In this document: piece by piece, positions 1 through 64,000 of the stretch
How the letters are laid out: every line of letters starts with the position of its first letter
Position numbering within the stretch: position 1 is the stretch's first letter
NCBI GenBank assembly: GCA_028284285.1
Contig: JANQSA010000081.1
Location: 62,001 to 126,000, forward strand
DNA: 64,000 nucleotides
Direction: 5' to 3'
Source of the DNA: Croceivirga sp.
Lineage (GTDB): Bacteria; Bacteroidota; Bacteroidia; Flavobacteriales; Flavobacteriaceae
Translations under genes and position numbers: made by a program
The notes under the pieces: generated by a model
What the model saw: the letters and a program-made list of their open reading frames with translations, nothing else
Database searches by the model: none
What the model was told of the DNA's origin: nothing

Positions 1-566
1 CACCAACGACCATAGTAAAAGACTATCGTACGAGCGTTGACCGAAGCAATGAGGGATTTATAACGAAACAATACCCTTTCGGCGCTGTTTTTGGGGGGCA
101 ATTTGAGCATGAAAAAGTAGGATGGTTAGATGAATGGGTAATGATCCCCCGCTACAACATCGGTGAAGTGGTCTACATCAAAGAGCCTTACTGTTTTGAC
201 GGTATGGGAAGTATCAAGTACCAATACCTGACACCTAAAGACGAACGGAAATTCTACAAATGGAAGAACAAACTATTTATGCCGGCCAAACATGCCAGAT
301 TACATATCAAAATTTTGGATATCAGGGTGGAGCGGTTTAGTGATATTTCGGAAAGGTCGGTGAAAAATGAGGGGATAGATCGAACCTTTGAATTTCCTAA
401 CCGAAAGAAAATTGCAAAAATATATATGGATATAGAGAAATTGCAAGAACAAACATATTGGTATCAACTTCGCTTTTTCAAACTAATCAAAGATCTTAAC
501 CCCAAAACACCCCTTAATTCCTGGTGCTGGGTTTATCAATATGAGCTTATTCGTTACATACCTTGA
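1..566 (+). CDS. ASCH-like phage-associated protein, 5' truncated
   Basis: The frame is open from base 3, so the gene begins left of the window; the ATG at 141 is internal. About 187 residues are visible. The motif RYNIGEVVYIKEPY, then FMPAKHARLHIKILDIRVER and FSDISERSVKNEGI, matches the pattern of small phage and prophage proteins with an ASCH-like (PUA-related, possible nucleic-acid-binding) fold: a 'vGd.lyvrEpw' block followed by 'mp..aaR..l.i..vrverl.disee.a..EGi'. It belongs to the element. Its role in these elements is unknown. The family match comes from remembered motifs, not a search. Confidence 0.6.
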   Translation, partial: PTTIVKDYRTSVDRSNEGFITKQYPFGAVFGGQFEHEKVGWLDEWVMIPRYNIGEVVYIKEPYCFDGMGSIKYQYLTPKDERKFYKWKNKLFMPAKHARLHIKILDIRVERFSDISERSVKNEGIDRTFEFPNRKKIAKIYMDIEKLQEQTYWYQLRFFKLIKDLNPKTPLNSWCWVYQYELIRYIP

Positions 567-700
567 ACTGCCCCAAGGAAATCGTATTGAACTGCCGGCA
601 TTATCTTTGTTTTCGGGGGTATCTGCAGCTATCCCTTTATCCAGGGATGTATGATCAATTGTTTTTGAGGAAATGTATATTTTTAAATATAATTCTATTG

Positions 701-817
701 ATGGACCCAATTAAAAAGCAAAATAGATTCTTTTTGGTAACATTTGTTTCAGGATTACTTACAGGAGTAATTATAGGTATATTGTCTGTGCTACTTTATA
801 TAGATCTATTTAATTAA
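701..817 (+). CDS. Very small single-pass membrane protein (38 aa)
   Basis: An ATG at 701 gives 38 residues: a short basic N-terminus (MDPIKKQNR) followed by one hydrophobic segment over about residues 10-34. The in-frame extension back to 563 overlaps the preceding gene and reads as unlikely protein, so the later ATG is preferred. The last bases overlap the convergent gene at 810. No family is recognised. Coding is plausible from the clean basic-hydrophobic layout but unproven. Confidence 0.4.
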   Translation: MDPIKKQNRFFLVTFVSGLLTGVIIGILSVLLYIDLFN

Positions 818-1241
818 CCGGCTCCCCAAGTTCCTTTAAAAAAGCCATTACTTCGTTACTTCGAAGCCATCGCATATATCTGGCCTGGTTTTGGTCAAGT
901 TCCCGGTAAAATCCCACCACTTTAGCACTAACACTCCGAAAGGTGGGTACATCTAAGGCAGGTATCTTACGTAATAATTCCCTTTTACCAACCCTCCCTT
1001 TTGGAAAAACAACTTGCTTGCCATGCTTGTCCAGGGGCTCCCCTATTTCCTTTAAAAAGGCAATTACTTCATCACTTCGCAAGTAATTCACACGTTTGAT
1101 CTGCTGGTAATCTTCACCCCGGATGTCGGCCACAATGTGGTTAATTAATAATTGAAATTCCCGGTAATACAAAGGTTTTACTGCCTTTAGCAGCTTCTTT
1201 TTGGTACTTCGGTAACTGGTGTATTCTATGGCGTTTGACAT
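810..1241 (-). CDS. Unknown 143-aa protein with a duplicated helical motif
   Basis: Lysine- and arginine-rich, with no membrane segment. A motif occurs twice: YLRSDEVIAFLKEIGEPLD in the middle and WLRSNEVMAFLKELGEPVN at the very C-terminus, about 80 residues apart, so the protein arose by internal duplication or has two like helical modules. The motif (aromatic-LRS.EV.AFLKE.GEP) suggests an amphipathic helix that could bind DNA or protein; I do not recognise the family. It is transcribed away from the large plus-strand block, a typical place for an element regulator, but that is inference. Confidence 0.65.
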   Translation of the reverse strand: MSNAIEYTSYRSTKKKLLKAVKPLYYREFQLLINHIVADIRGEDYQQIKRVNYLRSDEVIAFLKEIGEPLDKHGKQVVFPKGRVGKRELLRKIPALDVPTFRSVSAKVVGFYRELDQNQARYMRWLRSNEVMAFLKELGEPVN

Positions 1242-1405
1242 TGATTTTGAAAGCCAAATCAGTGTTAAATCAAAGGTATAGAATAATTATATGAAATAAA
1301 AAGGGGACTTATTGGTCAAAAATGTAATAAGTCAAACATGGTTTTTGACAAAATTGTAAGGTTTGTAGTATCAATTTTGGTGAAATGGTAAAATCATTTT
1401 TAGAA

Positions 1406-1440
1406 AAGTCGGGATGTGGTAGGAACATCCCCGGCTTTTT
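1406..1440 (+). terminator. Rho-independent terminator upstream of the structural block
   Basis: Arms AAGTCGGGATGT and ACATCCCCGGCTT pair almost perfectly and a T-run follows. No plus-strand gene lies directly upstream, because 810-1241 is on the other strand. The hairpin therefore ends either a short untranslated RNA from about 1250-1400 or a leader of the block starting at 1471. Confidence 0.6.
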
Positions 1441-1470
1441 AAATCACCGAACGATCATTGAGATATTGGA

Positions 1471-3321
1471 ATGGAAAGCATAAACGCAAGACTCCGCCGG
1501 CCTATACAATCGGGAAAGCAGTACGATAAGTACTTTATAAAAAGTAGCTGTGAGCGACATGTAATGCCTACAGGGGACACTTTTTTGACCCTTCGTAAAA
1601 TGGAACATTGGGCAAAAAAATATGCCCATCATGTCGAACGCCTGGCCAAAGCCAAGTTCAAAGGCCAATCCCTGGGGAACACCGCAAAAGCCATCCACCA
1701 TTTTTTGTACAACCATATACAGTATCAAATGGATGGCGAATTGCAGGTATTAAAAAGCCCGGGATGTGCATGGGCTACTAGAGATAAGGGTACCGACTGC
1801 AAAACCTACAGCATTTTCGCCAGCGCTATCCTGCAAAATTTGGGCATTCAGCATTATTTCAAAAAGCTAAAGCAACCCAACCCAAATTGGCCGTATCGCG
1901 GGATAGATCCTAATCTATGGAGCCATGTTTATGTGATAATTCCAAAGGACCAAAAAAAACTTACCGTTAACAGTCCATCCGATTATTACGTGATAGATGC
2001 AACGGTAAACAACAATAAAGAGGTTCCGGCAACGGAATCAAAAGTAAAATTAATGAGCAGCGTTTCATTACCACACGTAGGATTAGCCGGGGTTTCCGGG
2101 ACAGCAGATTGTAGTTGTACCCCCAAGGTAAACCAGGTTAAAAACTTTTCCACTTCCAATTTGCAAAGCAATTCTAATTTGTACAGAAAACCTTCACAGG
2201 TTAATGTGTACAAAGCACCGGCACGTGCTAATGTGGCATTAAGAGGATTGGGGGCGACCAAAATTGAATTATCGGAGTTTGAAAAGGCCTTTTTCAAATT
2301 TGATCTGTTCCTGGCGGACCTGGTTGTCAAAAAAGGCTTACCGGTATCCGAGGCAAACGCCGCAAGGGAACGCCTGGTAAGTTATGTGGAAAAAGGGATT
2401 GAACCAACAATAAAAGATCTCTTTGGCTTAGAAAACAAAGCCGGATTAGGCAATGTCATTACCGCTCCCCTTTTAAGGGATGTTAACCAACTACCGGCAC
2501 GTTCTCGAAATTTTACCCGAAGCAATACCAATAGCGGGGGAGTTCTGCAAAAAGTTGGCAGTACCGTACCCTTGGCATCTACAGCCACATCTTTAATCAG
2601 CGCTATTGTTCCAAAAGATCTTTTCGATAAGACTTTTGGAGCCGTATTTGCCAATGGGTTCAACTTTAAATGCTGGGGTGCCAAATGGAATCCCAAACGT
2701 GCCGAAGTCGAATTCCAAAAAGATGCCGACCTGGTAAAACAACGCTTACCCCAGGTGCTTAATTCAGCCCCATCCCAATTGGAAAAGGCGATCAATGATT
2801 TTTGGATTTGGTTTTATGGGCTTAAAAGCACCCAAAGGAATTGGCTAAATACTTCAGCCAAAGACTGTACCAAAGATGGTTTAAAGATCCTAATTGGCGC
2901 TCATGATGGTCTGGCCGCTCAAAGCAAACTGACCATTGAGCAGTGGTTGACAGGTGCCGGGCATAAGATCAGCAATGCCCAGCCTCACAGGAAAACCTAC
3001 CCGCCAGAAAGTACGGGCCGCCATGCCTGGACTTTTGATGTTCCTCAATACAAGGTGATGGTAAACACCAATACCGGAAGTTCAAACTTTTCAGGTAATT
3101 CAACAGTTAATCGATCGGTGGGTACCCGTAGCGGAAACGTACTTCGCTCAGGATCTTTTGTTGATGAAAATAACAGGGTGGTTTTTGATGACCAGCCCAA
3201 CCAAACCCAAAACGCCAACTTCGGTTGGATAGCCGTCGGTGCTTTAGCCTTAGTAGCAATCGGGGCAATGGCCTTTAAGGGCAAGGAGGATAAAAAAAAG
3301 CAATTACAAACAAGTAAATAA
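1471..3321 (+). CDS. Transglutaminase-like protein with C-terminal membrane anchor
   Basis: 616 residues. The first ~200 look like a transglutaminase-like papain-fold domain: Cys110 in GTDCKTYSIFAS, His152 in WSHVYVI and Asp176 in YYVIDAT form the expected Cys-His-Asp triad in order. The long middle part is not recognised. Near the C-terminus there is one hydrophobic segment (GWIAVGALALVAIGAMAF) followed by a lysine-rich tail. In viruses and phages such domains act in head maturation, cross-linking or cell-wall attack; here the role is open. It heads the plus-strand block and is separated from the next gene by 6 bases. Confidence 0.7.
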   Translation: MESINARLRRPIQSGKQYDKYFIKSSCERHVMPTGDTFLTLRKMEHWAKKYAHHVERLAKAKFKGQSLGNTAKAIHHFLYNHIQYQMDGELQVLKSPGCAWATRDKGTDCKTYSIFASAILQNLGIQHYFKKLKQPNPNWPYRGIDPNLWSHVYVIIPKDQKKLTVNSPSDYYVIDATVNNNKEVPATESKVKLMSSVSLPHVGLAGVSGTADCSCTPKVNQVKNFSTSNLQSNSNLYRKPSQVNVYKAPARANVALRGLGATKIELSEFEKAFFKFDLFLADLVVKKGLPVSEANAARERLVSYVEKGIEPTIKDLFGLENKAGLGNVITAPLLRDVNQLPARSRNFTRSNTNSGGVLQKVGSTVPLASTATSLISAIVPKDLFDKTFGAVFANGFNFKCWGAKWNPKRAEVEFQKDADLVKQRLPQVLNSAPSQLEKAINDFWIWFYGLKSTQRNWLNTSAKDCTKDGLKILIGAHDGLAAQSKLTIEQWLTGAGHKISNAQPHRKTYPPESTGRHAWTFDVPQYKVMVNTNTGSSNFSGNSTVNRSVGTRSGNVLRSGSFVDENNRVVFDDQPNQTQNANFGWIAVGALALVAIGAMAFKGKEDKKKQLQTSK

Positions 3322-3327
3322 TTTCAA

Positions 3328-3762
3328 ATGAAAGAAGGTGTAATAGAATCTGTACAGACCACCGGCACAGAATTGGCGGCGGCGACAGTAGGGGCAATGG
3401 CCTCTCGGGTAGTAGCTCCCCACATTCCTTTTGGGCCTGGTGGAAAGATAGGAGCTTCTTTGTTAGTAGGAATCGTGGCAGGTAGGGCAAAAGCCAAATC
3501 GGCCATGGAAAAAAATCTAAAAGCGGTTGCTTTAGGAGCGGCGGTTGTTCAATTCACAGAGGGTGTTGTTGCCTTGGCTCAACCTGGTGTTGTCAGAATT
3601 AGCGAAGGAAAAACGGGGCCGTTTTATAATGCTTTGCGTAAATCCGTTGGATTGGCCGCACCGGATTCCTCCTATTATGAAGAACTAATCCAACGCGGGT
3701 TTCCAGTGGAATTAATAGACACCCCGGAAGTAAGTATGGTTGGCGGTCCTGCCGGAGCATAA
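3328..3762 (+). CDS. Small Ala/Gly-rich membrane-associated protein
   Basis: 144 residues with two alanine- and glycine-rich hydrophobic stretches (around residues 18-55 and 66-86), probably membrane-inserted hairpins. The C-terminal third is hydrophilic. No family recognised. It sits 6 bases after the transglutaminase-like gene and before the candidate capsid gene, so it is probably a component of the same particle or complex. Confidence 0.6.
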   Translation: MKEGVIESVQTTGTELAAATVGAMASRVVAPHIPFGPGGKIGASLLVGIVAGRAKAKSAMEKNLKAVALGAAVVQFTEGVVALAQPGVVRISEGKTGPFYNALRKSVGLAAPDSSYYEELIQRGFPVELIDTPEVSMVGGPAGA

Positions 3763-3830
3763 AAAAGAAGTGTTTTTGCCATCATCACCAAAGTAAAACA
3801 AGTAACAAAATCATTTAAAAATCATTAAAA

Positions 3831-4463
3831 ATGGGAAATAACACAATTCGCCATCAAATTGCACTGGCATTTCTAGTAAGTATAGCATTAGCCGGAAGGT
3901 TATCTGCTTCTTTAAACTCTTTAGTATTAGGGGATGATGCTCAGGGTACCAATCCAAAAGTTACCCTTAACCCTGTAGACCTGTACATCAAAAAGAACAT
4001 TACCGACGCTGGGGCAATTACCCCTCTTTTGGACGCGAATACTAAAAAGTTGCGCGGGGTGGTTTCTTTTGATGCTAATGGAAGGTTATCCCAAAATAGA
4101 GGGGTAATATTTGATCGAATTCAGGTTGGCTATCAAACTCATGCAGATGCCGATAAAGAGGGGGCATTAGTCTACAATAAAGCACCAATTGGCGAATTAT
4201 ACAACGCTGATTTGGTAATTGTTCAGGATGGTCGGGAAGTCTTTAAGCGCAACGTGAGTTCACTCATCAATGAAGGTGTTCCACTAAGCATTGAAGATAA
4301 ATATGCGGACACAGACAATCTACGATACCTAAAGGATGATGATGAAGTTGAGATTAATTTGGAGTTCCCAAACGGTGTGGTGATGCCTGCGGCGGACGTA
4401 GCTAATCAATACATCATGGTTAAGCTATCTGGTTTCGAAACTCAAAAGAAAGAGCTAAAATAA
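3831..4463 (+). CDS. Candidate major structural (capsid) protein
   Basis: 210 residues, no clear signal peptide; the first ~30 residues are mildly hydrophobic, the rest is beta-rich with alternating polar and apolar residues. It has its own A-rich untranslated leader (3763-3830) and is followed by a strong terminator, a layout used for genes made in bulk. It lies next to two small beta proteins and a coiled-coil protein. I recognise no HK97-type or other known capsid signature, and 210 residues is short for a double jelly-roll. The capsid role is inference from position, expression layout and composition; an abundant vertex or scaffold protein is the main alternative. Confidence 0.5.
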   Translation: MGNNTIRHQIALAFLVSIALAGRLSASLNSLVLGDDAQGTNPKVTLNPVDLYIKKNITDAGAITPLLDANTKKLRGVVSFDANGRLSQNRGVIFDRIQVGYQTHADADKEGALVYNKAPIGELYNADLVIVQDGREVFKRNVSSLINEGVPLSIEDKYADTDNLRYLKDDDEVEINLEFPNGVVMPAADVANQYIMVKLSGFETQKKELK

Positions 4464-4489
4464 TTTTTTCATAGACCAGTGTTCTCGTT

Positions 4490-4523
4490 AAAGCCTTGCC
4501 TTTTGTTAAGGCAGGGCTTTTTT
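4490..4523 (+). terminator. Rho-independent terminator after the candidate capsid gene
   Basis: Arms AAGCCTTGCC and GGCAGGGCTT form a 10-bp stem with one G-T pair and an 8-9 base loop, followed directly by seven T. It lies 27 bases past the stop codon at 4463. Read-through would be needed to express the downstream genes from the same promoter, so it can act as an expression step-down. Confidence 0.8.
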
Positions 4524-4545
4524 GAATACCCTAAATTTTTTAAAA

Positions 4546-4914
4546 ATGGATAGTGCAACGAACTATAAACACCGATTGGCCCGCATTGTAATTCCAGCGG
4601 GGGATAGTGCCAATGATACAAGCATAAAACTGCCGGCAGGGACGTGTATCGCCTATGCTATGAAAGTATACGGTGGAGATGGGGATGCAAACCCTATAAA
4701 GTTAGCTATAAAAGATGGCGGTAATGAAGTGGTGGAACCGCTATCGCAGGCTTTTTTAGAAAAAACCAACGGGGGGCGGTATGTAGACAGTCTGGTGCCA
4801 ACTAATTTCCGGTGCGATATCAATGTAGATCTTTTTGCAACCGCCTATCAGAATTTAGCGACTGCGGCCATCATTGATGTGTTTTTCCTAATCAATCAAG
4901 ACGTTCAGTACTAG
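4546..4914 (+). CDS. Small beta-rich protein, candidate minor capsid or vertex protein
   Basis: 122 residues from the ATG at 4546; a TTG-started extension would run into the terminator T-run, so it is rejected. No signal peptide or membrane segment. The predicted strand pattern (RIVIPAG, SIKLPAGTCIAYAMKVY, IIDVFFLIN) is compatible with a single jelly-roll-like fold. No family recognised. The next gene starts immediately after its stop codon, so the two are probably made together. Confidence 0.6.
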   Translation: MDSATNYKHRLARIVIPAGDSANDTSIKLPAGTCIAYAMKVYGGDGDANPIKLAIKDGGNEVVEPLSQAFLEKTNGGRYVDSLVPTNFRCDINVDLFATAYQNLATAAIIDVFFLINQDVQY

Positions 4915-5223
4915 ATGATTCTACCCACCGGACAAATACGGCGACGATCGATAAATAATCCACAACTCGCTTTTGAGGTAGATGGGATGGTTAACCTTAC
5001 CATTTACAATACAGGTCAAACAATTCTATTGGTCAACCAGCAAAAAGTTTATCCCGACGAGCATTGGACGGCAGGAGAAGGAATTGTTTTAAAAGGAACG
5101 GTGGAAATAGATTTTATCCCAAGAGAAAACCCCGATCCTAATGATAAAAACAAAGCGGTTGCCAATTTTATCCAATTGGTGGGCGTGTTTGATATTCAAA
5201 AAGAAACTGGATGCGAACCATAA
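4915..5223 (+). CDS. Small beta-barrel-like protein, candidate particle component
   Basis: 102 residues beginning directly after the stop codon of the preceding gene. The pattern LTIYNTGQTILLVNQQKVYP followed by a charged turn and LKGTVEIDFIP resembles small jelly-roll or sandwich proteins that carry N.G...L.N....P motifs. No signal peptide, no membrane helix. Function unknown; grouped with the candidate capsid genes by position. Confidence 0.55.
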   Translation: MILPTGQIRRRSINNPQLAFEVDGMVNLTIYNTGQTILLVNQQKVYPDEHWTAGEGIVLKGTVEIDFIPRENPDPNDKNKAVANFIQLVGVFDIQKETGCEP

Positions 5224-5235
5224 TCCCCCTATTTT

Positions 5236-6216
5236 ATGGAAGATACGATCAAGTACGACAAAATCATTTCAGAATATGATTTTTTCCTAAAGAAAAACCC
5301 TAAACACTTTATCCGCATTAAAGACGTGGATAGAGACAAATTTCTGGTTTTTGCCCCTGGGAAGGAAGGAAGTTACATTACCTACCAGCGCGTACAGGAA
5401 AAACATAATGATTTTGCTGAATATTTAAATGATCTTATTCTTTCCAAAAACCTGAAAAGGGCCTGGTTCTACTTTAAAAGCACAAATGGTTCTAGTAGCC
5501 GCACTGTGATGGATCCCCAGGACATTGATCTTTCCCCAAAACTGGAAGCCTTAAAAAACAATACCCTAAAAACTCCCGAAACAATGGACAATGAAAAAGT
5601 AAATGGTACAGGCTATCTAAACCATACTGTTAATCCGGTTCCTGTAGCAGGTCCTTACCCCCATAATCAATTTGAACAACAGGCTATGTTATCTATGGGT
5701 GGATTGGGGGCGGCGGCCATGGCAGCCAGTACAGGGATGAGCGAATTTGTGGAGCTAAAGAAAAAGGCCGAAATGTCGGACCATTATAAGGGACAATATG
5801 AGTTCTTTAAAAAGAAGTACGACGAAGTAGATATCGAAAATCGCAAACTAAATGCCAAAATTGAAATCGCGGAGAAGGAAAAGGAAATTGCGATTACTTC
5901 TACCAAACTGGATGCAAAATCCTGGACGGATCCGGAAACTCTAAAAACAGTACTGCAAAGCCTTAGCCCGGTACTTTCAGCAGCATTAAACCGAGGCAAC
6001 CAGGCAGCATCCGGACAAATAGGGATAGGATCTACCGAAGGATTATCGGAGGCAAAACAACGGTTTATTGGTTATCTCACTGATCCCGATATGGCTGATG
6101 AAACTGTCATCCTTTTGGAAGCCACCCTGGCCATGTTAGCGCATAAGCCGGAATTCCAAGTAGCACTTACAACCTTAATTGAAAAAAACAGAGAAAATGC
6201 CCCAACTGGAAGTTAA
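5236..6216 (+). CDS. Coiled-coil structural or scaffold-like protein
   Basis: 326 residues. The N-terminal ~110 are a compact mixed domain; a Pro/Gly-rich linker with a short alanine-rich patch follows (around 155-175). A charged coiled coil spans about 175-225 (EFFKKKYDEVDIENRKLNAK), and a helical C-terminal region ends the protein. The element-internal position between capsid candidates and membrane proteins suggests a scaffold or internal virion protein, but this is not shown by any motif. Confidence 0.55.
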   Translation: MEDTIKYDKIISEYDFFLKKNPKHFIRIKDVDRDKFLVFAPGKEGSYITYQRVQEKHNDFAEYLNDLILSKNLKRAWFYFKSTNGSSSRTVMDPQDIDLSPKLEALKNNTLKTPETMDNEKVNGTGYLNHTVNPVPVAGPYPHNQFEQQAMLSMGGLGAAAMAASTGMSEFVELKKKAEMSDHYKGQYEFFKKKYDEVDIENRKLNAKIEIAEKEKEIAITSTKLDAKSWTDPETLKTVLQSLSPVLSAALNRGNQAASGQIGIGSTEGLSEAKQRFIGYLTDPDMADETVILLEATLAMLAHKPEFQVALTTLIEKNRENAPTGS

Positions 6217-6385
6217 AAGTACCGGCTCCCCTATGGCAGATTCCAATCGGCTTACCTGTTTGGAATTGGTCAACGAATTAGAGGATATGCAGATAACGCA
6301 TTTACTGAAATTGGTAAAGAGCGAAAAAGCCCGGTCATATTTAAGTAGTGGAACAAAATTCATGATGTTAAAACCCTTTTTGTAA
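6197..6385 (+). CDS. Small unknown protein (62 aa)
   Basis: The ATG at 6197 lies inside the end of the preceding gene. The ORF's earlier start at 6179 is less likely, because it would deepen the overlap. The stop overlaps the next start as TAATG, the usual sign of coupled translation. Helical, no membrane segment, no family recognised. Confidence 0.5.
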   Translation: MPQLEVKSTGSPMADSNRLTCLELVNELEDMQITHLLKLVKSEKARSYLSSGTKFMMLKPFL

Positions 6386-6933
6386 TGGCCAGTACAACAG
6401 CATTAACACAAAAAACAAAGGATGCGGTAAACCAGGCAAGCGGTTTTGTCAAGAAAAACCCAATGATACCGGTATATGTTATTGGCGGGGGCTTTGTGCT
6501 GTATTTACTCTACAAGTTGGCTACAACTACTTCCAATGCTGTAGATGGGCTATCCGATATTATCACCACCGATAAAGATGCCGGCGGGGGTGCTGTGATA
6601 ATTGATAATCCCACCGTCAAACCGATAGGGGCGAGTATTAATCGTGCTCAGGCACAAAATCTCGCAGCCACTTTATTAAGTTCCTTTCATACCTGGGGAG
6701 GTGTAAGTTCCAAAGAGTTTGAAAAGGTAAAATCTGTTTTTCGGGGGAAGAACGCCAAAGACTATGCCCTAATCAGTGAAGCCTTCGGGGAGCCCAGGCG
6801 TAACATTATAACCGGGGAGGCCGGGGTATTGCTTTCAGGGAGTTTTAAAATGAACCTTTCCCAATGGATTGCAAAGGAGCTAACCAATGCCCAACGGCTG
6901 GAATTAAAACAAATCAGTACAGGAATTTTTTAA
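6385..6933 (+). CDS. N-terminally membrane-anchored small protein
   Basis: 182 residues: one hydrophobic segment at about 26-45 (IPVYVIGGGFVLYLLYKLAT) flanked by lysines, a Gly/Asp-rich linker, then a helical C-terminal domain of ~100 residues. The last part (FEKVKSVFRGKNAKDYALIS followed by a helix) recalls annexin-like or EF-like helical repeats found in other Bacteroidota element proteins, but I do not assign it. Translation is coupled to the previous gene by a 1-base overlap. Confidence 0.6.
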   Translation: MASTTALTQKTKDAVNQASGFVKKNPMIPVYVIGGGFVLYLLYKLATTTSNAVDGLSDIITTDKDAGGGAVIIDNPTVKPIGASINRAQAQNLAATLLSSFHTWGGVSSKEFEKVKSVFRGKNAKDYALISEAFGEPRRNIITGEAGVLLSGSFKMNLSQWIAKELTNAQRLELKQISTGIF

Positions 6934-6942
6934 AATAAAACG

Positions 6943-7527
6943 ATGAGGACAAGCAAGCAATTAGAAGAATATCTAATCCGAACAGGATACGTTGGCAGGT
7001 ATAGCGATAGATCCCATAATTGCTTTTGCAAAAAACCTGTTATTAAAAAGGAAACTACCCCCGTAGATCTAAAGGATTATCCTTTAACCCCAGGAGGTGG
7101 GATTGATATTAACGCACAACTCAAAAGGGTACAAGAGTTTAATGCCGCAAATGCCTTAAAAGTGGCTTTTGATCCAAAAAAGTATGCCTTGCAATTGCAA
7201 CGGGAACTTAATTTAAAAACACCCGTTTCATTTTCAAAAAGCATAGGACGAATGGCGCCGGGAATGCGGATCCTTGGAAGCAAAGGAGGATTCCGGTTTT
7301 ACACCATAGACAAAAGGCCTACAACTCCAAAAGTCATTCCGGAGCCTACCCCTACTACTAATGATACGGGCCCTGTAATACAACCAACAGCCTTACCGGT
7401 AGACAATCTTAAAAACGCCGAGGTGAAAGAGGTAAAATTTGGCGGGAGTTGGTTATGGATCATACTTATCGCTGGTACTGCCTATGTATTATCCAGAAAT
7501 AGCGACCCTAAAAAAGTAGAAGCATGA
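6943..7527 (+). CDS. Proline-rich protein with C-terminal membrane anchor
   Basis: 194 residues. A basic N-terminal part with two neighbouring Cys (NCFCKKP), a helical middle, a Pro/Thr-rich linker at about 123-155, then one hydrophobic segment (SWLWIILIAGTAYVLSR) near the C-terminus. Overlaps the next gene by 4 bases (ATGA). Layout fits a small membrane protein of an enveloped or internal-membrane particle; no family recognised. Confidence 0.6.
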   Translation: MRTSKQLEEYLIRTGYVGRYSDRSHNCFCKKPVIKKETTPVDLKDYPLTPGGGIDINAQLKRVQEFNAANALKVAFDPKKYALQLQRELNLKTPVSFSKSIGRMAPGMRILGSKGGFRFYTIDKRPTTPKVIPEPTPTTNDTGPVIQPTALPVDNLKNAEVKEVKFGGSWLWIILIAGTAYVLSRNSDPKKVEA

Positions 7528-8072
7528 GTTTTAGGGGCAAAGTAACAGACCGGGATGGAAATCCATTAGTTGGTGCAAATATTACAACAGTATTACGCAG
7601 GCCACAAACCAATAGGCTTGCCGGCACCATCACTGATTTTAATGGTGTGTTTACCATTAGCGACATCCGCCCGGAAGAAACCTGGCGCGTTACCTATGTA
7701 GGTTTTGAGGAAGTACTGTTTAAAATGCCACGTTTTGGAGGTGAACGCAACTTTGTTTTAGAGGAAGATGTAACTCAGCTTGAAGGCGTTACGGTATCCC
7801 CACGGAATCCAGTAGTACGAACCCCGAGATTTAATCCTAATGAAGATTTGTTGCCATCCGACCCAAGTGGAATTTCGGACAGTTTCCGAAACCTCATTAA
7901 TGATTTGCCTACTCAACAGCCCACGAAAAAGAGTTTATGGGACACCTTAAAAGAAAATCCCCTGATAGCATTAAGTGTAGGATTAGTGGCCGCTTTAGGG
8001 GTTGGATATGTGGTTTCCCAGGTAGCGCGGCAATCTGATAAACAATCACAAAAACAATTGGCCAATGCATGA
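7524..8072 (+). CDS. Carboxypeptidase-regulatory-like domain protein with C-terminal anchor
   Basis: 182 residues. The first ~85 have the CarboxypepD_reg-like beta-sandwich pattern common in Bacteroidota receptors (FRGKVTDRDGNPLVGANITT, then TDFNGVFTI and YVGFEEVLF). A Pro-rich linker follows, then a hydrophobic segment at about 149-169. Unlike receptor copies it lacks an N-terminal signal peptide, so it was probably captured and re-used as a particle or membrane component. Start overlaps the previous stop by 4 bases. Confidence 0.65.
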   Translation: MSFRGKVTDRDGNPLVGANITTVLRRPQTNRLAGTITDFNGVFTISDIRPEETWRVTYVGFEEVLFKMPRFGGERNFVLEEDVTQLEGVTVSPRNPVVRTPRFNPNEDLLPSDPSGISDSFRNLINDLPTQQPTKKSLWDTLKENPLIALSVGLVAALGVGYVVSQVARQSDKQSQKQLANA

Positions 8073-8193
8073 AGTAGAAATTGAAGGGAAGAACTACCAA
8101 GTACCAAAAGCAGTTTTCGATTTGATATTGTCCATTTCATTAGAAAGGGACCAGTACAAAAATGCCCTGGAAGAAATAAGCGTACCAGGTTGA
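8065..8193 (+). CDS. Very small unknown protein (42 aa)
   Basis: The ATG at 8065 lies in the overlap with the end of the previous gene (stop at 8072). It gives 42 residues, MHEVEIEGKNYQVPKAV... with a C-terminal helix. The position, the overlap coupling and the amphipathic sequence support real coding. No family recognised. Confidence 0.5.
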   Translation: MHEVEIEGKNYQVPKAVFDLILSISLERDQYKNALEEISVPG

Positions 8194-8246
8194 TCATGAA
8201 TCATTACAAATAGGGATACTGCAGTGAATCCTAAAAAAAGTAACTA

Positions 8247-8864
8247 ATGCTAATATTCAAAGAAAAACTACCGACCAGCAATAGGGCGGCCATTGTGGAG
8301 AAGATCCGGCAGGTTTCTGATCGCCTGGGAATCCAACCTAATTGGCTTATGGCGGTAATTAACTTTGAAACTGCGGGTACTTTCTCAACATCTATTCAAA
8401 ACCCATTTAGCAAGGCTACCGGGCTAATTCAGTTTATGCCGGCAACCGCTATTTCATTAGGGACTACCATAGAAGCCTTACGGGGGATGGATTTCATAGC
8501 ACAACTTGATTATGTGGAACGCTATTACCGCCCCTTTAAAGGCCGCGTTCAAAGTTTCACAGATCTATACCTGGCTACTTTCTTTCCACTGGCCATAGGA
8601 AAACCGGATAATTGGGTGCTGCAAACCCCTTCATTATCAGCAAAAAAAATAGCGGACCAGAACCCCATTTTTAATGATGGCGGCCGTGTAACGGTGGGAA
8701 GTATTAAAAGGGCGCTTACTACCAAAATCCCTGCGGAATATGCGGTGCATTTGGTAAAGCAAAATACCGGAATAATTGCTATTGCTACAGTAGTGGTTTT
8801 GGCCGTAGTGTTTTGGAAACCCATTGAAAAGTTTATGAAAGAACAATTAAAAGGTACAGCATGA
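8247..8864 (+). CDS. Membrane-anchored lytic transglycosylase
   Basis: 205 residues. The N-terminal domain has the SLT/lysozyme-like pattern: catalytic Glu41 in INFETAGTFS, then ATGLIQFMPATAISLG, which corresponds to the GLMQ.mP.ta..lG block. One hydrophobic segment near the C-terminus (TGIIAIATVVVLAVVFW) anchors it. It cleaves the MurNAc-GlcNAc linkage of peptidoglycan. In membrane-containing phages such proteins sit in the particle membrane and help the genome cross the wall; in conjugative elements they open the wall for a channel. Overlaps the next gene by 4 bases. Confidence 0.8.
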   Translation: MLIFKEKLPTSNRAAIVEKIRQVSDRLGIQPNWLMAVINFETAGTFSTSIQNPFSKATGLIQFMPATAISLGTTIEALRGMDFIAQLDYVERYYRPFKGRVQSFTDLYLATFFPLAIGKPDNWVLQTPSLSAKKIADQNPIFNDGGRVTVGSIKRALTTKIPAEYAVHLVKQNTGIIAIATVVVLAVVFWKPIEKFMKEQLKGTA

Positions 8865-9106
8865 TAGGGGTAGTACGAAAAAATCCCAGTAGGGAACTAT
8901 TTATAAAAGACAATCAGCTAATTCTAAAGAATGTAGCTGCCGGAAATATCCATCAAGGTTTTAGCGAAACAAGCGATTGGGTAATTGGTGGTATTGACGA
9001 TGACACTATTGCCATTCCGGCCAAGTACAACGGCGGTGACCGTAGAGATCCAGCAAATTATGATAATCCAGGACAAATTAAAAAAAGTGATTACCCAGAT
9101 AATTAG
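8861..9106 (+). CDS. Small soluble unknown protein (81 aa)
   Basis: Starts in a 4-base overlap with the transglycosylase stop and ends 4 bases before the next start. Hydrophilic, Asp/Asn-rich C-terminus, no signal or membrane segment. Perhaps an adaptor between anchor and fibre proteins, by position only. Confidence 0.5.
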   Translation: MIGVVRKNPSRELFIKDNQLILKNVAAGNIHQGFSETSDWVIGGIDDDTIAIPAKYNGGDRRDPANYDNPGQIKKSDYPDN

Positions 9107-9110
9107 AACA

Positions 9111-10517
9111 ATGAAACGACTACTATTTACAATTGCCGGAATGCTCATTTTTGTTGCCTGCACAGCCCAATTTAGAATGCCACAAGGATTTATTCCCGGC
9201 AACTATACTACAGCGCAAATGTTGGCATTAAATAGCGCCAAAAACGGGCAATGTTTATATAATACAGAAACCAATACACTACACTGTTATGACGCTGATG
9301 TGGGCGTTTGGGTAGATCAAGGTGCTGGCGGCGGCGGTGGAAGCGTAACAGTTGACAATGCTATTACAGATGGTTCGCCCAATCCAGTCCAAAACAACGC
9401 AATCTATGATCGCTTTGTTTTAACGGTAGACGAAGCGAGTAATAGCCCTGACCAAATACAATTTTGGAAAGGAAATAAGGCACAATTTTATGCGGAGTAT
9501 GGTAATCCTCCAACAGGCGTTCCCGCGAATGTTCTTCATATCGTTACCGATAGTATTCCAGCCGCTTCAGGGGCCGATATGATGAAAAGTGTTTATGATA
9601 TTAACGATGATGGTGTAGTAGACAATTCTGAACAACTTAACGGCCAAAACCCTTCCTTCTACCTGGATAACGCCACCCATACCGGGGAAGTGGTAGGATC
9701 TACTACACTAACCATAGCACCCGGAGCGGTAGCCTTGGAAAATATGGCCAACAATTCGGTTGATGGAAGCAAAACCGTAGATGGCTCCCTTAACGGGGCG
9801 GATGTTCAGAATGAAAGTTTGACAAGTGAAGATTTAGCCCCAAACTCCGTTGGGACTTCTGAATTACAGGATGATTCGGTTACCATTGATAAGGTGGCTA
9901 ATAATTCTATTAATGGAGATAAAATTGTAGATCAAACTATCAATGGTTTTGCAGATATACAAGATGAAAGTGTTACCCAATCCGAATTAGCGCCAAACTC
10001 CGTTGGGACTTCTGAATTACAGGATAATGCGGTAGGGGTAGATGAATTAGACGATTCCGCTACTGGCCCTCCAACTGACGGGCAAATTTTATCAACCAAT
10101 GGAACTAATTTAGATTGGATTGATTTTGAATCCAATGATGTGTTTACCTGCACTTTTATTGATGATGGTGGGGGAGCTACTTACTCAGGAATAACAAATG
10201 CCAATTACTACTACAAGGTAGGAAAGCAGGTAAATTTTACGATAAACCTTTCGAACATTAACACCACCGGAACCCCTTCCGGTAATTTGAAAATCGGGCC
10301 GCTTCCTTTTACATCTAATTTACCAGGATTCAATGTCTCATTTGGTAAAATCTTATTGCAAGGAACCAACTTCGCCTCACTTTATGGGGAGATCATAAAT
10401 GATGAGATAATTATATCCTATACTACCGGATCTGGCTCATCAACAAGTCTATTGCCAGCAAGTAGTTTAGCCCTGGCAGAAATAACAGTTTCAGGAACAT
10501 TTTACACCACGGATTAA
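9111..10517 (+). CDS. Fibre-like protein with Sec-type signal peptide
   Basis: 468 residues from the ATG at 9111, which gives a clean signal peptide (MKRLLFTIAGMLIFVACTAQ); the extension to 8985 is rejected. The body shows phage-fibre hallmarks: a Gly-rich hinge, VDNAITDGSPNPVQNNAIYD, and a repeat zone with LAPNSVGTSELQD twice and related NNSVDGSK/NNSINGDK units. The C-terminal ~130 residues look like a beta receptor-binding head. The Cys in VACTAQ could also serve as a lipobox. A secretory signal is unusual for a phage fibre, which is normally assembled in the cytoplasm. Confidence 0.7.
   Translation: MKRLLFTIAGMLIFVACTAQFRMPQGFIPGNYTTAQMLALNSAKNGQCLYNTETNTLHCYDADVGVWVDQGAGGGGGSVTVDNAITDGSPNPVQNNAIYDRFVLTVDEASNSPDQIQFWKGNKAQFYAEYGNPPTGVPANVLHIVTDSIPAASGADMMKSVYDINDDGVVDNSEQLNGQNPSFYLDNATHTGEVVGSTTLTIAPGAVALENMANNSVDGSKTVDGSLNGADVQNESLTSEDLAPNSVGTSELQDDSVTIDKVANNSINGDKIVDQTINGFADIQDESVTQSELAPNSVGTSELQDNAVGVDELDDSATGPPTDGQILSTNGTNLDWIDFESNDVFTCTFIDDGGGATYSGITNANYYYKVGKQVNFTINLSNINTTGTPSGNLKIGPLPFTSNLPGFNVSFGKILLQGTNFASLYGEIINDEIIISYTTGSGSSTSLLPASSLALAEITVSGTFYTTD
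9840..10025 (+). repeat. Direct repeats inside the fibre gene
   Basis: An identical 33-base segment occurs at 9840-9872 and 9993-10025, 153 bases (51 codons) apart, encoding the repeated PNSVGTSELQD unit. Such near-identical units allow length change of the fibre shaft by recombination. Confidence 0.9.
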
Positions 10518-10518
10518 G

Positions 10519-11772
10519 ATGAAAAAAGCAATTTACATCATAGCGTTACTTTTTGCATTTGCTGGGCATTCCCAGGCAATTTTATATAATGGCAAAGTCA
10601 TTGGCATTGGATCAGTAAGTGTCGATACCGATAGTATTAACAATGCGCTAGACGGCAAGTTATCAAATGCTCCGGGCCAGGTTTTGGGAATTAATTTGGC
10701 CGATGGTTCTGTAACTAATCCCAAGATAGATGACGGATCACTAAGTTTGGCCAAATTTGGTGATTTAGCTCCTAATAGTTTTTTGGGAAGATCAATTGGT
10801 ACCGGGCCTATTGCTCAAATGAATGTTGATACCGCGAAATCTGTTTTAGATTATCAGGCGGATGATGTGGATTATACCAATAATGGACAAACAACAGTAA
10901 GACAAGGGTTAGACAATCTATTTGCCGGAACTGTAAAACTTACAGGACTTCATACGATGTCTGGAAGCTATTACGTAACAGGCACATTAACGGCGGCTGA
11001 TATTGTTTTAGGAGTGCCACAGGGTACATTAGGCCAAAGATGGCAATTTCGAAAATCCACAACGGGCACCAATGAAGCCTTTGCGTTCTTTTATCAACAA
11101 TCAGCAAGTACAGATCATTCAGGATTGTACTTAGAACGATATACCCTTAATGAAACCGGAACGCCTTCTAACAGCACTGATTTAATCGATTTACAGTTCT
11201 TCAATGATAATATTGGTGCTGGTTCAGGCGACCCCGATCAAACTGTATCCCTTTCAGGAACGGGGAACGCGACTTTAGGTCTTTCGCAGCAATCCGGTTC
11301 CAACACGGTCGATCTGTACAGTGTTAACGGAATCGATCAAAACAATGTGTTGGGTGCCATTTCAGGTAGGACAGGAACACCTGTTGCGGCAATAATGGAA
11401 CAAACGGCAGCACAATTAGCTTCTGATGGGGACCCAGCTACCGGAGAGATAGTCGCCTGTAGCAATTGCGCGCCCTTAACAGATGCCGGTGGGGCAACTA
11501 TAGACTTTTCAAAAGGCAACCAAAGGTATGATGATAGGGCTATTGATGCAGCCACAATTGCCTTTTCAAATTTGATTGTAGACGGGGAACTGCAAGTAGG
11601 GGCTTTCGCTAAAATTAGGTATAACCGTGCGTCTGAACCTTCTTATTCCGGTGCAACCATGAAACAGCTTCCGGGAACCACTACTTTTCCAGCCAACACG
11701 GAATGTGTAGGGGTATATGAAATAAATGATGATGGGGAAATTGACTACTATTTTTATGAAGTAACGCCATGA
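10519..11772 (+). CDS. Second fibre-like protein with signal peptide
   Basis: 417 residues starting 1 base after the previous stop. Residues 1-19 form a typical signal peptide ending in AGHSQA. The body has short fibre-like repeats (LADGSVTNPKIDDGSLSLAK, then LAPNSFLGRS) and a beta-rich C-terminal part; the motif INDDGEIDYYFYEV near the end parallels YDINDDGVVDN of the previous protein, suggesting common origin. Probably an exported adhesin or spike subunit working with its neighbours. Confidence 0.65.
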   Translation: MKKAIYIIALLFAFAGHSQAILYNGKVIGIGSVSVDTDSINNALDGKLSNAPGQVLGINLADGSVTNPKIDDGSLSLAKFGDLAPNSFLGRSIGTGPIAQMNVDTAKSVLDYQADDVDYTNNGQTTVRQGLDNLFAGTVKLTGLHTMSGSYYVTGTLTAADIVLGVPQGTLGQRWQFRKSTTGTNEAFAFFYQQSASTDHSGLYLERYTLNETGTPSNSTDLIDLQFFNDNIGAGSGDPDQTVSLSGTGNATLGLSQQSGSNTVDLYSVNGIDQNNVLGAISGRTGTPVAAIMEQTAAQLASDGDPATGEIVACSNCAPLTDAGGATIDFSKGNQRYDDRAIDAATIAFSNLIVDGELQVGAFAKIRYNRASEPSYSGATMKQLPGTTTFPANTECVGVYEINDDGEIDYYFYEVTP

Positions 11773-12326
11773 AATTTATAACCATAATAGCTTTTTTAAT
11801 TAGTATTTGCTGTTTTTCGCAAAGCGAATTCTACCTGGCAAGCAGGCAGCAAGCTAGCAGCGTTTCACCTATATACACAAGTGCCAATGCAGCCAATCCA
11901 AATCCAGAAACTACAGGCCAGACAATGGGTTTTGTCAATGCCCAAAACTCGTCTTACACAACGTCAACAACTCAGGTATTTGATGGGGTAGAAGCGGTTT
12001 ATGTTGATTGCAACGGAACCTATCCTTGTGGGTATGAGATTCAAACGACTGGAATAAATATCGGTGATGAAATTAGGGTAAGATATAGAATATTTATAGA
12101 AGGTTCGGGTACTGGAAATCATTTTGCGAGAACTCGCGTTTCAGATGGTTGGCAAAACGGTACACAGCAAAATATAGGGCAAGGGAATAGAAATGAATGG
12201 GTTCAAGTGGACCGCACCGATATCGCTAGCGAAAACAATCCAAATTTACAGGGAAGTACTTCTAGTGTAGTTACTGGTATAACTGGTTTTTATATTGATG
12301 AAGTAATATTGGAAAAAGGAAATTAA
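11769..12326 (+). CDS. Secreted beta-sandwich protein, possible carbohydrate-binding spike component
   Basis: 185 residues overlapping the previous gene by 4 bases. Signal peptide (MKFITIIAFLISICCFSQS). The rest is beta-rich with a pair of Cys (VDCNGTYPCGYEI) that could form a disulfide, and ends in GFYIDEVILEKGN, the closing strand pattern seen in carbohydrate-binding jelly-rolls (D..l....). Binding of a surface polysaccharide is inferred. Confidence 0.6.
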   Translation: MKFITIIAFLISICCFSQSEFYLASRQQASSVSPIYTSANAANPNPETTGQTMGFVNAQNSSYTTSTTQVFDGVEAVYVDCNGTYPCGYEIQTTGINIGDEIRVRYRIFIEGSGTGNHFARTRVSDGWQNGTQQNIGQGNRNEWVQVDRTDIASENNPNLQGSTSSVVTGITGFYIDEVILEKGN

Positions 12327-12327
12327 C

Positions 12328-13872
12328 ATGAAAATACTATTTTTTGGTTTACTGTCTTTAATGTGCATTTTTACGTTTTCGCAACAAACCGTCATAACAC
12401 TTCATTCTCAAATTGCCTGCTCATCTTGTGTGGGGGCAGGTGGAAATACCTCTGGAGGCCGAGGCGGTTCTGTTTATCATATTACTAATCTCAATGCTAC
12501 AGGAAGCGGAAGCTATAGAGATGCACTATCTCAAACTGGCGCAAGGTATATAGTTTTCGATATCAGCGGTAGAATTGATTTAAGTTCCCAAGTAAATCTT
12601 AACGATGTCAATAGCAATTTTACAGTTTTAGGGCAAACCGCCCCACAAGGTGGTATAACTATCACAAATTTCCCTGTTATTCTTGGAAATAACACCAACA
12701 CCGATAATGCAATTTTTAGGTTCATTCGCATTAGGAATGGAAACTATACAGGAGTTCCAGATGTCTACACGCATAACGGGATTATTTCGCGTGGGGGTAA
12801 CGGTTTCATAATAGATCATTGTTCTTTTGCTATGAATGATGATCAAGCAATTAGCGTAAGGGGTGTAGGCGGTAGGTTTTTTGAAAACTTCACCATGGCT
12901 CATAATCTGTTTTCAGAAAATGCGACTTCTGTTATCATTGATGGTAATGGCGACCAATCAGTAAGGGATGTTACCTCATATCGAAACGCTTGGAAGAATG
13001 AAATGCACCGCCAGCCGAATTATGGCGGAATAACCCAAATCGACCATATAAACAATATTCATGATAATTTTGAAAACAGGTTAATTAATCTAAATAAGGC
13101 AGGTACAAAAGATGCTAATTACATAGCCAATTACATTAGAACAGGCCCAACCTCTCCAACTATTGGCCCGAACAAAACACAGGTTTCCGGGTCTATTTCG
13201 ATTTACACAGCCAATAATTATCACAACCTTTTAGCAACAACCCCAGCTTTAGATGACCAACAGTTGTGGAGTGATTTTAGCGACAATGCTTTACCTGGCG
13301 GAGATTTTACAACAACCATGCACCCCATTTTGGGCGTTCAAATGAAAATAGAATCGGCCCAAGAAGCCTTTGACACGGTCAGGGCAGATGTTGGGGCTAA
13401 CACTTACGTAAGTGATGCGGGGGTCAGGGGAAAGTACCTGGATAGCTATGATACCCAATTAATTGCCGACATAGATAGTGGTACGCAAGGGTCAATAAAC
13501 GATAAAACCTGGACGCAACCGACTTTGCCGAACAACACTAGGGGGGCAGGATTTTACGTAGATGACCCGGATTTGCCCCAATTTTTTATAGATGCACACC
13601 CAGGGGTAACAGCGGCAAGTTCGGTGGTGCAAACCTATAATTTTACACATTTTGATACAGGCGAACCTTACACGGTGATCAATGATGCGGGTTACACCGC
13701 TTTTGAAATCTACGCGGATTGGGTTGCAAGGGATTTTGAAAGGATCATTCAAAATGGAAATGTTCCGGAAAATACCAGTTATAGCATTTCCCAAAGCATT
13801 TCTGGCACGATAATCCGAGGGGGGAATTTGGTTAGAAGCGGCAATAGGACTTTAAAGATTGTAACTAATTAA
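12328..13872 (+). CDS. Secreted pectate-lyase-like beta-helix protein
   Basis: 514 residues with a signal peptide (MKILFFGLLSLMCIFTFSQ). GGRGGSVYHITNLNATGSGS, then YRDALSQTGARYIVFDISG and TVLGQTAPQGG, is the characteristic start of bacterial PL1-like pectate-lyase family proteins with a right-handed parallel beta-helix; later IDHCSFAMNDDQAISV continues the coils. It probably binds or cuts acidic polysaccharide of the host coat, as phage depolymerases do. Catalytic residues cannot be assigned by eye. It closes the run of four secreted fibre-type genes. Confidence 0.75.
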   Translation: MKILFFGLLSLMCIFTFSQQTVITLHSQIACSSCVGAGGNTSGGRGGSVYHITNLNATGSGSYRDALSQTGARYIVFDISGRIDLSSQVNLNDVNSNFTVLGQTAPQGGITITNFPVILGNNTNTDNAIFRFIRIRNGNYTGVPDVYTHNGIISRGGNGFIIDHCSFAMNDDQAISVRGVGGRFFENFTMAHNLFSENATSVIIDGNGDQSVRDVTSYRNAWKNEMHRQPNYGGITQIDHINNIHDNFENRLINLNKAGTKDANYIANYIRTGPTSPTIGPNKTQVSGSISIYTANNYHNLLATTPALDDQQLWSDFSDNALPGGDFTTTMHPILGVQMKIESAQEAFDTVRADVGANTYVSDAGVRGKYLDSYDTQLIADIDSGTQGSINDKTWTQPTLPNNTRGAGFYVDDPDLPQFFIDAHPGVTAASSVVQTYNFTHFDTGEPYTVINDAGYTAFEIYADWVARDFERIIQNGNVPENTSYSISQSISGTIIRGGNLVRSGNRTLKIVTN

Positions 13873-13873
13873 C

Positions 13874-14155
13874 ATGACAAAGCTTAAAGAAACCCTTTTA
13901 AAAAAATACTCGGTTTGGGAGTACTTAATAATGGCAATGGGCATTCTCGTTGGAATTAATCCGGTCTGGTATTTTATAAAAGTGGACTTTGAGAAGGCAA
14001 GTTGGCATGCTATTGGAATAGCGGTTTTTGTGTTACTGCTTTCCGTTCTATTGATTGCCCGACCACTAGCTATAATGGATTATGGAAGAAAAAAGTTTGG
14101 TCTTAAAACACGCGAGGAAAAATTTGAAAAAGATGACCAACAAAGCAATGATTGA
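13874..14155 (+). CDS. Two-helix membrane protein, holin-like by position
   Basis: 93 residues with two hydrophobic segments (about 16-34 and 43-65) and a charged C-terminal tail (FGLKTREEKFEKDDQQ). Size and topology are compatible with a holin, and peptidoglycan hydrolase genes lie just downstream, but no holin family is recognised. The next gene begins inside its end. Confidence 0.5.
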   Translation: MTKLKETLLKKYSVWEYLIMAMGILVGINPVWYFIKVDFEKASWHAIGIAVFVLLLSVLLIARPLAIMDYGRKKFGLKTREEKFEKDDQQSND

Positions 14156-14354
14156 AATATTGATAAATGCTTTCATCTTCAAGATACTCCCTGCACTTTC
14201 AGGGGTATTCGCCGTTGCTTTGGCTTTTGGATGAGGATTAGTAACGGCTTTGGTGGCCGGGCTATTTGTTAAGGTTGTGCTATACTTTTTTGATAAAGAG
14301 ATTAAGGATTTTGCTCTGAATCTAAGAAGAAAAATTAAGAAGAAAAAAAAATGA
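14133..14354 (+). pseudogene. Small membrane protein gene interrupted by in-frame TGA
   Basis: The frame from ATG 14133 (or ATG 14148) overlaps the previous gene as its neighbours do. It encodes a hydrophobic helix ending in FAVALAFG, then TGA at 14232-14234, then GLVTALVAGLFVKVVLYFFD and a lysine-rich tail to TGA 14352. The two halves together make a sensible 73-codon membrane protein with 1-2 helices. The stop sits in the middle of a Gly-rich stretch and is one base from GGA (Gly). A nonsense mutation or a sequencing error is most likely; a short truncated product is possible. Confidence 0.6.
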
Positions 14355-14417
14355 AATACAGTCACCGTATGGAACTGGAAATTTTAAGTTGAAATAGTAA
14401 CATTTAATAGTAAAACA

Positions 14418-14777
14418 ATGGAATTACAAGAAGCAGCAGTATTAGGAATTGACGCGGCAAAAGGTTTTGCCGATGGCATTTTAGAAGTATTGGATTTAGG
14501 AACTGACATTGCCAAAGATGGCGTTGGAGTGGATGATTTAATGCACGCCATAAGGGTGCCGGCAATTGTCTCTAACCTTCAAAAAGCCCCTTTAGCAGTG
14601 GAACAACTAAAGGATTTGGACGAATCTGAGGAAGCGGAATTAAAACAGCACATTAAAGACAAAGTGGCTTCTCTTAACGATGGTTTAAAATCTGATCGGA
14701 TAGAGAAAATTGCCGGTTTGGTGTTAACCGCAGTAATCAATCTTATTTCCATCGTTAACCTAATCAAAAAAGCCTAA
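14418..14777 (+). CDS. Helical protein of unknown function with hydrophobic C-terminus
   Basis: 119 residues, mostly helical, rich in Asp/Glu/Lys, ending in a hydrophobic stretch (about 100-117, IAGLVLTAVINLISIVNLI). A terminator follows 8 bases after the stop, closing this transcription unit. No family recognised; similar short helical proteins occur beside holins in Bacteroidota prophages, an uncertain recollection. Confidence 0.55.
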   Translation: MELQEAAVLGIDAAKGFADGILEVLDLGTDIAKDGVGVDDLMHAIRVPAIVSNLQKAPLAVEQLKDLDESEEAELKQHIKDKVASLNDGLKSDRIEKIAGLVLTAVINLISIVNLIKKA

Positions 14778-14784
14778 AAATCCT

Positions 14785-14828
14785 CCGGCCCCTGCGTATT
14801 TGGTTAGTAGTGCATGGGGGCCGGTTTT
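14785..14828 (+). terminator. Rho-independent terminator before the amidase gene
   Basis: CCGGCCCCTGC pairs with GCATGGGGGCCGG (one A bulged), followed by TTTTT. It separates the fibre/membrane block from the amidase-spanin group. Confidence 0.85.
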
Positions 14829-14834
14829 TAAATT

Positions 14835-15446
14835 ATGTATGGATTAGTTCCCATATTGGACAATGGCCACGGAGGTATCATTAATGGTATCTACCAGACC
14901 GTAGGCAAGCGATCCCCTAGAATTAAGGATAGGATCCTTTATGAAGGTGCCTACAACCGATGGATAGTTAATGCTATCATTGAAAGTCTGGATACTGCAG
15001 GTATCCCCTATTTTCATATTTCCCCTGAGCTTTGGGATATTTCGTTACAAACCAGAGTAAACCGGGCTAACAAAATCTTTGCAAAGCATCCCAATACTTA
15101 TGTGCTTTGTATACACGCCAATATTGGATTTGGAAAAGGGACAGGCATAGAAGGGTTTACTAGCCCTGGTCAGACAAAAAGCGATCCGGTTGCGGAAATC
15201 TTTTTATCCAATTTAGAAAAAGACTTTCCTAACGAGAGAATGCGATTTGACACTTATTCCGATGGGGATAGGGACAAAGAAGCCGCTTATAAGATCCTGA
15301 CCCGGACTACCGGAAGGGCAGTGCTTTTGGAAATGGGCTTTATGGACCATCCAGTGGACAACCGAAAACTTTGGGATAAATCCCATCGTCAACGGCAGGT
15401 GAATTCATTGGTAAAAAGTATTAAACAACTTTATGAAACTTATTAA
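14835..15446 (+). CDS. N-acetylmuramoyl-L-alanine amidase (Amidase_3 type)
   Basis: 203 residues, a single catalytic domain with no signal peptide. The zinc ligands and catalytic acid are in order: His12 (LDNGHGG), Glu37 (YEGAYNR), His94 (LCIHANIG) and Glu166 (LLEMGFMDH). It cuts the amide bond between MurNAc and the stem peptide, so it is the endolysin-type enzyme of the element, needing a holin or membrane change to reach the wall. Its end overlaps the next gene by 14 bases, and that gene encodes a membrane-bound coiled-coil protein, an endolysin-spanin-like order. Confidence 0.9.
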   Translation: MYGLVPILDNGHGGIINGIYQTVGKRSPRIKDRILYEGAYNRWIVNAIIESLDTAGIPYFHISPELWDISLQTRVNRANKIFAKHPNTYVLCIHANIGFGKGTGIEGFTSPGQTKSDPVAEIFLSNLEKDFPNERMRFDTYSDGDRDKEAAYKILTRTTGRAVLLEMGFMDHPVDNRKLWDKSHRQRQVNSLVKSIKQLYETY

Positions 15447-16101
15447 CAACATACTGCGGTTTTTTAACAAAAACAGCGCGCTACTTTCCATTTTGGTTGT
15501 AGTAGGTATTTTGATTTGGGGCATAGTAGACCGGGGGAACCTGAAAGCAGAAATTAAACGGCTCGAACATAACAACAATGAATGGGTATATGAAAAGTTG
15601 GGCATCCTTTCTGATTACCGGGTAAGCACGAACGAAATGGCCGAATTCATTAATAGGAAAATGCCGGACTTAGAAGAAAAACTGGATAGCGCGAACCTTA
15701 AAATAAAAAACATTCAGCAGGTCGTGGTACAGAAAACGATATACATCGACACCACTACCAAAACCACTGATTTAAGGCCGGTATTGGAAGCCATTCAATC
15801 CATTAGCACAAAACCCATTGCAAGGCACGTTGCCGTACCCGTGGTTGATGAAAGCCCCTGCCTTTTGGTTAGGGGCCTAGTCACCTTTGATGGGGAAAGC
15901 TTGGAACTAACCATAACAGAGCGAAAATTTACTAGCATCAATGAAGTGGTCACCCATATCACCCGTAACCAATGGAGACTATTGGGAATTCCAACCCGAC
16001 TATTTGGAAAAAAGAAATTATCCGTAACAGTATTTAATAGTTGCGGAGAAAGCACTACCACTGTACTAACAAAAAAAGGGGGGAAATGGCTAAAAAAGTA
16101 G
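15433..16101 (+). CDS. N-terminally anchored coiled-coil protein, spanin-like
   Basis: 222 residues: one membrane segment near the N-terminus (about 16-33), then a coiled coil (about 33-105, with NLKAEIKRLEHNN and LEEKLDSANLKIKNIQQVVV) and a C-terminal beta-rich domain. The single anchor with periplasmic coil resembles inner-membrane spanins, and it follows the amidase. The extra C-terminal domain is larger than in classical Rz proteins. The spanin role is inferred. Confidence 0.6.
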   Translation: MKLINNILRFFNKNSALLSILVVVGILIWGIVDRGNLKAEIKRLEHNNNEWVYEKLGILSDYRVSTNEMAEFINRKMPDLEEKLDSANLKIKNIQQVVVQKTIYIDTTTKTTDLRPVLEAIQSISTKPIARHVAVPVVDESPCLLVRGLVTFDGESLELTITERKFTSINEVVTHITRNQWRLLGIPTRLFGKKKLSVTVFNSCGESTTTVLTKKGGKWLKK

Positions 16102-16457
16102 ATTATACCAACTTATTGCTTACAAGTGTAGTAACAGCCTTAACCTATGCTTTTGTAAACCGGCTACTTTCCGGAAAACCAAAAACAGGGATGTCAGCTG
16201 CTTTGATGGTATTTGCAAATCTACCTACCCGGGACCAGGCCCGTTTTGCTGATGGGGTAACGTATGAGAATGCTAAAAACCCTAAATGGTTAGTAGAGCA
16301 AACGGCCAACGTTGACCCGGAAGATCCCAAGACTTACAAAAACATTAACCGGACAAGTATTGCCAATTGTGCGTTTATCTCATTATATGGCACGCATAAG
16401 GAAAGCCGCGAAAAATGCCAAAGAATTCTACAAAACCTAAAATCACAGTGGATATGA
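16086..16457 (+). CDS. Small protein with N-terminal hydrophobic segment
   Basis: 123 residues from the ATG at 16086, which overlaps the previous stop by 16 bases; the longer start at 16041 is less likely. A weakly hydrophobic helix spans about 8-27 (LLLTSVVTALTYAFVNRLL), and the remainder is soluble with two Cys near the C-terminus. Stop overlaps the next start (ATGA). Function unknown. Confidence 0.55.
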   Translation: MAKKVDYTNLLLTSVVTALTYAFVNRLLSGKPKTGMSAALMVFANLPTRDQARFADGVTYENAKNPKWLVEQTANVDPEDPKTYKNINRTSIANCAFISLYGTHKESREKCQRILQNLKSQWI

Positions 16458-16921
16458 AAATAAAAGGAAAACACATTCTAATTGCGGGAGGGATTACGCT
16501 ACTTGGAGCCTCACTATGGGGAGGTAGACGGGCATTTCAAATTAAAGAAGTTGCACAGCAACTACAAATACAATTACGGGGTATTGCTTCACTACCTCAG
16601 TTTTTTGGTTCACGTATTAAAACCTCAGTAAACATAGCCCTTATAAACCCAACGGATACCCCCTTTAACTTACAGAGCGGTGGCCTGGTACGTCTTAAAC
16701 AGATCCATATCTACAATAAAGAGGGTAAGTTGGCAGCCGTGGCCACTCCAAACATTGAAGGCATAGAAATACCGGCATTCGGTGAAGTAGTACTTAAAAA
16801 AATACCTGTAGAAAGCAATATACAGGGACTTTTAAACACCATTCTTTTAGGAAGTACAAACCCTACTGATTATCGCGTTGAATCCCAAATCGAAGTATTA
16901 GGACAAACCTTTAACATTTAA
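16454..16921 (+). CDS. LEA14-like beta-sandwich protein with membrane anchor
   Basis: 155 residues from ATG 16454 in an ATGA overlap; the start at 16415 is not preferred. A membrane segment lies at about 7-23 (ILIAGGITLLGASLWGG). The soluble part shows the LEA type-2-like pattern: NIALINPTDTPFNLQSGGLV, a strand carrying a small internal ligand, and a final strand GQTFNI. Such domains are structural or membrane-tethering. Last gene of the amidase group. Confidence 0.6.
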   Translation: MKIKGKHILIAGGITLLGASLWGGRRAFQIKEVAQQLQIQLRGIASLPQFFGSRIKTSVNIALINPTDTPFNLQSGGLVRLKQIHIYNKEGKLAAVATPNIEGIEIPAFGEVVLKKIPVESNIQGLLNTILLGSTNPTDYRVESQIEVLGQTFNI

Positions 16922-16967
16922 TTTTTTCGCAAAACACCGCTTCGCCATCACCACAAAATAATACGCT

Positions 16968-19900
16968 ATGAATGTTGTTCAGGAATTTAATGCTTTAGAC
17001 GGGAAAACAGTAAAAAAGAGGGATTTGCTTCGCCTTAAAAAACGTGCGGTAAATCAATTGCAGCAAGAGGTTGTGGACCGGATAAATACGCTTTTACTTA
17101 ACTATCCTTCAACTATTCTTGGTGATCGCGGTATTACCATTTCTGTCACTAAAAAGGCTAAATGGGTACCCACTGGTACCGGTCTAGGGGCAGCCAGGCA
17201 TACCGGTGTAGCAAAGGAAGCGCTTTCGGAATGTGGAAGGCTTAATCCTGGATATTACTTTGCTAAAGGAGGCGATATTGTTAAATCAAAAAAACCACCG
17301 AAACGGAAGATCCGGAAAGGTAAATTTATTCCTGGCTACGGCAAAGTGAATGATTTTCAGTTTGAAAATGGATTCTGGCAATACTATGTAGGAGGTAAAA
17401 GCCCAAAATCAGGGCAATTGGTAGCTGAAAGCATTTTGTTAGACGCGTTGGGAAACTCTAAAATTAATCCGGACCCCACCCCTAAAATTAAAGATACTGG
17501 CCACAAACGAAAGATGCGGCGGATCAAAAAGGATCCTGCTTTTGAGCAAGGTCAATTATCCCTGGGATTGGGGATAACACCAGGTGAAGCATTTATGTTA
17601 CCAGGTCTGGAAGAATTACCGACAGACTACCAATGTGTTGGCTTAGGTAAGGCGGTACAGCCCAATGATATTTACCAGTATGTAACAGATCTTGTTATAA
17701 CAACAATCCATAAGGAAGGGCTACTACCATGGCAAAAAAGCTGGAAGGCCACTACGCTATGGAATGGTACCGAGGCTGTAAATTTTGTAACAAAACGCCC
17801 CTATCGTGGTATTAACTATTTCCTGCTCAATTTTGAATCTAAAAAGGGAAAGGATGGAAAATATTGGTTAGCGCCTAAGATTTGGAAAAATCCGTATTTC
17901 CTTACGTTTAACCAAATTGAAAAATACGGCGGTAAACTAAAGGAAGGAAGTGATGGGTATCGGGTTGTTTATTTTACAAAATTGTATGGCCATAGGGAAG
18001 GGAAAGGGAAGGATAAACTAGAATTCTACAGCTACGACCAAAAAAAATATCTTGCCTGGATTAAGAAAAACAAAGATCGCCTACAAATTCTTAAAATAAC
18101 CGGATGGACCGTTGAACGTTTATCCAGGACCTATATTCCAATTTTAAGGTATTACAACGTTTATAATGGTGGCGATGTTACCGACATTGATTTCGGTAAG
18201 ATCCCAAAAAACCCGAATACCGATAAACCCGAAAGTGAACGTATTGAAGTTGCTGAATCCATAGTCACGGGGTACCCTAAACCGCCAAAGATCCATTTTC
18301 GGGGGGATCGGGCATTTTACCAGCCTGGTACCGATACGGTTGTAAATCCTCCAATTTCTTCTTTCAAAAACCCACAATCATTTTACAGTACCTTATTTCA
18401 TGAACTCATTCATAGTACCGGCCACAAAAGCCGGTTAAAGCGTGACTTTAGTGGCCGCTTTGGAACTAAATCATACGCTAAAGAGGAATTGGTTGCCGAA
18501 ATGGGGGCAGTATTTCTTTGTGCAGAATCCGGGATCTTATTTGAAACCCTGAACAATAGCGCGGCCTATTTGAAAGGATGGAACAGCAAGCTAGTGGGTT
18601 TCATGCAAAAGGACAACCGCTATTTTTTCAGGGCGGCTAGTGCTGCCCAAGAAGCGGCAGATCATATTTTGCAGCCCGATACTAAAGGTGTGCCGAAATA
18701 CCGGAAAAGTGTACAGAAAAAGCAAAAATCCGTGCAATTAGGATTATTTGGCAGTTCTCAGATTACAGTTTCTTCCGAGCATTTTAAAAAGATGAAAGTA
18801 TCCGAGCTCCGGCAGTTTACCCTTGACTACTACAACAAGTTTTTAAGGGGTAAAAAAGTACTGGTTGAAAAGTCGCTGCATTGTATAGAATTTGTGGGGC
18901 CGGCAGGACGAAAAATAGCCAAAGGGGGGGCTATGTACAAAGAAAAAGCAGCCATAATTGAACGCTTTGAGGAAATCGTAAAAAATTCAACCTATAACAA
19001 TTGGGGTGCACCCAAAAAAGGAGATCCCAAAGATGTCCTGGGTTATCTAAATTTTAAATCAAAACTTATCATTGATGGGCAAAAACGGCACGTAAGAATT
19101 GCGGTTGTAGTATATAAGTCCAGGAAAACGCTACTTAAAAACTACGAGGTAGGAAAAAGTAAAACTGGCCATTCTTCCCAGGGCTCACGTAGATTTCCCT
19201 GCGGTGGAGAAGAAAAACCAGTTTCTAAAAGCAAAAATACAAAAAAAGGGTTAAGCAATCCTGAACCGTTGGCTAATGGAAATGCTCCATTACCACCAAA
19301 ACCGGCGGGGGATGCGGTAGGGGGAACCCCTCCCGCCCAGGTTTTGGATACACCTGCAGTACCATTGGATTTAGGGATACCTCCGGAGGCATCCCCAAAA
19401 ACAAGTATTCCGGATCCGGACAAACCTAAATTAAACATAGGCCGAAAAATGTCCGATGTAGGCCGCACAAACAAGATATCCTTTACCCCTATGGGGCCAA
19501 TAGGTGAGTTTTTAGGGAACATTGAGAGAAAGCCAAAAGGATCTGTTGTCATTACCCTGGATGCGGAAGCAGGAGCCGGGAAAACCCGGTATTTTTTTCA
19601 GGCGATCAACGCCTATGCGAATGCCGGATATGATACCGCTTTTTTTTCACTGGAAGAACACCCGGATAGTGATGTGTTTACTCAAAAAAGGGATCAATAC
19701 TTAAACCAAAAAGCACAATCTACTGTTTTGGTACTTGGGGATGATGAAATAGACAGGGACATAATAAAGAAAGTTTTTCAGGCTTACGATATCATTTTTA
19801 CGGACAGTTTTGGAAAACTTCAAAGCCTATTAGGGAGGCTTTCCTTGGATGAAGATATCCGAAAAAAATATGATGGTAAACTTTTCTTTTTCATTTACCA

Positions 19901-20144
19901 ACGAACTGCCGACGGAAAAATGCGTGGTGGCGCCGATTCTGCTTTTGATGCCGACATTGTTTCTAAAGTAGAAAAAGACCCCACGGGAGGCCGTGACCAT
20001 TTAGTGTACTTCGTTAAAAACCGGTATGAGAAGATCCCGGGGTTAAAATACAATGTGAATACGCAAAGTGTGGTATTTCCGGAAAGTGAAGAAATTGAGG
20101 AAGAAGAACAGGAACCTACTTCAAAAATTGTGGTTAGTGTTTAA
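16968..20144 (+). CDS. Polyvalent protein: ArdC domain, zincin peptidase, LPD-like domain and RecA-like ATPase
   Basis: 1058 residues. The N-terminal ~220 are basic and unassigned. About 228-340 match the ArdC N-terminal (DUF1738, ssDNA-binding) pattern: LLPWQKSW, then KRPYRGINYFLLN. A zincin-like peptidase follows with HELIHSTGH at 478-486. About 600-730 resemble a large-polyvalent-protein-associated domain. After a Pro-rich linker (~764-825) comes a RecA/KaiC-like ATPase: Walker A AEAGAGKT at 866-873, Walker B IIFTDSFG near 942-949. ArdC-type proteins protect incoming element DNA from host defences; the peptidase may remove host proteins; the ATPase may act on ssDNA. The combined chain fits a protein delivered or used at entry or replication. 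Confidence 0.85.
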   Translation: MNVVQEFNALDGKTVKKRDLLRLKKRAVNQLQQEVVDRINTLLLNYPSTILGDRGITISVTKKAKWVPTGTGLGAARHTGVAKEALSECGRLNPGYYFAKGGDIVKSKKPPKRKIRKGKFIPGYGKVNDFQFENGFWQYYVGGKSPKSGQLVAESILLDALGNSKINPDPTPKIKDTGHKRKMRRIKKDPAFEQGQLSLGLGITPGEAFMLPGLEELPTDYQCVGLGKAVQPNDIYQYVTDLVITTIHKEGLLPWQKSWKATTLWNGTEAVNFVTKRPYRGINYFLLNFESKKGKDGKYWLAPKIWKNPYFLTFNQIEKYGGKLKEGSDGYRVVYFTKLYGHREGKGKDKLEFYSYDQKKYLAWIKKNKDRLQILKITGWTVERLSRTYIPILRYYNVYNGGDVTDIDFGKIPKNPNTDKPESERIEVAESIVTGYPKPPKIHFRGDRAFYQPGTDTVVNPPISSFKNPQSFYSTLFHELIHSTGHKSRLKRDFSGRFGTKSYAKEELVAEMGAVFLCAESGILFETLNNSAAYLKGWNSKLVGFMQKDNRYFFRAASAAQEAADHILQPDTKGVPKYRKSVQKKQKSVQLGLFGSSQITVSSEHFKKMKVSELRQFTLDYYNKFLRGKKVLVEKSLHCIEFVGPAGRKIAKGGAMYKEKAAIIERFEEIVKNSTYNNWGAPKKGDPKDVLGYLNFKSKLIIDGQKRHVRIAVVVYKSRKTLLKNYEVGKSKTGHSSQGSRRFPCGGEEKPVSKSKNTKKGLSNPEPLANGNAPLPPKPAGDAVGGTPPAQVLDTPAVPLDLGIPPEASPKTSIPDPDKPKLNIGRKMSDVGRTNKISFTPMGPIGEFLGNIERKPKGSVVITLDAEAGAGKTRYFFQAINAYANAGYDTAFFSLEEHPDSDVFTQKRDQYLNQKAQSTVLVLGDDEIDRDIIKKVFQAYDIIFTDSFGKLQSLLGRLSLDEDIRKKYDGKLFFFIYQRTADGKMRGGADSAFDADIVSKVEKDPTGGRDHLVYFVKNRYEKIPGLKYNVNTQSVVFPESEEIEEEEQEPTSKIVVSV

Positions 20145-20164
20145 GTTTTGGTTGGTTTGATTGT

Positions 20165-20193
20165 TGAAGGCGGCACTTGTTTTAAGCGCCGCT
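20165..20193. terminator. Bidirectional terminator between convergent genes
   Basis: GAAGGCGGCACTT and AAGCGCCGCTTC form a GC-rich hairpin with a T-rich loop. It lies between the end of the polyvalent gene (plus) and the convergent small gene (minus), whose last codons it includes. Confidence 0.6.
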
Positions 20194-20466
20194 TCTTTCA
20201 ATTGCATCTGCATGTGCCAAAATTGCTTCAACGAGATTAGAATGTGTTTTCCCCGTTCCATTATACCCTAATTGAATGGCAATCGCTTCCAAAAATGCTG
20301 GTTCGTTCTCTATGCTAATACCAAAGGCATCCTCTATGATATTATTTCGCTGAATTTCCACAGCCATTTTAATTGCAAACTCAAAGTTTAAATCCCAGTT
20401 TTTTTCTTTGGCATTTTCAATTAATTCATCGGCCATTTTCACTACCTCTTTTGTAAGTTTTGACAT
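20182..20466 (-). CDS. Small helical protein of unknown function (94 aa)
   Basis: Entirely helical and acidic (MSKLTKEVVKMADELIENAK at the start), no membrane segment. Last of three small minus-strand genes. No family recognised; the regular helices could mediate protein contacts. Confidence 0.6.
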   Translation of the reverse strand: MSKLTKEVVKMADELIENAKEKNWDLNFEFAIKMAVEIQRNNIIEDAFGISIENEPAFLEAIAIQLGYNGTGKTHSNLVEAILAHADAIERSGA

Positions 20467-20467
20467 A

Positions 20468-20662
20468 CTATTTTGATTTTGATTTATTCATAAAAAATGG
20501 ATCACCATCCACATTAACATAGCCAATCAAATCGCCCTTATAAAAAAGTTGCGAAGCATTTCCAAAGTTGTAATACTTAACATCCTCCCAGGCAAACCCT
20601 TTAGGTAAAACCTGCTCAATAACTTTGCGCTCATTTTCAGGGATGTGGTCCATACCAGGCAT
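20468..20662 (-). CDS. Small unknown protein (64 aa)
   Basis: Begins MPGMDHIPENE and ends in a basic KSKSK tail; the middle (WEDVKYYNFGNASQLFYKGD) looks like a small beta unit. It ends 1 base before the next gene of the set, pointing to one transcript. Function unknown. Confidence 0.5.
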   Translation of the reverse strand: MPGMDHIPENERKVIEQVLPKGFAWEDVKYYNFGNASQLFYKGDLIGYVNVDGDPFFMNKSKSK

Positions 20663-20677
20663 TCGGTTAAAAAAACA

Positions 20678-20947
20678 CTAAGAGTATTGCCAAAACATTT
20701 TTCTAGTATTCGCCGCCGCTTCTCTGTAGACTGCATAAGGATACCTGGTGTAATACTCTACCCTTTTTCCTTTTAGCCGATAGCTAAATGATGATGGCCG
20801 ATCCGGATGGTAACTAAATACAAAGCGGCCGTTGTACAGACCGGTAACAGATCCGTCCGGGTTGGGCCTTAAAAAAACATCTTGAAGCGGTACAGATATA
20901 TCGGTTGCGGCCTCCTGAGCTCTTTTTATAAATTGTTTTGGGATCAT
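20678..20947 (-). CDS. Small unknown basic protein (89 aa)
   Basis: First gene of the three-gene minus-strand set and divergent from the SRAP gene, with only 27 bases between the two starts. The sequence alternates charged and aromatic residues (GLYNGRFVFSYHPDRPSSFS), a small beta fold with basic surface. No family recognised. Confidence 0.55.
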   Translation of the reverse strand: MIPKQFIKRAQEAATDISVPLQDVFLRPNPDGSVTGLYNGRFVFSYHPDRPSSFSYRLKGKRVEYYTRYPYAVYREAAANTRKMFWQYS

Positions 20948-20974
20948 TAGTTAAAGATACTTAACTTATCCCCT

Positions 20975-21802
20975 ATGTGTTATTCCGCTCAACAGAAATT
21001 AACGATTTCAGATCTTGAAAAAGCCATGAACGCCATCGCCAGGCTGCCCGAGTTTATGGACGATGATGATCTTCAACATTATCATATTAACGGATTTGCA
21101 AAGCATTATATGAATGATGGCAAGAAAATGGCCTTACACCCCGTAATGCTAATACAACCCCAGGAAAATCCGAAATACTTAACACCTCTGATGTGGGGAT
21201 TTATACCAAGGTGGGAATCCGTGGAAAGGGCGGCGGAGTACTACAAAGAGACTTTGCCGTATGGTTCTGGACTTAATGCTACAAGTGAAAAAATGTTCAC
21301 CTCCCGAATGTTTAAAGAAAGTGCGGAACAACGGCGTTGTGTAGTTCCGGTCACCGCATTTTTTGAACCCCATACGACACCGGTAAAGGTAAAAGGGAAA
21401 CCATTTAAAGTACCTTTTATTTTTGAGCGCAGGGATAAGAAAGTCGTTAAGTTGGCGGGAATCTATGAATTTACATCGGATCGTGAACCTACTTTTAGCG
21501 TACTAACTAAACCGGCAACCCCATTATTTGAAAAGATTCATAACACCAAAAAAAGAAGGCCGGTAATCCTTCATGATGAGCAGACCGAAAAATGGTTGGA
21601 TAATTCATCAAGCCGTGGGGATCTGGAAGAAATTATAGCTACGGACATGCCGGATGAATTAATTATTGCCCAGCCTATTAGTAAAGACCTGTATTCTCCC
21701 AAAACGGATTCGAACAGGGAAAACATTTCGGATCCTGTGCACTACAAAGAAATCGAAATTGATTACGAGAATAAGCCGAAACCTTTGGATTTGTTTAGTT
21801 GA
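20975..21802 (+). CDS. SRAP family protein (HMCES/YedK-like), abasic-site ssDNA crosslinker
   Basis: 275 residues. The start gives Met-Cys, so Cys2 becomes the N-terminal nucleophile of the SRAP family. Further motifs are in order: LNATSEKMF (the NAR.ET position), VVPVTAFFEPH (the GFYEW position with the catalytic Glu), and IHNTKKRRPVILH (catalytic His before the R.PviL motif). Members form a thiazolidine link with abasic sites in single-stranded DNA, shielding them. Frequent in phages and mobile elements, where it may protect single-stranded replication intermediates. Confidence 0.9.
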   Translation: MCYSAQQKLTISDLEKAMNAIARLPEFMDDDDLQHYHINGFAKHYMNDGKKMALHPVMLIQPQENPKYLTPLMWGFIPRWESVERAAEYYKETLPYGSGLNATSEKMFTSRMFKESAEQRRCVVPVTAFFEPHTTPVKVKGKPFKVPFIFERRDKKVVKLAGIYEFTSDREPTFSVLTKPATPLFEKIHNTKKRRPVILHDEQTEKWLDNSSSRGDLEEIIATDMPDELIIAQPISKDLYSPKTDSNRENISDPVHYKEIEIDYENKPKPLDLFS

Positions 21803-21805
21803 GAA

Positions 21806-22027
21806 ATGGGAATAATTGATTTTCTTGGGCTAAACGAAAACGATCAATGGCGTATCCTATGGGATGAAGGTCAAAAATTGGAAAAGAAAATATTAAATGG
21901 CACTACTTATGAATTGTACGGACTTCACGATTTTTTTGTGGAAGTAACAATTAAAAATAAGCTGGACATACCTTCCGGATTAATGCCATTTAAGGACGGC
22001 CCGAGACTGGAAAAATATACGGATTAA
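21806..22027 (+). CDS. Small unknown protein (73 aa)
   Basis: Starts 3 bases after the SRAP stop, so probably co-transcribed with it. One small alpha/beta unit (TTYELYGLHDFFVEVTIKNK), no membrane segment. No family recognised. Confidence 0.55.
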   Translation: MGIIDFLGLNENDQWRILWDEGQKLEKKILNGTTYELYGLHDFFVEVTIKNKLDIPSGLMPFKDGPRLEKYTD

Positions 22028-22063
22028 TGTTTTTTGGCAAAGCGGTGGTGGTGCATACTGGCT

Positions 22064-22339
22064 TTACCATTTTACCCGTAATAGCACTGGCGCTGTAGAA
22101 TCATAGAAATGTTGCAGGTTAATGTACTGTGATAAAATGGGGTCCAGTTCATCATCAGGGATAAGGTCCCGGGAATTCACCGTGGCCAGCATCATCCATT
22201 CCAAGCGTTTCCGCATTTTTGGAAGATCGTCCAGGTTACAGATCAGCAATACATCCATTAATAACTCTCGTAGGTCTACTTCTACCCTACTATGGCCATG
22301 GTCTACCAAAGCCATACATTTTTTCTTTTCTTGTGTCAT
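22064..22339 (-). CDS. Small helical unknown protein (91 aa)
   Basis: The start at 22339 (MTQEKKKC) is preferred over 22384, whose extra residues look like leader sequence. Helical, with LRELLMDVLLICNLDDLPKM and repeated Leu/Met, possibly a dimerising helix bundle. Last gene of the minus-strand right-arm group. Function unknown. Confidence 0.5.
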   Translation of the reverse strand: MTQEKKKCMALVDHGHSRVEVDLRELLMDVLLICNLDDLPKMRKRLEWMMLATVNSRDLIPDDELDPILSQYINLQHFYDSTAPVLLRVKW

Positions 22340-22546
22340 ATCTCGAAAAGTTTTGTACACACCGCTACCCAAGGGCTGACACAACGTTCAAGGAACGGAG
22401 TTAGCAGCCTTTCGGTTTAATCTGCGACCACATGGGTAGCGGCTTATCGTTAAAAAATGATTTTTGGATTTCTCCTCAAACATTGTGTCGATACAAACGT
22501 ACAAAAAAATTTGACCATACATCCTGATTTTCGAAGGTGTAGGAAT

Positions 22547-22720
22547 TCATTGTTCCAGGTATTTATTAATTATATTGTCCATCCGTGCCTCATGAACCGT
22601 ATCGTATGCCAAGGCTTTTTCAAATCCCTTAAAAATCAAAATGACAAAATAGCAAAATGCGCCCCATAGACAAATCACAAACAACAAGACTACACCCATA
22701 AAACGTTTTAGTATGATCAT
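22547..22720 (-). CDS. Small single-pass membrane protein (57 aa)
   Basis: The ATG overlaps the stop of the upstream nucleotidyltransferase gene as ATGA (22717-22720), a strong sign of real coupled translation. The product has a short basic start (MIILKRF), one hydrophobic segment over about residues 8-30 and an acidic/basic tail. The stop is at 22547. No family recognised. Confidence 0.6.
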   Translation of the reverse strand: MIILKRFMGVVLLFVICLWGAFCYFVILIFKGFEKALAYDTVHEARMDNIINKYLEQ

Positions 22721-23226
22721 ACCTCCCGATTTTCAGGGTTAACATATGGTAGGCCGATCCGTTGAAAAAGATCTTTTTCCTCATAAACTGGATATTCTTT
22801 CCCTCTTTGTGTAAGCATACCATCAACACTGGTATAGCCCCTTTTTTTCCATCCGGTGGCCAAGACTTTATGGCTATATGCTGCGGATCCCGTACGGATG
22901 GCAAGTTGTAACCCCCAATTTTCCGGTTTGACTAAAAAAAGATCTAGTACTATAACTGCATACCCTTTAGCTCCTTTTACAGTTATCAATCTTTGAGTGA
23001 ATTTACAAGGCAGTTCACCTTTTACCTTTCCCCAACCATTTACAACGGTAGCGATCCCGGATTCAAAAAGCCCGGTCTCGTATGGCTTGGGAATACAGAC
23101 TATTTCAATATCCTTAACCCTTGGCCGTTTTCGTCGTATGCTCCCGGCAATTGCAATCCGTTCACAATGCGGTGAAAGTTGTTCTACCAGGTGATTAGCA
23201 ATTTTTTGTGCATCTTCTAATTTCAT
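22717..23226 (-). CDS. PolX-like nucleotidyltransferase
   Basis: 169 residues. IAIAGSIRRKRPRVKDIEIV holds the G-S-x-R-R motif and the two metal-binding acids of the DNA polymerase beta superfamily. A third acid is in VIVLDLFLV. The C-terminal part RTGSAAYSHKVLATGWKKRG and DLFQRIGLPYVNPENRE matches the end of the PolX polymerase domain. It lacks the N-terminal 8-kDa and C-terminal PHP domains of full PolX, so it is a minimal version probably used in repair or end processing of the element. Overlaps both neighbours by 4 bases. Confidence 0.85.
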   Translation of the reverse strand: MKLEDAQKIANHLVEQLSPHCERIAIAGSIRRKRPRVKDIEIVCIPKPYETGLFESGIATVVNGWGKVKGELPCKFTQRLITVKGAKGYAVIVLDLFLVKPENWGLQLAIRTGSAAYSHKVLATGWKKRGYTSVDGMLTQRGKEYPVYEEKDLFQRIGLPYVNPENREV

Positions 23227-23504
23227 GGTTGAATAAATTTTAGGTTCATTCGTCTACATTCTCTGATAAATATGGGTTTTTCATCAGAAACAATGGCTTT
23301 CCAATACAGATCTACGCCACCGTATTGAATTCCCCGAGCTGACACCCTTATATCAAAGGATGCGTACCGGTGGATCTTCACCACATCCCGGGAAGTATTT
23401 ACGTTATTCCCATAGAGGCTATAATCCACAAAGCCTACCGCAGTAAAGCCCTGGCACAATAGCTCGTAAAGCTGGTCGTAATCTTCGGATAAATTATAGG
23501 TCAT
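23223..23504 (-). CDS. Small unknown protein (93 aa)
   Basis: Coupled to the downstream nucleotidyltransferase by a 4-base overlap and overlapping its upstream neighbour by 11 bases. Alpha/beta composition (KIHRYASFDIRVSARGIQYG), no signal or membrane segment. Function unknown. Confidence 0.55.
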   Translation of the reverse strand: MTYNLSEDYDQLYELLCQGFTAVGFVDYSLYGNNVNTSRDVVKIHRYASFDIRVSARGIQYGGVDLYWKAIVSDEKPIFIRECRRMNLKFIQP

Positions 23505-23727
23505 CTTCGTCTAAATAATAATTTTGCCAAAAAACATCTTCATCAGATAGTATGTGCATCACAGCCCTACCATCATTTCCTAATTTCGGTTTAAGGTGTG
23601 CACTACCACAATTACTACATACCAATTCTTCCCAAACATCATCGCGTTCATGATCTATTTGCTGAACCGATTCAACTTCCCAGGTCTCACCGCCAGGACA
23701 ATTACATAGATAGATTTGTGCAAACAT
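23494..23727 (-). CDS. Small zinc-ribbon-like protein (77 aa)
   Basis: Two cysteine pairs (IYLCNCPGG and LVCSNCGSAHLKPK) spaced about 30 residues apart suggest a zinc ribbon. The C-terminus is very acidic. No family recognised; nucleic-acid or protein binding is possible. Confidence 0.55.
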   Translation of the reverse strand: MFAQIYLCNCPGGETWEVESVQQIDHERDDVWEELVCSNCGSAHLKPKLGNDGRAVMHILSDEDVFWQNYYLDEDDL

Positions 23728-23728
23728 T

Positions 23729-23971
23729 TTATTTCCTTCTTATAATTTGTTCTAGTTCCTCTAATCGGCTCAGGAAATACCCTTTGACCAATTCCAATTG
23801 ATCTTTACCAAGAGCATTGTAATCGTAGATATTCACACCGTTTAATATCTTAGCGATATAGTTAATTCGGATGGCAATAGGCATCTCATTTAAAATGTGG
23901 ATTAAATCAGCAATGTCCACATCAACCGGTATTTCGGTATCCAGTTTAGTTATTACTTGCAGTTTGTCCAT
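23729..23971 (-). CDS. Small helical unknown protein (80 aa)
   Basis: Follows the DUF1643 gene with a 26-base overlap and is followed 1 base later by the zinc-ribbon gene. Acidic N-terminal half (DVDIADLIHILNEMP), helical basic C-terminus (RLEELEQIIRRK). No family recognised. Confidence 0.5.
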   Translation of the reverse strand: MDKLQVITKLDTEIPVDVDIADLIHILNEMPIAIRINYIAKILNGVNIYDYNALGKDQLELVKGYFLSRLEELEQIIRRK

Positions 23972-24440
23972 AAGGAATAAGTTTTGTGTTTTTAGGAACG
24001 TAAAGAGGATGCCTTGGGGATCCGTCTTGATTGATGGCTAGCGCCCAACCAGGTCCGAGTAGGTTCATCACTTCTTTTGCCCGGGCCTCAGCGATGGTAA
24101 ATTTTCCCCAACAGTAGACTATCTTTTCGGAATTGTCCGCAAAGGTTTTAAGGAAATAATCAGAACTTTTGTCCAATAATTGTATATGGGGTAACTCATT
24201 GGAATACGGGGTGATCCGACTAAAAAGGTTGAGCATATAAAAGCCACCGTACCCCCATTCTTTCGCAAAACCAATGACCTTTCGTATGGTCGGATCATCT
24301 TCGGTTTCATTGGCCGTTGAGGGATTTAGACCCACAAAGGCTACTTTCGGCTTAGTGTTGTCCCATATTCGGATCAAGCAATATCGATGTAATCGATTTT
24401 TTGAGAAAGCAGCATCTTTCTTTTCAAATAGTGTATCCAT
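23946..24440 (-). CDS. DUF1643 family protein
   Basis: 164 residues. The block KPKVAFVGLNPSTANETEDD with DPTIRKVIGFAKEWGYGGF and MLNLF matches the DUF1643 family found in phages, plasmids and islands. A later Trp-Gly (VYCWGKF) and a C-terminal PRHPLYV motif also fit. The biochemical role of the family is unknown; the conserved N-P-S-T..DDPT motif suggests nucleotide or nucleic-acid binding. Confidence 0.85.
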   Translation of the reverse strand: MDTLFEKKDAAFSKNRLHRYCLIRIWDNTKPKVAFVGLNPSTANETEDDPTIRKVIGFAKEWGYGGFYMLNLFSRITPYSNELPHIQLLDKSSDYFLKTFADNSEKIVYCWGKFTIAEARAKEVMNLLGPGWALAINQDGSPRHPLYVPKNTKLIPYGQTASNN

Positions 24441-24482
24441 ATTTGGCGAATTTTAATTTTTAAAAGGGTTCAGGATTAAAGG

Positions 24483-24755
24483 CTACGTAAAAACATACTT
24501 GATAAGTGCAACAAAGAAAAGCGTAGCGATGAACCAATTAGCAACCATTTCAATTTCTTTATACAATGGCTTCTTTGGTTTCTCAAAACCTGGTGGTGGT
24601 AAATCGTCTGGTAGGTCTTCCACTACCTGGATCTCAATGCCAGTTTTTTCTTTTATGGCTGAGGCGATAAGTTTCCGATCGTTTTCGGACTTACAGTTAT
24701 ATTTAAGGTCTAACAATTCCTGTACGGTAAGCGATTGTAATTTTTCCATAAACAT
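24483..24755 (-). CDS. Small protein with C-terminal membrane segment
   Basis: 90 residues from the ATG at 24755 (a second Met follows two codons later); the extension to 24821 is rejected as untranslated. The N-terminal half is a helical domain (LTVQELLDLKYNCKSENDRK), then an acidic Pro-rich linker and a C-terminal hydrophobic helix (ATLFFVALIKYVFT). No family recognised. Confidence 0.55.
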   Translation of the reverse strand: MFMEKLQSLTVQELLDLKYNCKSENDRKLIASAIKEKTGIEIQVVEDLPDDLPPPGFEKPKKPLYKEIEMVANWFIATLFFVALIKYVFT

Positions 24756-24783
24756 ATAATTAGTGATTAAAAATTTGTAATTG

Positions 24784-25011
24784 TTAATTCCTGACCTTTT
24801 CCGCTTTTGACCTATTTTCAAGCACTTCTACACTTGCATCAATAGTCCGTTCAATACTGGCCAAAGGCTCTATAAGCTGTTCCAAATCATCCATTGCAAA
24901 GGGAATTTTGCTTTGGATATACTCCATTCCAAGCTGGGTGACAGACTGCTTAACAGAAGTAAGCCGCTCGATAAGTTCATTTTCGTTTTTAATTGGTTCG
25001 GTGGCCATCAT
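24784..25011 (-). CDS. Small helical unknown protein (75 aa)
   Basis: Its ATG directly follows the stop of the methylase gene. Helical with heptad-like Leu/Ile (LIERLTSVKQSVTQLGMEYI), ending in a basic tail. Probably an accessory protein of the right arm; not recognised. Confidence 0.5.
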   Translation of the reverse strand: MMATEPIKNENELIERLTSVKQSVTQLGMEYIQSKIPFAMDDLEQLIEPLASIERTIDASVEVLENRSKAEKVRN

Positions 25012-25758
25012 CTATATTTTTAAGGGTGTGATATCTTGTAATGCTTCCAGGTAATAGTGTTGTTCTACCGGGGACATCTTTGAAAATTTGTCGACCAAGC
25101 GCTGACGCTTTAACTTAAAATGCTCCCTGTTCTTAAAATTTTTCCCGAAATACCGGTAATCATGTAGGCGATCTGGGGGGGGGTAATTATAGTATATCGT
25201 TTCTGTGGCCATACCGCCACGGGTCATTGATGGAAATGATTTTTTATGCCAATTGGCACCCTTTAAATTTTTCCGATAAAGCGGGTTATCATAAGTGGAG
25301 ATAAGCACTTTGGCATACTGAAAGGATTGAATGCTATCCAATAGATCGGTATGGTCCTCAATAGTCATTTCAAAGCGATAACGGGTATCGCTCTTTCGTG
25401 TATCATCAGGATAGGTAGGATCGCAATAGATTACAAAACCCGGATGGTCCATTTCCGGGGATAAGAGATCTCGAAAACCAGTGTTTTTAAAAACAACTGG
25501 ATCGATTTTGTCCTGGTCCTTAAAACGGCCATTGCGATTTTGGCTGTATAAACTTTCCCAGGCTGCAACTACTACCGGATCGATGTCGGCAGCAATGGTG
25601 TTTGCTGCTGGACGAATATTACGCAGGATCCCACAATGCCCTAAAAAGGGAATTATTAGGCAATCGTGAGGCGGGATAAGGTTTATTATGGTCTGGTAGG
25701 TACCTGAACCTGCCTTGCCCCCAAAATAGTGTTGCAATTCCGGTATCTGGATTGGCAT
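25012..25758 (-). CDS. D12-class DNA adenine methylase (Dam-like)
   Basis: 248 residues. N-terminal YFGGKAGSGTY and IPFLGHCGIL form the AdoMet-binding FxGxG-type motif; IAADIDPVVVAAW and the catalytic motif IYCDPTYPDDTRKS follow. The catalytic tetrapeptide reads DPTY, not the usual DPPY. C-terminal part is basic. It methylates adenine-N6 in a short DNA sequence, probably to protect element DNA from host restriction or to time replication. It is the last coding gene before the attachment site. Confidence 0.85.
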   Translation of the reverse strand: MPIQIPELQHYFGGKAGSGTYQTIINLIPPHDCLIIPFLGHCGILRNIRPAANTIAADIDPVVVAAWESLYSQNRNGRFKDQDKIDPVVFKNTGFRDLLSPEMDHPGFVIYCDPTYPDDTRKSDTRYRFEMTIEDHTDLLDSIQSFQYAKVLISTYDNPLYRKNLKGANWHKKSFPSMTRGGMATETIYYNYPPPDRLHDYRYFGKNFKNREHFKLKRQRLVDKFSKMSPVEQHYYLEALQDITPLKI

Positions 25759-25958
25759 GTGGTGTTAATATTTGGCGTAAACTGTTTGGATCTTCTCCCT
25801 ATTCTTAAGGATACTGCAGGAAGTTCTTTTATTGGCCTTGGCTGTACAGCTTCCGGAAAGTATCTTTACATTTAGGGGTAAGCCCTGGTAGGGTTAAAAT
25901 TATAAAGAAAAAACGGGGGAACCATAGAAAAACTTAGGCAAATTTTCTGCAAAAAATG

Positions 25959-25980
25959 AAATAGTTGTTTATAACTATTT
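25959..25980. repeat. Inverted repeat beside the attachment site
   Basis: AAATAGTT and AACTATTT flank a 6-base loop, 24 bases inside the att core. Without a GC-rich stem or T-run it is a poor terminator; a binding site for integrase arms or a directionality factor is possible. Confidence 0.4.
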
Positions 25981-26004
25981 GAATATCAGCCAAACGATAT
26001 ACAT

Positions 26005-26047
26005 CTTCTAAGCAGACGGTCGCAGGTTCGAATCCTGCCGCGATCAC
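26005..26047 (+). other. Attachment site: 3' half of tRNA-Arg(TCT)
   Basis: The segment begins at the anticodon loop (CTTCTAA), keeps the 3' strand of the anticodon stem (GCAGA), the complete T-arm (GCAGG TTCGAAT CCTGC) and the 3' acceptor strand (CGCGATC plus A). The bases before it (TACAT) do not pair with GCAGA, and no D-arm or 5' acceptor strand is present, so this is not a tRNA gene but the element-side att copy. The intact tRNA-Arg should lie at the other element end. Confidence 0.85.
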
Positions 26048-26068
26048 GAATAAATCGAACAATTAGAA

Positions 26069-26099
26069 AAAACGCCAGGCTTGCTTGAGCGTTTTTTTG
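26069..26099 (+). terminator. Terminator following the att/tRNA tail
   Basis: AACGC CAGGC and GCTTG A GCGTT form a stem followed by seven T; the natural tRNA terminator carried along with the tRNA 3' end. Confidence 0.8.
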
Positions 26100-26154
26100 T
26101 TTGAGAGATTTTCAAAGCGGAACGCTTTGAGGATGTTCAAGCCCTGGCGAAGAA

Positions 26155-26206
26155 AATCCTGCCGCGATCAAGACACTCAGGAAACCATGCATTTTGCATA
26201 GTTTTG
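26155..26206 (+). repeat. Second tRNA-Arg tail copy with terminator
   Basis: AATCCTGCCGCGATCA (26155-26170) repeats the last bases of the tRNA. After 11 bases a hairpin AAACCATGCA/TGCATAGTTT (26182-26204) follows. This repeats the tail-plus-terminator arrangement of the att site in degraded form. Confidence 0.8.
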
Positions 26207-26323
26207 TATTTTCAGGAGTATCGAAAGCATATCGCTGTTATAAGCGATTGAAAATACAAAACAGAAAGGCGAAGCCTTTTGGTTTCTATTTGCTACATTG
26301 AGCGGATAAGGAAGGACGCAGTC

Positions 26324-26377
26324 AATCCTGCCGCGATCACTTAAAGCGCAAATCCTGTATAAAAATGCAGGTTTTGT
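26324..26377 (+). repeat. Third tRNA-Arg tail copy with terminator
   Basis: AATCCTGCCGCGATCAC (26324-26340) followed by the hairpin AATCCTGTAT/ATGCAGGTT (26351-26373) and a T-rich run. All three units share the order tRNA tail, hairpin, then a diverged stretch with AGCG/CGCT-like inverted elements. Confidence 0.8.
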
Positions 26378-26929
26378 TTTTTCAGGGAGCGTCAAAAACA
26401 TTCCGCTTTTGTCAGCGAAGCGAAAAAACTCAAAACCGCAGCCCAGAGCGTTGTCGTTTTTTATTTGCACTTATATTTTGGTGCAGTATGATTCATTTTA
26501 TAACTAAATGATTTTTGTTGATTTGTTCAGATTCCTTCTTATGCGACTTAACCACATTAAACTTCCATAAGTACTACTAGGAGCAACTTCTATTGAGTAG
26601 TTAAAGAAAAAGAAGTAATCACATTTTTAATTATTAAATGTTTTTTAGATAACAAAAAACTAACATTACTTCTTTTAACAGTGCACATCTCTCCTTTTTT
26701 ATAAAAATTAACATACGCTTGTACCTAATGATTTCATTGTTGCTGACATGGGAAAGAGAATTTTGGTTCTCTTAGTCCTACCCATCCATGATATTTATCA
26801 TCAGTATTGGTAGAGCTACTTGTAATATTTGTAGGGTAAATTTTACATTTCCAGAGTTCGAACTGTACATATGTTTAGAATAAAATCTAACAAATTATTC
26901 TTTAATCTTTAAATCAGTTAAGACTTATT
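26378..26929. other. Non-coding stretch without recognised gene
   Basis: About 550 AT-rich bases after the tRNA tail array and before the protease gene. No convincing ORF on either strand; the minus-strand ORF covering 26177-26470 runs through the tRNA tails and is not credible. The last ~50 bases are an A/T-rich leader of the protease gene. Confidence 0.6.
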
Positions 26930-28225
26930 ATGAAAAAGTTTTTTATACCCTGTGTTTTAGCTATGTTCCTATTCTCCTGTGAAAAGGAACAAATCGAAAA
27001 TGAAAATTACACTGCTATTCCAACCGAATTTCAGGACGAGGAGATTTCAACAGACCCCTACTTTATCAGTCAATCTATGGCTGAACAAATCGCTTCGGAA
27101 ATTCCGTATAGTTTTTCTGAAGAAAACTCCATGAACTCAAAAGGTTTGACATCAAGCAATAAAAAGGTAAAATCTATTTTGGGAGCACCTGATGACATGG
27201 GCAGTATCTCATTCTATATTGTAAACTATCAAGAAGGTGGTTTTTTAATACTTTCCGCAGATAAGAGAACTAATCCCGTTTTGGCATTTTCTGAATCCGA
27301 TACATTTCCCACAGACCCTGATTATCAGTATCCTACAGGACTTGTTGAATGGTCGATTGGAGCAAAGGATTACATAAAAGGGATACGCGAATCGAATCAA
27401 GAAATGGGTGAAAAACAACAATTGTTGTGGGAACCAAACAATATTGGCATTGCGATAAATCTGAATAAAGTGGTTGGGAAGGGATCTGTTTCAGCCTCCA
27501 AACCGTCATATTGTGATGATCTTCATCCAGATGACCTACCCTATTTTCCAGAGTGCGAGGACTGTCAGGACAGTTTCTATACCAAGGGACCTTTATTGGA
27601 AACCACCTGGGGACAAGGTGTGGGTTATAATGACCAGGCCCCCTATATGGGATGCAGTGGATATACCAACGGACGTGCTCCAACTGGCTGTGTGGCAACA
27701 GCTATAGCGCAAATCATGAACTATCATGAAAAGGCGGGCTCATTCACTTCGACATTTGATTGGGCCGCAATGCCCAATCATACAGGTTCATCCGCCACTT
27801 CTTTTCTAATGGCTGCGATTGGAAGTAATATCCAAATGGATTACAGTTGTGGCGGTTCATCAGCAAGCATGTCCTATGCAACCGGTACCCTAAAAAACCT
27901 TTATGGTTACAACCACGCCTCATTGGTCGGATATGGCAGCGATAAGGTCAAACAGGAGTTAAATCTAAATCGACCCGTAATATTAAGCGGTGGTCGGAAT
28001 GATAAATGGTGGATATTCAACAATTATTCCGACGGACATGCTTGGGTATGTGATGGCTATAGAACTTCTAATATTTGTATGGAAAGTGGAGGCATTTTTA
28101 CGTACCTGTTTTTTTATATGAATTGGGGCTGGGGTGGATCGTATAACGGTTGGTTTGGAAGCGATTGGAGCCCGGGTACAAATTCTTACAATTATCAGAA
28201 AAAGATGATTTATAAGCTGTATTGA
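26930..28225 (+). CDS. C10 family (streptopain-like) cysteine protease lipoprotein
   Basis: 431 residues. The N-terminus is a lipoprotein signal with Cys at FLFSCEKE. Residues ~45-150 resemble the Spi/prodomain of C10 proteases (ISQSMAEQIASEI, SFYIVNYQEGGFLILSADKR). The mature part has GPLLETTWGQGVGYNDQAPY, catalytic Cys254 in PTGCVATAIAQIMNYH and catalytic His370 in DGHAWVCDGY, followed by the WGWGGSYNGWF block. A secreted, surface-anchored protease of the SpeB type that is made as a zymogen. A small lipoprotein gene follows 24 bases later. Confidence 0.92.
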   Translation: MKKFFIPCVLAMFLFSCEKEQIENENYTAIPTEFQDEEISTDPYFISQSMAEQIASEIPYSFSEENSMNSKGLTSSNKKVKSILGAPDDMGSISFYIVNYQEGGFLILSADKRTNPVLAFSESDTFPTDPDYQYPTGLVEWSIGAKDYIKGIRESNQEMGEKQQLLWEPNNIGIAINLNKVVGKGSVSASKPSYCDDLHPDDLPYFPECEDCQDSFYTKGPLLETTWGQGVGYNDQAPYMGCSGYTNGRAPTGCVATAIAQIMNYHEKAGSFTSTFDWAAMPNHTGSSATSFLMAAIGSNIQMDYSCGGSSASMSYATGTLKNLYGYNHASLVGYGSDKVKQELNLNRPVILSGGRNDKWWIFNNYSDGHAWVCDGYRTSNICMESGGIFTYLFFYMNWGWGGSYNGWFGSDWSPGTNSYNYQKKMIYKLY

Positions 28226-28249
28226 GTCTGATTAGAGTTTCCAATAAAA

Positions 28250-28750
28250 ATGAAGATGTTTTTTTTACTGAGTACGGTTATTTGGATAATAAGTTGTAGT
28301 GTGGGCGAATCCCCTCAGAATATCAATATCGATAATAATTTAACCTTTTATCTTGTTGATGAAAACGGTAACGATCTGCTGAATCCAGAGAATCCGAATT
28401 CGGTTGAGTTGGACTTAATTCGTGTGTTTTACATGATAGATGGTGAAAAAATAGAAGTAAATGATTCTAATTTGGAATTCCCTCGTGCGTTTCGTGTAAT
28501 ACCTCCAGAGGGGAATTATGATAAATTTCTGTTAGTTCTATACCTGAATATCGAGGATAAATCCAGTTCAACCACAACGTTGTTTCAATGGACCAGGGAA
28601 GACATAGATTATTTTCAAGCAGAATTCGATAGGGGTAAAAATGAAAGACATGTAATATGTACCAAGGTGATGTGGAACGGTCAGGTAGTCTTTAACGTAT
28701 CAAATCCTGAATATCCTGAAAAAGGACGTTTTTTTATTATGAAGAAATAG
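28250..28750 (+). CDS. Small lipoprotein of unknown function
   Basis: 166 residues with a lipoprotein signal (IWIISCSVG). The mature part is beta-rich (LTFYLVDENGNDLLNPEN), a pattern seen in DUF-type immunoglobulin-like lipoproteins of Bacteroidota. It follows the C10 protease by 24 bases and may be a partner or inhibitor, which C10 protease operons often carry; no inhibitor motif is visible. Confidence 0.7.
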   Translation: MKMFFLLSTVIWIISCSVGESPQNINIDNNLTFYLVDENGNDLLNPENPNSVELDLIRVFYMIDGEKIEVNDSNLEFPRAFRVIPPEGNYDKFLLVLYLNIEDKSSSTTTLFQWTREDIDYFQAEFDRGKNERHVICTKVMWNGQVVFNVSNPEYPEKGRFFIMKK

Positions 28751-28820
28751 ATTTATCCGGATATGGCTTTTACTAAACAAAATGTCAATTAGTTAATAAA
28801 TCAGTTTCATTCTTAAGGCC

Positions 28821-28866
28821 CAAACAAGCCCAAGCCAGTTCTAAAAAGCAACTGTTTGGGCTTGTT
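28821..28866. terminator. Strong bidirectional terminator
   Basis: AAACAAGCCCAA and TTGGGCTTGTTT form a perfect 12-bp stem with a 22-base loop, T-rich outward on both strands. It separates the plus-strand protease/lipoprotein pair from the convergent PhoX gene. Confidence 0.85.
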
Positions 28867-28953
28867 TCAAAAAGAATAATTGCCAGTCTCTAATCTACTT
28901 TTGAGGTTAACAGGTACAACATATCCAAAAGAGAAACTCATTGAAACGGATAT

Positions 28954-30366
28954 CTAAACTGTAGCCATCTTCTCCCAAGGCCCTGTAATGGCCAAAGTTT
29001 CCCCGTTTTCTTGTACGTTAACAAACAAGGTGTTTCCAGATGGGGAAAAGACCGCACCTGTGAGCTCTGATTTTGAACTTCTATTACAAGCCAAAGTATA
29101 TATATTTCCTTTCGGATCAATTCCCCGAATGTGGTTGAGTTCCCCATTATCCTCGCATAGTATGATATCTCCCCAAGGGGCAATAGTTAGGTTGTCGCAC
29201 ATGTCCAGTATTGTTCTGTCTTCGGACTCGGCGTAAAGCTCAAGTGTTGCAGGGGTTTCGCTCTCATCCGCTGATCCTTCTCCGGACGATAGCCTGTACT
29301 TAAAGACTTGTCCAAAGTTTTTTGGGCCACCATTGGTGCACGCAAAAAAGAGTTCCCCTTCTCCCATCCAGATGCCCTCTCCTCTTGCAAAGCGCGCGGC
29401 TCCCATTTCAAAGCCCCTATATCTTAGATCATCTTCGGGGGATTCCACATTATCCAAATCCAACCAAAAAACTTCCATAGGCTTGTTCCTGGGCACCAAG
29501 GGTGTTTCCCAGTTTCTGGTATCCAGATTAGTTTTATCCCGAATGGCCAACGCCTGTAGCCGGCCTCCGGCCAACAGCTTTTCCTTCTCTAAGGGAACAT
29601 ACCTGTATAGAAGGCCGTCCGGCCTGTCCTCCGTAAGGTATACACATCCAGAATTAGGGTCAATAGCCACCGCTTCGTGGTTGAAACGTCCCATGGCCTT
29701 TATGGGAACCGGATCGACTATTCCCTTACTATTCGCCGGTACTTCAAATACATAACCATGATCTTTAAGGATGTCTTCCCCGTTAGACCGGGTGACATCT
29801 TCTTCACAGGAAATCCAGGTACCCCACGGCGTAACCCCTCCCGCACAATTACGGTAAGTTCCAGCCAGACTCATAAATTGCTCCACGAGTGTTTCAGTGT
29901 CCTCATCATAAATTAAGGTGGTTGTACCGCCCAGTCCTGGTTTTAGCCCCCTTCCGGAATCATATAATTTCCCATGATCTAAATTAGATAAGAGTTCATT
30001 GGACATTCCAAAAGGGCTATTTTCCAATGGGCTAGGACTGTTTTCATGGTTTCGGACGATAACGGTCCTTCCCAATTCGTCCAAAAATGTACCCATGCCA
30101 TCAGGCCTTCCCGGAACGACAAGACCATCAGTCATGGTCTCTCCGCTTTTTGAAATAATCCTATAGGAAAATCCTTCCGGAAGATCAAGATAACCCTTGG
30201 GGTCAGGTTGTAACCTATTGGCCATTCCTTTACCTTCTTTTGAAAAGCCCCTTTGCTTTGTTCGTTGAGAACAGCTCTGTAACGCAACCAAAGCTATTGA
30301 AGTTAAGGCGGATTGCTTAACGAAATGTCTTCGGGTGTAAGTTTTTAATGGTTCATTCATTTTCAT
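28954..30366 (-). CDS. PhoX-like (DUF839) exported protein
   Basis: 470 residues. N-terminus has a Tat-type signal (TRRHFVKQSALTSIALVAL) ending in a Cys (LQSCSQ), so it may be Tat-exported and lipid-anchored. The sequence follows the PhoX/DUF839 pattern: GLVVPGRPDGMGTFLDELGR, VRNHENS, AGGVTPWGTWISCEED with GYVFEVPA, GRFNHEAVAIDP, YLTEDRPDGLLYRYVP. PhoX enzymes are calcium/iron alkaline phosphatases of the periplasm. The residues that bind the cofactor cannot be checked here, so phosphatase activity is likely but not certain. Confidence 0.85.
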   Translation of the reverse strand: MKMNEPLKTYTRRHFVKQSALTSIALVALQSCSQRTKQRGFSKEGKGMANRLQPDPKGYLDLPEGFSYRIISKSGETMTDGLVVPGRPDGMGTFLDELGRTVIVRNHENSPSPLENSPFGMSNELLSNLDHGKLYDSGRGLKPGLGGTTTLIYDEDTETLVEQFMSLAGTYRNCAGGVTPWGTWISCEEDVTRSNGEDILKDHGYVFEVPANSKGIVDPVPIKAMGRFNHEAVAIDPNSGCVYLTEDRPDGLLYRYVPLEKEKLLAGGRLQALAIRDKTNLDTRNWETPLVPRNKPMEVFWLDLDNVESPEDDLRYRGFEMGAARFARGEGIWMGEGELFFACTNGGPKNFGQVFKYRLSSGEGSADESETPATLELYAESEDRTILDMCDNLTIAPWGDIILCEDNGELNHIRGIDPKGNIYTLACNRSSKSELTGAVFSPSGNTLFVNVQENGETLAITGPWEKMATV

Positions 30367-30827
30367 AATCTGATGTATGGAAAATTAAGCAATAGTCGCC
30401 TTTTTGACCCTCATTTATTATTAATTTTATTTAAATACTTACAAAGCCTGCCCAGGAATATAGTTTACTACTCCGGACCCATATTGTTTTTTTAAAACGC
30501 GAGAAAAAACAATAGACAAAATCGAAACCAAGGTTCCTCCTATAAGGCAAACATCTCTTAAGAAACGTCAACTATTGCATATCCTTTGAAAAGATTTTTA
30601 TAGTTGCTGTAGAATACATTGTTCCTTTATTCATTCGGATCAATCCTTAGGTAAATGAAGTAGTTTAAACTCTTGTTATTTGGATCCATGTATTTGTATC
30701 CCCTCCCAAAGCTTTTCTGATCATCCCTATTTAAACAACTAAGACTGGAGGTACAACATGGAACAACAAAAAGGGATGAATACTGATTGATATCCATCCC
30801 TTGAAAATCCTGTAAATCAGGTGGGTT
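30367..30827. other. Non-coding stretch between PhoX and peptide locus 1
   Basis: AT-rich. Directly after the last peptide gene, reading leftwards on the minus strand, a short match to the receptor segment encoding DLQDFQG occurs (about 30800-30820), the same junction seen in peptide locus 2. A 56-codon minus-strand ORF (30627-30797) lies beyond it but lacks support. Confidence 0.5.
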
Positions 30828-30941
30828 CTAAAGGTACTGTACTGATGCTGTCCAGCGAATCCGCTTGCTGTTCATTGCGTTAATGAGCATGGCGGCCCTT
30901 TTCGATTCCATTGTTGATTGATTGATGATGATTGGTTTCAT
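30828..30941 (-). CDS. 37-aa basic peptide, family S2 (locus 1)
   Basis: Encodes 37 residues beginning MKPIIINQST, with ESKR at 12-15 and NSKRIRW at 24-30. The duplicate at 33995-34108 differs at few residues and shares start, stop and length. The spacing between ESK and SKR..W is identical to that in family S1, so both families share ancestry. An A-rich leader (AATCAATCAAAAA) precedes the ATG; the upstream S1 gene ends 23 bases earlier. No signal peptide. Function unknown. Confidence 0.7.
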   Translation of the reverse strand: MKPIIINQSTMESKRAAMLINAMNSKRIRWTASVQYL

Positions 30942-30964
30942 TTTTTGATTGATTGTGCTGGTAT

Positions 30965-31078
30965 CTAGCGGTTAAAATTCCTGTACTGTGCCCACAGCGA
31001 TCTTTTACTCCCGCAAAGGACCGAGAAGTATTTACCTGTTCTTGATTCCGTGGCTGTTCTATTACTAGTTGCTTTCAT
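30965..31078 (-). CDS. 37-aa basic peptide, family S1 (locus 1, second copy)
   Basis: 37 residues beginning MKATSNRTATES and ending GSKRSLWAQYRNFNR. The C-terminal 15 residues are identical in all three S1 genes although codons differ (for example AGT/AGC, TCG/TCA/TCC, CTG/CTA, CGC/CGT and both TAG and TAA stops), a strong sign of selection on protein. A-rich leader before the ATG. Strongly basic, no signal or membrane segment. Confidence 0.75.
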   Translation of the reverse strand: MKATSNRTATESRTGKYFSVLCGSKRSLWAQYRNFNR

Positions 31079-31138
31079 GATTGTATTTTTATTTTTTTGA
31101 TTGATACTGTGCAAATGTGCTTTGTTTGTCTTTTGTAG

Positions 31139-31154
31139 GGAAAGAATTCTTTCC
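31139..31154. repeat. 16-base perfect palindrome between peptide genes
   Basis: GGAAAGAATTCTTTCC lies in the 128-base gap between the two S1 genes of locus 1. It may be an operator or a small attenuator; nothing equivalent appears in locus 2, which has only one S1 gene. Confidence 0.4.
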
Positions 31155-31206
31155 GAGTTGTTATAAATGCCTCCCCAAATGCTTTTCTTTCTTTACAGAC
31201 CAAATT

Positions 31207-31320
31207 TTAACGATTAAAATTCCTGTACTGTGCCCATAGTGATCTTTTGCTACCACTAAGTGTTGAGAAATACTGTCCTGCTTTTGATTCAGTTGCTGTT
31301 CTGTTGGTTGATGCTTTCAT
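31207..31320 (-). CDS. 37-aa basic peptide, family S1 (locus 1, first copy)
   Basis: 37 residues: MKASTNRTATESKAGQYFST then LSGSKRSLWAQYRNFNR. First gene after the conserved control region at 31321-31545. Nearly identical in protein to the locus-2 copy (34130-34243), with several silent codon changes. The family combines a variable N-terminus, the ATES.. segment and an invariant basic/aromatic C-terminus. No export signal; could be an intracellular regulator, an RNA- or DNA-binding peptide, or a precursor peptide. Confidence 0.75.
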   Translation of the reverse strand: MKASTNRTATESKAGQYFSTLSGSKRSLWAQYRNFNR

Positions 31321-31380
31321 TATACTAATTTTTGATGTTGTTTTAATTTGATTACACCAGATAGACGCCACAAAAATCAT

Positions 31381-31424
31381 TTTGTTACAGTACTATGTAT
31401 AAAAAGGTACTATTTTATGGAAAT
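31381..31424. promoter_or_regulatory. Conserved control block of peptide locus 1
   Basis: This 44-base block is repeated almost exactly at 34304-34347 while flanking intergenic bases diverge. It contains two direct repeats GTACTAT spaced 17 bases start to start. It lies about 60 bases upstream of the first peptide gene (minus strand) and about 370 bases before the divergent LytTR gene. Direct repeats next to a LytTR regulator suggest a LytTR-type binding site, which is inference. Confidence 0.55.
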
Positions 31425-31580
31425 TTTAAGAATCAGGAATAGCCACAACAAAAGAATTATATTATAAAATACTGATATATAGCTAATTACAATTAAATAG
31501 AATACATTTAAAATTTTACAGTCCCTGGAGGGGTTTAGATCATTTTTACTCTTGTTTTTGGAAAACAGTACTTCTTTGTA

Positions 31581-31600
31581 CCAGGAAACCTGGCTTTTTC
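31581..31600 (+). terminator. Short hairpin with T-run upstream of LytTR gene
   Basis: CCAGG AAA CCTGG followed by CTTTTTC. A short stem, possibly ending a leader transcript that runs towards the LytTR gene. Confidence 0.35.
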
Positions 31601-31790
31601 TTTGGAACCCTACAGGTAAGCTATGGACTTGCAGTAGCTCAGGGAATTTTACCTTACGTTATTACCGATCCATTTTTTACTTTTAAATCTCAATCGCCCC
31701 GATGATTTTGTTTACCGTGTTGAACGGCATCCAAATCTGTTATATCTTTCATTTAAGAAAACGAAATTTGCCTTGCATTACTTTTTTTTA

Positions 31791-32654
31791 ATGCTTAACA
31801 AAGCGTATCCGGCACCTACCCCTACCCTAAGAAACATCCTGGTAGCCCTGGCCTTTGGACTTTTCATCTCATTTTTCCTTATTTTTTTCGAACCTTTTGA
31901 TATTGACTTGAGATCAGGCCGAACCAGGACAAGCTCGTTGTTCATTTATGGTTTCATCACCACCCTGGTCCTTTTCTTATTCCTCTATGTATTGCCGCTG
32001 CTAATACCCCGGTGGTTTACGGATAGTCAATGGAAAGTAAAACATCAAATGGTCTTCTGTTTCATTATTCTTTTTGTAATAGCCACACTAAACGGGCTTT
32101 TTACCAATTTCATTAATGAATTGAGCTTTAGTTGGAAAAACTACTGGTGGATAATCAATCGGACTTTTATCCTGGGATGTATCCCATTTGCTTTTCTGAT
32201 ACTCTGGGATTCAGACAAAAAAAATCGTTCATACACCAGGGAGGCCGGAAGAATCATTGCCTTGAAAAAGGCAAAGGGCGTTACCCAAAGTAGTTGTTCC
32301 TATACCATCAAAACCGATTTAAAGAATGAAAGCTTTACGCTAAACGAAAGTCAATTTAGCTATGCGGCTGCACACGGGAACTACATCGATGTTTTCTCTG
32401 AGGAAATCGGTGAACTTGGGTTCAAGACCTACAGGATGAACCTGGCCTCTCTGGAAAAGCAACTTTTTTCTCCTTCGCTGAAACGATGCCACAGATCCTA
32501 TCTGGTCAACTTAACCAAAATTGTAAACATGACGGGGAATGCGCAGGGTATTAAACTCACACTTTCCGGTAATCAAAACGCAATTCCGGTCTCCCGAAAA
32601 TACATACCGGAAATTAAGCATTTTTATGCCGGGTCCTCCAGTCCCGACCCATAG
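31791..32654 (+). CDS. Membrane LytTR family transcriptional regulator
   Basis: 287 residues from ATG 31791; the TTG at 31773 is not preferred. Four hydrophobic segments (about 15-36, 49-72, 87-105 and 126-145) precede a C-terminal LytTR DNA-binding domain (about 185-280), with FSYAAAHGNYIDVF, LEKQLFSPSLKRCHRSYLVN and the final PVSRKYIPEIK. No kinase or receiver domain: sensing would occur through the membrane part. LytTR proteins bind pairs of short direct repeats. Divergent from peptide locus 1, whose control block carries such repeats. Confidence 0.88.
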   Translation: MLNKAYPAPTPTLRNILVALAFGLFISFFLIFFEPFDIDLRSGRTRTSSLFIYGFITTLVLFLFLYVLPLLIPRWFTDSQWKVKHQMVFCFIILFVIATLNGLFTNFINELSFSWKNYWWIINRTFILGCIPFAFLILWDSDKKNRSYTREAGRIIALKKAKGVTQSSCSYTIKTDLKNESFTLNESQFSYAAAHGNYIDVFSEEIGELGFKTYRMNLASLEKQLFSPSLKRCHRSYLVNLTKIVNMTGNAQGIKLTLSGNQNAIPVSRKYIPEIKHFYAGSSSPDP

Positions 32655-32767
32655 TGCCATGGGCACTTCATTGGTCATTTCTTTTCATGGCTTTGCCATT
32701 CACATCATTTCTTTGACACCCATACCATATTTGAATATCCGGTATAAGATTGGGCTAAGTTAGCACC

Positions 32768-33385
32768 ATGAAGAAAAAAGTATTCATTGGCTTTTTAATA
32801 GTGGGTGCCCTGACGATGTGGATCATGTCATTCCATTATTTTCAAAATGACGATTCCGGGATACTACGGAACAAAACGGTAGCATCCCAATTGTGGTACA
32901 TGATTGTTTTTCGCACCCACATAGGTTTTGGGCTTTTGGCCATTTTGGTAGGTCCCTTACAGTTTGTGCATCGTTTCAGGGCTCAATATCCCCGTTTGCA
33001 CAGGAGATGTGGATATTGGTATTTTACCTCCGTGGTCCTTAGCGGCCTTTCGGGATTGCTAATTGCCCAGTTTTCCATGGGAGGTTGGGTGTCCCGACTG
33101 GGGTTTACCGTATTATCAATTTTATGGTTGATAATAACTTCAAAATCCATTCTGGCCATTACGGTTTCTGATATCGTTGAACACCAAAAATGGTCCTATT
33201 TGGGATATTCCCTGACGTTTGCTGCAATAACCCAAAGAACCTTATTATTAATTCCTCTCCTGACCAATGTGTCTTTCGTGCATATATATCAGCTCTCGGC
33301 ATGGCTACCATGGATTCTGAATTTACTGATAGCCCATCACCTTTACCAATCAACACGTTCAAAACAGAAATTAAACCCCAGTTAA
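32768..33385 (+). CDS. DUF2306 membrane protein
   Basis: 205 residues with about six hydrophobic segments. Conserved features of DUF2306 are present: FRTHIGFGLLAILVGPLQF, RLHRRCGYWYF and a later DIVEHQKWSYLGYSL, all with membrane-embedded His/Arg. The function of the family is unknown; His residues suggest heme or metal binding or quinone contact. The TlpA-like gene begins 1 base after the stop, so the two are co-expressed. Confidence 0.85.
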   Translation: MKKKVFIGFLIVGALTMWIMSFHYFQNDDSGILRNKTVASQLWYMIVFRTHIGFGLLAILVGPLQFVHRFRAQYPRLHRRCGYWYFTSVVLSGLSGLLIAQFSMGGWVSRLGFTVLSILWLIITSKSILAITVSDIVEHQKWSYLGYSLTFAAITQRTLLLIPLLTNVSFVHIYQLSAWLPWILNLLIAHHLYQSTRSKQKLNPS

Positions 33386-33386
33386 T

Positions 33387-33881
33387 ATGTCGCTTCTTAA
33401 AATAAAATCAATTCACATCCTTACGCTGATAACACTATCCTCCTGCTTATCGGGACAAAATAGCCAAGAAAGTATTGAATATCAAAACCTAAAGCGTATT
33501 GATGGCACCCGCATTTCAGCAGACACCCTGAAAAACAAGATCCTTGTTGTAAACTTTTGGGCAACCTGGTGCAAGCCTTGTCTAAATGAGATTCCCGACT
33601 TGAACCAGCTTGTCCTGGATAACAAGGACAAGGACAATATACTGTTTCTGGCCATAGCGACCAGTGAACGAGACCATCCTGCCAGGTTATCGGACTTTTT
33701 CAAAAAGGTGCCGTTCTTGTTTGAACATCTTGCGCCGGAATCAGGAGTTGTCTTTTACCCGGAGGTTGAGGAATTACGGTACCCAACTACACTTATCTAC
33801 GATGCATCAGGGACGCTTCAGAAAAAATTTGTAGGTACTTTAACGAAAAAAGAGTTGAAGAAGATCAGGAACTGCTTTTGA
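33387..33881 (+). CDS. TlpA-like thiol-disulfide oxidoreductase
   Basis: 164 residues. N-terminal signal with a Cys in SSCLSG, so probably a lipoprotein. Thioredoxin fold with the active site NFWATWCKPCLNEIP (Cys62 and Cys65) and the cis-Pro strand YPTTLIYD. It would reduce or exchange disulfides in the periplasm. Partner gene DUF2306 immediately upstream. The last bases lie 14 bases before the receptor-gene remnant on the other strand. Confidence 0.9.
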   Translation: MSLLKIKSIHILTLITLSSCLSGQNSQESIEYQNLKRIDGTRISADTLKNKILVVNFWATWCKPCLNEIPDLNQLVLDNKDKDNILFLAIATSERDHPARLSDFFKKVPFLFEHLAPESGVVFYPEVEELRYPTTLIYDASGTLQKKFVGTLTKKELKKIRNCF

Positions 33882-33895
33882 CAGTATCGAAGGCC

Positions 33896-33985
33896 TCACA
33901 TTTTCTTTCCAAACCGATTGAACTTATGCGTAAAACTGAGCATAAAATACTGTTGTAAAACAGTGCCCTGAAAATCCTGTAAATC
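33896..33985 (-). pseudogene. Remnant of outer-membrane receptor gene (last ~29 codons)
   Basis: Read on the minus strand this gives DLQDFQGTVLQQYFMLSFTH then KFNRFGKKM and a stop. The intact receptor gene at 57361-60111 ends with the same sequence except two or three residues, and the DNA match continues for about 10 bases past the stop. Only the 3' end of the old gene remains, directly downstream of peptide gene S2 of locus 2. So a receptor copy was once here and was replaced or deleted. Confidence 0.8.
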
Positions 33986-33994
33986 CGGTAAGCT

Positions 33995-34108
33995 CTAAAG
34001 GCACTGTACTGACCTAGTCCAGCGAATCCGCTTGCTGTTCATTAGGTTAATAAGCATGGCAGCCCTTTTCGATTCTACTGTTGATTGATTGATGATGATT
34101 GGTTTCAT
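33995..34108 (-). CDS. 37-aa basic peptide, family S2 (locus 2)
   Basis: 37 residues beginning MKPIIINQSTVESKRAAMLI and containing NSKRIRWT. Differs from the locus-1 copy at a few positions (for example Met-Glu to Val-Glu, Ala to Leu, Ala to Arg and Tyr to Cys near the end) with silent changes elsewhere. Ends 9 bases before the receptor remnant on the same strand. Function unknown. Confidence 0.7.
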   Translation of the reverse strand: MKPIIINQSTVESKRAAMLINLMNSKRIRWTRSVQCL

Positions 34109-34129
34109 TTTTTGATTGATTGTGCTGGT

Positions 34130-34243
34130 CTAGCGATTAAAATTCCTGTACTGTGCCCACAGGGATCTTTTGCTGCCACTAAGCGTTGAGAAATACTGTC
34201 CTGTTTTTGATTCCGTGGCTGTTCTGTTGATTGATGCTTTCAT
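34130..34243 (-). CDS. 37-aa basic peptide, family S1 (locus 2)
   Basis: 37 residues, MKASINRTATESKTGQYFST then LSGSKRSLWAQYRNFNR. First gene of locus 2; the S2 gene starts 21 bases after its stop. Conservation against the locus-1 copies is mostly at the protein level, with silent third-base changes. Upstream region 34244-34466 is homologous to 31321-31545. Confidence 0.75.
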   Translation of the reverse strand: MKASINRTATESKTGQYFSTLSGSKRSLWAQYRNFNR

Positions 34244-34466
34244 TATCCTGGTTTTTAATGTTGTTTTAATTTGATTACACCAGATAGACGCTGCAAAAAC
34301 TATTTTGTTACAGTACTATGTATAAAAAGGTACTATTTTATGGAAATATTAAGAATTGAAAATCTTCATAACGAAAAAGTAACATTTTAAGTCGCTGATA
34401 TACAATTTTTTATATGCCTGTAAAGTACTTTTAAAATTCTACGGTCTTTAGAGGGGTTTAGATCAC
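34244..34466 (-). repeat. Duplicated upstream region of the peptide loci
   Basis: Matches 31321-31545: both carry a common ATTACACCAGATAGACGC segment, the GTACTAT control block and a shared distal end with GAGGGGTTTAGATCA. Together with the peptide genes the duplicated unit covers roughly 470 bases. It ends before the SLC13 gene on the right. Confidence 0.8.
34304..34347. promoter_or_regulatory. Conserved control block of peptide locus 2
   Basis: Second copy of the 44-base block with two GTACTAT direct repeats (17-base period). Lies ~60 bases upstream of the S1 gene, the same distance as in locus 1. Conservation beyond neighbouring bases suggests it is the promoter or activator site. Confidence 0.55.
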
Positions 34467-34560
34467 TACACCATGGTTTTTAGAAAATGGCATCCCTTCC
34501 GGTTATGAAACCCACCTTTTCGGATCCCGAAAATTATACTGTAAGGATGGGTGGTATACA

Positions 34561-36021
34561 TCATTTAAGACCTTCCGGAAAACCTGAAATTTCCAATCCC
34601 CAAACGAGGGGTAAAAGAAAATACACCAGTACGGTGGCGATGATAATGCTGATGATGTTCATCCATAATCCCGCTTTAATCATTTTTGGGATGGTAAGGA
34701 GCCCTGAGCCGAATACCACGGCATTCGGTGGTGTGGCAACGGGAAGCATAAAAGCGCACGAGGCCGCTATCGTGGTGGCCACCATTAAAAAATAAGGATG
34801 TACATCTATGGTAACGGACAATGCGGCTAAAACCGGCATCAACATGGCTGCAGTTGCTACATTCGAGGTGATTTCAGTGAGAAAATTGACTACCGCGATA
34901 ATGGCCAAAATCAACAAGATGGATGGGAAAACCTCGAACAGGGTCAATTGGGTACCAATCCATTGGGCAAGCCCGGATGTCTTAAACCCCTCGGCCAGGG
35001 CCAGGCCACCTCCAAAGAGAAGCAAGATGCCCCACGGGATAGTCTCTGCGGTCTTCCAATCGATAATACCGGATTGCCCCTCTTTTTTGGAGGGAATGAT
35101 GAAAAGTGTCAAGGCTCCGGCAATAGCTATTAGGGTATCATTGATTCCGGGCAATAGCTTTTTAAGCAGTAAAGAGCTACAGATCCATAGACAGGCTACC
35201 ACCGAAAAAACAATCAGGGCCATGCGCTCTTCGTAATTGATTTTCCCAAGAGCTTTTAATTGTGTTTTTATGGCATTTTTACCTCCGGGGATACCTTCAA
35301 CCTTTTCGGTGAAAACTACTTTGGTCAGGTACAACCATCCCAGGACCAACATAAGTATTGAGAAAGGTAGCCCTAAGAGCATCCATTGTGCAAAGGTAAT
35401 GGACTCCCCATAGAGGTCTTCAGCAATCCCCACAAATATAACATTGGTCGGGGTGCCAATAATGGTGGCAATACCTCCGATGGAACATCCGTAGGCAATG
35501 GACAGCATCAATGAGATGCCCATTTTTTTCTTCAACACTTCCTCTGCATTAATCTGTGAGACCACGGCCAGACCAATGGGCAACATCATTACGGCGGTAG
35601 CGGTGTTTGAGATCCACATGCTCAAAAAAGCAGTCGCTATCATAAAGCCCAGGATGACCTTGTTCCAATTACTGCCAATGGCGTTGATGATATTAAGGGC
35701 GATTCGTTTGTGCAGATTCGTCTTTTCAACGGCCACTGCTATGATGAAACCACCAAGAAACAGAAAAATCATCTGATTGGCAAAGGCACCGGCCGTAGCT
35801 TGTACTGACATTACGCCTGTCAACGGGAAAAGTACAAAGGGCAACAAGGCCGTTGCAGAAATAGAAATGGCCTCCGTTATCCACCAAATGGATATCCATG
35901 CCGCAGCAGCCAAAGTGGCTCTGGCTTCATCCGACAGACCATCAACCTTGAAAAAAAATAGAAGGATAAAGAATGATAAAGGTCCGAGTACAAGTCCTGT
36001 CCTTTTTCCGTTAAAAACCAT
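34561..36021 (-). CDS. SLC13/DASS family sodium-coupled carboxylate or sulfate transporter
   Basis: 486 residues with about 11-12 membrane segments. Both SNT-type signature motifs are visible: MWISNTATAVMMLP and later LTEITSNVATAAMLMPVL, with IGTPTNVIFVG after the first. These motifs bind sodium and the carboxylate in DASS transporters (dicarboxylates, citrate, sulfate). Terminal gene of the sugar-acid operon, separated from DhaK by a hairpin. In this context it probably imports a sugar-derived acid such as a tartrate- or aldarate-like compound made or released in the periplasm; the exact substrate cannot be read. Confidence 0.88.
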   Translation of the reverse strand: MVFNGKRTGLVLGPLSFFILLFFFKVDGLSDEARATLAAAAWISIWWITEAISISATALLPFVLFPLTGVMSVQATAGAFANQMIFLFLGGFIIAVAVEKTNLHKRIALNIINAIGSNWNKVILGFMIATAFLSMWISNTATAVMMLPIGLAVVSQINAEEVLKKKMGISLMLSIAYGCSIGGIATIIGTPTNVIFVGIAEDLYGESITFAQWMLLGLPFSILMLVLGWLYLTKVVFTEKVEGIPGGKNAIKTQLKALGKINYEERMALIVFSVVACLWICSSLLLKKLLPGINDTLIAIAGALTLFIIPSKKEGQSGIIDWKTAETIPWGILLLFGGGLALAEGFKTSGLAQWIGTQLTLFEVFPSILLILAIIAVVNFLTEITSNVATAAMLMPVLAALSVTIDVHPYFLMVATTIAASCAFMLPVATPPNAVVFGSGLLTIPKMIKAGLWMNIISIIIATVLVYFLLPLVWGLEISGFPEGLK

Positions 36022-36060
36022 AGGGTGTTAATTTTTACCAGTATTTTAAAGTATAGCTAT

Positions 36061-36085
36061 CAAAAAACTGCCCGATTACGGGCAG
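36061..36085 (-). terminator. Hairpin between DhaK and transporter genes
   Basis: CTGCCCG ATTA CGGGCAG forms a perfect 7-bp stem; on the minus strand it is followed by TTTTTTG. It would reduce read-through from the dha genes into the transporter gene. Confidence 0.75.
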
Positions 36086-36122
36086 CTTCTCAAAAACCAA
36101 CTCAAACTTAAATTCATTGTCA

Positions 36123-37118
36123 TCAGAAAACCCGAATAGGCACTTCTGCGGGTGCATTTAATAATGCTTCCAGTTCGTCATCTAGTTTCAACAGCGTCAA
36201 CGAAGCACCGGCCATTTCCAGTGAGGTGCAATATTCGTTCACATAGTTCCTGACTATGATCAACCCTCTTTCCTTTGCCATTTGGGCCGCTTTTCGATAA
36301 AGGATGTAGAGTTCACTTATCGGAGTGCCACCCAAACCGTTTATCATAAGTGCCACCCGGTCTCCGGATTGAAACGGAAGGTCATCGGCCACAGCGGTGA
36401 ACAGTTCTGCCACAATTTCATCGGCTGATTTCATCTTGTCCCTTCTTCTTCCGGGTTCTCCGTGAATGCCTACGCCCATTTCCATCTCACCGTCACCAAT
36501 TTCGAAAATAGGGCTTCCCTTGGCTGGTGGTGTGCATGAGGTCAGTGCAACCCCCATAGTACGTACCAAACCATTGACTTTATTGCCCAGTTTGACCAAA
36601 GCATCTAAATCAGCCCCTTGCTCTGAAGCAGCCCCTACGGCCTTGATAACAAAAAAGTTACCGGCTACACCCCTTCTGCCAATGGTATGGGTGCTGTCTT
36701 TTACCGATACGTCGTCATCGACCATCACCCCCTTTACGTTAATACCCTCAGCCAGGGCCATTTCTTCAGCCATTTGCCAGGCCATTTTGTCGCCTTGATA
36801 ATTATTCACAATGTACAGTACCCCTTTTGGTCCGTTCATGTGTTTGATGCATTCGTAGCAAAAATCAACGGGTGGAGCAGCAAAAACATTACCGGGGCAA
36901 GCTGCATCTAGCATGCCTTTACCGACCGCCATGATGTGGGCGGGTTCGTGCCCACTACCGGAGCCTTGTACAATGGAGACCTTGTTGTCTGATGGCATGT
37001 CGCTACGGTAGATCATGTTGTACTCGGGAATGTATTTCAGGGTGTCCGGATTGGCCAGAACCAAACCCTCACACATTTCAGGGACAAATTTATTTGGGTT
37101 ATTAAAGAACTTGTTCAT
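36123..37118 (-). CDS. dhaK: Dihydroxyacetone kinase-type subunit DhaK
   Basis: 331 residues from ATG 37118; the longer form to 37148 overlaps the upstream gene and is rejected. Motifs: VQGSGSGHEPAHIMAVGKGM (substrate pocket) and MGVGIHGEPGRRR, where His219 is at the position of the catalytic His that binds the ketose as a hemiaminal. Works with the DhaL subunit encoded 22 bases upstream to phosphorylate dihydroxyacetone or a related short ketose. No DhaM is present, so the pair is expected to use ATP. In sugar-acid clusters such kinases often act on ketotetroses or similar compounds. Confidence 0.88.
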   Translation of the reverse strand: MNKFFNNPNKFVPEMCEGLVLANPDTLKYIPEYNMIYRSDMPSDNKVSIVQGSGSGHEPAHIMAVGKGMLDAACPGNVFAAPPVDFCYECIKHMNGPKGVLYIVNNYQGDKMAWQMAEEMALAEGINVKGVMVDDDVSVKDSTHTIGRRGVAGNFFVIKAVGAASEQGADLDALVKLGNKVNGLVRTMGVALTSCTPPAKGSPIFEIGDGEMEMGVGIHGEPGRRRDKMKSADEIVAELFTAVADDLPFQSGDRVALMINGLGGTPISELYILYRKAAQMAKERGLIIVRNYVNEYCTSLEMAGASLTLLKLDDELEALLNAPAEVPIRVF

Positions 37119-37140
37119 ATCTGTAGTTTTTGATTTTTCG

Positions 37141-37782
37141 TTACGCAAACGCCTTTGCCATATTGTTGGTGATGGTCGCTACGGCAACAATACCAGGGTC
37201 AACAGTGCCTATGGAACGCTCGCCCGTAAAACATTGCCTACCCCTTTTGGCCTGTAGTCCTTTGGTATCCTCAACGGATTGGGTGGCTGCTTCCGAGGCT
37301 GCTTTCAAAGCCCTTTTCCAACAATCGGGGGAGTCAGCTTTTACCTGGGCCAGGGCATCACGTGTCGGTATCAGTGCATCAATCAAGGTCTTGTCTCCAG
37401 GTTGTGCACCCCCACGTTGCATTATGCCTTCAATGGCACTATCAAAAATGTTGACGATATCGGTAAGGTTGAGGTCATCTTTTTCCCTGCTGTATAGGGC
37501 AGCACGCATAAATGCCGTGCCCCATATAGGGCCTGAGCTTCCGCCCACATGGCTGGTAGTGAGCATGGCCACTTTCATCAAAAAGGCATTGATGGTGGTT
37601 CGGGGTAAACTATCCCATTGTTCATCGATTACCTTAAAACCTGTGGCGAGGCTATTGCCAAAATCGCCATCACCGGCCAATCCGTCCAGTTCTGAAAAAT
37701 AATCTTCGTTCTCAAAGGCGGTGTCCATAATGACACGTACTGCCTTTTCAACCTCTGCTAGGGTTATATTCTTGTTTGCCAT
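37141..37782 (-). CDS. dhaL: Dihydroxyacetone kinase-type subunit DhaL (ATP-binding)
   Basis: 213 residues. ELDGLAGDGDFGNSLATGF holds the metal-binding acids Asp33, Asp38 and Asp40 of the DhaL nucleotide site; SHVGGSSGPIWGTAF is the phosphate-binding block, and TVDPGIVAVATI lies near the end. The central residues differ from the common DADHG wording, which fits a non-classical substrate. Partner of DhaK; upstream HAD gene is 1 base away. Confidence 0.88.
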   Translation of the reverse strand: MANKNITLAEVEKAVRVIMDTAFENEDYFSELDGLAGDGDFGNSLATGFKVIDEQWDSLPRTTINAFLMKVAMLTTSHVGGSSGPIWGTAFMRAALYSREKDDLNLTDIVNIFDSAIEGIMQRGGAQPGDKTLIDALIPTRDALAQVKADSPDCWKRALKAASEAATQSVEDTKGLQAKRGRQCFTGERSIGTVDPGIVAVATITNNMAKAFA

Positions 37783-37783
37783 T

Positions 37784-38512
37784 TTATGGAATTAGTGCTT
37801 TTAAATCGTTTAATGTGATGGGATTTCCATTATTGTCCAAATCAGGGACGATCCTGTCGGCTTCCTTAAGGTCTTCCTCAACGGTATAGGTGCTCTGGGT
37901 AACCAAACAATACATGCCAGCGGCTTTGGCTGCCAATAGTCCATTTCGACTGTCTTCAATGACCACGCATCGTTCGGGGTTGAGGCCGAGAGTATCTTTG
38001 GCGAGGTTGTAGATTTCAGGATCTGGCTTTTTCTTTTTGGCCATATCGCCCGCAAAAATGCCCTTCATCTTTTCCCTTCGTTCCATGCCTACCAAAACCT
38101 CGGCAATAGCAGTAACGGCCCTTACATTTGAAGTGGAACATATCATGACCTGAATGTCTTCGGCAAGAGCCTCATCAATGATTCTCTTGACGCCCGGTCT
38201 TACAGGAAGTTTTCCCGTTTTGATAAGCTCCATAAAAATGTCGGTCTTATCCGCATGCAAGGCTTTGATAAATGCATCTTTGTCCGTCACTTTTTCCGGA
38301 TATCCTCGCCCGTTAAAAAAGCTTTTCATGCGTTCCTTACCACCGCCTACCTGCAACAACTCCGCATATTGTCCCACACTCCATTTAATATCCAGACCGT
38401 GCTTTTTAAAGGCTTCGTTGAAAGCGACCCTATGACCATCCCGTTCGGTATCGACCAGTACGCCATCACAATCAAAAATCAAGGCCTGTATGTGATCCTG
38501 ATTGCCGCTCAT
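37784..38512 (-). CDS. HAD-superfamily phosphatase/phosphomutase (beta-PGM-like)
   Basis: 242 residues. Motif I is ALIFDCDGVLVDTERDG with the nucleophile and acid/base Asp; motif II is MICSTSNVRA; the Lys is in AKKKKPDPEIYNLA; motif IV is CVVIEDSRNGLLAAKAAGM. A helical cap lies between motifs I and II. Close to the CbbY/beta-phosphoglucomutase group; here probably a sugar-phosphate phosphatase. Start overlaps the aldolase stop by 4 bases (ATGA). Confidence 0.88.
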   Translation of the reverse strand: MSGNQDHIQALIFDCDGVLVDTERDGHRVAFNEAFKKHGLDIKWSVGQYAELLQVGGGKERMKSFFNGRGYPEKVTDKDAFIKALHADKTDIFMELIKTGKLPVRPGVKRIIDEALAEDIQVMICSTSNVRAVTAIAEVLVGMERREKMKGIFAGDMAKKKKPDPEIYNLAKDTLGLNPERCVVIEDSRNGLLAAKAAGMYCLVTQSTYTVEEDLKEADRIVPDLDNNGNPITLNDLKALIP

Positions 38513-39390
38513 CCTTCTATTTCTTTTAGCATGTTGCCCCCTTTTCCTGCTCCTCCAAATTCTGTGATCTTATCAGCAAACAGGGCCTTTAAGGCTTGAA
38601 ACTGCGCCTTTAGGTAACTCAATGGTTCATAATCGGTAGGGTTCTCTTTTTTATGATCTACAAAACTGTCGATGAACACATGCTTTAAATTGGTAGATAT
38701 GTTTACTTTGGCGCAGCCTAAAGCGATGCATCTGGCGATGGTCTCTTTGTCAAGACCGGTGCCCCCGTGCAGTGCCATGGGCGTAGCTGTTCTTTTGTTG
38801 ATTTCTTCTATCAGATCAAATTGCACATCAGGTTCCCCATGATAATATCCGTGGGCGGTACCAATAGCTGCTGCAAACACCCCAAGTTCAACTGCCTTGC
38901 AGAAACGTTCGGCCTCATTGGGGTCGGCCAGGTGGGCATCTTCTTCAGCTACGACAATATCTTCTTCCACACCGCCAATTTCGCCGATTTCAGCTTCTAC
39001 ACCTACCCCCTTGGCATCGGCCCATGCTACCACCTTTTTGGTGATTTCGAGATTCTCTTCAAAGGGTTTGTCCGAAGCATCTATCATGACGCTGGTCCAC
39101 CCGATATCGATACATTTCTTTATCATATCCAGGTCTTTGCCGTGGTCAAGATGTAACGCCACCGGCACATCCGCATTTTCCGCGAGAGGCTTAAACCATG
39201 AAAACAGGGCCTCATGCCCGTAGTACCGTATGGTCTTGGCTGAGGTCTGGATAATGACAGGGGCATCACATTCCTGGGCTGCCGCTACCATGGCTTTCAT
39301 GGAGGCATAATCCACGGGGTTAAACGCGGCTACGGCATAGCTGTCACGTTGCGCTATTTTCAGCATTGGTTTAATACTGGTAAGAGCCAT
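38509..39390 (-). CDS. Class II ketose-bisphosphate aldolase
   Basis: 293 residues from ATG 39390; the ORF extension to 39429 is rejected. Zinc and catalytic motifs are present: VALHLDHGKDLDM (His, Asp), VEAEIGEIGG (Glu), IGTAHGYYHGEP (His) and PMALHGGTGLD (His), with KVNISTNLK near the end. Class II fructose- or tagatose-bisphosphate aldolase family; operon context (kinase, phosphatase, dehydratases) suggests cleavage of a phosphorylated ketose to dihydroxyacetone phosphate and an aldehyde. The exact ketose is unknown. Confidence 0.88.
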   Translation of the reverse strand: MALTSIKPMLKIAQRDSYAVAAFNPVDYASMKAMVAAAQECDAPVIIQTSAKTIRYYGHEALFSWFKPLAENADVPVALHLDHGKDLDMIKKCIDIGWTSVMIDASDKPFEENLEITKKVVAWADAKGVGVEAEIGEIGGVEEDIVVAEEDAHLADPNEAERFCKAVELGVFAAAIGTAHGYYHGEPDVQFDLIEEINKRTATPMALHGGTGLDKETIARCIALGCAKVNISTNLKHVFIDSFVDHKKENPTDYEPLSYLKAQFQALKALFADKITEFGGAGKGGNMLKEIEG

Positions 39391-39474
39391 ATATAAGTTG
39401 TATTTATGAATTATCCTTACTACGTGCAAATAGGCTCCTATACGTAAAGCAAACAGGTATTTTTTTTGCAGTTT

Positions 39475-40341
39475 TCACTTACCCTTTCTGGCTTCTTGAA
39501 TGGCTGATACGGTGATAAAAACCTGATGCTCGAATAAGGCGGAAGCCACCTCTTTTATCGCCTGGGTATCCGAAAGGTCTATACCATTGATACTGAACAA
39601 CCCTTTTTCCAGCCGTTCTTCTTTTCTTATATGATTGGGGTCGTCCAATAGCAGTAGGCCGGAATCCCTAAAAATATCATGGATCCCCTCAGAGGTTTCA
39701 AAGATGCCGTATTGTTCTTGAAATTGAATCCATTTTTCATAACCAAAGTATTCGGGGATATAACGCACCACAGGTTCACCTTTCCACTTACCGTTCAATT
39801 GGTTTGATACCACTTGTAGTCCTTTTTGGTTTCCACCGCTATCACCGATGAGGATAATTTCCTTGAATCCACTATGCTCGAGACTGGTAACGATGTCGGT
39901 CAAAAGGGCCCTAAAGGTTTCTTCTGTAACGCCCAAGGTTCCGGGATACCGCACGTGGCCGGTCGGTCCATTCAAATCACCTTCGGGTACATACGGTATG
40001 ACGGTGGCCACCAGGGTATTTCCCAGTTTTTTCGCGATGCCCCTGGCCAGGTTTTCTGTGATGATATTGTGTTTATCGGTCACCATATAGGGGCCGTTCA
40101 TCTCGATGCCTCCCGTGCCAACAATCGCTGTGGTATATCCCTCTTTGATCAAATCCCTGATTTCCATCCAGGTCATTTCCTTCATCATCAAATGTTTTTG
40201 AAGTGCGATCGGTCTTATGGCATCGAGGGATGGATTCGTTCTTGTGGTATCCTTCAAAATATCCACACCTTTATACACTTTTTGAGTGCTTGCTGTTGAA
40301 AAGACACAAAGGGATAGTACCACAAAAAACCACTTCTTCAT
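39475..40341 (-). CDS. Secreted creatininase-family hydrolase
   Basis: 288 residues with a signal peptide (MKKWFFVVLSLCVFSTAST). Core motifs: MTWMEIRDLIKEGYTTAIVG, GGIEMNGPYMVTDKHN (metal-ligand Glu, Asp and His region), VRYPGTLGVTEETF, IILIGDSGGNQKGLQVV. This is the creatininase/creatinine amidohydrolase superfamily fold. The family also includes hydrolases of other cyclic amides and lactone-like compounds; the periplasmic location and position beside sugar-acid dehydratases suggest opening of a sugar lactone or cyclic derivative, which is inference. Confidence 0.8.
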   Translation of the reverse strand: MKKWFFVVLSLCVFSTASTQKVYKGVDILKDTTRTNPSLDAIRPIALQKHLMMKEMTWMEIRDLIKEGYTTAIVGTGGIEMNGPYMVTDKHNIITENLARGIAKKLGNTLVATVIPYVPEGDLNGPTGHVRYPGTLGVTEETFRALLTDIVTSLEHSGFKEIILIGDSGGNQKGLQVVSNQLNGKWKGEPVVRYIPEYFGYEKWIQFQEQYGIFETSEGIHDIFRDSGLLLLDDPNHIRKEERLEKGLFSINGIDLSDTQAIKEVASALFEHQVFITVSAIQEARKGK

Positions 40342-40344
40342 GGG

Positions 40345-41538
40345 CTAAAACTTTTCGGCATCTTTAAAAATCGCTCGTTCATCGGGTACCAAACCAAAGC
40401 CTGGCTCATCTGAAAGTGTAATGTGGCCATTCTTCAAAATCAGATTGTTTTTAAAGTATTGTTGAAGACCGTATTCTTTTCGTTCCCCTCCATACTCTTG
40501 AAATGGCGCGGCATTATGTATACTGGCTACGATATGATATGCCGCTGCGGTAGCCAGGGTAGGCCTTACGTTATGGCACATCACAGGTAGGTCAAAGGCG
40601 GATGCCAATGCCGCTATTTTTCTACCTTCGGTTACACCACCTGACTTAAAAAAATCAGGATTGATAATATCCACATTGCCTAAAGTGATCAAATCACGGA
40701 ACATCCAGCGTGTAAACTCGTGTTCTCCTGCTGTAACAGGAACCTCTACCCCATCGGCAACCTGCGCCAGAGCTTTATAGTTATGTTCCGCTACGGGTTC
40801 TTCCAAACTGGCAATATTGTACTTTTCATACAGTTCTTTGCCCACTTGTATAGCCCTGTATGCTGAATATCCGTTATTGGCATCAAAGAAGAGCGGGATC
40901 TCATAACCAATGGCCTCACGAATGGCTTTTACCGTCTCGGCGCTCGGGTCCGGTCTTGGATTGAGATGTAACTGTCTTATTTGCATACGTATTTTCACTG
41001 CTTGATATCCCTTGGTCACAAAATCAAGGGCCTTTTCAGCACATTCTTTTGGAGACATTGGGTTTTTACTACCTCTGCCAAAACTCCCGTAAACCTCAAT
41101 ACTATGGGTATATGGACCGCCCAAGAGCTCATAAACAGGCTTTTTTAAAAGCTGACCCTTTAAATCCCACAAAGCATTATCAATACCAGCTATGGCCCCT
41201 AGCATAATACCGTTTGGACCACTGTCGATAGCCTTAAAAAAAAGATGGTTCCATATTGGTTCGGTATCAAACGGTCTTTTGCCCTTCAAACGAGGCCCCA
41301 TTTCATTAGTGATCAATTCAATGGTCGTTTTAGGGAATTTATTGCTGGCCTCTCCCCAACCACTAACGCCATTATCTGCAACTATCCTTACAAATAGGGC
41401 CCTGGGTAACAAGTAAGCTTCAACGGCCTTTATCTTTACTTCGGCTATAGAGGTGTCAGCAAGATCAACCCTCTTGTTGACACCTATTCTTTTTAGAAAA
41501 TGACTTCTTGTCATTAGGTTTTCTGTTTCAAATTCCAT
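40345..41538 (-). CDS. Enolase-superfamily sugar-acid dehydratase (MR subgroup)
   Basis: 397 residues from ATG 41538, which lies 1 base past the upstream stop (an ATG at 41556 would overlap it). Catalytic frame: base Lys in VKIRMQ, metal ligands in FFDANNGYS (Asp), SLEEPV (Glu) and TAGEHE (Glu), and His in MCHNVRP. The N-terminus keeps a Tat-like remnant (TRSHFLKRIG) without a hydrophobic core, so it is probably cytosolic, unlike its paralogue upstream. Predicted to dehydrate an aldonic or aldaric acid. Confidence 0.85.
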   Translation of the reverse strand: MEFETENLMTRSHFLKRIGVNKRVDLADTSIAEVKIKAVEAYLLPRALFVRIVADNGVSGWGEASNKFPKTTIELITNEMGPRLKGKRPFDTEPIWNHLFFKAIDSGPNGIMLGAIAGIDNALWDLKGQLLKKPVYELLGGPYTHSIEVYGSFGRGSKNPMSPKECAEKALDFVTKGYQAVKIRMQIRQLHLNPRPDPSAETVKAIREAIGYEIPLFFDANNGYSAYRAIQVGKELYEKYNIASLEEPVAEHNYKALAQVADGVEVPVTAGEHEFTRWMFRDLITLGNVDIINPDFFKSGGVTEGRKIAALASAFDLPVMCHNVRPTLATAAAYHIVASIHNAAPFQEYGGERKEYGLQQYFKNNLILKNGHITLSDEPGFGLVPDERAIFKDAEKF

Positions 41539-41539
41539 C

Positions 41540-42790
41540 CTATTGTTTTTTGGCATCCTTCAAAAGTGCCTTTTCATCCATTTCAAGGCCCCAGCCGGGT
41601 TCTGTCGGCACTTTTAAAAACCCCTGGTTAAATTCAAGATCGTTCTTAAAATACTTTTGAAGTCCCATCCACGGTCGTGGACCGACATACTCCTGATATT
41701 CCATGGCATTGGGCTGGCTGGCTGCAAATTGTAACCCTGCGGAGGTGCCTATCATTGGGTAGGCGCTATGGATCATAAAACGTTTGTCAAAAGCTGAGGC
41801 CATCTGTGCAATCTTAAGACATTCGCTCATGCCGCCGCTTTTTAATACATCAGGGTTTAGGATGTCCGCATTGCCAATTTGAACCAGGTCCCTGAACTGC
41901 CAACGAGTATATTCATGCTCCCCGGCGGTAATAGGAAAATCGAGTGCATCGGTTACTTCCCGAAGGGCGTGGTAGTTATTCATGGTCACCGGTTCTTCAA
42001 TGGTGGCAATGTTATATAGTTCCCTAAGTTTCTTACCCACTTCTATGGCCCTATGGGAGGTATATCCATTATTAGCATCAAAAAAGATGGTCATATCATC
42101 GCCCACTGCTGCCCGCACTTCTTTTACGGTCTCAAAACTCGGATCGGGATTTGGGTCAATATTGAGCTGTCGAATCTGCATACGCACCTTAATGGCGGTA
42201 TACCCCAGATCTGCAAAATTTGCGGCAATCCCTGCCATCTCCAAGGGGGTCTTTTTCTTTCTTCCCCCGTATTTTTCCTTTTCATGAGAGTATACATTGG
42301 CTCCAAAACTCCCGTAGCATTTTACCTGGTCCCTAAAACGACCGCCAATAAGGTCGGAGACCGGAAGACCCAAAGCTTTTCCCTTGATATCCCAAAGCGC
42401 ATTATCGATCCCGGCAAGTGCTCCGGTAACCAGTCCATAGCTTCCCTCATCGTATGATTTGAAATACATATAGTTCCAAATCTCATCAATGGCCATAGGA
42501 TCTTTGCCGATTACATGTTTGATGACAGCCTCCTCAAGGAAGATTTTACCCAGGGGTCGAAAATCTTTGTCCGATTCTCCCCAGCCTGTTATTCCTCCAT
42601 TCGTCTCTACCTTTACATAGGAAGCATAAGGCACCACTATGGGCGTGATCCTGGTGATCTTGAGCCCGGAGGAAACATTGAGTTCCGATGATGTTTCAAA
42701 TCGTTTGATTTCCGCAGCAACTGTGGTAGGATGAATCATGGCGGCAGCACCTATAATTGAAGTGTTGCTTAAAAAACTTCGTCTGTTCAT
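41540..42790 (-). CDS. Tat-exported enolase-superfamily sugar-acid dehydratase
   Basis: 416 residues from ATG 42790. The N-terminus is a Tat signal (MNRRSFLSNTSIIGAAAM). Catalytic positions match the mandelate-racemase group: AIKVRMQ (Lys), FFDANNGYT (Asp), TIEEPV (Glu), TAGEHEYTRW (Glu), MIHSAYP (His). Strong similarity to the following paralogue suggests tandem duplication. Export of this enzyme class is unusual; it implies sugar-acid dehydration in the periplasm. It follows the TonB receptor gene after a hairpin. Confidence 0.85.
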   Translation of the reverse strand: MNRRSFLSNTSIIGAAAMIHPTTVAAEIKRFETSSELNVSSGLKITRITPIVVPYASYVKVETNGGITGWGESDKDFRPLGKIFLEEAVIKHVIGKDPMAIDEIWNYMYFKSYDEGSYGLVTGALAGIDNALWDIKGKALGLPVSDLIGGRFRDQVKCYGSFGANVYSHEKEKYGGRKKKTPLEMAGIAANFADLGYTAIKVRMQIRQLNIDPNPDPSFETVKEVRAAVGDDMTIFFDANNGYTSHRAIEVGKKLRELYNIATIEEPVTMNNYHALREVTDALDFPITAGEHEYTRWQFRDLVQIGNADILNPDVLKSGGMSECLKIAQMASAFDKRFMIHSAYPMIGTSAGLQFAASQPNAMEYQEYVGPRPWMGLQKYFKNDLEFNQGFLKVPTEPGWGLEMDEKALLKDAKKQ

Positions 42791-42823
42791 AAGAAATTCC
42801 TTGTCGGTTGTTTGAGATGTCAA

Positions 42824-42857
42824 AAACAGACAGCCCCACTTAACCAGTGAGGCTGTA
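42824..42857 (-). terminator. Hairpin between receptor gene and dehydratase genes
   Basis: ACAGCCCCACT and AGTGAGGCTGT form a stem with one mismatch; on the minus strand the T-rich TCTGTTTTTG follows. Likely a partial terminator that sets receptor mRNA above enzyme mRNA. Confidence 0.6.
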
Positions 42858-42878
42858 GTATCCTGTACTTAGTATGTG

Positions 42879-45713
42879 CTAGAGGTTGAATGAGATACCA
42901 AACCTTGCCTGGAAGCCGTAATCCCTAAAATTGGACACACGGCTGGGATCACCAACATATTCGCGTTGTTCTGCGTTGGTAAAGTTTACCAGCTCCGAAA
43001 AAAGTCGCAAACCGTTCTTAAAGGTATACGAAGCATTGGCATCGAATTGTACCCTCCTGTCGCGTATTATATTGTTGTCACCCGCAACAATTCGCTCACT
43101 TCTGATCGCCTCCACTGTGTCATCCTGATAATTCATATTGATACGTGCCGAGAATCCTCCTTTGTCAAAGGTCAGTGCACTATTCATGGTATGTGGTGCT
43201 TGACCGGGCAATCGGTTCTCTTCGGCACCGGGTTCTATTATCGCTTCGCTGTCGGTATAGGTATAGTTAAAATAGATCCCAAAATGACGAATCGCATTGG
43301 AAATAAAGGCAAGATTGGTCTGGATGTTGACCTCAATGCCGAACAGTGTTGCATCTTCACCATTTTGCGGTTGTATGACTTCATTATAGCCCACAAATTG
43401 GTCAGCACGTGGAAACTCGTTTCCCACTACATCCTGAAACGTTTGCTCCCAGATAAACCCGTCTATTTGCTTGTAAAAAGCACCGCCGGAAATGATACCT
43501 ACATTACCGAGATAGCGTTCAAAGAAGATATCAAAGTTGTTGGAGGTGGGCACTTCCAGATTTGGATTCCCCAAAGTGGCCTCAAGGTCGATAATGTTTC
43601 TGTTCACTCTTGGCAGAAGATTTACAAAATTGGGTCGAGCGTAACCGCGTGTATACGCGGCCCTGAAATTGGTCAGATTATCCAATTCGTACTTGATTTG
43701 AAGATTGGGCAATAATACACTGTAATTATTCCCCCCACTAATAGGTGAAATGTCTATGATCTCTCCGTCATCATCCACCTGAACATCCTGTGCACTGTAG
43801 CTCACCTTCACATCTTCATTACGGATACCGGCCAGAATATTAAACTTTCCCGTTCGCAGCGTTGCCATAAAATAACCCGCATTGGTGTTCTCTTCTGCAT
43901 CATAGTCAAATTCTGCCTTGGCTATGATATCTTCATCCAAATTAGCCTCAAACTGCCCCGGATTATTGTTAAAATAGTCAAGTATTTCTCCAGGTGCTAT
44001 TTCGAACCCGAAAGGAACTTCGTTTCGCAACCAATTGTCCCGTACAAAACCTGTTCCTAAGAAGTCAGCCAAAGTAACATCGTCATCGCCATCAAAGTCA
44101 AACCGTCTTCTGTTTCGGTTGGCCGCTGAGTTATTGATCCGGTTTTTATACCCCGCTTGCAGTACAAGAAGGGAATTGCCAATATTGAATGAGCGCTGGA
44201 TATTGATCTTTGCAGTACTGGCATTTGATTCCACAACTCTATCCAACAACCTGATTCTATCAAAACGGTCAAAACCGGCGGGATCAAAGTCATCACCTGG
44301 CTGTCCTCCTAATGGAAAGAATATGGGAAAGTCCGAGTTCAGGTTTTCAACACCCAAATCAATCCCGCGACCTTCAAAACGGCCATCAAAGCCATCCTCA
44401 TCACGTTCACCTCCAGAGTAGGCATATCCACCAAATAATTTATAATCCCCAATTTTAAAATTACCGTCAATATTGAAGGATGCCGTATATCGTGTTACCA
44501 CGCGATCCCGAAAATCCTGTCGTATCCTTGCATCGGGAAATTCCGTAGGAGAGACAAAATCACCGTTTCGTGGTCTAAATATTTTTCGCTGGCGCTCTTC
44601 ATCTTCTTCAATGGTAGCATAATTGAACTTGGCAACGATAAAGTTTTCATTATCAAATCGGTAATCTGAGGTTACACTGGCACCCTGCCTTGTTCTAAAT
44701 TGAGGCACAGCAACTAAAAAGTGCTCCCTGTTGAACCATTGCTCCTCCCCGGGACTATTGTCAAACTCATCGGTTCGCCAATCGGATTCTGTTTCATCCT
44801 GAGTTTGGTCCGTTCGGTTATAGGAATAGCTGAACAATAGACCAAAAGCCCCGTTAGGGTTTTTTTCATTGACAGCAAAACGCTTATTAAAGTTCAGGTT
44901 GGCCCGATAGCTTTCACCTTCGGTCAAGCCGTTATAACCGGCACCCAACTCCGTCTTAATGTTCCATGTAGGTCTTTTTGCCACAGGGGTGGATAAGTCA
45001 ATGGTACCCCCGATGGCATCCCCATCCTGGGCGGGTGTTATGGTCTTTGTTACCTCAATTTGCCCTAGTTGATCCACGGGGAACTGGTAGAGCTGCGGGG
45101 TACGATCAAAAGATGTTCCCGTATTCTGTATCTGCTCTCCATTGACGGTTACAGTCGTATAATTGGCGGGCGTACCCCTTATAAAGGCCTGGGCTCCCTC
45201 ACCATTGTCCAGTTGTATATTGATACCGGGAATTCGTTGCAGTGCATCCGCCACGTTCAAATCGGGAAAACGGGAGATCAAATCCGTAGAAACCACATTC
45301 TTGATATTGTCGGCTACCCGCTGCTGGTTCAGTGCCTTTTGTTGACCCTCCAAGTTGGCTGAGATGATAACCTCATCCAGGCTGGTGGTCGTTTCATCCA
45401 TTCTCACGACAACATTTGTGAGGTCCTGCACCTGTGAAAGGTCAACCTCTTCATCCGCAAACCCTAAATAACTTACCACCAGGGTTGCCGATTCCGCATT
45501 GTTATATTGTATCAGGAAAGCACCATCAAATTCGGTCATAACTCCAATAGAGGTACCTTTGATAACGACAGAAGCGCCTGCCAAAGGGATATTGGTTTGC
45601 GAGTCCAGTATGATACCGGAAATTTCTTGTGCCTGAAGGCCATTAGCTGTAAAAAGCAATAAGCCGAAAACAAGGGCCAAATGCCTTAAAAGATCTCTGA
45701 GTACTTTTTTCAT
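42879..45713 (-). CDS. TonB-dependent outer-membrane receptor
   Basis: 944 residues. Signal peptide (about 1-28, ending GLQAQ); carboxypeptidase-regulatory-like domain (EISGIILDSQTNIPLAGASV to VVSYLGFADEEVDL); plug with NVADALQRIPGINIQLDNGE, AFIRGTPANYTTVTVNGEQI and the DGDAIGGTIDL strand; then a long beta-barrel ending in GFQARFGISFNL. No STN domain and no SusD partner follows. Imports a ligand across the outer membrane with TonB energy. The upstream region contains an ECF-type promoter and a LacI-type operator. Confidence 0.92.
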   Translation of the reverse strand: MKKVLRDLLRHLALVFGLLLFTANGLQAQEISGIILDSQTNIPLAGASVVIKGTSIGVMTEFDGAFLIQYNNAESATLVVSYLGFADEEVDLSQVQDLTNVVVRMDETTTSLDEVIISANLEGQQKALNQQRVADNIKNVVSTDLISRFPDLNVADALQRIPGINIQLDNGEGAQAFIRGTPANYTTVTVNGEQIQNTGTSFDRTPQLYQFPVDQLGQIEVTKTITPAQDGDAIGGTIDLSTPVAKRPTWNIKTELGAGYNGLTEGESYRANLNFNKRFAVNEKNPNGAFGLLFSYSYNRTDQTQDETESDWRTDEFDNSPGEEQWFNREHFLVAVPQFRTRQGASVTSDYRFDNENFIVAKFNYATIEEDEERQRKIFRPRNGDFVSPTEFPDARIRQDFRDRVVTRYTASFNIDGNFKIGDYKLFGGYAYSGGERDEDGFDGRFEGRGIDLGVENLNSDFPIFFPLGGQPGDDFDPAGFDRFDRIRLLDRVVESNASTAKINIQRSFNIGNSLLVLQAGYKNRINNSAANRNRRRFDFDGDDDVTLADFLGTGFVRDNWLRNEVPFGFEIAPGEILDYFNNNPGQFEANLDEDIIAKAEFDYDAEENTNAGYFMATLRTGKFNILAGIRNEDVKVSYSAQDVQVDDDGEIIDISPISGGNNYSVLLPNLQIKYELDNLTNFRAAYTRGYARPNFVNLLPRVNRNIIDLEATLGNPNLEVPTSNNFDIFFERYLGNVGIISGGAFYKQIDGFIWEQTFQDVVGNEFPRADQFVGYNEVIQPQNGEDATLFGIEVNIQTNLAFISNAIRHFGIYFNYTYTDSEAIIEPGAEENRLPGQAPHTMNSALTFDKGGFSARINMNYQDDTVEAIRSERIVAGDNNIIRDRRVQFDANASYTFKNGLRLFSELVNFTNAEQREYVGDPSRVSNFRDYGFQARFGISFNL

Positions 45714-45751
45714 TTTTCGTTTGGTTTTTGGTTTTTTGGATTTGAGTTTTG

Positions 45752-45765
45752 TGCAATCGATTGTA
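45752..45765. promoter_or_regulatory. LacI-type operator upstream of the TonB receptor gene
   Basis: TGCAATCGATTGTA differs by one base from the perfect palindrome at 46901-46914. It lies about 40 bases before the receptor start and downstream of the ECF-type promoter. LacI-family operators are even palindromes with a central CG. No LacI gene is in the window. Confidence 0.65.
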
Positions 45766-45820
45766 TCAATTTTATCCGGTTAACTCCGCTCCAAATTACT
45801 TTTTGTTGTTATTTGCTTAA

Positions 45821-45852
45821 CCTTTAATTCGCTTTAGAATAGAGATACCCTT
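45821..45852 (-). promoter_or_regulatory. ECF-type promoter of the TonB receptor operon
   Basis: On the minus strand it reads AAGGGT, 15 bases, CGAATTAAAGG. The promoter before the tartrate-type dehydrogenase gene reads AAGGGT, 15 bases, CGTAGTAAGG. Same motif and spacing at both outward-facing gene sets around the sigma gene point to recognition by the encoded ECF sigma factor. Confidence 0.6.
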
Positions 45853-45917
45853 AATTAGAAGTATAAAAAACTATGTTTTTCCTAAAATTTGGGCTTTGTT
45901 TTTGATAAAATGAAAAT

Positions 45918-46293
45918 ATGCTGCGTAGGTGTGTAGCGGCAAAAAATCCGGTCCTCTATATCCTTTGTAGTATGTCCAAGGAGAGCCTTGCGTCTCGGGT
46001 GGAGGAGGTTTGTGAGCAGTATGATCTTGATATTGAGGAATTGTCAGTATAGCCTGATCATGTCCCCTGGTCTGTTGTATTCCGCGAAAATATTCAGTAT
46101 CAAAAATTATGGGAAAAGCGAAGGACAGGACAACGGTTTGGATTTTTTCAAAGAAGTGTCATTTGAAGGAGAAGCCCTTTTGGGGAACCCACTGATGGCA
46201 AGGGGCTATTTTGTGAACACTATCTACCTGGGTGAAGAGATCATAAAAAAATGTTTGCTGTCAGGAGTAACAGGAGCAACAGATGGAGGATGA
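45918..46293 (+). pseudogene. Decayed IS200/IS605-type transposase (TnpA) gene
   Basis: Pieces of a Y1 transposase appear in different frames: VLYILCSMSKESLASRVEEV ... PDHV in one frame (the DHVH position), RKYSVSKIMGKAKDRTT in another (the .yS.skimg..Kg.ss block), and MARGYFVNTIYLGEEIIKKC in the third (the FWARGYFv.Tvg...e.i..Yi block). Stops at 46050 and frame changes make it non-functional. It sits between the receptor promoter and the sigma gene. Confidence 0.75.
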
Positions 46294-46327
46294 CAATAAA
46301 AAAACAGTAATGATGGGAAAAAACCTG

Positions 46328-46885
46328 TTACGAATATTGAATGCGCAAATACTCTCGTATATTCTTTATGGCCAATGCTATATGCACTTCAACCGTTCTT
46401 GGTGATATGTCCAATTTTTCAGCAATCTCCATATAGCTTAATGCATCATTTCTACTTAGCTGAAATACCTTCTTTCTTTTTTCAGGTAATTTGTCAATCG
46501 CAGAAGTGATCAATGATGATAGCTCATTGGCCTCGAGCTGCTTCTCCAACGAGTTGGAGTTTCGCTCTGCAGTAAATTGAAAGTGATCACGGTACTTTTT
46601 ATAGCTACCAAGTTTTCTAAAATTGCTGATGATTATGTTCCGTACGAGTACAAATAAAAAATATTTGATGGATTTCCGGGAATCAAGAGTGGCTCGTTTT
46701 TCCCAAACTTTCATAAAAACTTCCTGGGCAACATCATTGGCCAACTCTTCATTGCCACAGATATGATAAGCATAGTTGGTGACAGGGTCAATATATTGCA
46801 GGAATAATACTTTGAATGAAGAGGCACAATCTTGGCTGATTCTTTGCACCAAAAGCGCATCATCGTTTGTTTGGTTTGAGTCCAT
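46328..46885 (-). CDS. ECF sigma factor, FecI-like
   Basis: 185 residues from ATG 46885; upstream TTG/ATG starts would overlap the operator and are rejected. Sigma2: YAYHICGNEELANDVAQEVF with VWEKR and IKYFLFVLVRNIIISNFRK. Sigma4: LPEKRKKVFQLSRNDALSYM with IAEKLDISPRTVEVHI. Typical Bacteroidota RpoE/FecI group, controlled by a FecR anti-sigma factor that is encoded at 48296. Expression is probably blocked by a LacI-type repressor at the operator over its promoter. Confidence 0.92.
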   Translation of the reverse strand: MDSNQTNDDALLVQRISQDCASSFKVLFLQYIDPVTNYAYHICGNEELANDVAQEVFMKVWEKRATLDSRKSIKYFLFVLVRNIIISNFRKLGSYKKYRDHFQFTAERNSNSLEKQLEANELSSLITSAIDKLPEKRKKVFQLSRNDALSYMEIAEKLDISPRTVEVHIALAIKNIREYLRIQYS

Positions 46886-46900
46886 TTTTTGAGTTAGTGG

Positions 46901-46923
46901 TGCAATCGATTGCATCAAATGTA
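46901..46923 (-). promoter_or_regulatory. Promoter -7 element and LacI-type operator of the sigma gene
   Basis: On the minus strand TACATTTG (46916-46923) fits the Bacteroidota -7 consensus TAnnTTTG, followed immediately by the perfect palindrome TGCAATCGATTGCA (46901-46914), 15 bases before the start codon. A repressor bound here would block initiation. Confidence 0.7.
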
Positions 46924-47053
46924 TAAATTATTGTTATATGTTCATTATTATTCTATTAAAATTTAAAGATTGATAAAGAATGTAGTACAAAATAACGCAT
47001 ACTGCATTTTGGTTTAGTTCCGGCAGAAAAAAAATTTAGGGCATATTCGAAAT

Positions 47054-47084
47054 AAGGGTTTTTGTACTCTTTTTCGTAGTAAGG
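47054..47084 (+). promoter_or_regulatory. ECF-type promoter of the dehydrogenase-fecR-receptor genes
   Basis: AAGGGT, 15-base spacer, CGTAGTAAGG, about 80 bases before the ATG at 47164. Matches the motif and spacing at 45821-45852. Downstream an imperfect inverted repeat (GTTGTGTTCCC ... GGGAACAATTGC, 47100-47147) lies in the leader. Confidence 0.6.
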
Positions 47085-47163
47085 CTAAGAGAAACGCAGT
47101 TGTGTTCCCGCATCGGGTTTTTGAAAGGGAACAATTGCAACTCAGGTTTGAAAAGAAATCGAA

Positions 47164-48222
47164 ATGGCCAAAAGTTTTAAGATAGCCGTAATACCAGGCG
47201 ATGGTATTGGAGTACCCGTCATTGACCAGGGCATTAAAGTTTTGGAGCGGATAGGTTCAAAGTATGGGGTTTCATGGGAATGGGATTATTTTGAATGGAG
47301 CTGTGAGCACTATAACAAAAAGGGTCGTATGATGCCGGAAAACGGCCTCGAACTCATTAAAAACCACGATGCCATTTATCTTGGCGCAGTAGGTTTTCCG
47401 GGGGTCCCAGACCACGTTTCGTTATGGGGGCTTTTAATACCGATACGGAGGGTCTTTCAACAATATGCATGCATCAGGCCTGTGCGTTCATTCGAGGGCA
47501 TTCCTTCACCTTTGGCCAACGCAGATCCGGAAGCTATTGATTTTATCGTGGTGCGTGAAAACAATGAAGGGGAATATTCCGAGATCGGAGGCAGAATCTT
47601 TCAGGGTACCGCTGACGAAATCGTTTCACAACAGACGTTGTTCTCGAAGAAAGGCGTGGACAAGATATTGGAATATGCCTTTGATCTGGCACAAAAACGG
47701 AGCGGAAAAGTGACTTCAGCCACAAAATCCAACGGTATCATGCATACCATGCCGTTCTGGGATGAGCGGTTTGCTGCCATCTCCAAAAAGTATTCAAACA
47801 TCAAAACCGACCAATATCATATCGATATTTTGACCGCCCATTTTGTGCAGCATCCTGACTGGTTCGATGTAGTAGTAGGTTCTAACCTGTTCGGCGACAT
47901 CCTTTCCGATTTGGGTCCTGCGGTCGCGGGCACTATAGGCATCGCGGCATCGGCCAATATTAATCCCAAAAGGGAGTTTCCTTCTATGTTTGAGCCTGTG
48001 CACGGTTCGGCACCTGACATTGCGGGGCAAGGTATCGCAAATCCTATTGGGGCCATTTGGGCAGGCGCCATGATGCTGGAGCATTTAGGGTATAAAGAGG
48101 CCCATGACGATATTTTGGGTGCCATTGCAAGGGTGGTGAAACATACAACGGCAAAAACCAGGGATATGGGGGGTAAGGCCACAACGGTTGAATGCACCAA
48201 TGCCATATTATCGGAGATGTGA
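47164..48222 (+). CDS. Tartrate/D-malate dehydrogenase-like decarboxylating dehydrogenase
   Basis: 352 residues of the isocitrate/isopropylmalate dehydrogenase family. IAVIPGDGIGVPVIDQGIKV begins the fold; substrate Arg residues in LIPIRRVFQQYACIRPVRSF; FIVVRENNEGEYSEIGG; SATKSNGIMH; metal Asp in NLFGDILSDLGPAVAG; FEPVHGSAPDIAGQGIANP. The YeaU/TtuC subgroup oxidises D-malate or tartrate with NAD and often decarboxylates. In this cluster it probably handles a C4 hydroxy-acid. First gene after the ECF-type promoter. Confidence 0.88.
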   Translation: MAKSFKIAVIPGDGIGVPVIDQGIKVLERIGSKYGVSWEWDYFEWSCEHYNKKGRMMPENGLELIKNHDAIYLGAVGFPGVPDHVSLWGLLIPIRRVFQQYACIRPVRSFEGIPSPLANADPEAIDFIVVRENNEGEYSEIGGRIFQGTADEIVSQQTLFSKKGVDKILEYAFDLAQKRSGKVTSATKSNGIMHTMPFWDERFAAISKKYSNIKTDQYHIDILTAHFVQHPDWFDVVVGSNLFGDILSDLGPAVAGTIGIAASANINPKREFPSMFEPVHGSAPDIAGQGIANPIGAIWAGAMMLEHLGYKEAHDDILGAIARVVKHTTAKTRDMGGKATTVECTNAILSEM

Positions 48223-48295
48223 GTAGAAAAACACAGACCCAAACGTTTCACACTTATAAAAGAGATATATTTACAGCGATGAAAATCAATCCATA

Positions 48296-49243
48296 ATGTC
48301 AAAAAACTATCCAAAACCTACAGATAAAGACTGGATGGATTTCTTTCAAGGAAAAAGCTCTGAAAAAGACTATGCCGTTTTAAAATCCCTATTGGACAAG
48401 GGCGAGGCCGACGAGGTGCTCGAAAGATTGTTCCCAGCCGAAAAGCACAAGGACAACAAAACCCGTTTGACGATTGATGTTGAAAGCGCCTATTCCCAAC
48501 TTGAGCAACATATCAAACCAGAAGAGAAGCGTAAAGCATTCCCAAAAACATGGATGGCGATAGCGGCTTCCCTGGCATTTTTGGTGATGTTAACTTTGGC
48601 ATATCAATATTGGAGCGGGACACCTCCCGTGACGTTTTCAAGCGGTGGAATGGAAATCAAGAATGTACAATTGCCAGACGATTCAATGATCATTCTAAAT
48701 GCCAATAGTACCATTTCTTACCATGAAGAGAACGGACATAGAAAAGTAGAGCTGTTGGGGGAAGCCTTCTTTGATGTGAGCAGAAATGTGGAAAAACCTT
48801 TTGTCATTTCTGTAAAAGATGCCAAAATCACGGTGTTGGGCACTTCTTTCAACGTCAAGGCCACAAGCAAGCAACATACGGTCATCAGTGTTAATTCGGG
48901 CAAAGTACAGGTTACGGACAGCGATCAAAAAATCATTCTTGTGAAAAATGAGGAAGCCATCATTGATGCCTCCGACCTTCAAAAAAGGAGAGCGAACGAA
49001 CACAGCACCTCATGGATTGAAAAACGGTTGGTATACGATGATATTCCCCTCAAAAGTATTTTCAATGATATTGAAGCATGGTACGGCATCAATATTGTTT
49101 CGAACGAGGCTGTCGATTCCATACCCTATACCGCCACCATTCATCTGGACAAAGGGTTGGATGCCTTCCTGAACAACCTGAGGATCTCCGAAAATATCAA
49201 TTTCACTATATTTGAAAAGAACGTGCGTTTGAGCAAAGAGTAG
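48296..49243 (+). CDS. FecR-type anti-sigma factor
   Basis: 315 residues. A cytoplasmic N-terminal ~80, one membrane segment at about 83-103 (AIAASLAFLVMLTLAYQYW), then the periplasmic FecR domain (VQLPDDSMIILNANSTISYH, LLGEAFFDVSRN, ITVLGTSFNVKAT) and a C-terminal DUF4974-like domain (VYDDIPLKSIFNDIEAWYGI). It holds the ECF sigma factor until the STN domain of the receptor, encoded 3 bases downstream, signals ligand uptake. Confidence 0.92.
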   Translation: MSKNYPKPTDKDWMDFFQGKSSEKDYAVLKSLLDKGEADEVLERLFPAEKHKDNKTRLTIDVESAYSQLEQHIKPEEKRKAFPKTWMAIAASLAFLVMLTLAYQYWSGTPPVTFSSGGMEIKNVQLPDDSMIILNANSTISYHEENGHRKVELLGEAFFDVSRNVEKPFVISVKDAKITVLGTSFNVKATSKQHTVISVNSGKVQVTDSDQKIILVKNEEAIIDASDLQKRRANEHSTSWIEKRLVYDDIPLKSIFNDIEAWYGINIVSNEAVDSIPYTATIHLDKGLDAFLNNLRISENINFTIFEKNVRLSKE

Positions 49244-49246
49244 TGA

Positions 49247-52200
49247 GTGTTTTACAAAAACCAATGGATAGAGCCTACAAAGCGTACTTTCAGGAACCTT
49301 TTAGTGTTCCTGTTTTTTTTCTATATCGTTGCGGCAACATCCCAAAAAAACACAGATTGGCTTCCTAAAGATTCCGTTTCGCTGAAAAGGGCGATACGAC
49401 TTATCGAAAGAAACGAACCCTACCACTTTTTCTACAATTCCAACATCATTGACCGTAAACATAGGGTGTTGCTAAAGCCGTATACGGACCTCAACCAATT
49501 TTTGGATGAACTCTTTTTGGGTACTGCAATCACTTACCGCATCAGAGAAGGCACCATCATACTTTTTGAGGCCGATAACAAAACCCTGGCAGATACAGAA
49601 GAGCAAGCTATCAGTATTCTCAGGTTCAATCTTTTTGACAAGATTTCCGAAGAGCCCCTTTTGGGTGCTTTGGTGCAATCCAGAGATAGAACAATAAGCG
49701 GCGTGTCCGGCCCTGATGGCACATTGACCATTTCTTTCTATCCCAACGCACGAACAATGGGCTTTGATATCAGTTATCTGGGCTATCAAGCCGTAGATAC
49801 GTTGGTTGCTTTAGACGCTGTCACTAAATCGATTTCGGTTGGCCTGTTGCCCGAGACCGTTGAACTTTCAGAGGTAGTTGTGAATGCAAGGGTAAAAAAG
49901 CGCCTTAAAGAAGTAAACGCCCAAAAGAACGCCATCAATCAGATACAGGTACTGGCATCGGATACCAAAGACCGCCTACCCGATCAGAACATGGGTGAAG
50001 CCCTGCAACGTATGACGGGCACAACCATCGGGCGCAGTTACGGTGAAGGCAATACCGTGGCCATACGCGGTACGCCGGTTAGTTATACAACCATTCAGTA
50101 CAACGGTGAAAACCTACCCACTGCCGAAATCGAGGGGAGGCGCAGTACCATAGTAGCGGGTATCGGGGTCGACCAATCGGAGAACATTCAGCTAATAAAG
50201 ACAAAAACACCGGATAAAGACGGTGATGCCATTGGGGGATCCGTAAACCTGATCCCCGTATTTTCACTGTCCAAAGAGTTGGCCATGAAAGCGGAATTGG
50301 GCAGTGGATACAACAATCTCTCCAAAGGATACAACCTCACTGGAATGCTCACTTTGGAAAAACGCTATCTGGCCGACGAAAAGTATCCGGAAGGTAAGTT
50401 GGGCATTAAAGTAGGAGGTAATTATTATCGCACGGACAACGGCCGTGACCGATTGGAGATGGATTGGGACCGAAAAACCTTGCCCGATAACAGCCAGCCC
50501 ATTCTTATTAACAACTATAACCTGCGCGATTTGCAGAATGAGCGTACCCGGTCAGGTTACAATACCTCCATTGATTATAAGTTGAAAAACAATGGCAGGC
50601 TGTACGCTCATTTGATGTACAACAACCTTACCGACGATGAGATCAGGAACAGAATTCGGTACCGACCGCTGCATGGCAATTACATCAATGAAACCCGCGT
50701 TGACAGTGCAAAGGTAGAGCGTGATGTAAGGGACAGGAGCAAAATTCGCAAAAACACCTCGGTAAATCTGGGTATTGATTCCTATATCGGAAACTGGAAA
50801 TTTGATGCCTCCTTTTTTTATACCAAGACCGACCGTTCGGACGAATCGATAAGGGCCACTTTTGAACTTGACGATGTTGATCTATGGCTTTCTGAGGTAA
50901 ACACCGACTATCCCAAAGTAAACGGGGCAACCCTTGATTTGGATGATGTCTCATTGTACACTTTTGAGTCCATCCGCCCCAGCGACCTGCGTACCGTAAC
51001 CGGTGAAAATCTGGCCTTTCGCATTGACCTCAAAAAGCCCATCAACACTTTTTTGGGCAGTGCCGAACTTCAAACGGGAATCAAGTACAGAAGATTGAAA
51101 AACGGTCGCGAACGTTGGGTGTCTATCTATGAAGATGAGAGCGGTAACCCCTTAAACCTTTCAACAGTGGCGATACCGGTGTCCGATAATGATTTTATGC
51201 AGGGAAACCTCGCTTTTGACAGTAGAATAGACAGCCGTGGCTTAATCGATTATTTTAATGACAACCCAGCCGAATTTTCAGTGAACCAGAACCGAAGCAC
51301 AAGGGTCGTTTCTGAATTTTTTACCCGTGCCGAAGAAGATATCATGGCCGTATATGCCATGACCACTTTTAAGGGAAAATCATGGGATGTGCTCGCAGGC
51401 TTGCGACTGGAAAAGAACAGGGCAACCTACAGGGCCAACGAAGTAGTGACCGACAATGACAGGTCCCCGGTAATAAATGCCATTGAGCGCCAAAAAGAAT
51501 ATACAGTACCCTTGCCCAACTTTCAGGCCAAATATGAATTGTCAGAGAAGTCACAAGCACGGTTCGCCCTTACCTTTGGGTTTACCAGGCCGGAATACAA
51601 CAGTGTTTCCCCCACCAGAACAATAGATATTGAAGATCAAGAGGTTTTTTTAGGAAACCCTGACCTTGACCCAACCCGTTCTCTCAACCTTGATTTGGCT
51701 TACGAATATTATCTGGGCGACATCGGTTATGTCTCCGCATCGGGTTTTTACAAACGCATTACCGATTTTATTTATCAGACCGATAGAACCGTAGTTGGTG
51801 AGGAGTGGGATAATGCCGATGATTTTGTCGGCTATGAACTGACCTCCTTCGAAAATGGCGAGTACGCCAATCTCTGGGGGTTGGAAATCACTGCTCAGAC
51901 CCGGTTAAACTTTTTGCCCGGCTTCTTAAAATACTTTTCCTTTTCAGGAAACCTAAGCCTTACCCATTCAGAGGCAATTGCGGAAAGGGGCGAAGTTTTT
52001 AGGTTGCCCGGGCAGGCGCAAAACTTTGGTAACGCGATACTTTCCTATAACAAAAAGGGATTTTCTGCTGGTCTGGCTTTTAATTATATAGACGACTATA
52101 CCTTTTCAATAGGCAACAACCGTGAAGAAGATTTTCTGTTTGACAGCCGTTACCAAATAGATGCCAACATATCGCAGAACATCGGGAAGCATTTCAAGAT

Positions 52201-52324
52201 TTATGCCGAGGGGATCAACCTGAGCAATCGCCCCCTACGCGGATTTTTTGGCAGTGACCAACGGGTAAGCGAACTTGAGGTGTATTCGTGGTGGCTACGT
52301 TTTGGTGTCGGATATAAGTTTTAG
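49247..52324 (+). CDS. Signal-transducing TonB-dependent receptor with STN domain
   Basis: 1025 residues starting with GTG 3 bases after the fecR stop; no ATG fits in frame. Signal segment about 15-32. The STN domain follows (DSVSLKRAIRLIERNEPYHF, then LNQFLDELFLGTAITYRIRE), then a carboxypeptidase-like domain (LFDKISEEPLLGALV), a plug (LPDQNMGEALQRMTG, TIQYNGENLP) and a beta-barrel ending in WWLRFGVGYKF. The STN domain contacts FecR. No SusD gene follows, so the ligand is probably small. Confidence 0.92.
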   Translation: MFYKNQWIEPTKRTFRNLLVFLFFFYIVAATSQKNTDWLPKDSVSLKRAIRLIERNEPYHFFYNSNIIDRKHRVLLKPYTDLNQFLDELFLGTAITYRIREGTIILFEADNKTLADTEEQAISILRFNLFDKISEEPLLGALVQSRDRTISGVSGPDGTLTISFYPNARTMGFDISYLGYQAVDTLVALDAVTKSISVGLLPETVELSEVVVNARVKKRLKEVNAQKNAINQIQVLASDTKDRLPDQNMGEALQRMTGTTIGRSYGEGNTVAIRGTPVSYTTIQYNGENLPTAEIEGRRSTIVAGIGVDQSENIQLIKTKTPDKDGDAIGGSVNLIPVFSLSKELAMKAELGSGYNNLSKGYNLTGMLTLEKRYLADEKYPEGKLGIKVGGNYYRTDNGRDRLEMDWDRKTLPDNSQPILINNYNLRDLQNERTRSGYNTSIDYKLKNNGRLYAHLMYNNLTDDEIRNRIRYRPLHGNYINETRVDSAKVERDVRDRSKIRKNTSVNLGIDSYIGNWKFDASFFYTKTDRSDESIRATFELDDVDLWLSEVNTDYPKVNGATLDLDDVSLYTFESIRPSDLRTVTGENLAFRIDLKKPINTFLGSAELQTGIKYRRLKNGRERWVSIYEDESGNPLNLSTVAIPVSDNDFMQGNLAFDSRIDSRGLIDYFNDNPAEFSVNQNRSTRVVSEFFTRAEEDIMAVYAMTTFKGKSWDVLAGLRLEKNRATYRANEVVTDNDRSPVINAIERQKEYTVPLPNFQAKYELSEKSQARFALTFGFTRPEYNSVSPTRTIDIEDQEVFLGNPDLDPTRSLNLDLAYEYYLGDIGYVSASGFYKRITDFIYQTDRTVVGEEWDNADDFVGYELTSFENGEYANLWGLEITAQTRLNFLPGFLKYFSFSGNLSLTHSEAIAERGEVFRLPGQAQNFGNAILSYNKKGFSAGLAFNYIDDYTFSIGNNREEDFLFDSRYQIDANISQNIGKHFKIYAEGINLSNRPLRGFFGSDQRVSELEVYSWWLRFGVGYKF

Positions 52325-52429
52325 TCCTTTTTAATTTTCGTTTTACGTTTATGACTTACGTGATAGGTAAGATTCAGGCGTAGTATACCACAAATACAAA
52401 TTGTAAATACAGCATCTAGCATCTTTTCC

Positions 52430-53530
52430 ATGAAAACACCATCAAACCTTATTGCCTTACTTTTCTTTCCGATATCAATCTTTGCCCAGGTAGGCCCAAT
52501 AACCGGTGAGGCACAGTTACGCCTATCTCCTGTATGGGTACGTGTCGCCGATGTGAACGGTGAAAAAGGCTCTGTGGAAAGCGCCGAGTTCTCAAGGGAT
52601 GGCATGCGTATCGTAACGGGCACCAAATTTGATAATAGTGTTGTCATGTGGCGTACCAGTGACGGGGTCGAATTGTGGCGTGCCTATGCCGCCGAAGAGA
52701 TTGAACGGGTGGCCTTTTCGCCTGATGACAAAGTAGTGGCCAGTGTGAGCGAAGACTATCTGCTTACACTTTATGAGTCCGATACCGGAAAGGAGATCCG
52801 TAGGATTGAGCTTGAAACGGCAGCGGATGCCCTGGCCTTTGCCAACAAAAAGAACATTCTTGTATCCGGTCAGGAAAAAATAAAACAAAAAGACGGTACC
52901 CTAATAGGGTACATTAGGGCCTATGATATGAATACCGGTGAGTTAATGTACAAAGTGGATCATGGAGAGACCGTGAATGAGATCCAGTTTACCCCAAATG
53001 ATGCCTATTTTTTGAGTGCGGGGATGAATTCCGAGGTCAAAATATGGGAAACCGATACGGGCAAATTGATAAGGACCCTGACCCCGGGCCGCGAATTCGG
53101 TTTTGTGTGTGGCTTTTTTTCCCCTGATGGCAAATATGTAGCAGCCTCCGGTTTTAGGGGCGATATTTTTGTCTGGGATTTAGCCACAGGCGAACTGCTA
53201 CGCGAATGGAATACCAGTGGCCGTAAGATAGAGACCCTTGCATTTACCGCTGACGGGCGGTATTTGCTATCCGCCGGGAATGATCCCTACATTCGTGTGT
53301 ATCGTACCACACAAATACTGAATCCCGTGGGGAAGGTGCCTATTGCATATGCCGTGCATGCCAACGACCAGGCAGAGTATATCGATTTCAATGCGGACAG
53401 CAGTTTTTTGACCAGTGCGCACCAGGATGGTACCGTGCGGTTATGGACATGGATGAGTGAAGACCAGGGGGTAAACGCCATTATGCACAATGCTGTAAAA
53501 AAGACCCAAAGGGATGCTAAGAAGAAATAA
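52430..53530 (+). CDS. Secreted WD40-type beta-propeller protein
   Basis: 366 residues with a signal peptide (MKTPSNLIALLFFPISIFAQ). At least six WD40-like repeats, for example VESAEFSRDGMRIVTG...VVMWRT, VAFSPDDKVVASVS, CGFFSPDGKYVAAS...IFVWDL, LAFTADGRYLLSAG and TSAHQDGTVRLWTW. Probably a periplasmic or surface binding or structural protein. It follows the receptor after a gap of ~105 bases. No catalytic residues seen. Confidence 0.85.
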   Translation: MKTPSNLIALLFFPISIFAQVGPITGEAQLRLSPVWVRVADVNGEKGSVESAEFSRDGMRIVTGTKFDNSVVMWRTSDGVELWRAYAAEEIERVAFSPDDKVVASVSEDYLLTLYESDTGKEIRRIELETAADALAFANKKNILVSGQEKIKQKDGTLIGYIRAYDMNTGELMYKVDHGETVNEIQFTPNDAYFLSAGMNSEVKIWETDTGKLIRTLTPGREFGFVCGFFSPDGKYVAASGFRGDIFVWDLATGELLREWNTSGRKIETLAFTADGRYLLSAGNDPYIRVYRTTQILNPVGKVPIAYAVHANDQAEYIDFNADSSFLTSAHQDGTVRLWTWMSEDQGVNAIMHNAVKKTQRDAKKK

Positions 53531-53852
53531 AATCCAATGTTTTTTTAAGCAACAATTAAAACGTAAACATGTAAAAATACCGGGTATTGCCGCCAATTTT
53601 TATACTAAGGATACCTCATGGCAACCACTCTCCAGGGACCTTACCATTTTTAGTAAAGCATTGGTATCATGGGTCAAAGGTAAGTTGCTTCACTATCCCG
53701 GGTGGAGCCAAAGTATATGGCACAGGATAGGACAGTTCCTAAAAATCCGTAAAACACTCAAAAACGCATCAGAAGAGGAAGCCAGGTACGCTTTTGATGG
53801 CATTGCACGGGGAATAGACTGCTCGGCCAAAGGCCTGCAATTGGAGCCTTAG
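53514..53852 (+). CDS. Uncertain 112-aa protein, possibly a remnant
   Basis: Starts within the last codons of the WD40 gene in another frame; no good internal start. The first ~20 residues look like translated leader, while the rest (WVKGKLLHYPGWSQSIWHRI, ASEEEARYAFDGIARGID) looks protein-like. Either a small gene with a non-ATG start near 53570 or the decayed end of a longer gene. No family recognised. Confidence 0.35.
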   Translation: MLRRNKIQCFFKQQLKRKHVKIPGIAANFYTKDTSWQPLSRDLTIFSKALVSWVKGKLLHYPGWSQSIWHRIGQFLKIRKTLKNASEEEARYAFDGIARGIDCSAKGLQLEP

Positions 53853-53888
53853 AAGACCATAAACTTTTGGATTTCAAAGTAGTATAAC

Positions 53889-55463
53889 ATGTGTAAAACC
53901 GCTGCATTACCCATTCTTTTTTTACTATTTCTTTCCTGTGGAAAAAACAAAAAGGCCGATTTGGCACAGGGGAAACTGATCTACGAAACGCAGTGTGCCG
54001 TATGTCACCAGATAAATGGCACAGGGGTTGCAGGTGTTCATCCCCCTCTCTCTCTTACCCCCTGGGTAACCGGAAGCAAAGAGCGTGTGATACATATCGT
54101 ATTGAACGGACTTCAAGAAAAAATTCGTGTAAAAGGGGAAATCTATGACAATGTGATGCCCGGTATCCCTCAATTGAAAGACGAAGAGGTGGCCAATGTG
54201 CTGAGCTATGTCAGAAACAGTTTTGGCAATGAAGCCTCCCATATTACACCGCAAGAGGTCGCATTGGTCAGGTCCGGTAAATCGTTGAACGAGCCTGAAG
54301 ACCTGTCTGCCGTAAGCCCTTTGACCGACTATGCCAACCGAAAGAAAAAAGACCGTGTTGAGAGTAGAGTAGGTAGCGCCTTCAAAGAAAAGAAAGTCCT
54401 GCTAGATGAAATCAAGCTGCCTCAAGGATTTACCATTGCGGTTTTTGCCGAAGGATTGGAAAATCCTCGTTCGTTGGCCTTGGGAAGCAACGGTACCGTA
54501 TTCGTTGGATCCCGAAGAAACGAAACTGATTTTATCTATGCTATCCGTGATGAGGATGGGGATGGAAAGGCAGACCATATCCGTAAGATTTCCAGGGGAT
54601 TGGAATGGAACCCTATGGGAGTGGCCATTCGTGGAAACGATTTATACGTGGGCGAAATACATCGCATTTTACGGTATAAAGATATTGAGGCAAAGCTGGA
54701 CAATCCGCCCATGCCAGAGGTCATTTTTCATTATCCTCCCGAAAAAAAGCATGGCGACAAGTATATTCGATTTGGTCCCGATGACATGCTCTACGTGCCG
54801 GTGGGAGCACCTTGCAACGTGTGTCTTGAGAAAAACCCCATATTTGCATCTATCACCCGGATCTCTCCTGAAGGAGAAGATTTTGAAGTTGTCGCCCATG
54901 GGGTACGCAACAGTAGAGGATATGATTGGCATCCTGAAACAAAAAAGCTTTGGTTCAGCGACAACGGACGGGATTTGATGGGGGATAATTTGCCTCCTTG
55001 TGAAATTAACGTTATGCACAAAGAAGGCGACCACTACGGATTTCCCTTTTGGCATGGCAAGGATGTGAAAGACCCTCACTATGGCAATGAACGGCCCGCC
55101 AGCGATTTTGTGCCGGCTACTTTTGACCTCGTGGCGCACGCTGCCCCGGTGAGCCTTAAATTTTACACCGGCTCGATGTTTCCCAAAGACTACCAAAACG
55201 CCATCTTGGTATCAGAGCACGGCTCCTGGAACCGCACCGAAAAACAAGGTTACCGTGTCATGAAACTGACCGAGAACAACGGCCAGGTCACATCCTATGA
55301 GCCTTTCATAACAGGGTGGCTGGATAAAGACAAAAATGACGCCTGGGGCAGACCGGTTGATATTTTACAGTTGTCCGATGGATCGCTCTTGATAAGCGAT
55401 GATTATGCCGGCACTATTTATCGGGTCAGTTATTCGGAGGAGCCTCAGTCTTTGACCCAATAA
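53889..55463 (+). CDS. Cytochrome c / PQQ-type sugar dehydrogenase lipoprotein
   Basis: 524 residues. Lipobox LFLSCGKN (Cys17). An N-terminal cytochrome c domain with QCAVCHQINGTG (heme Cys36, Cys39, His40) and the distal Met in NVMPGIPQLKDEEVANVLSY. From ~170 a beta-propeller of the glucose/sorbosone dehydrogenase family: PQGFTIAVFAEGLENPRSLA, EIHRILRY, YIRFGPDDMLYVPVGAPCNV, GVRNSRGYDWHPETKKLWFS, EHGSWNRTEKQGYRV, WGRPVDILQLSDGSLLISDD. It oxidises a sugar or sugar alcohol in the periplasm and passes electrons to its heme. Upstream step of a sugar-acid pathway. Confidence 0.9.
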   Translation: MCKTAALPILFLLFLSCGKNKKADLAQGKLIYETQCAVCHQINGTGVAGVHPPLSLTPWVTGSKERVIHIVLNGLQEKIRVKGEIYDNVMPGIPQLKDEEVANVLSYVRNSFGNEASHITPQEVALVRSGKSLNEPEDLSAVSPLTDYANRKKKDRVESRVGSAFKEKKVLLDEIKLPQGFTIAVFAEGLENPRSLALGSNGTVFVGSRRNETDFIYAIRDEDGDGKADHIRKISRGLEWNPMGVAIRGNDLYVGEIHRILRYKDIEAKLDNPPMPEVIFHYPPEKKHGDKYIRFGPDDMLYVPVGAPCNVCLEKNPIFASITRISPEGEDFEVVAHGVRNSRGYDWHPETKKLWFSDNGRDLMGDNLPPCEINVMHKEGDHYGFPFWHGKDVKDPHYGNERPASDFVPATFDLVAHAAPVSLKFYTGSMFPKDYQNAILVSEHGSWNRTEKQGYRVMKLTENNGQVTSYEPFITGWLDKDKNDAWGRPVDILQLSDGSLLISDDYAGTIYRVSYSEEPQSLTQ

Positions 55464-55810
55464 GCTAATGTAACGTAAGCTCGGTATAACAAGATTTTCT
55501 AAAAAAATGTATCTTCCTGTTAGTCAAAAACTTACGTTTTTTCAGGTTATTTGTTCATTTCTTTTGCTTGTCCAAAAAGAAACGAACCAAAGAAAAGCGG
55601 CACTGCTTCGATTCATAGGCATTCTTACGTCGAACTCACGTTAATGTAGATATTCACAGGCGGATCCTTTGGAAAACGGGAAGTAAGCCAAAACTCCCGG
55701 AAAAGTCTTGACATACACCTTCTACAAATCCAATAATGGCTGTCCTCCGATAAAAACGATAACGGGAGGCGGTTTACCCAGGTACGAAACTCCCTATCAT
55801 GGCAAAGATA
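55464..55810. other. Non-coding stretch with dispersed-repeat-like sequence
   Basis: Between the dehydrogenase and the third dehydratase gene. The segment around 55555-55615 (TTTGCTTGTCCAAAAAGAAA, then ACGAACCAAAGAAAAG) and the following CATTCTTACGTCGAACTCAC look like a dispersed repeat that I recall from other Bacteroidota intergenic regions. The minus-strand ORF 55625-55843 covers it and the hairpin and is not credible. Confidence 0.5.
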
Positions 55811-55842
55811 TGGCCCCAACCAATGCCATTGGATAGGGGCCA
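55811..55842 (-). terminator. Hairpin downstream of the third dehydratase gene
   Basis: TGGCCCC and GGGGCCA enclose an inner CCAAT GCC ATTGG stem. It lies 30 bases past the stop of the gene on the minus strand; the T-run after it is weak. Confidence 0.55.
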
Positions 55843-55870
55843 CTCACTTGAAAAAAACTAACTCACTCAA

Positions 55871-57094
55871 TTAAACTCTATATTTCTTTACCAGAGCAGG
55901 ATCTGGTTCCATTCCCAGCCCGACTATCGAGGGTGCCTCTATCATTCCATCCTTCATGGGGAAAGGTTCAAGGGTAGGATTGAAATCGCGGGCTTTTGCC
56001 GGATAGGTTTCCAGTATTTTGGCATTCGGTAGGGAAGCGACTGCGTGTACGTTCATATGTGAATACCCATGCGGGGCAATTTCAATGTGATAGGCCGAAC
56101 AAAGAGCCGCAATCTTTCGCATTTCCGTAAGACCACCTCCCTTGATGGTGTCAATGTTTACAATATCGCATGAGTGGTTTTCTACCAAATCACGAGCGCC
56201 CCATCGGGTATATTCATTTTCACCCGCCACAATGGGTATGTTCAGTTCTTCACGAACTTCAGCATTGCCCCGCCAATCATCAGGTGCCACGGGCTCTTCG
56301 AACCAATACAAATCCAGGTCTTCCACCATCTTTCCAAACCGGATAGCCTCGTAGGCGGTATCATATCCATTATTAGCATCGACCATCACACGGGCGTCCT
56401 TACCGATTGCATTGACCACATCGCGTACCCGCTGCGCATCTTCTTTGGCTTTAAGATACCCTACTTTCATCTTTACCACTTTGTAACCTTCCTTCACGTA
56501 ACTTTCCATTTCTTTTACCAAATCGGCATTGGTTTTTCCTTCGGCATAATAACCTCCTGCAGCATATACAGGAATTTTTTCACGAAAATTGCCTAAGACC
56601 TTGTGTACGGGAAGCCCCAGGGCTTTACCTACAATATCCCATACACAAAGGTCAACCGAACCTATTGCATGGATCTCCTGGCCCTTGGCAACAGGCTTGC
56701 GATCATGAAAGAACATGTGGTGCCATACTTGCTCAGTATTGAGTAGATTAAGCCCCTTGATCTTTTTAACGTAGCCCAAAGTAGTGGAGGAAACCCCTTT
56801 CATGCCAGACCAGCCCGTAATGCCCTCGTTAGTCGTAATCTTTAAAAACGAACTACTGGGATAACCCCCTCCTGATTTCTTTATGGCATTCCAGGTAACT
56901 GGCGTTTTATTAGGGAATCTGAGCTTTACAATTTCAACATCCTTTACGCTAATAAACTGAATGGCATCTTTGACCGAACTTGCCAGAGAAGGGTCAACTG
57001 TAGAGGTATAGCGTTGACCCGCCAGAACAGGTGTTGTTATTAAAGCACCTGCTCCCAAGCCAATGTTCCTTAAAAATGCTCTTCGTTGTTTCAT
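55871..57094 (-). CDS. Tat-exported enolase-superfamily sugar-acid dehydratase, third paralogue
   Basis: 407 residues from ATG 57094; the extension to 57154 is rejected. Tat signal: KQRRAFLRNIGLGAGALITT. Catalytic frame: VVKMKVG (Lys-x-Lys rather than Lys-x-Arg), VMVDANNGYD (Asp), YWFEEPV (Glu), VAGENEYTRWG (Glu) and EIAPHGYS (His). More distant from the other two paralogues, so probably a different substrate or stereochemistry. Divergent in position from the receptor operon and alone on its strand. Confidence 0.85.
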   Translation of the reverse strand: MKQRRAFLRNIGLGAGALITTPVLAGQRYTSTVDPSLASSVKDAIQFISVKDVEIVKLRFPNKTPVTWNAIKKSGGGYPSSSFLKITTNEGITGWSGMKGVSSTTLGYVKKIKGLNLLNTEQVWHHMFFHDRKPVAKGQEIHAIGSVDLCVWDIVGKALGLPVHKVLGNFREKIPVYAAGGYYAEGKTNADLVKEMESYVKEGYKVVKMKVGYLKAKEDAQRVRDVVNAIGKDARVMVDANNGYDTAYEAIRFGKMVEDLDLYWFEEPVAPDDWRGNAEVREELNIPIVAGENEYTRWGARDLVENHSCDIVNIDTIKGGGLTEMRKIAALCSAYHIEIAPHGYSHMNVHAVASLPNAKILETYPAKARDFNPTLEPFPMKDGMIEAPSIVGLGMEPDPALVKKYRV

Positions 57095-57308
57095 TAAGTG
57101 AACTGTTTGGTTTAATACGTATGATACATTACCAACCCTTAGCACATCCATCAAATAATTATATACTGTCTTATAGACTAACCCATTGATGACTTACTTT
57201 TTTTGTACAGCGGACCTATTGGATAAAATTGGACAAGATAGCCGTATGCTTGAAATCCTACTTAGTTGCTTATGGGATTCAGATTTTTGACATCATTTTT
57301 CCCGAGCC

Positions 57309-57345
57309 CAAAAGCATTCACCTTTTAAAGTAAGCACTGCTTTTG
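57309..57345 (-). terminator. Hairpin downstream of the OMP receptor gene
   Basis: CAAAAGCA and TGCTTTTG form an 8-bp stem around a 21-base AT-rich loop, 15 bases past the receptor stop codon on the minus strand. Confidence 0.4.
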
Positions 57346-57360
57346 AGGGTAGTGGAAGCT

Positions 57361-60111
57361 TCACATTTTCTTTCCAAACCAATTGAACTTATGCGTAAAA
57401 CTGAGCATAAAATATTGCTGTAACACGGTGCCCTGGAAATCCTGGACGTAATCCAGGCCTGTTGTCCTACGGGTGTTGATATTCTGGTTCAGGAGGTCAT
57501 ACGCCAAAATCTTTAGTATACTTTGCTTATTAAACAATTGCAGCCCAAAGCTCATGTTCCATAAGAGGGCGTCCCTGTCAAATCCCGGCCCCACATTGTT
57601 GTTGTAGGTATAGTTAATATCATTACTCCAGACCACATTTTTGGGCCAATAGGTAGTGGTACGCAGTGATCCGATATGCGATACAAAATCGATATCCTCA
57701 AACCCGTCCACATTGTAGGTCGAAGCCGTAAAGGACAGTCCATAACCCGGTTCAATTTCTACCCGTTCCCGGAAATTAAAAGTACCGCCAATACGCGGGT
57801 TCAACCCATAAGTTCGGGCAATTAACCTTTGGTCATTGTTAAAGCTCACATCCCTGCTATGATTGAAGGAGGCATTCAAATTCAAGGTCGCCGAAAAGAC
57901 ACTGTCTTTTTTGACCTGCCTGGAATAATTAAACCCCATGGTACCGGTATAATTCCCGTCTACATTTGTATAGGTAGTCGTCCTGAGGAAGTTTTCGTCT
58001 GTGAGCGTGACACTCGCCACCTTGTCCTGAAGGATCTGGAGCTGGGCGTACAAAAAAAAGCCGGTGCGCTCCTGCCAGTTGTAATCGTTATAACCAAGGT
58101 TGATCCCATGGGTCACGGTGGGATCCAGATCGGGATTGCCAATAATTATATTGAGCGGATCGTTCAGATTGGGCACCGGCTGTAATTGATCTACCGAAGG
58201 AATTCCCAGATTGGTGTTATAGCCCAGGTTCATGTTCTTATTCTTCCCCAAATTGTAATTGGCAAAAGCGTTAAACAGCGCGTTTCTAAAGGTTTTGGAA
58301 AAGGAAGTGTTCTGTAAAAAATCCTGATTGTCCAGTTCGGTAAGAATATATCGGGCGGTTATGCCAAATTGCAGTTGTTCACCATTGCGGTTGAGCGCAA
58401 GGGACGGAATTTGCTGGGTATTGGTAAAGCTAAAATCCGAACTGAGACTTTCATTCAAATCGGTGCTACCGGTACTTTCGTTTACATCAAATACAGCACG
58501 TGCATTGGTCTGCTTGTTGTTCCCAAAACGATACCCCAGGTCCAAAAACAGCTTTTCCGCCAGCGGCTGTCTGTAGGTAAGTTGCAGATCATAACTATCC
58601 ACAGCATTCTCAACCTCCGTACGCTGATCCAGGATTTCTTCATCCGCCATATCGCCAAAGACGGTCCGCAGGGAGTTAAACCTGGAAATATCGGTTTGGA
58701 CCTGGTTGATGTTGGAAAAGGTAAAACCAATGTACTTCCCCCGGGCACCCAGTTTTTTGAGCAATGTAAAACGGTTGGAGAAATTACGAGAGGTGCCTTC
58801 ACTCTCCGTCCTTGTTTCATTTTCATTAATGCTATTCCCTTCCCCATCGGTAGAGACTGTGGATGCGATGTTCAATGAATTGGTCCTGTTGATATCAAAG
58901 GTTGGGTTTAGAAATACCCGTAGGGTCTTATCTATATCAAACTGAAGATTGGCGGAACTCCTGTGGAAATTCGTACTCCCCTCAAAGCTGGACTCACTAT
59001 CCGTAAAAAAACGGCCGCCCGGCAGCACATTCTCCCTTACTGTTTTTTGATCGTCAAAAGAATTGGCATACGCATAGAAATAGTCCCCATTTATATCGTA
59101 GACACCCTTTTTGGTATTAGCGTAGCTGGTTCCCAGGTTGGCCGAAGTGGTGATGCCCTGACCCCCGCCGGAAGAAGATGCCAGATATCCGGTACTCCCT
59201 GCCATATCCGAAATCTCATTGAATGAAAATCCCGGGTTGTTCACGTTGTTGGAACTTGCCAAAAGACTCGTTCTTTCGGTGCTGTTAAAATAATTGATCA
59301 GTCCATTGGCCTGATACCGTTCATCGGTCCCGTATGCTGCCGATAACCGGCCCAGATAGCCCCTGTTCCTGTCTTCCTTTATGGTAAGGTTGATAGTCTT
59401 TGTTCCTCCCCTGCCCTGTTCTCCTGTAAATCTTTCTGTTTCCGTTTTGGTACTTGTAATTTGTACCTGGTCGATGATTTCCTTGGAAAGCCCTTTCGTA
59501 GCTATATTGGGATCGTTACTGAAAAACGCCTGCCCGTTCACCAAAATCTGGTCCACTTCCACGCCGTTTACCGTTATTTTACTATTCGCATCGATCACCA
59601 CGCCCGGTAGCCTTTTCAGGAGATCCTCCACCGTAGCATCGGGACGGGTATTAAAAGAATTGGCGTTAAACTCCAGGGTGTCTTTTTTTACGGAAATGGG
59701 CACCCGCTCCCCAACAACGCTTACCTCTTCCAACTGATTCGGTTGAACCTGTAGTGCTAACTCCGACAAGTTGATGACGGGGGTATTCAATTGCAGCTGT
59801 TGGGTAAGCGTGATATACCCATTGTAAGTGATAAAAAGATTCACGCTGGGCAGCCTGGTATTCAGTTCCAGCTCAAACAGGCCGTTCTTGTCAGAAATCG
59901 TGTAGGACAGCAATGTACTGTCCCTAAGGGTCTCCACATAAATTGTTGCGGCCTCCAGGGACGCTCCGGTTTCTTCATCCGTTACCTTGCCACTGATCAG
60001 ATACTCCTGAGAAAAACCCACGGCATGGATCAGTATCAAAAAAAACAGGAGGCAGAAATACTTTATCGGTTGCCATTTCCTTTGGCCTGACACAAAAACC
60101 TTGTTTTTCAT
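57361..60111 (-). CDS. TonB-receptor-like outer membrane beta-barrel protein (OMP_b-brl family)
   Basis: 916 residues from ATG 60111 (MKNKVFVSGQRKW then a hydrophobic signal to GFSQ); the extension to 60195 is not preferred. N-terminal carboxypeptidase-like domain (YLISGKVTDEETGASLEAAT), then a plug-like domain (ATVEDLLKRLPGVVIDANSK, VDQILVNGQAFFSNDPNIAT), then a large barrel rich in Asn and Asp turns and ending FTHKFNWFGKKM. It lacks a SusD partner. Its last codons are duplicated as a remnant beside peptide locus 2. Ligand unknown. Confidence 0.88.
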   Translation of the reverse strand: MKNKVFVSGQRKWQPIKYFCLLFFLILIHAVGFSQEYLISGKVTDEETGASLEAATIYVETLRDSTLLSYTISDKNGLFELELNTRLPSVNLFITYNGYITLTQQLQLNTPVINLSELALQVQPNQLEEVSVVGERVPISVKKDTLEFNANSFNTRPDATVEDLLKRLPGVVIDANSKITVNGVEVDQILVNGQAFFSNDPNIATKGLSKEIIDQVQITSTKTETERFTGEQGRGGTKTINLTIKEDRNRGYLGRLSAAYGTDERYQANGLINYFNSTERTSLLASSNNVNNPGFSFNEISDMAGSTGYLASSSGGGQGITTSANLGTSYANTKKGVYDINGDYFYAYANSFDDQKTVRENVLPGGRFFTDSESSFEGSTNFHRSSANLQFDIDKTLRVFLNPTFDINRTNSLNIASTVSTDGEGNSINENETRTESEGTSRNFSNRFTLLKKLGARGKYIGFTFSNINQVQTDISRFNSLRTVFGDMADEEILDQRTEVENAVDSYDLQLTYRQPLAEKLFLDLGYRFGNNKQTNARAVFDVNESTGSTDLNESLSSDFSFTNTQQIPSLALNRNGEQLQFGITARYILTELDNQDFLQNTSFSKTFRNALFNAFANYNLGKNKNMNLGYNTNLGIPSVDQLQPVPNLNDPLNIIIGNPDLDPTVTHGINLGYNDYNWQERTGFFLYAQLQILQDKVASVTLTDENFLRTTTYTNVDGNYTGTMGFNYSRQVKKDSVFSATLNLNASFNHSRDVSFNNDQRLIARTYGLNPRIGGTFNFRERVEIEPGYGLSFTASTYNVDGFEDIDFVSHIGSLRTTTYWPKNVVWSNDINYTYNNNVGPGFDRDALLWNMSFGLQLFNKQSILKILAYDLLNQNINTRRTTGLDYVQDFQGTVLQQYFMLSFTHKFNWFGKKM

Positions 60112-60297
60112 TTTGCCAACCACCCTGTTCTGAAAAAGGATCTGGGAGAGCGGTACCCTCCTACTTTCACCGGATGGGAATCCTCCCTTATACACAATGT
60201 CATTTTTCTTTTGATTTCGGAACTGTCACTTAAATAAGAAAATAAATCCTGAAGTTACAAAGCCTGGAGGTTTCCTCTGGCCTACCATTAAAATCAA

Positions 60298-62712
60298 TTA
60301 CTCTATGGCTCCCATCAGCTCCATGGAATAATTATCCTTTGCCTGGATATAGGCCATTTTGGGAATAATAACGGCCCCTACCTTTTTCTTTTCAAAAGAG
60401 GCCGTCATTCCAAAGTCCAAATTTTTGAACCCAAGTTCCGTGGCCCGTTTGATGGTCTGGTACAACAGTTGTCTATACACCTGATGTTCATTGGTATACT
60501 CATAATCCATACCAATAAAAGCGGGCGTATAGGACACTTCCATATTTTTATAGCAAAACATGACCCCTACAGGTACTTCCTCGTTTTTGCTGTTAAATTC
60601 CGCTTTTAAATAGAGTGTCAAAAACTCCCAATGCGGGTGCAGGGCCATTTGGGTGAACAGTTTTTTGGGAAGGGGGAACATATTCAGTGCAAGGTTGTTG
60701 CTATTTACATTTCTATACAATTCATAGAATTGATCCAGGTCATCTTGATCCGGCTGGTTAAGACATACCACCTTAAAACGATCCTCATAGGGTTGGATAT
60801 CTTTTCTAAAGTGTCTTCGGGAACGGGCAGACAAGCTTGCCGGATACTCGCTTATGCTATTCCAGGAAAGATCAGGTATTTTACACGAATCGGGCATCAT
60901 TATCTTTATGAATCCCTGTTGGTGAAATAACTGACTGAGTTCCTCGTCCTTTTCAAAATCCCTTAGCACCAACATATTCGTATCCGATTGTAGTCCAAGT
61001 TCATCCATTTTATCCAATAATTGCTTCATGGCCAGTTGCCAATGTGGATGGGATCTATCCAAATAAAGGTGTTGCCCTTCGGTAAATGGCGACCCCATAC
61101 TCAGCACGGGAGAGGTGAGATGATACGGATCATTTTTTCGTATTTCTTCCAGTTTAACAGAAACCGAGGTCGGAGCCAGCATATCCTCCTTCCAAAGCGC
61201 AATGGTAAAAAAAGTGGCCAGAATCGGGTGATTTTCCTGGTCCTTGATGATAAGGTAGTGAAAGCTCCAGTTGTTTTCGGGACGGTCATTGTCCGTAAAA
61301 ACATTTTCCAGAAAAAGCAGACCCTCCCAGTCAAAAACCCCTTCTTTTCCCATAAGCCTGTTCCATTCCTTTTTATCGATATCTTGTATGCTTCGTTCAT
61401 ATTGGGTACGGACTTCCGTAACGACCTTCTTTTTTGGTACCGTATCCAAAACGGGCAATTGAAAGGCTACTCTTACTTTATCCGGAGTAGTATGGGTATC
61501 CTCCAGGGCTTTAGGATAATGATAGACCATGGCTTCTACCAGGCTTTTTATTTCCTCTTCCCGGTTATGCCTGGAAATGGTGATCCGCACCCCGGTGTTC
61601 TTTACGGGTACGGCGGGAAATAAGCCCAGATTCACAAAATATCCTTCTTTCATCAATCGGTTTACAAAATTATATCCCGTAATGGGCATCCCGGTACCCA
61701 TATAGAATACCGGAGAATTGTTTTGTTCTACCAGAGGTAGTTCTGTTTTTGCCAATAGCTCGTTGAACAGTTGTATACGCTCCGAAAGATCCGCCTGGAG
61801 TTCATAGATCTCCGGGGAAAGGTGAATGTCAGCAGCGGCAATGGCTGCAGCCACGGAAGCGGGTTCCAACTGGGCGGAAAACGTCAGTGGCCCCCCGAAA
61901 TTTTTAACCTTATGGTGGCGCTTCTTGTTGGTACACACGGCTACTGCCCCACTGGCCCCAAAAGTTTTACTCAAGGTCCCGAATAGCAATACATTTTCGG
62001 GCAATTCCTCTAGTTTGCTAAGCACATAACCCGTGCCGTGTTTCCCTATCCAACTCATTCCATGCACATCATCCAGGTACAGGTATAACTGGGGATATTT
62101 GTTACACAACTGCATGAGTTCATTTATGGGGGCAACGTCCCCGTACATGGAGTACACCCCATCGGCCATATACCATATCTTTTTACATTTGGAGGATAGT
62201 TTTTTGATCTTATCCTCCAACATATCCAGATGGTTGTGCCGGACCATCTCAACAGGAACGCTGCGGGTCTTAAGCATCTTTGCGGCACTTTGTACACTCC
62301 AGTGCACCTGATGGTCCAGAACAATCGCATCCTTGTCTTCCACAACGCCGGGGATAACACCCATATGCCCAAGGGTACTATTCTTTGTAATGATAACAGG
62401 AGCATTGTACATCCGTTCAATCTTTTCTTCCAGGTGACGATACAGGGGATTTGAAATATAGCTTTTGGAAAGGGGAAACTGGGTCCCATACTTAAAAATG
62501 GCCTCGATAGCCGCTTCCTTCAAACGCCTGTCCTGTTCCAGACCCAGGTATCCTGTGGTGCCAAAATGGTACAGGTCTTTTTGCATTACCCGTATCATTC
62601 TACCGGTAAAGACATCATCTTCGGCATACAGGTGTATGATACCGTGGTGCTTTGCTTCGGTGAAGACCTCGTCTACGGTATCCAGAAAATTATTATGTTT
62701 AATTTTTGCCAT
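60298..62712 (-). CDS. Alpha-oxoamine synthase (PLP) fused to GNAT-type acyltransferase domain
   Basis: 804 residues. The first ~400 form an alpha-oxoamine synthase like AONS/SPT: YHFGTTGYLGLEQDRRLKEA, NSTLGHMGVIPGVVEDKDAI, YLDDVHGMSWIGKHGTGYVL and PLP Lys249 in FGTLSKTFGASGAVAV. The rest carries an acyltransferase-like domain of GNAT/FemAB style (SYTPAFIGMDYEYTNEHQVY, then ELGFKNLDFGMTASFEKKKV). Decarboxylative condensation of an acyl-CoA with an amino acid is the expected reaction, followed by acyl transfer; this suits sphingolipid-, sulfonolipid- or aminolipid-type lipids of Bacteroidota. Which lipid is not shown. Confidence 0.82.
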   Translation of the reverse strand: MAKIKHNNFLDTVDEVFTEAKHHGIIHLYAEDDVFTGRMIRVMQKDLYHFGTTGYLGLEQDRRLKEAAIEAIFKYGTQFPLSKSYISNPLYRHLEEKIERMYNAPVIITKNSTLGHMGVIPGVVEDKDAIVLDHQVHWSVQSAAKMLKTRSVPVEMVRHNHLDMLEDKIKKLSSKCKKIWYMADGVYSMYGDVAPINELMQLCNKYPQLYLYLDDVHGMSWIGKHGTGYVLSKLEELPENVLLFGTLSKTFGASGAVAVCTNKKRHHKVKNFGGPLTFSAQLEPASVAAAIAAADIHLSPEIYELQADLSERIQLFNELLAKTELPLVEQNNSPVFYMGTGMPITGYNFVNRLMKEGYFVNLGLFPAVPVKNTGVRITISRHNREEEIKSLVEAMVYHYPKALEDTHTTPDKVRVAFQLPVLDTVPKKKVVTEVRTQYERSIQDIDKKEWNRLMGKEGVFDWEGLLFLENVFTDNDRPENNWSFHYLIIKDQENHPILATFFTIALWKEDMLAPTSVSVKLEEIRKNDPYHLTSPVLSMGSPFTEGQHLYLDRSHPHWQLAMKQLLDKMDELGLQSDTNMLVLRDFEKDEELSQLFHQQGFIKIMMPDSCKIPDLSWNSISEYPASLSARSRRHFRKDIQPYEDRFKVVCLNQPDQDDLDQFYELYRNVNSNNLALNMFPLPKKLFTQMALHPHWEFLTLYLKAEFNSKNEEVPVGVMFCYKNMEVSYTPAFIGMDYEYTNEHQVYRQLLYQTIKRATELGFKNLDFGMTASFEKKKVGAVIIPKMAYIQAKDNYSMELMGAIE

Positions 62713-62830
62713 GCTATTGAAACTATTTATGAGGATCCGGGAAATTAAAGGGACAATGCAGTCCGCAAGGGTAAGCTAAAAAATTAAGTACTCCCTTCCC
62801 TTCTGATTGCCAGGGATTTCTAAAAAAAAT

Positions 62831-62866
62831 CCCTTACAGATAAGTCTTTATCCCTTTCAGATAAGT
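62831..62866. promoter_or_regulatory. Direct-repeat control site
   Basis: CCCTTACAGATAAGT (62831) and CCCTTTCAGATAAGT (62852) differ at one base and begin 21 bases apart, two helical turns. The site lies between the divergent synthase gene and the STAS-like gene (120 bases before each). Two same-face direct repeats suggest a dimeric regulator of the LytTR or response-regulator type. Confidence 0.55.
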
Positions 62867-62985
62867 TTCTGTTACTTGTAGGATAAATTTTACAAAAAGT
62901 ACTAGATTTTATATTTTAGTAACGTGAAATACATCGAATACACGTATTTTTAAACAGATAAATTCTTACTTTGAGTAAGGAGGTT

Positions 62986-63360
62986 ATGAATTTTCGTATT
63001 GAAAGCGAGTATGCCCAATTTTGGATCGAAAATGAGATTCTTTTTTTTGTATACAAAAAGGGAGTTGTTATTGACAGATCTGTGGCAATAAGAATTGTTA
63101 AGGATCGACTCCTTTTACAACAGGGCAAGGCTTTTTTAAATTTTAGTGATATACGTGGGGTTAAAAGTATTGATAAGGCCGCAAGAAACTATTTGGCGGT
63201 TGAGGGCTCTGTTTTGATCAAGGCTACTGCCTTACTGGTGGACAATCCGTTGACCGATGCCTTATCGAAGTTTTACCTTAAAGCCAGTAGGCCTGTTATT
63301 CCTACGGAGGTGTTTACCAATGAGGCTGACGCCCTTGCGTTTCTGGAGACCTATCGCTAA
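62986..63360 (+). CDS. STAS-like small protein of unknown function
   Basis: 124 residues from ATG 62986; an AAGGAGG stretch sits just 2 bases before it, too close for standard use. The sequence alternates strands and helices (EILFFVYKKGVVIDRSVAIR, FLNFSDIRGVKSIDKAARNY, LLVDNPLTDALSKFYLKAS, and a final helix ALAFLETY) as in the STAS/SpoIIAA-like proteins of Bacteroidota. Often found near sensor genes; the next gene is a sensor. Function unknown. Confidence 0.7.
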   Translation: MNFRIESEYAQFWIENEILFFVYKKGVVIDRSVAIRIVKDRLLLQQGKAFLNFSDIRGVKSIDKAARNYLAVEGSVLIKATALLVDNPLTDALSKFYLKASRPVIPTEVFTNEADALAFLETYR

Positions 63361-63491
63361 TTAGGTTCATTTCCGGGAATAGGTTCGCTTTTAATGGGAT
63401 AGCAGTGATGGTGGAGTGTTCCATTCGTATACGCTTTATCTGATTTGCAGCGACTTTATACGTAAATTGGTATCCTCAATACAACTACCCA

Positions 63492-63510
63492 CTATGGATT
63501 TAATCCATAG
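63492..63510. repeat. Perfect palindrome upstream of the PAS gene
   Basis: CTATGGATT T AATCCATAG is a 9-bp perfect stem, 57 bases before the start codon. On the plus strand CTTTTG follows, so it may end the STAS transcript; an operator role is equally possible. Confidence 0.45.
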
Positions 63511-63566
63511 CTTTTGATTCAAAGACTGTTTTGAAATACAGTATAACCTCCCCCAAAGCACTACTT

Positions 63567-64000
63567 ATGAATGAAGACATTAACAAAGACAGGATAAAAC
63601 GACTACGTACCATGCTTGTGGAGTTTGGGAGCGGGAATTTTTCGTACAAGCTGGAAAGAACTGATTTTAAAGACGAAATAGAAGCACTTACCGCACTGGT
63701 TAATATGATGGTTGAGGAAGTAAAAAGTTCTTTTCTTCATGAGGTGTATGTCAACCAAAATGAAACCTACAAACACCTTGTATTACTATTTTTTGTATTG
63801 GACCAAAAGGATACCGTTCTGGCATTTAGTCCGGGGGTGCAACAACTATTGCTTTTTGATACTGATGAACTACAAACAAAACCTTTTCATTCCTTCCTGA
63901 CCGAAAGATCAAAACGGGCATGGGATCGTTTAAAATCCAGAAGGCGGCCCTATGGTACAGGTACAAATGAGGAATTTATTGAGTTATCCCTTAAGACCAA
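63567..64000 (+). CDS. PAS-domain sensor or regulator, 3' truncated by window end
   Basis: The open frame from ATG 63567 runs past the window end (144 codons seen). The N-terminal ~55 residues look like a HAMP-like helical linker (RLRTMLVEFGSGNFSYKLER, then EIEALTALVNMMVEEVKSSF); a PAS-type domain starts near residue 70 (VFFVLDQKDTVLAFSPG-like pattern, LLFDTDELQTKPFHSFLT). No membrane segment in view. Either a cytoplasmic histidine kinase or a PAS-linked helix-turn-helix regulator; the deciding C-terminus lies outside. Confidence 0.65.
   Translation, partial: MNEDINKDRIKRLRTMLVEFGSGNFSYKLERTDFKDEIEALTALVNMMVEEVKSSFLHEVYVNQNETYKHLVLLFFVLDQKDTVLAFSPGVQQLLLFDTDELQTKPFHSFLTERSKRAWDRLKSRRRPYGTGTNEEFIELSLKT

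Follow-up and report, generated by a model that had tools for sequence, protein, structure and literature searches.

Two arrays of short basic genes

The window analysed here is a stretch of 64,000 nucleotides from Croceivirga sp. (contig JANQSA010000081.1), and its minus strand carries five ORFs, each of 37 codons plus stop, that form two related families, S1 (three copies) and S2 (two copies). In array 1, the first and second S1 copies (31207–31320 and 30965–31078) are followed by S2 as the last cistron (30828–30941); in array 2, one S1 (34130–34243) is followed by S2 (33995–34108), again the last cistron. All three S1 copies have GSKRSLWAQYRNFNR at the C-terminus and both S2 copies MKPIIINQST at the N-terminus, and the ESK, SKR and W motifs are equally spaced in both families (S1 residues 11/24/29, S2 residues 12/25/30), which points to common ancestry. 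These ORFs, their motifs and their kinship were all found as claimed in the preliminary description. It had also given each locus the order control block, S1, S2; the order behind the control block is indeed fixed, but array 1 has two S1 copies. Upstream of two S1 starts the frame is still open (TTG at 31114, ATG at 31380), and the starts given here are favoured because M1 is invariant in 31 aligned relatives.

Each array is an operon consisting of a promoter, S1 copies, often a final S2 and a strong terminator hairpin, the last of these found in four of the five cases folded. Downstream of S2 in array 1, a terminator-like hairpin lies at 30771–30802 on the minus strand (folding z-score −3.45 for 30760–30830). 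Between the two S1 copies of array 1, a 128-nt spacer (31079–31206, minus strand) contains a possible internal promoter (CACATTTG at 31112–31119), which is weak and recognized by consensus only; a similar element occurs in 9 of 19 spacers of at least 90 nt, including this one. Copy number probably changes through recombination between near-identical units.

The two loci share direct repeats of 300 nt at 83% and 184 nt at 87% identity. The repeat continues beyond S1 for ~190 nt on the upstream side, ending near 34430; it takes in the promoter and is partly outside the interval first noted (30828–34243). The array copies are duplicated around an unrelated operon.

Coding evidence and distribution

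The S1 and S2 ORFs are genuine protein genes, conserved as protein. In the window, pN/pS is 0.08, 0.14 and 0.16 for the S1 pairs, 0.40 for the S2 pair and 0.78–0.98 for S1–S2 pairs, whose silent sites are saturated. Between arrays, the median dN/dS of S1 is 0.116 (7008 defined pairs; 132 distinct copies), and the S2 dN/dS is 0.318, a saturated value from 25 copies. Codon-position entropy in S1 is 1.04 at the third position against 0.35 and 0.36 at the other two, and the remaining five reading frames are broken in 117–131 of the 132 copies. One reverse frame also has a low dN/dS (0.202), because the third positions of both frames coincide, yet it contains stops in 117 of 132 copies. The copies were picked by the C-terminal motif plus YFS for S1 and by position plus NQ for S2, so that this choice itself accounts for part of the conservation at the motif residues; the codon-position contrast does not depend on it. 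The earlier view that S1 copies differ mostly at silent sites, under selection for protein, is thus borne out in the window and across the larger set, where dN/dS does not approach 1.

Searches at E ≤ 0.01 placed relatives in 67 of the 397 Flavobacteriaceae genomes, with 77 named loci retrieved, so the ORFs are not products of chance and their frames are conserved in other genomes. The array set comprised 98 arrays, one locus (L154) having been dropped because it had no callable start. Curated models (Pfam, NCBIfam, PHROGs) returned no family for S1, S2, S0, the 28-aa or the 44-aa peptides, each in the libraries against which it was compared, in line with the suggestion of an undescribed small-protein system. 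Among the literature matches listed, titles and abstract openings did not describe the S1/S2 peptides or the array promoter. S1/S2 is apparently a gene family without prior description that is common in Flavobacteriaceae.

A near-invariant promoter

Of the 89 distinct arrays, 65 are preceded by a near-invariant block in which a 22-bp GTAC...GTAC operator abuts TGTAAC-N16-CGTC. Removal of duplicates had left 90 distinct arrays, 89 of them with at least 300 nt upstream; an earlier count with duplicates still in gave 72 of 97. On the minus strand of the window, the block occupies 31362–31412 at array 1 (operator and TGTAAC, 31384–31412; TGTAAC-N16-CGTCTA, 31362–31389) and 34285–34335 at array 2 (34307–34335 and 34285–34312, respectively). 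CGTC lies 15–17 nt past TGTAAC in all 65 block-bearing arrays. Among 112 distinct sites, found with a search pattern from which CGTC was absent, it stands at 16 in 104 and at 17 in 1, the other seven being five TAnnTTTG-class sites and two reverse-strand readings. The array promoter pattern (≤3 mismatches) was found in 90 of 397 Flavobacteriaceae genomes and its reversed control in none, while a sister pattern occurred in 4 of 395 genomes phylum-wide, all four Flavobacteriaceae and the Croceivirga genome among them.

The operator is found at the window arrays but not at every array of the family, since the block (≤7 mismatches, within 450 nt) is absent upstream of 24 of the 89 distinct arrays. 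Ten of these 24 appear to occupy a single orthologous locus, with a divergently oriented AraC-TPR-type gene.

We take the TGTAAC/CGTC pair to be an ECF-sigma-like promoter. It resembles ECF-sigma-dependent stress promoters, as generally understood, in having 16 nt of variable spacer between invariant TGTAAC and CGTCT; it differs in that a PadR-type candidate operator abuts the −35 block. The literature search did not return a paper supporting the ECF label for the array promoter. A promoter search for the ECF sigma itself led nowhere, as the TGTAACA/CGTCTA pattern gave three sites in the Croceivirga genome, two of them the arrays, and the reversed control also gave three.

In other genera, the same promoter and a similar layout accompany different short basic peptides of 28 and 44 aa. 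The 28-aa family was detected in 140 of 397 Flavobacteriaceae genomes, and S1-type or 28-aa-type peptides in 193 of 397 by a hand count that includes weak matches. Profile comparison of S1 with the 28-aa family gave a probability of 28 (E 6e-4) over 20 columns; proven homology was accordingly dropped as a claim, and only the promoter and layout are held to be shared.

Link to a PadR–PspC operon

In the Croceivirga genome, the operator (≤1 mismatch) occurs in three places, namely both arrays and a DUF4870-DUF4440-PadR-PspC operon on another contig. By sequence match, this is the operator found at DUF4870-(DUF4440)-PadR-PspC promoters. The PspC protein of this operon has PspC, LiaF-type transmembrane and Toastrack domains and a HAAS match below cut-off, and passages of PMC11237479 place PspC with PadR in membrane stress.

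The 33 operator loci examined include 13 PadR operons with TAnnTTTG and 16 TGTAAC/CGTC sites; the 33 comprise 32 classified from 59 operator sites, of which 27 were left out, and one 3-mismatch site. In each of 20 further genomes, the best operator-like match ahead of PadR immediately precedes TAnnTTTG. In nine of these, the last nine retrieved, the site differs from the array operator at 4–6 positions; shuffled sequences reached five differences in 3/100 and six in 24/100. The control for the operator pattern matched in 1 of 120 genomes.

The arrays and the PadR–PspC operon might instead both be bound by a regulator that is not PadR, in which case PspC and the arrays would be under common control, though not that of PadR. 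PadR binding is what we infer, and this alternative would suit both the contrast between a nearly universal PadR (113 of 120 genomes) and a patchy array promoter, and the nine genomes whose PadR site is clearly unlike the array operator. PadR/array co-occurrence does not discriminate, because PadR is present in 100 of 100 near-complete genomes. However, self-regulation of the operon is common among PadR regulators, the PadR of this operon has no second copy at E ≤ 1e-30, and of the six PadR-family genes in the Croceivirga genome, one carries the operator, as do the arrays. We consider a non-PadR regulator unlikely and retain PadR as the candidate regulator of the arrays.

Products and gene neighbourhood

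The S1 products have a mean pI of 11.1 and a mean net charge of +6.5, and those of S2 a mean pI of 10.5 and charge of +4.6. The products are hydrophilic and probably cytosolic. The AlphaFold2 model of S1, of low confidence (pLDDT 65.1, pTM 0.28), has two short helices, and no solved-structure relative was found below E 0.15. An amphipathic membrane peptide was discarded as a candidate, the helical moment of four peptides being not above shuffles.

Short, basic, multi-copy products, of which S1 is highly conserved towards its C-terminus, could also be precursors of antimicrobial, signalling or modified peptides. We regard this as improbable: modification, protease and export families are absent from the 25 commonest of 101 Pfam families upstream (86 genes) and the 25 commonest of 94 downstream (85 genes), and the helical moment and the curated libraries speak against it as well. 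The earlier proposal of a secreted, antimicrobial or modified peptide thus has little in its favour. The nearest-gene sets consist of ORFs selected by length (80 aa or more), with proteins >1100 aa excluded; omission of one of the 86 nearest genes gave the downstream set of 85.

The neighbours of arrays differ between species of one genus, which, together with the duplication of the window arrays, might suggest a toxin–antitoxin system or selfish mobile cassette. There is, however, no common partner gene, the commonest upstream family accounting for 13/86 nearest genes and the commonest downstream family for 5/85, and the products are hydrophilic. Further, 19 stretches in viral contigs matched the pattern with none confirmed, and tblastn with one S1 as query returned nothing from plasmid or phage records. 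Such a system or cassette is quite improbable. A phage or plasmid origin was likewise set aside on these searches.

A LytTR-domain protein (31773–32654, plus strand; PF04397, E 1e-13) is encoded between the arrays, outside the conserved system. By both single-sequence search and iterated profile, two of 98 arrays (window array 1 and L090) have a LytTR gene within 1 kb; with the profile, 17 of 98 have one somewhere in the retrieved locus. LytTR was rejected as array regulator on the 1-kb count. Of the preliminary interpretation, the conserved small-protein family is upheld, and the role considered for the LytTR gene is not.

Finally, a structured RNA or attenuator with incidental ORFs would fit the short transcript unit, terminator and repeated units and two sub-threshold Rfam matches to DUF2815 RNA on the plus strand, opposite to the arrays, over both promoters (20–21 bits, gathering 41.2; E 1.9 and 2.6), but is very improbable given the silent-site excess in S1/S2 and the fact that none of the three Rfam matches in the window arrays reached the gathering score. 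In seven other loci, Rfam returned only an unrelated SAM riboswitch (L139).

A proposed envelope-stress regulon

We interpret the arrays as operons of small cationic proteins in a PadR-linked envelope-stress regulon, with a probability of roughly 0.6; PadR binding, the sigma factor and the protein target are presumed parts of this reading. The PadR of the PspC operon, a 108-aa protein encoded at L196:3127–3453 on the minus strand, would bind both its own-operon site and the array operator. At its own operon, binding would lead to autorepression, the site there overlapping the −33 element region, whereas at the arrays, with the operator just upstream of the −35, it could mean repression or activation. 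A putative ECF-type sigma would read TGTAAC/CGTC, and membrane stress sensed via PspC–PadR, together with this sigma, would switch on several tandem copies at once. Anionic surfaces may be what the products bind, with RNA or ribosomes the likeliest and the inner membrane face the next candidate, and S1/S2 may act as dose-dependent stress effectors; these are the least certain steps. RMF, SRA and FbpB are short, strongly basic and stress-regulated. S1/S2 are likewise short and strongly basic and would be stress-regulated, but they are in tandem multi-copy operons, would have another regulator and match no curated family.

With the PspC and HAAS-PadR envelope-stress systems (PMC11237479), the arrays share an operator that is present at the DUF4870-PadR-PspC operon. 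Tandem short basic proteins and a second ECF-like promoter class are unmentioned in the relevant passages of that source, and the small-protein operons here are unlinked to the PadR locus. We give even odds to the broader proposal of an envelope-stress arm not yet described, in which a near-universal PspC–PadR sensor and an ECF-type sigma would jointly drive tandem, copy-number-variable operons of 28–44-residue cationic proteins. These proteins would have diverged into at least five sequence types (S0, S1, S2, 28-aa and 44-aa) while their promoter stayed nearly constant, and would be present in roughly half of the sampled Flavobacteriaceae genomes.

Annotation of bacterial genomes is poorest for small proteins. 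For the set described here, it is the conserved promoter, more than similarity among the proteins, that indicates a regulon of very short proteins, and searching with the array promoter may reveal members that escape protein searches. The PadR link would also provide a bench-testable handle on the targets of the flavobacterial PspC–PadR system.

Coding status and spread of the S1 and S2 families

The small-protein system proposed in the preliminary description is real, and its five ORFs exist at the positions assigned to them. The ORFs of S1 and S2, two related families of basic 37-aa proteins, are protein-coding small genes. Variation in S1 falls mostly at third codon positions, the median dN/dS between arrays is 0.116 (132 distinct copies), and the remaining five reading frames are interrupted in 117-131 of the 132 copies; the corresponding median for S2 is 0.318 (25 copies). 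In S1, M1, R26 and W29 do not vary among the 31 relatives aligned, and K25 hardly does. S1 and S2 can be aligned over their full length, S2 having one extra residue before ESK. S1 occurs at three places in the window's own genome, and a 31-row profile search detected S1-type relatives in 67 of 397 sampled Flavobacteriaceae genomes. The 77 named loci fetched include Maribacter, Pricia, Croceivirga, Ulvibacterium and many uncultured Flavobacteriaceae. Two congeneric genomes have a divergent 42-aa member that lacks the operator (L037, 6113-6241; L034, 524-652); in L037 it follows a 1323-aa protein at a distance of 194 nt.

Array organization

Both window arrays lie on the minus strand. In array 1, the promoter (31412-31362) precedes a first S1 (31320-31207), a 128-nt spacer (31079-31206), a second S1 (31078-30965), S2 (30941-30828) and a hairpin (30802-30771, z -3.45); array 2 comprises a promoter (34335-34285), S1 (34243-34130) and S2 (34108-33995), followed by only a weak hairpin (z -0.73). 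Strong hairpins also lie 3' of S2 in all three other loci folded. Genes for LytTR, DUF2306 and thioredoxin-like proteins occupy the opposite strand between the arrays. A YAYATTTG-like element, perhaps an internal promoter, was observed in 9 of 19 spacers of at least 90 nt between S1 copies (31079-31206 and 18 others).

Identity between the two arrays is 83-87% over stretches of 300 and 184 nt, and the repeat includes the promoter. Of the six 19-nt chunks into which the S1 of array 2 was divided, three are clearly nearer the first S1 of array 1 (1, 1 and 2 versus 5, 5 and 7 differences) and three slightly nearer the second (1 versus 2 each); the stop codon of the array 2 S1 and the spacer after it are also similar to those of the second copy. 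Recombination between units with loss of one copy would produce a mosaic of this kind.

Across the family, 97 arrays were counted, leaving 90 after duplicate removal, with one ORF in 17, two in 23, three in 28, four in 18 and five in 4. Most ORFs are 36-38 aa long, with some at the array end reaching 39-44 aa; of the 73 multi-ORF arrays, 44 have a terminal S2-type ORF recognizable by a simple pattern. S0, the third family (mostly 38-43 aa, RPKIYF..GFGWNTDR), is found near the promoter (67 ORFs, 44 loci), between promoter and first ORF in 16 of 65 cases by a strict pattern confined to that stretch; S0 is absent from both window arrays. The nearest genes vary: upstream, AraC-type HTH is the top Pfam family (13/86) and a nucleotide (adenylate/guanylate) cyclase domain occurs in 9/86 (loci L078-L154), while DUF4251 and ankyrin lead downstream (5/85 each).

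Elsewhere in the window, a phage-like or mobile block (1471-21802) carries transglycosylase/baseplate-hub-type and endolysin-type genes and encodes a 1058-aa protein that combines an ArdC N-terminal domain with a metallopeptidase domain; five of ten proteins scanned had no PHROGs match. At 26930-28225, a protein of the Peptidase C10 family carries a Spi-type inhibitor domain at its N terminus.

A conserved promoter block

A promoter block, in which a 22-bp GTAC...GTAC operator abuts TGTAAC-N16-CGTC, precedes 65 of the 89 distinct arrays for which sufficient upstream sequence was available, and CGTC lies 15-17 nt past TGTAAC in all 65. The consensus, from 91 sites picked for CGTC at the majority distance, is TAAaATAgTACcTTtTtATaCATAGTACTGTAACAAA, then a variable stretch, then TCGTCTattaagTgTAA. 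Without distance selection, CGTC falls 16 or 17 nt past TGTAAC in 105 of 112 sites, the remaining seven being five TAnnTTTG-class sites and two reverse-strand readings. When at most three mismatches are allowed, 90 of 397 family genomes contain the block and none matches the reversed control; a sister pattern searched across the phylum matched 4 of 395 genomes, all four within Flavobacteriaceae.

Because an invariant pair at fixed distance flanks a variable spacer, the element resembles a sigma-factor site, which we take to be of ECF type; a literature search found no paper supporting this label, and a promoter-pattern search of the own genome found no cognate sigma factor.

The block is missing, at the threshold used, upstream of 24 of the 89 arrays. 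Ten of these lie at apparently one orthologous locus adjoining an AraC-TPR-type gene (L096, L099, L114, L123, L124, L132, L134, L140, L146 and L153), where the operator-less array diverges, at 169-238 nt, from a 683-705-aa protein; the one annotated singly, in L099, is AraC-HTH/TPR. A different regulator may act on these ten arrays.

Operator sharing between the arrays and the PadR-PspC operon

The preliminary description had suggested testing expression with and without the LytTR gene; we drop the idea of a LytTR link in favour of a proposed PadR-PspC-linked regulon. At no more than one mismatch, the operator has three sites in the own genome: both arrays and C79:41091, directly upstream of DUF4870-DUF4440-PadR-PspC-DUF2807. 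The 33 operator loci inspected, covering 32 of the 59 sites of the operator search (control match in 1 of 120 genomes), comprise 13 PadR operons with TAnnTTTG, 16 TGTAAC/CGTC sites, two near-misses of the latter, one TAnnTTTG site whose fetched 3 kb contains no PadR, and one 3-mismatch site left unmatched. A further 20 genomes were searched for the best operator-like site upstream of PadR, and in all 20 it directly precedes TAnnTTTG. This site has 0-3 mismatches in eleven genomes, all of them with S1-type matches as well, and 4-6 in the other nine, where the argument rests on fixed position, since shuffled sequence reaches 5 mismatches in 3/100 and 6 in 24/100 cases. The PadR of this operon occurs in 113 of 120 genomes, including 100 of 100 near-complete ones, in single copy each. 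PadR is a candidate regulator of the arrays on the strength of operator sharing.

Peptides behind the same promoter and a proposed role

In genera without S1 (loci L157-L222), this promoter is followed by at least one 28-aa peptide (MRTLNNNQLT.....SK.Y.WN.KRRYR) and frequently by a single 44-aa peptide whose end resembles WKGTKRYAH, a layout resembling S1/S2 in placing repeated short peptides first and a single longer one last. The 28-aa profile matches 140 of 397 family genomes; with the 67 of S1-type and an overlap of 14, including several weak matches, a hand count gives 193/397. Profile comparison aligns the C-terminal ends of the two families, which is only suggestive of relatedness. In several 28-aa/44-aa loci, a putative ExbD-like gene comes next.

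As judged by sequence comparison, the arrays combine a conserved two-part promoter, an operator in common with the PadR-PspC operon, terminators and variable copy number. One paper describes PspC with PadR-like regulators in association with membrane stress (PMC11237479). In the mechanism that we propose, PadR would bind the array operator, an ECF-type sigma factor would read the promoter, and membrane stress would induce the arrays. As to function, the basic S1/S2 products would act on an anionic partner; RNA or ribosomes are favoured over membrane insertion because of the high pI and lack of amphipathic excess, and such a target is tentatively suggested for these proteins.
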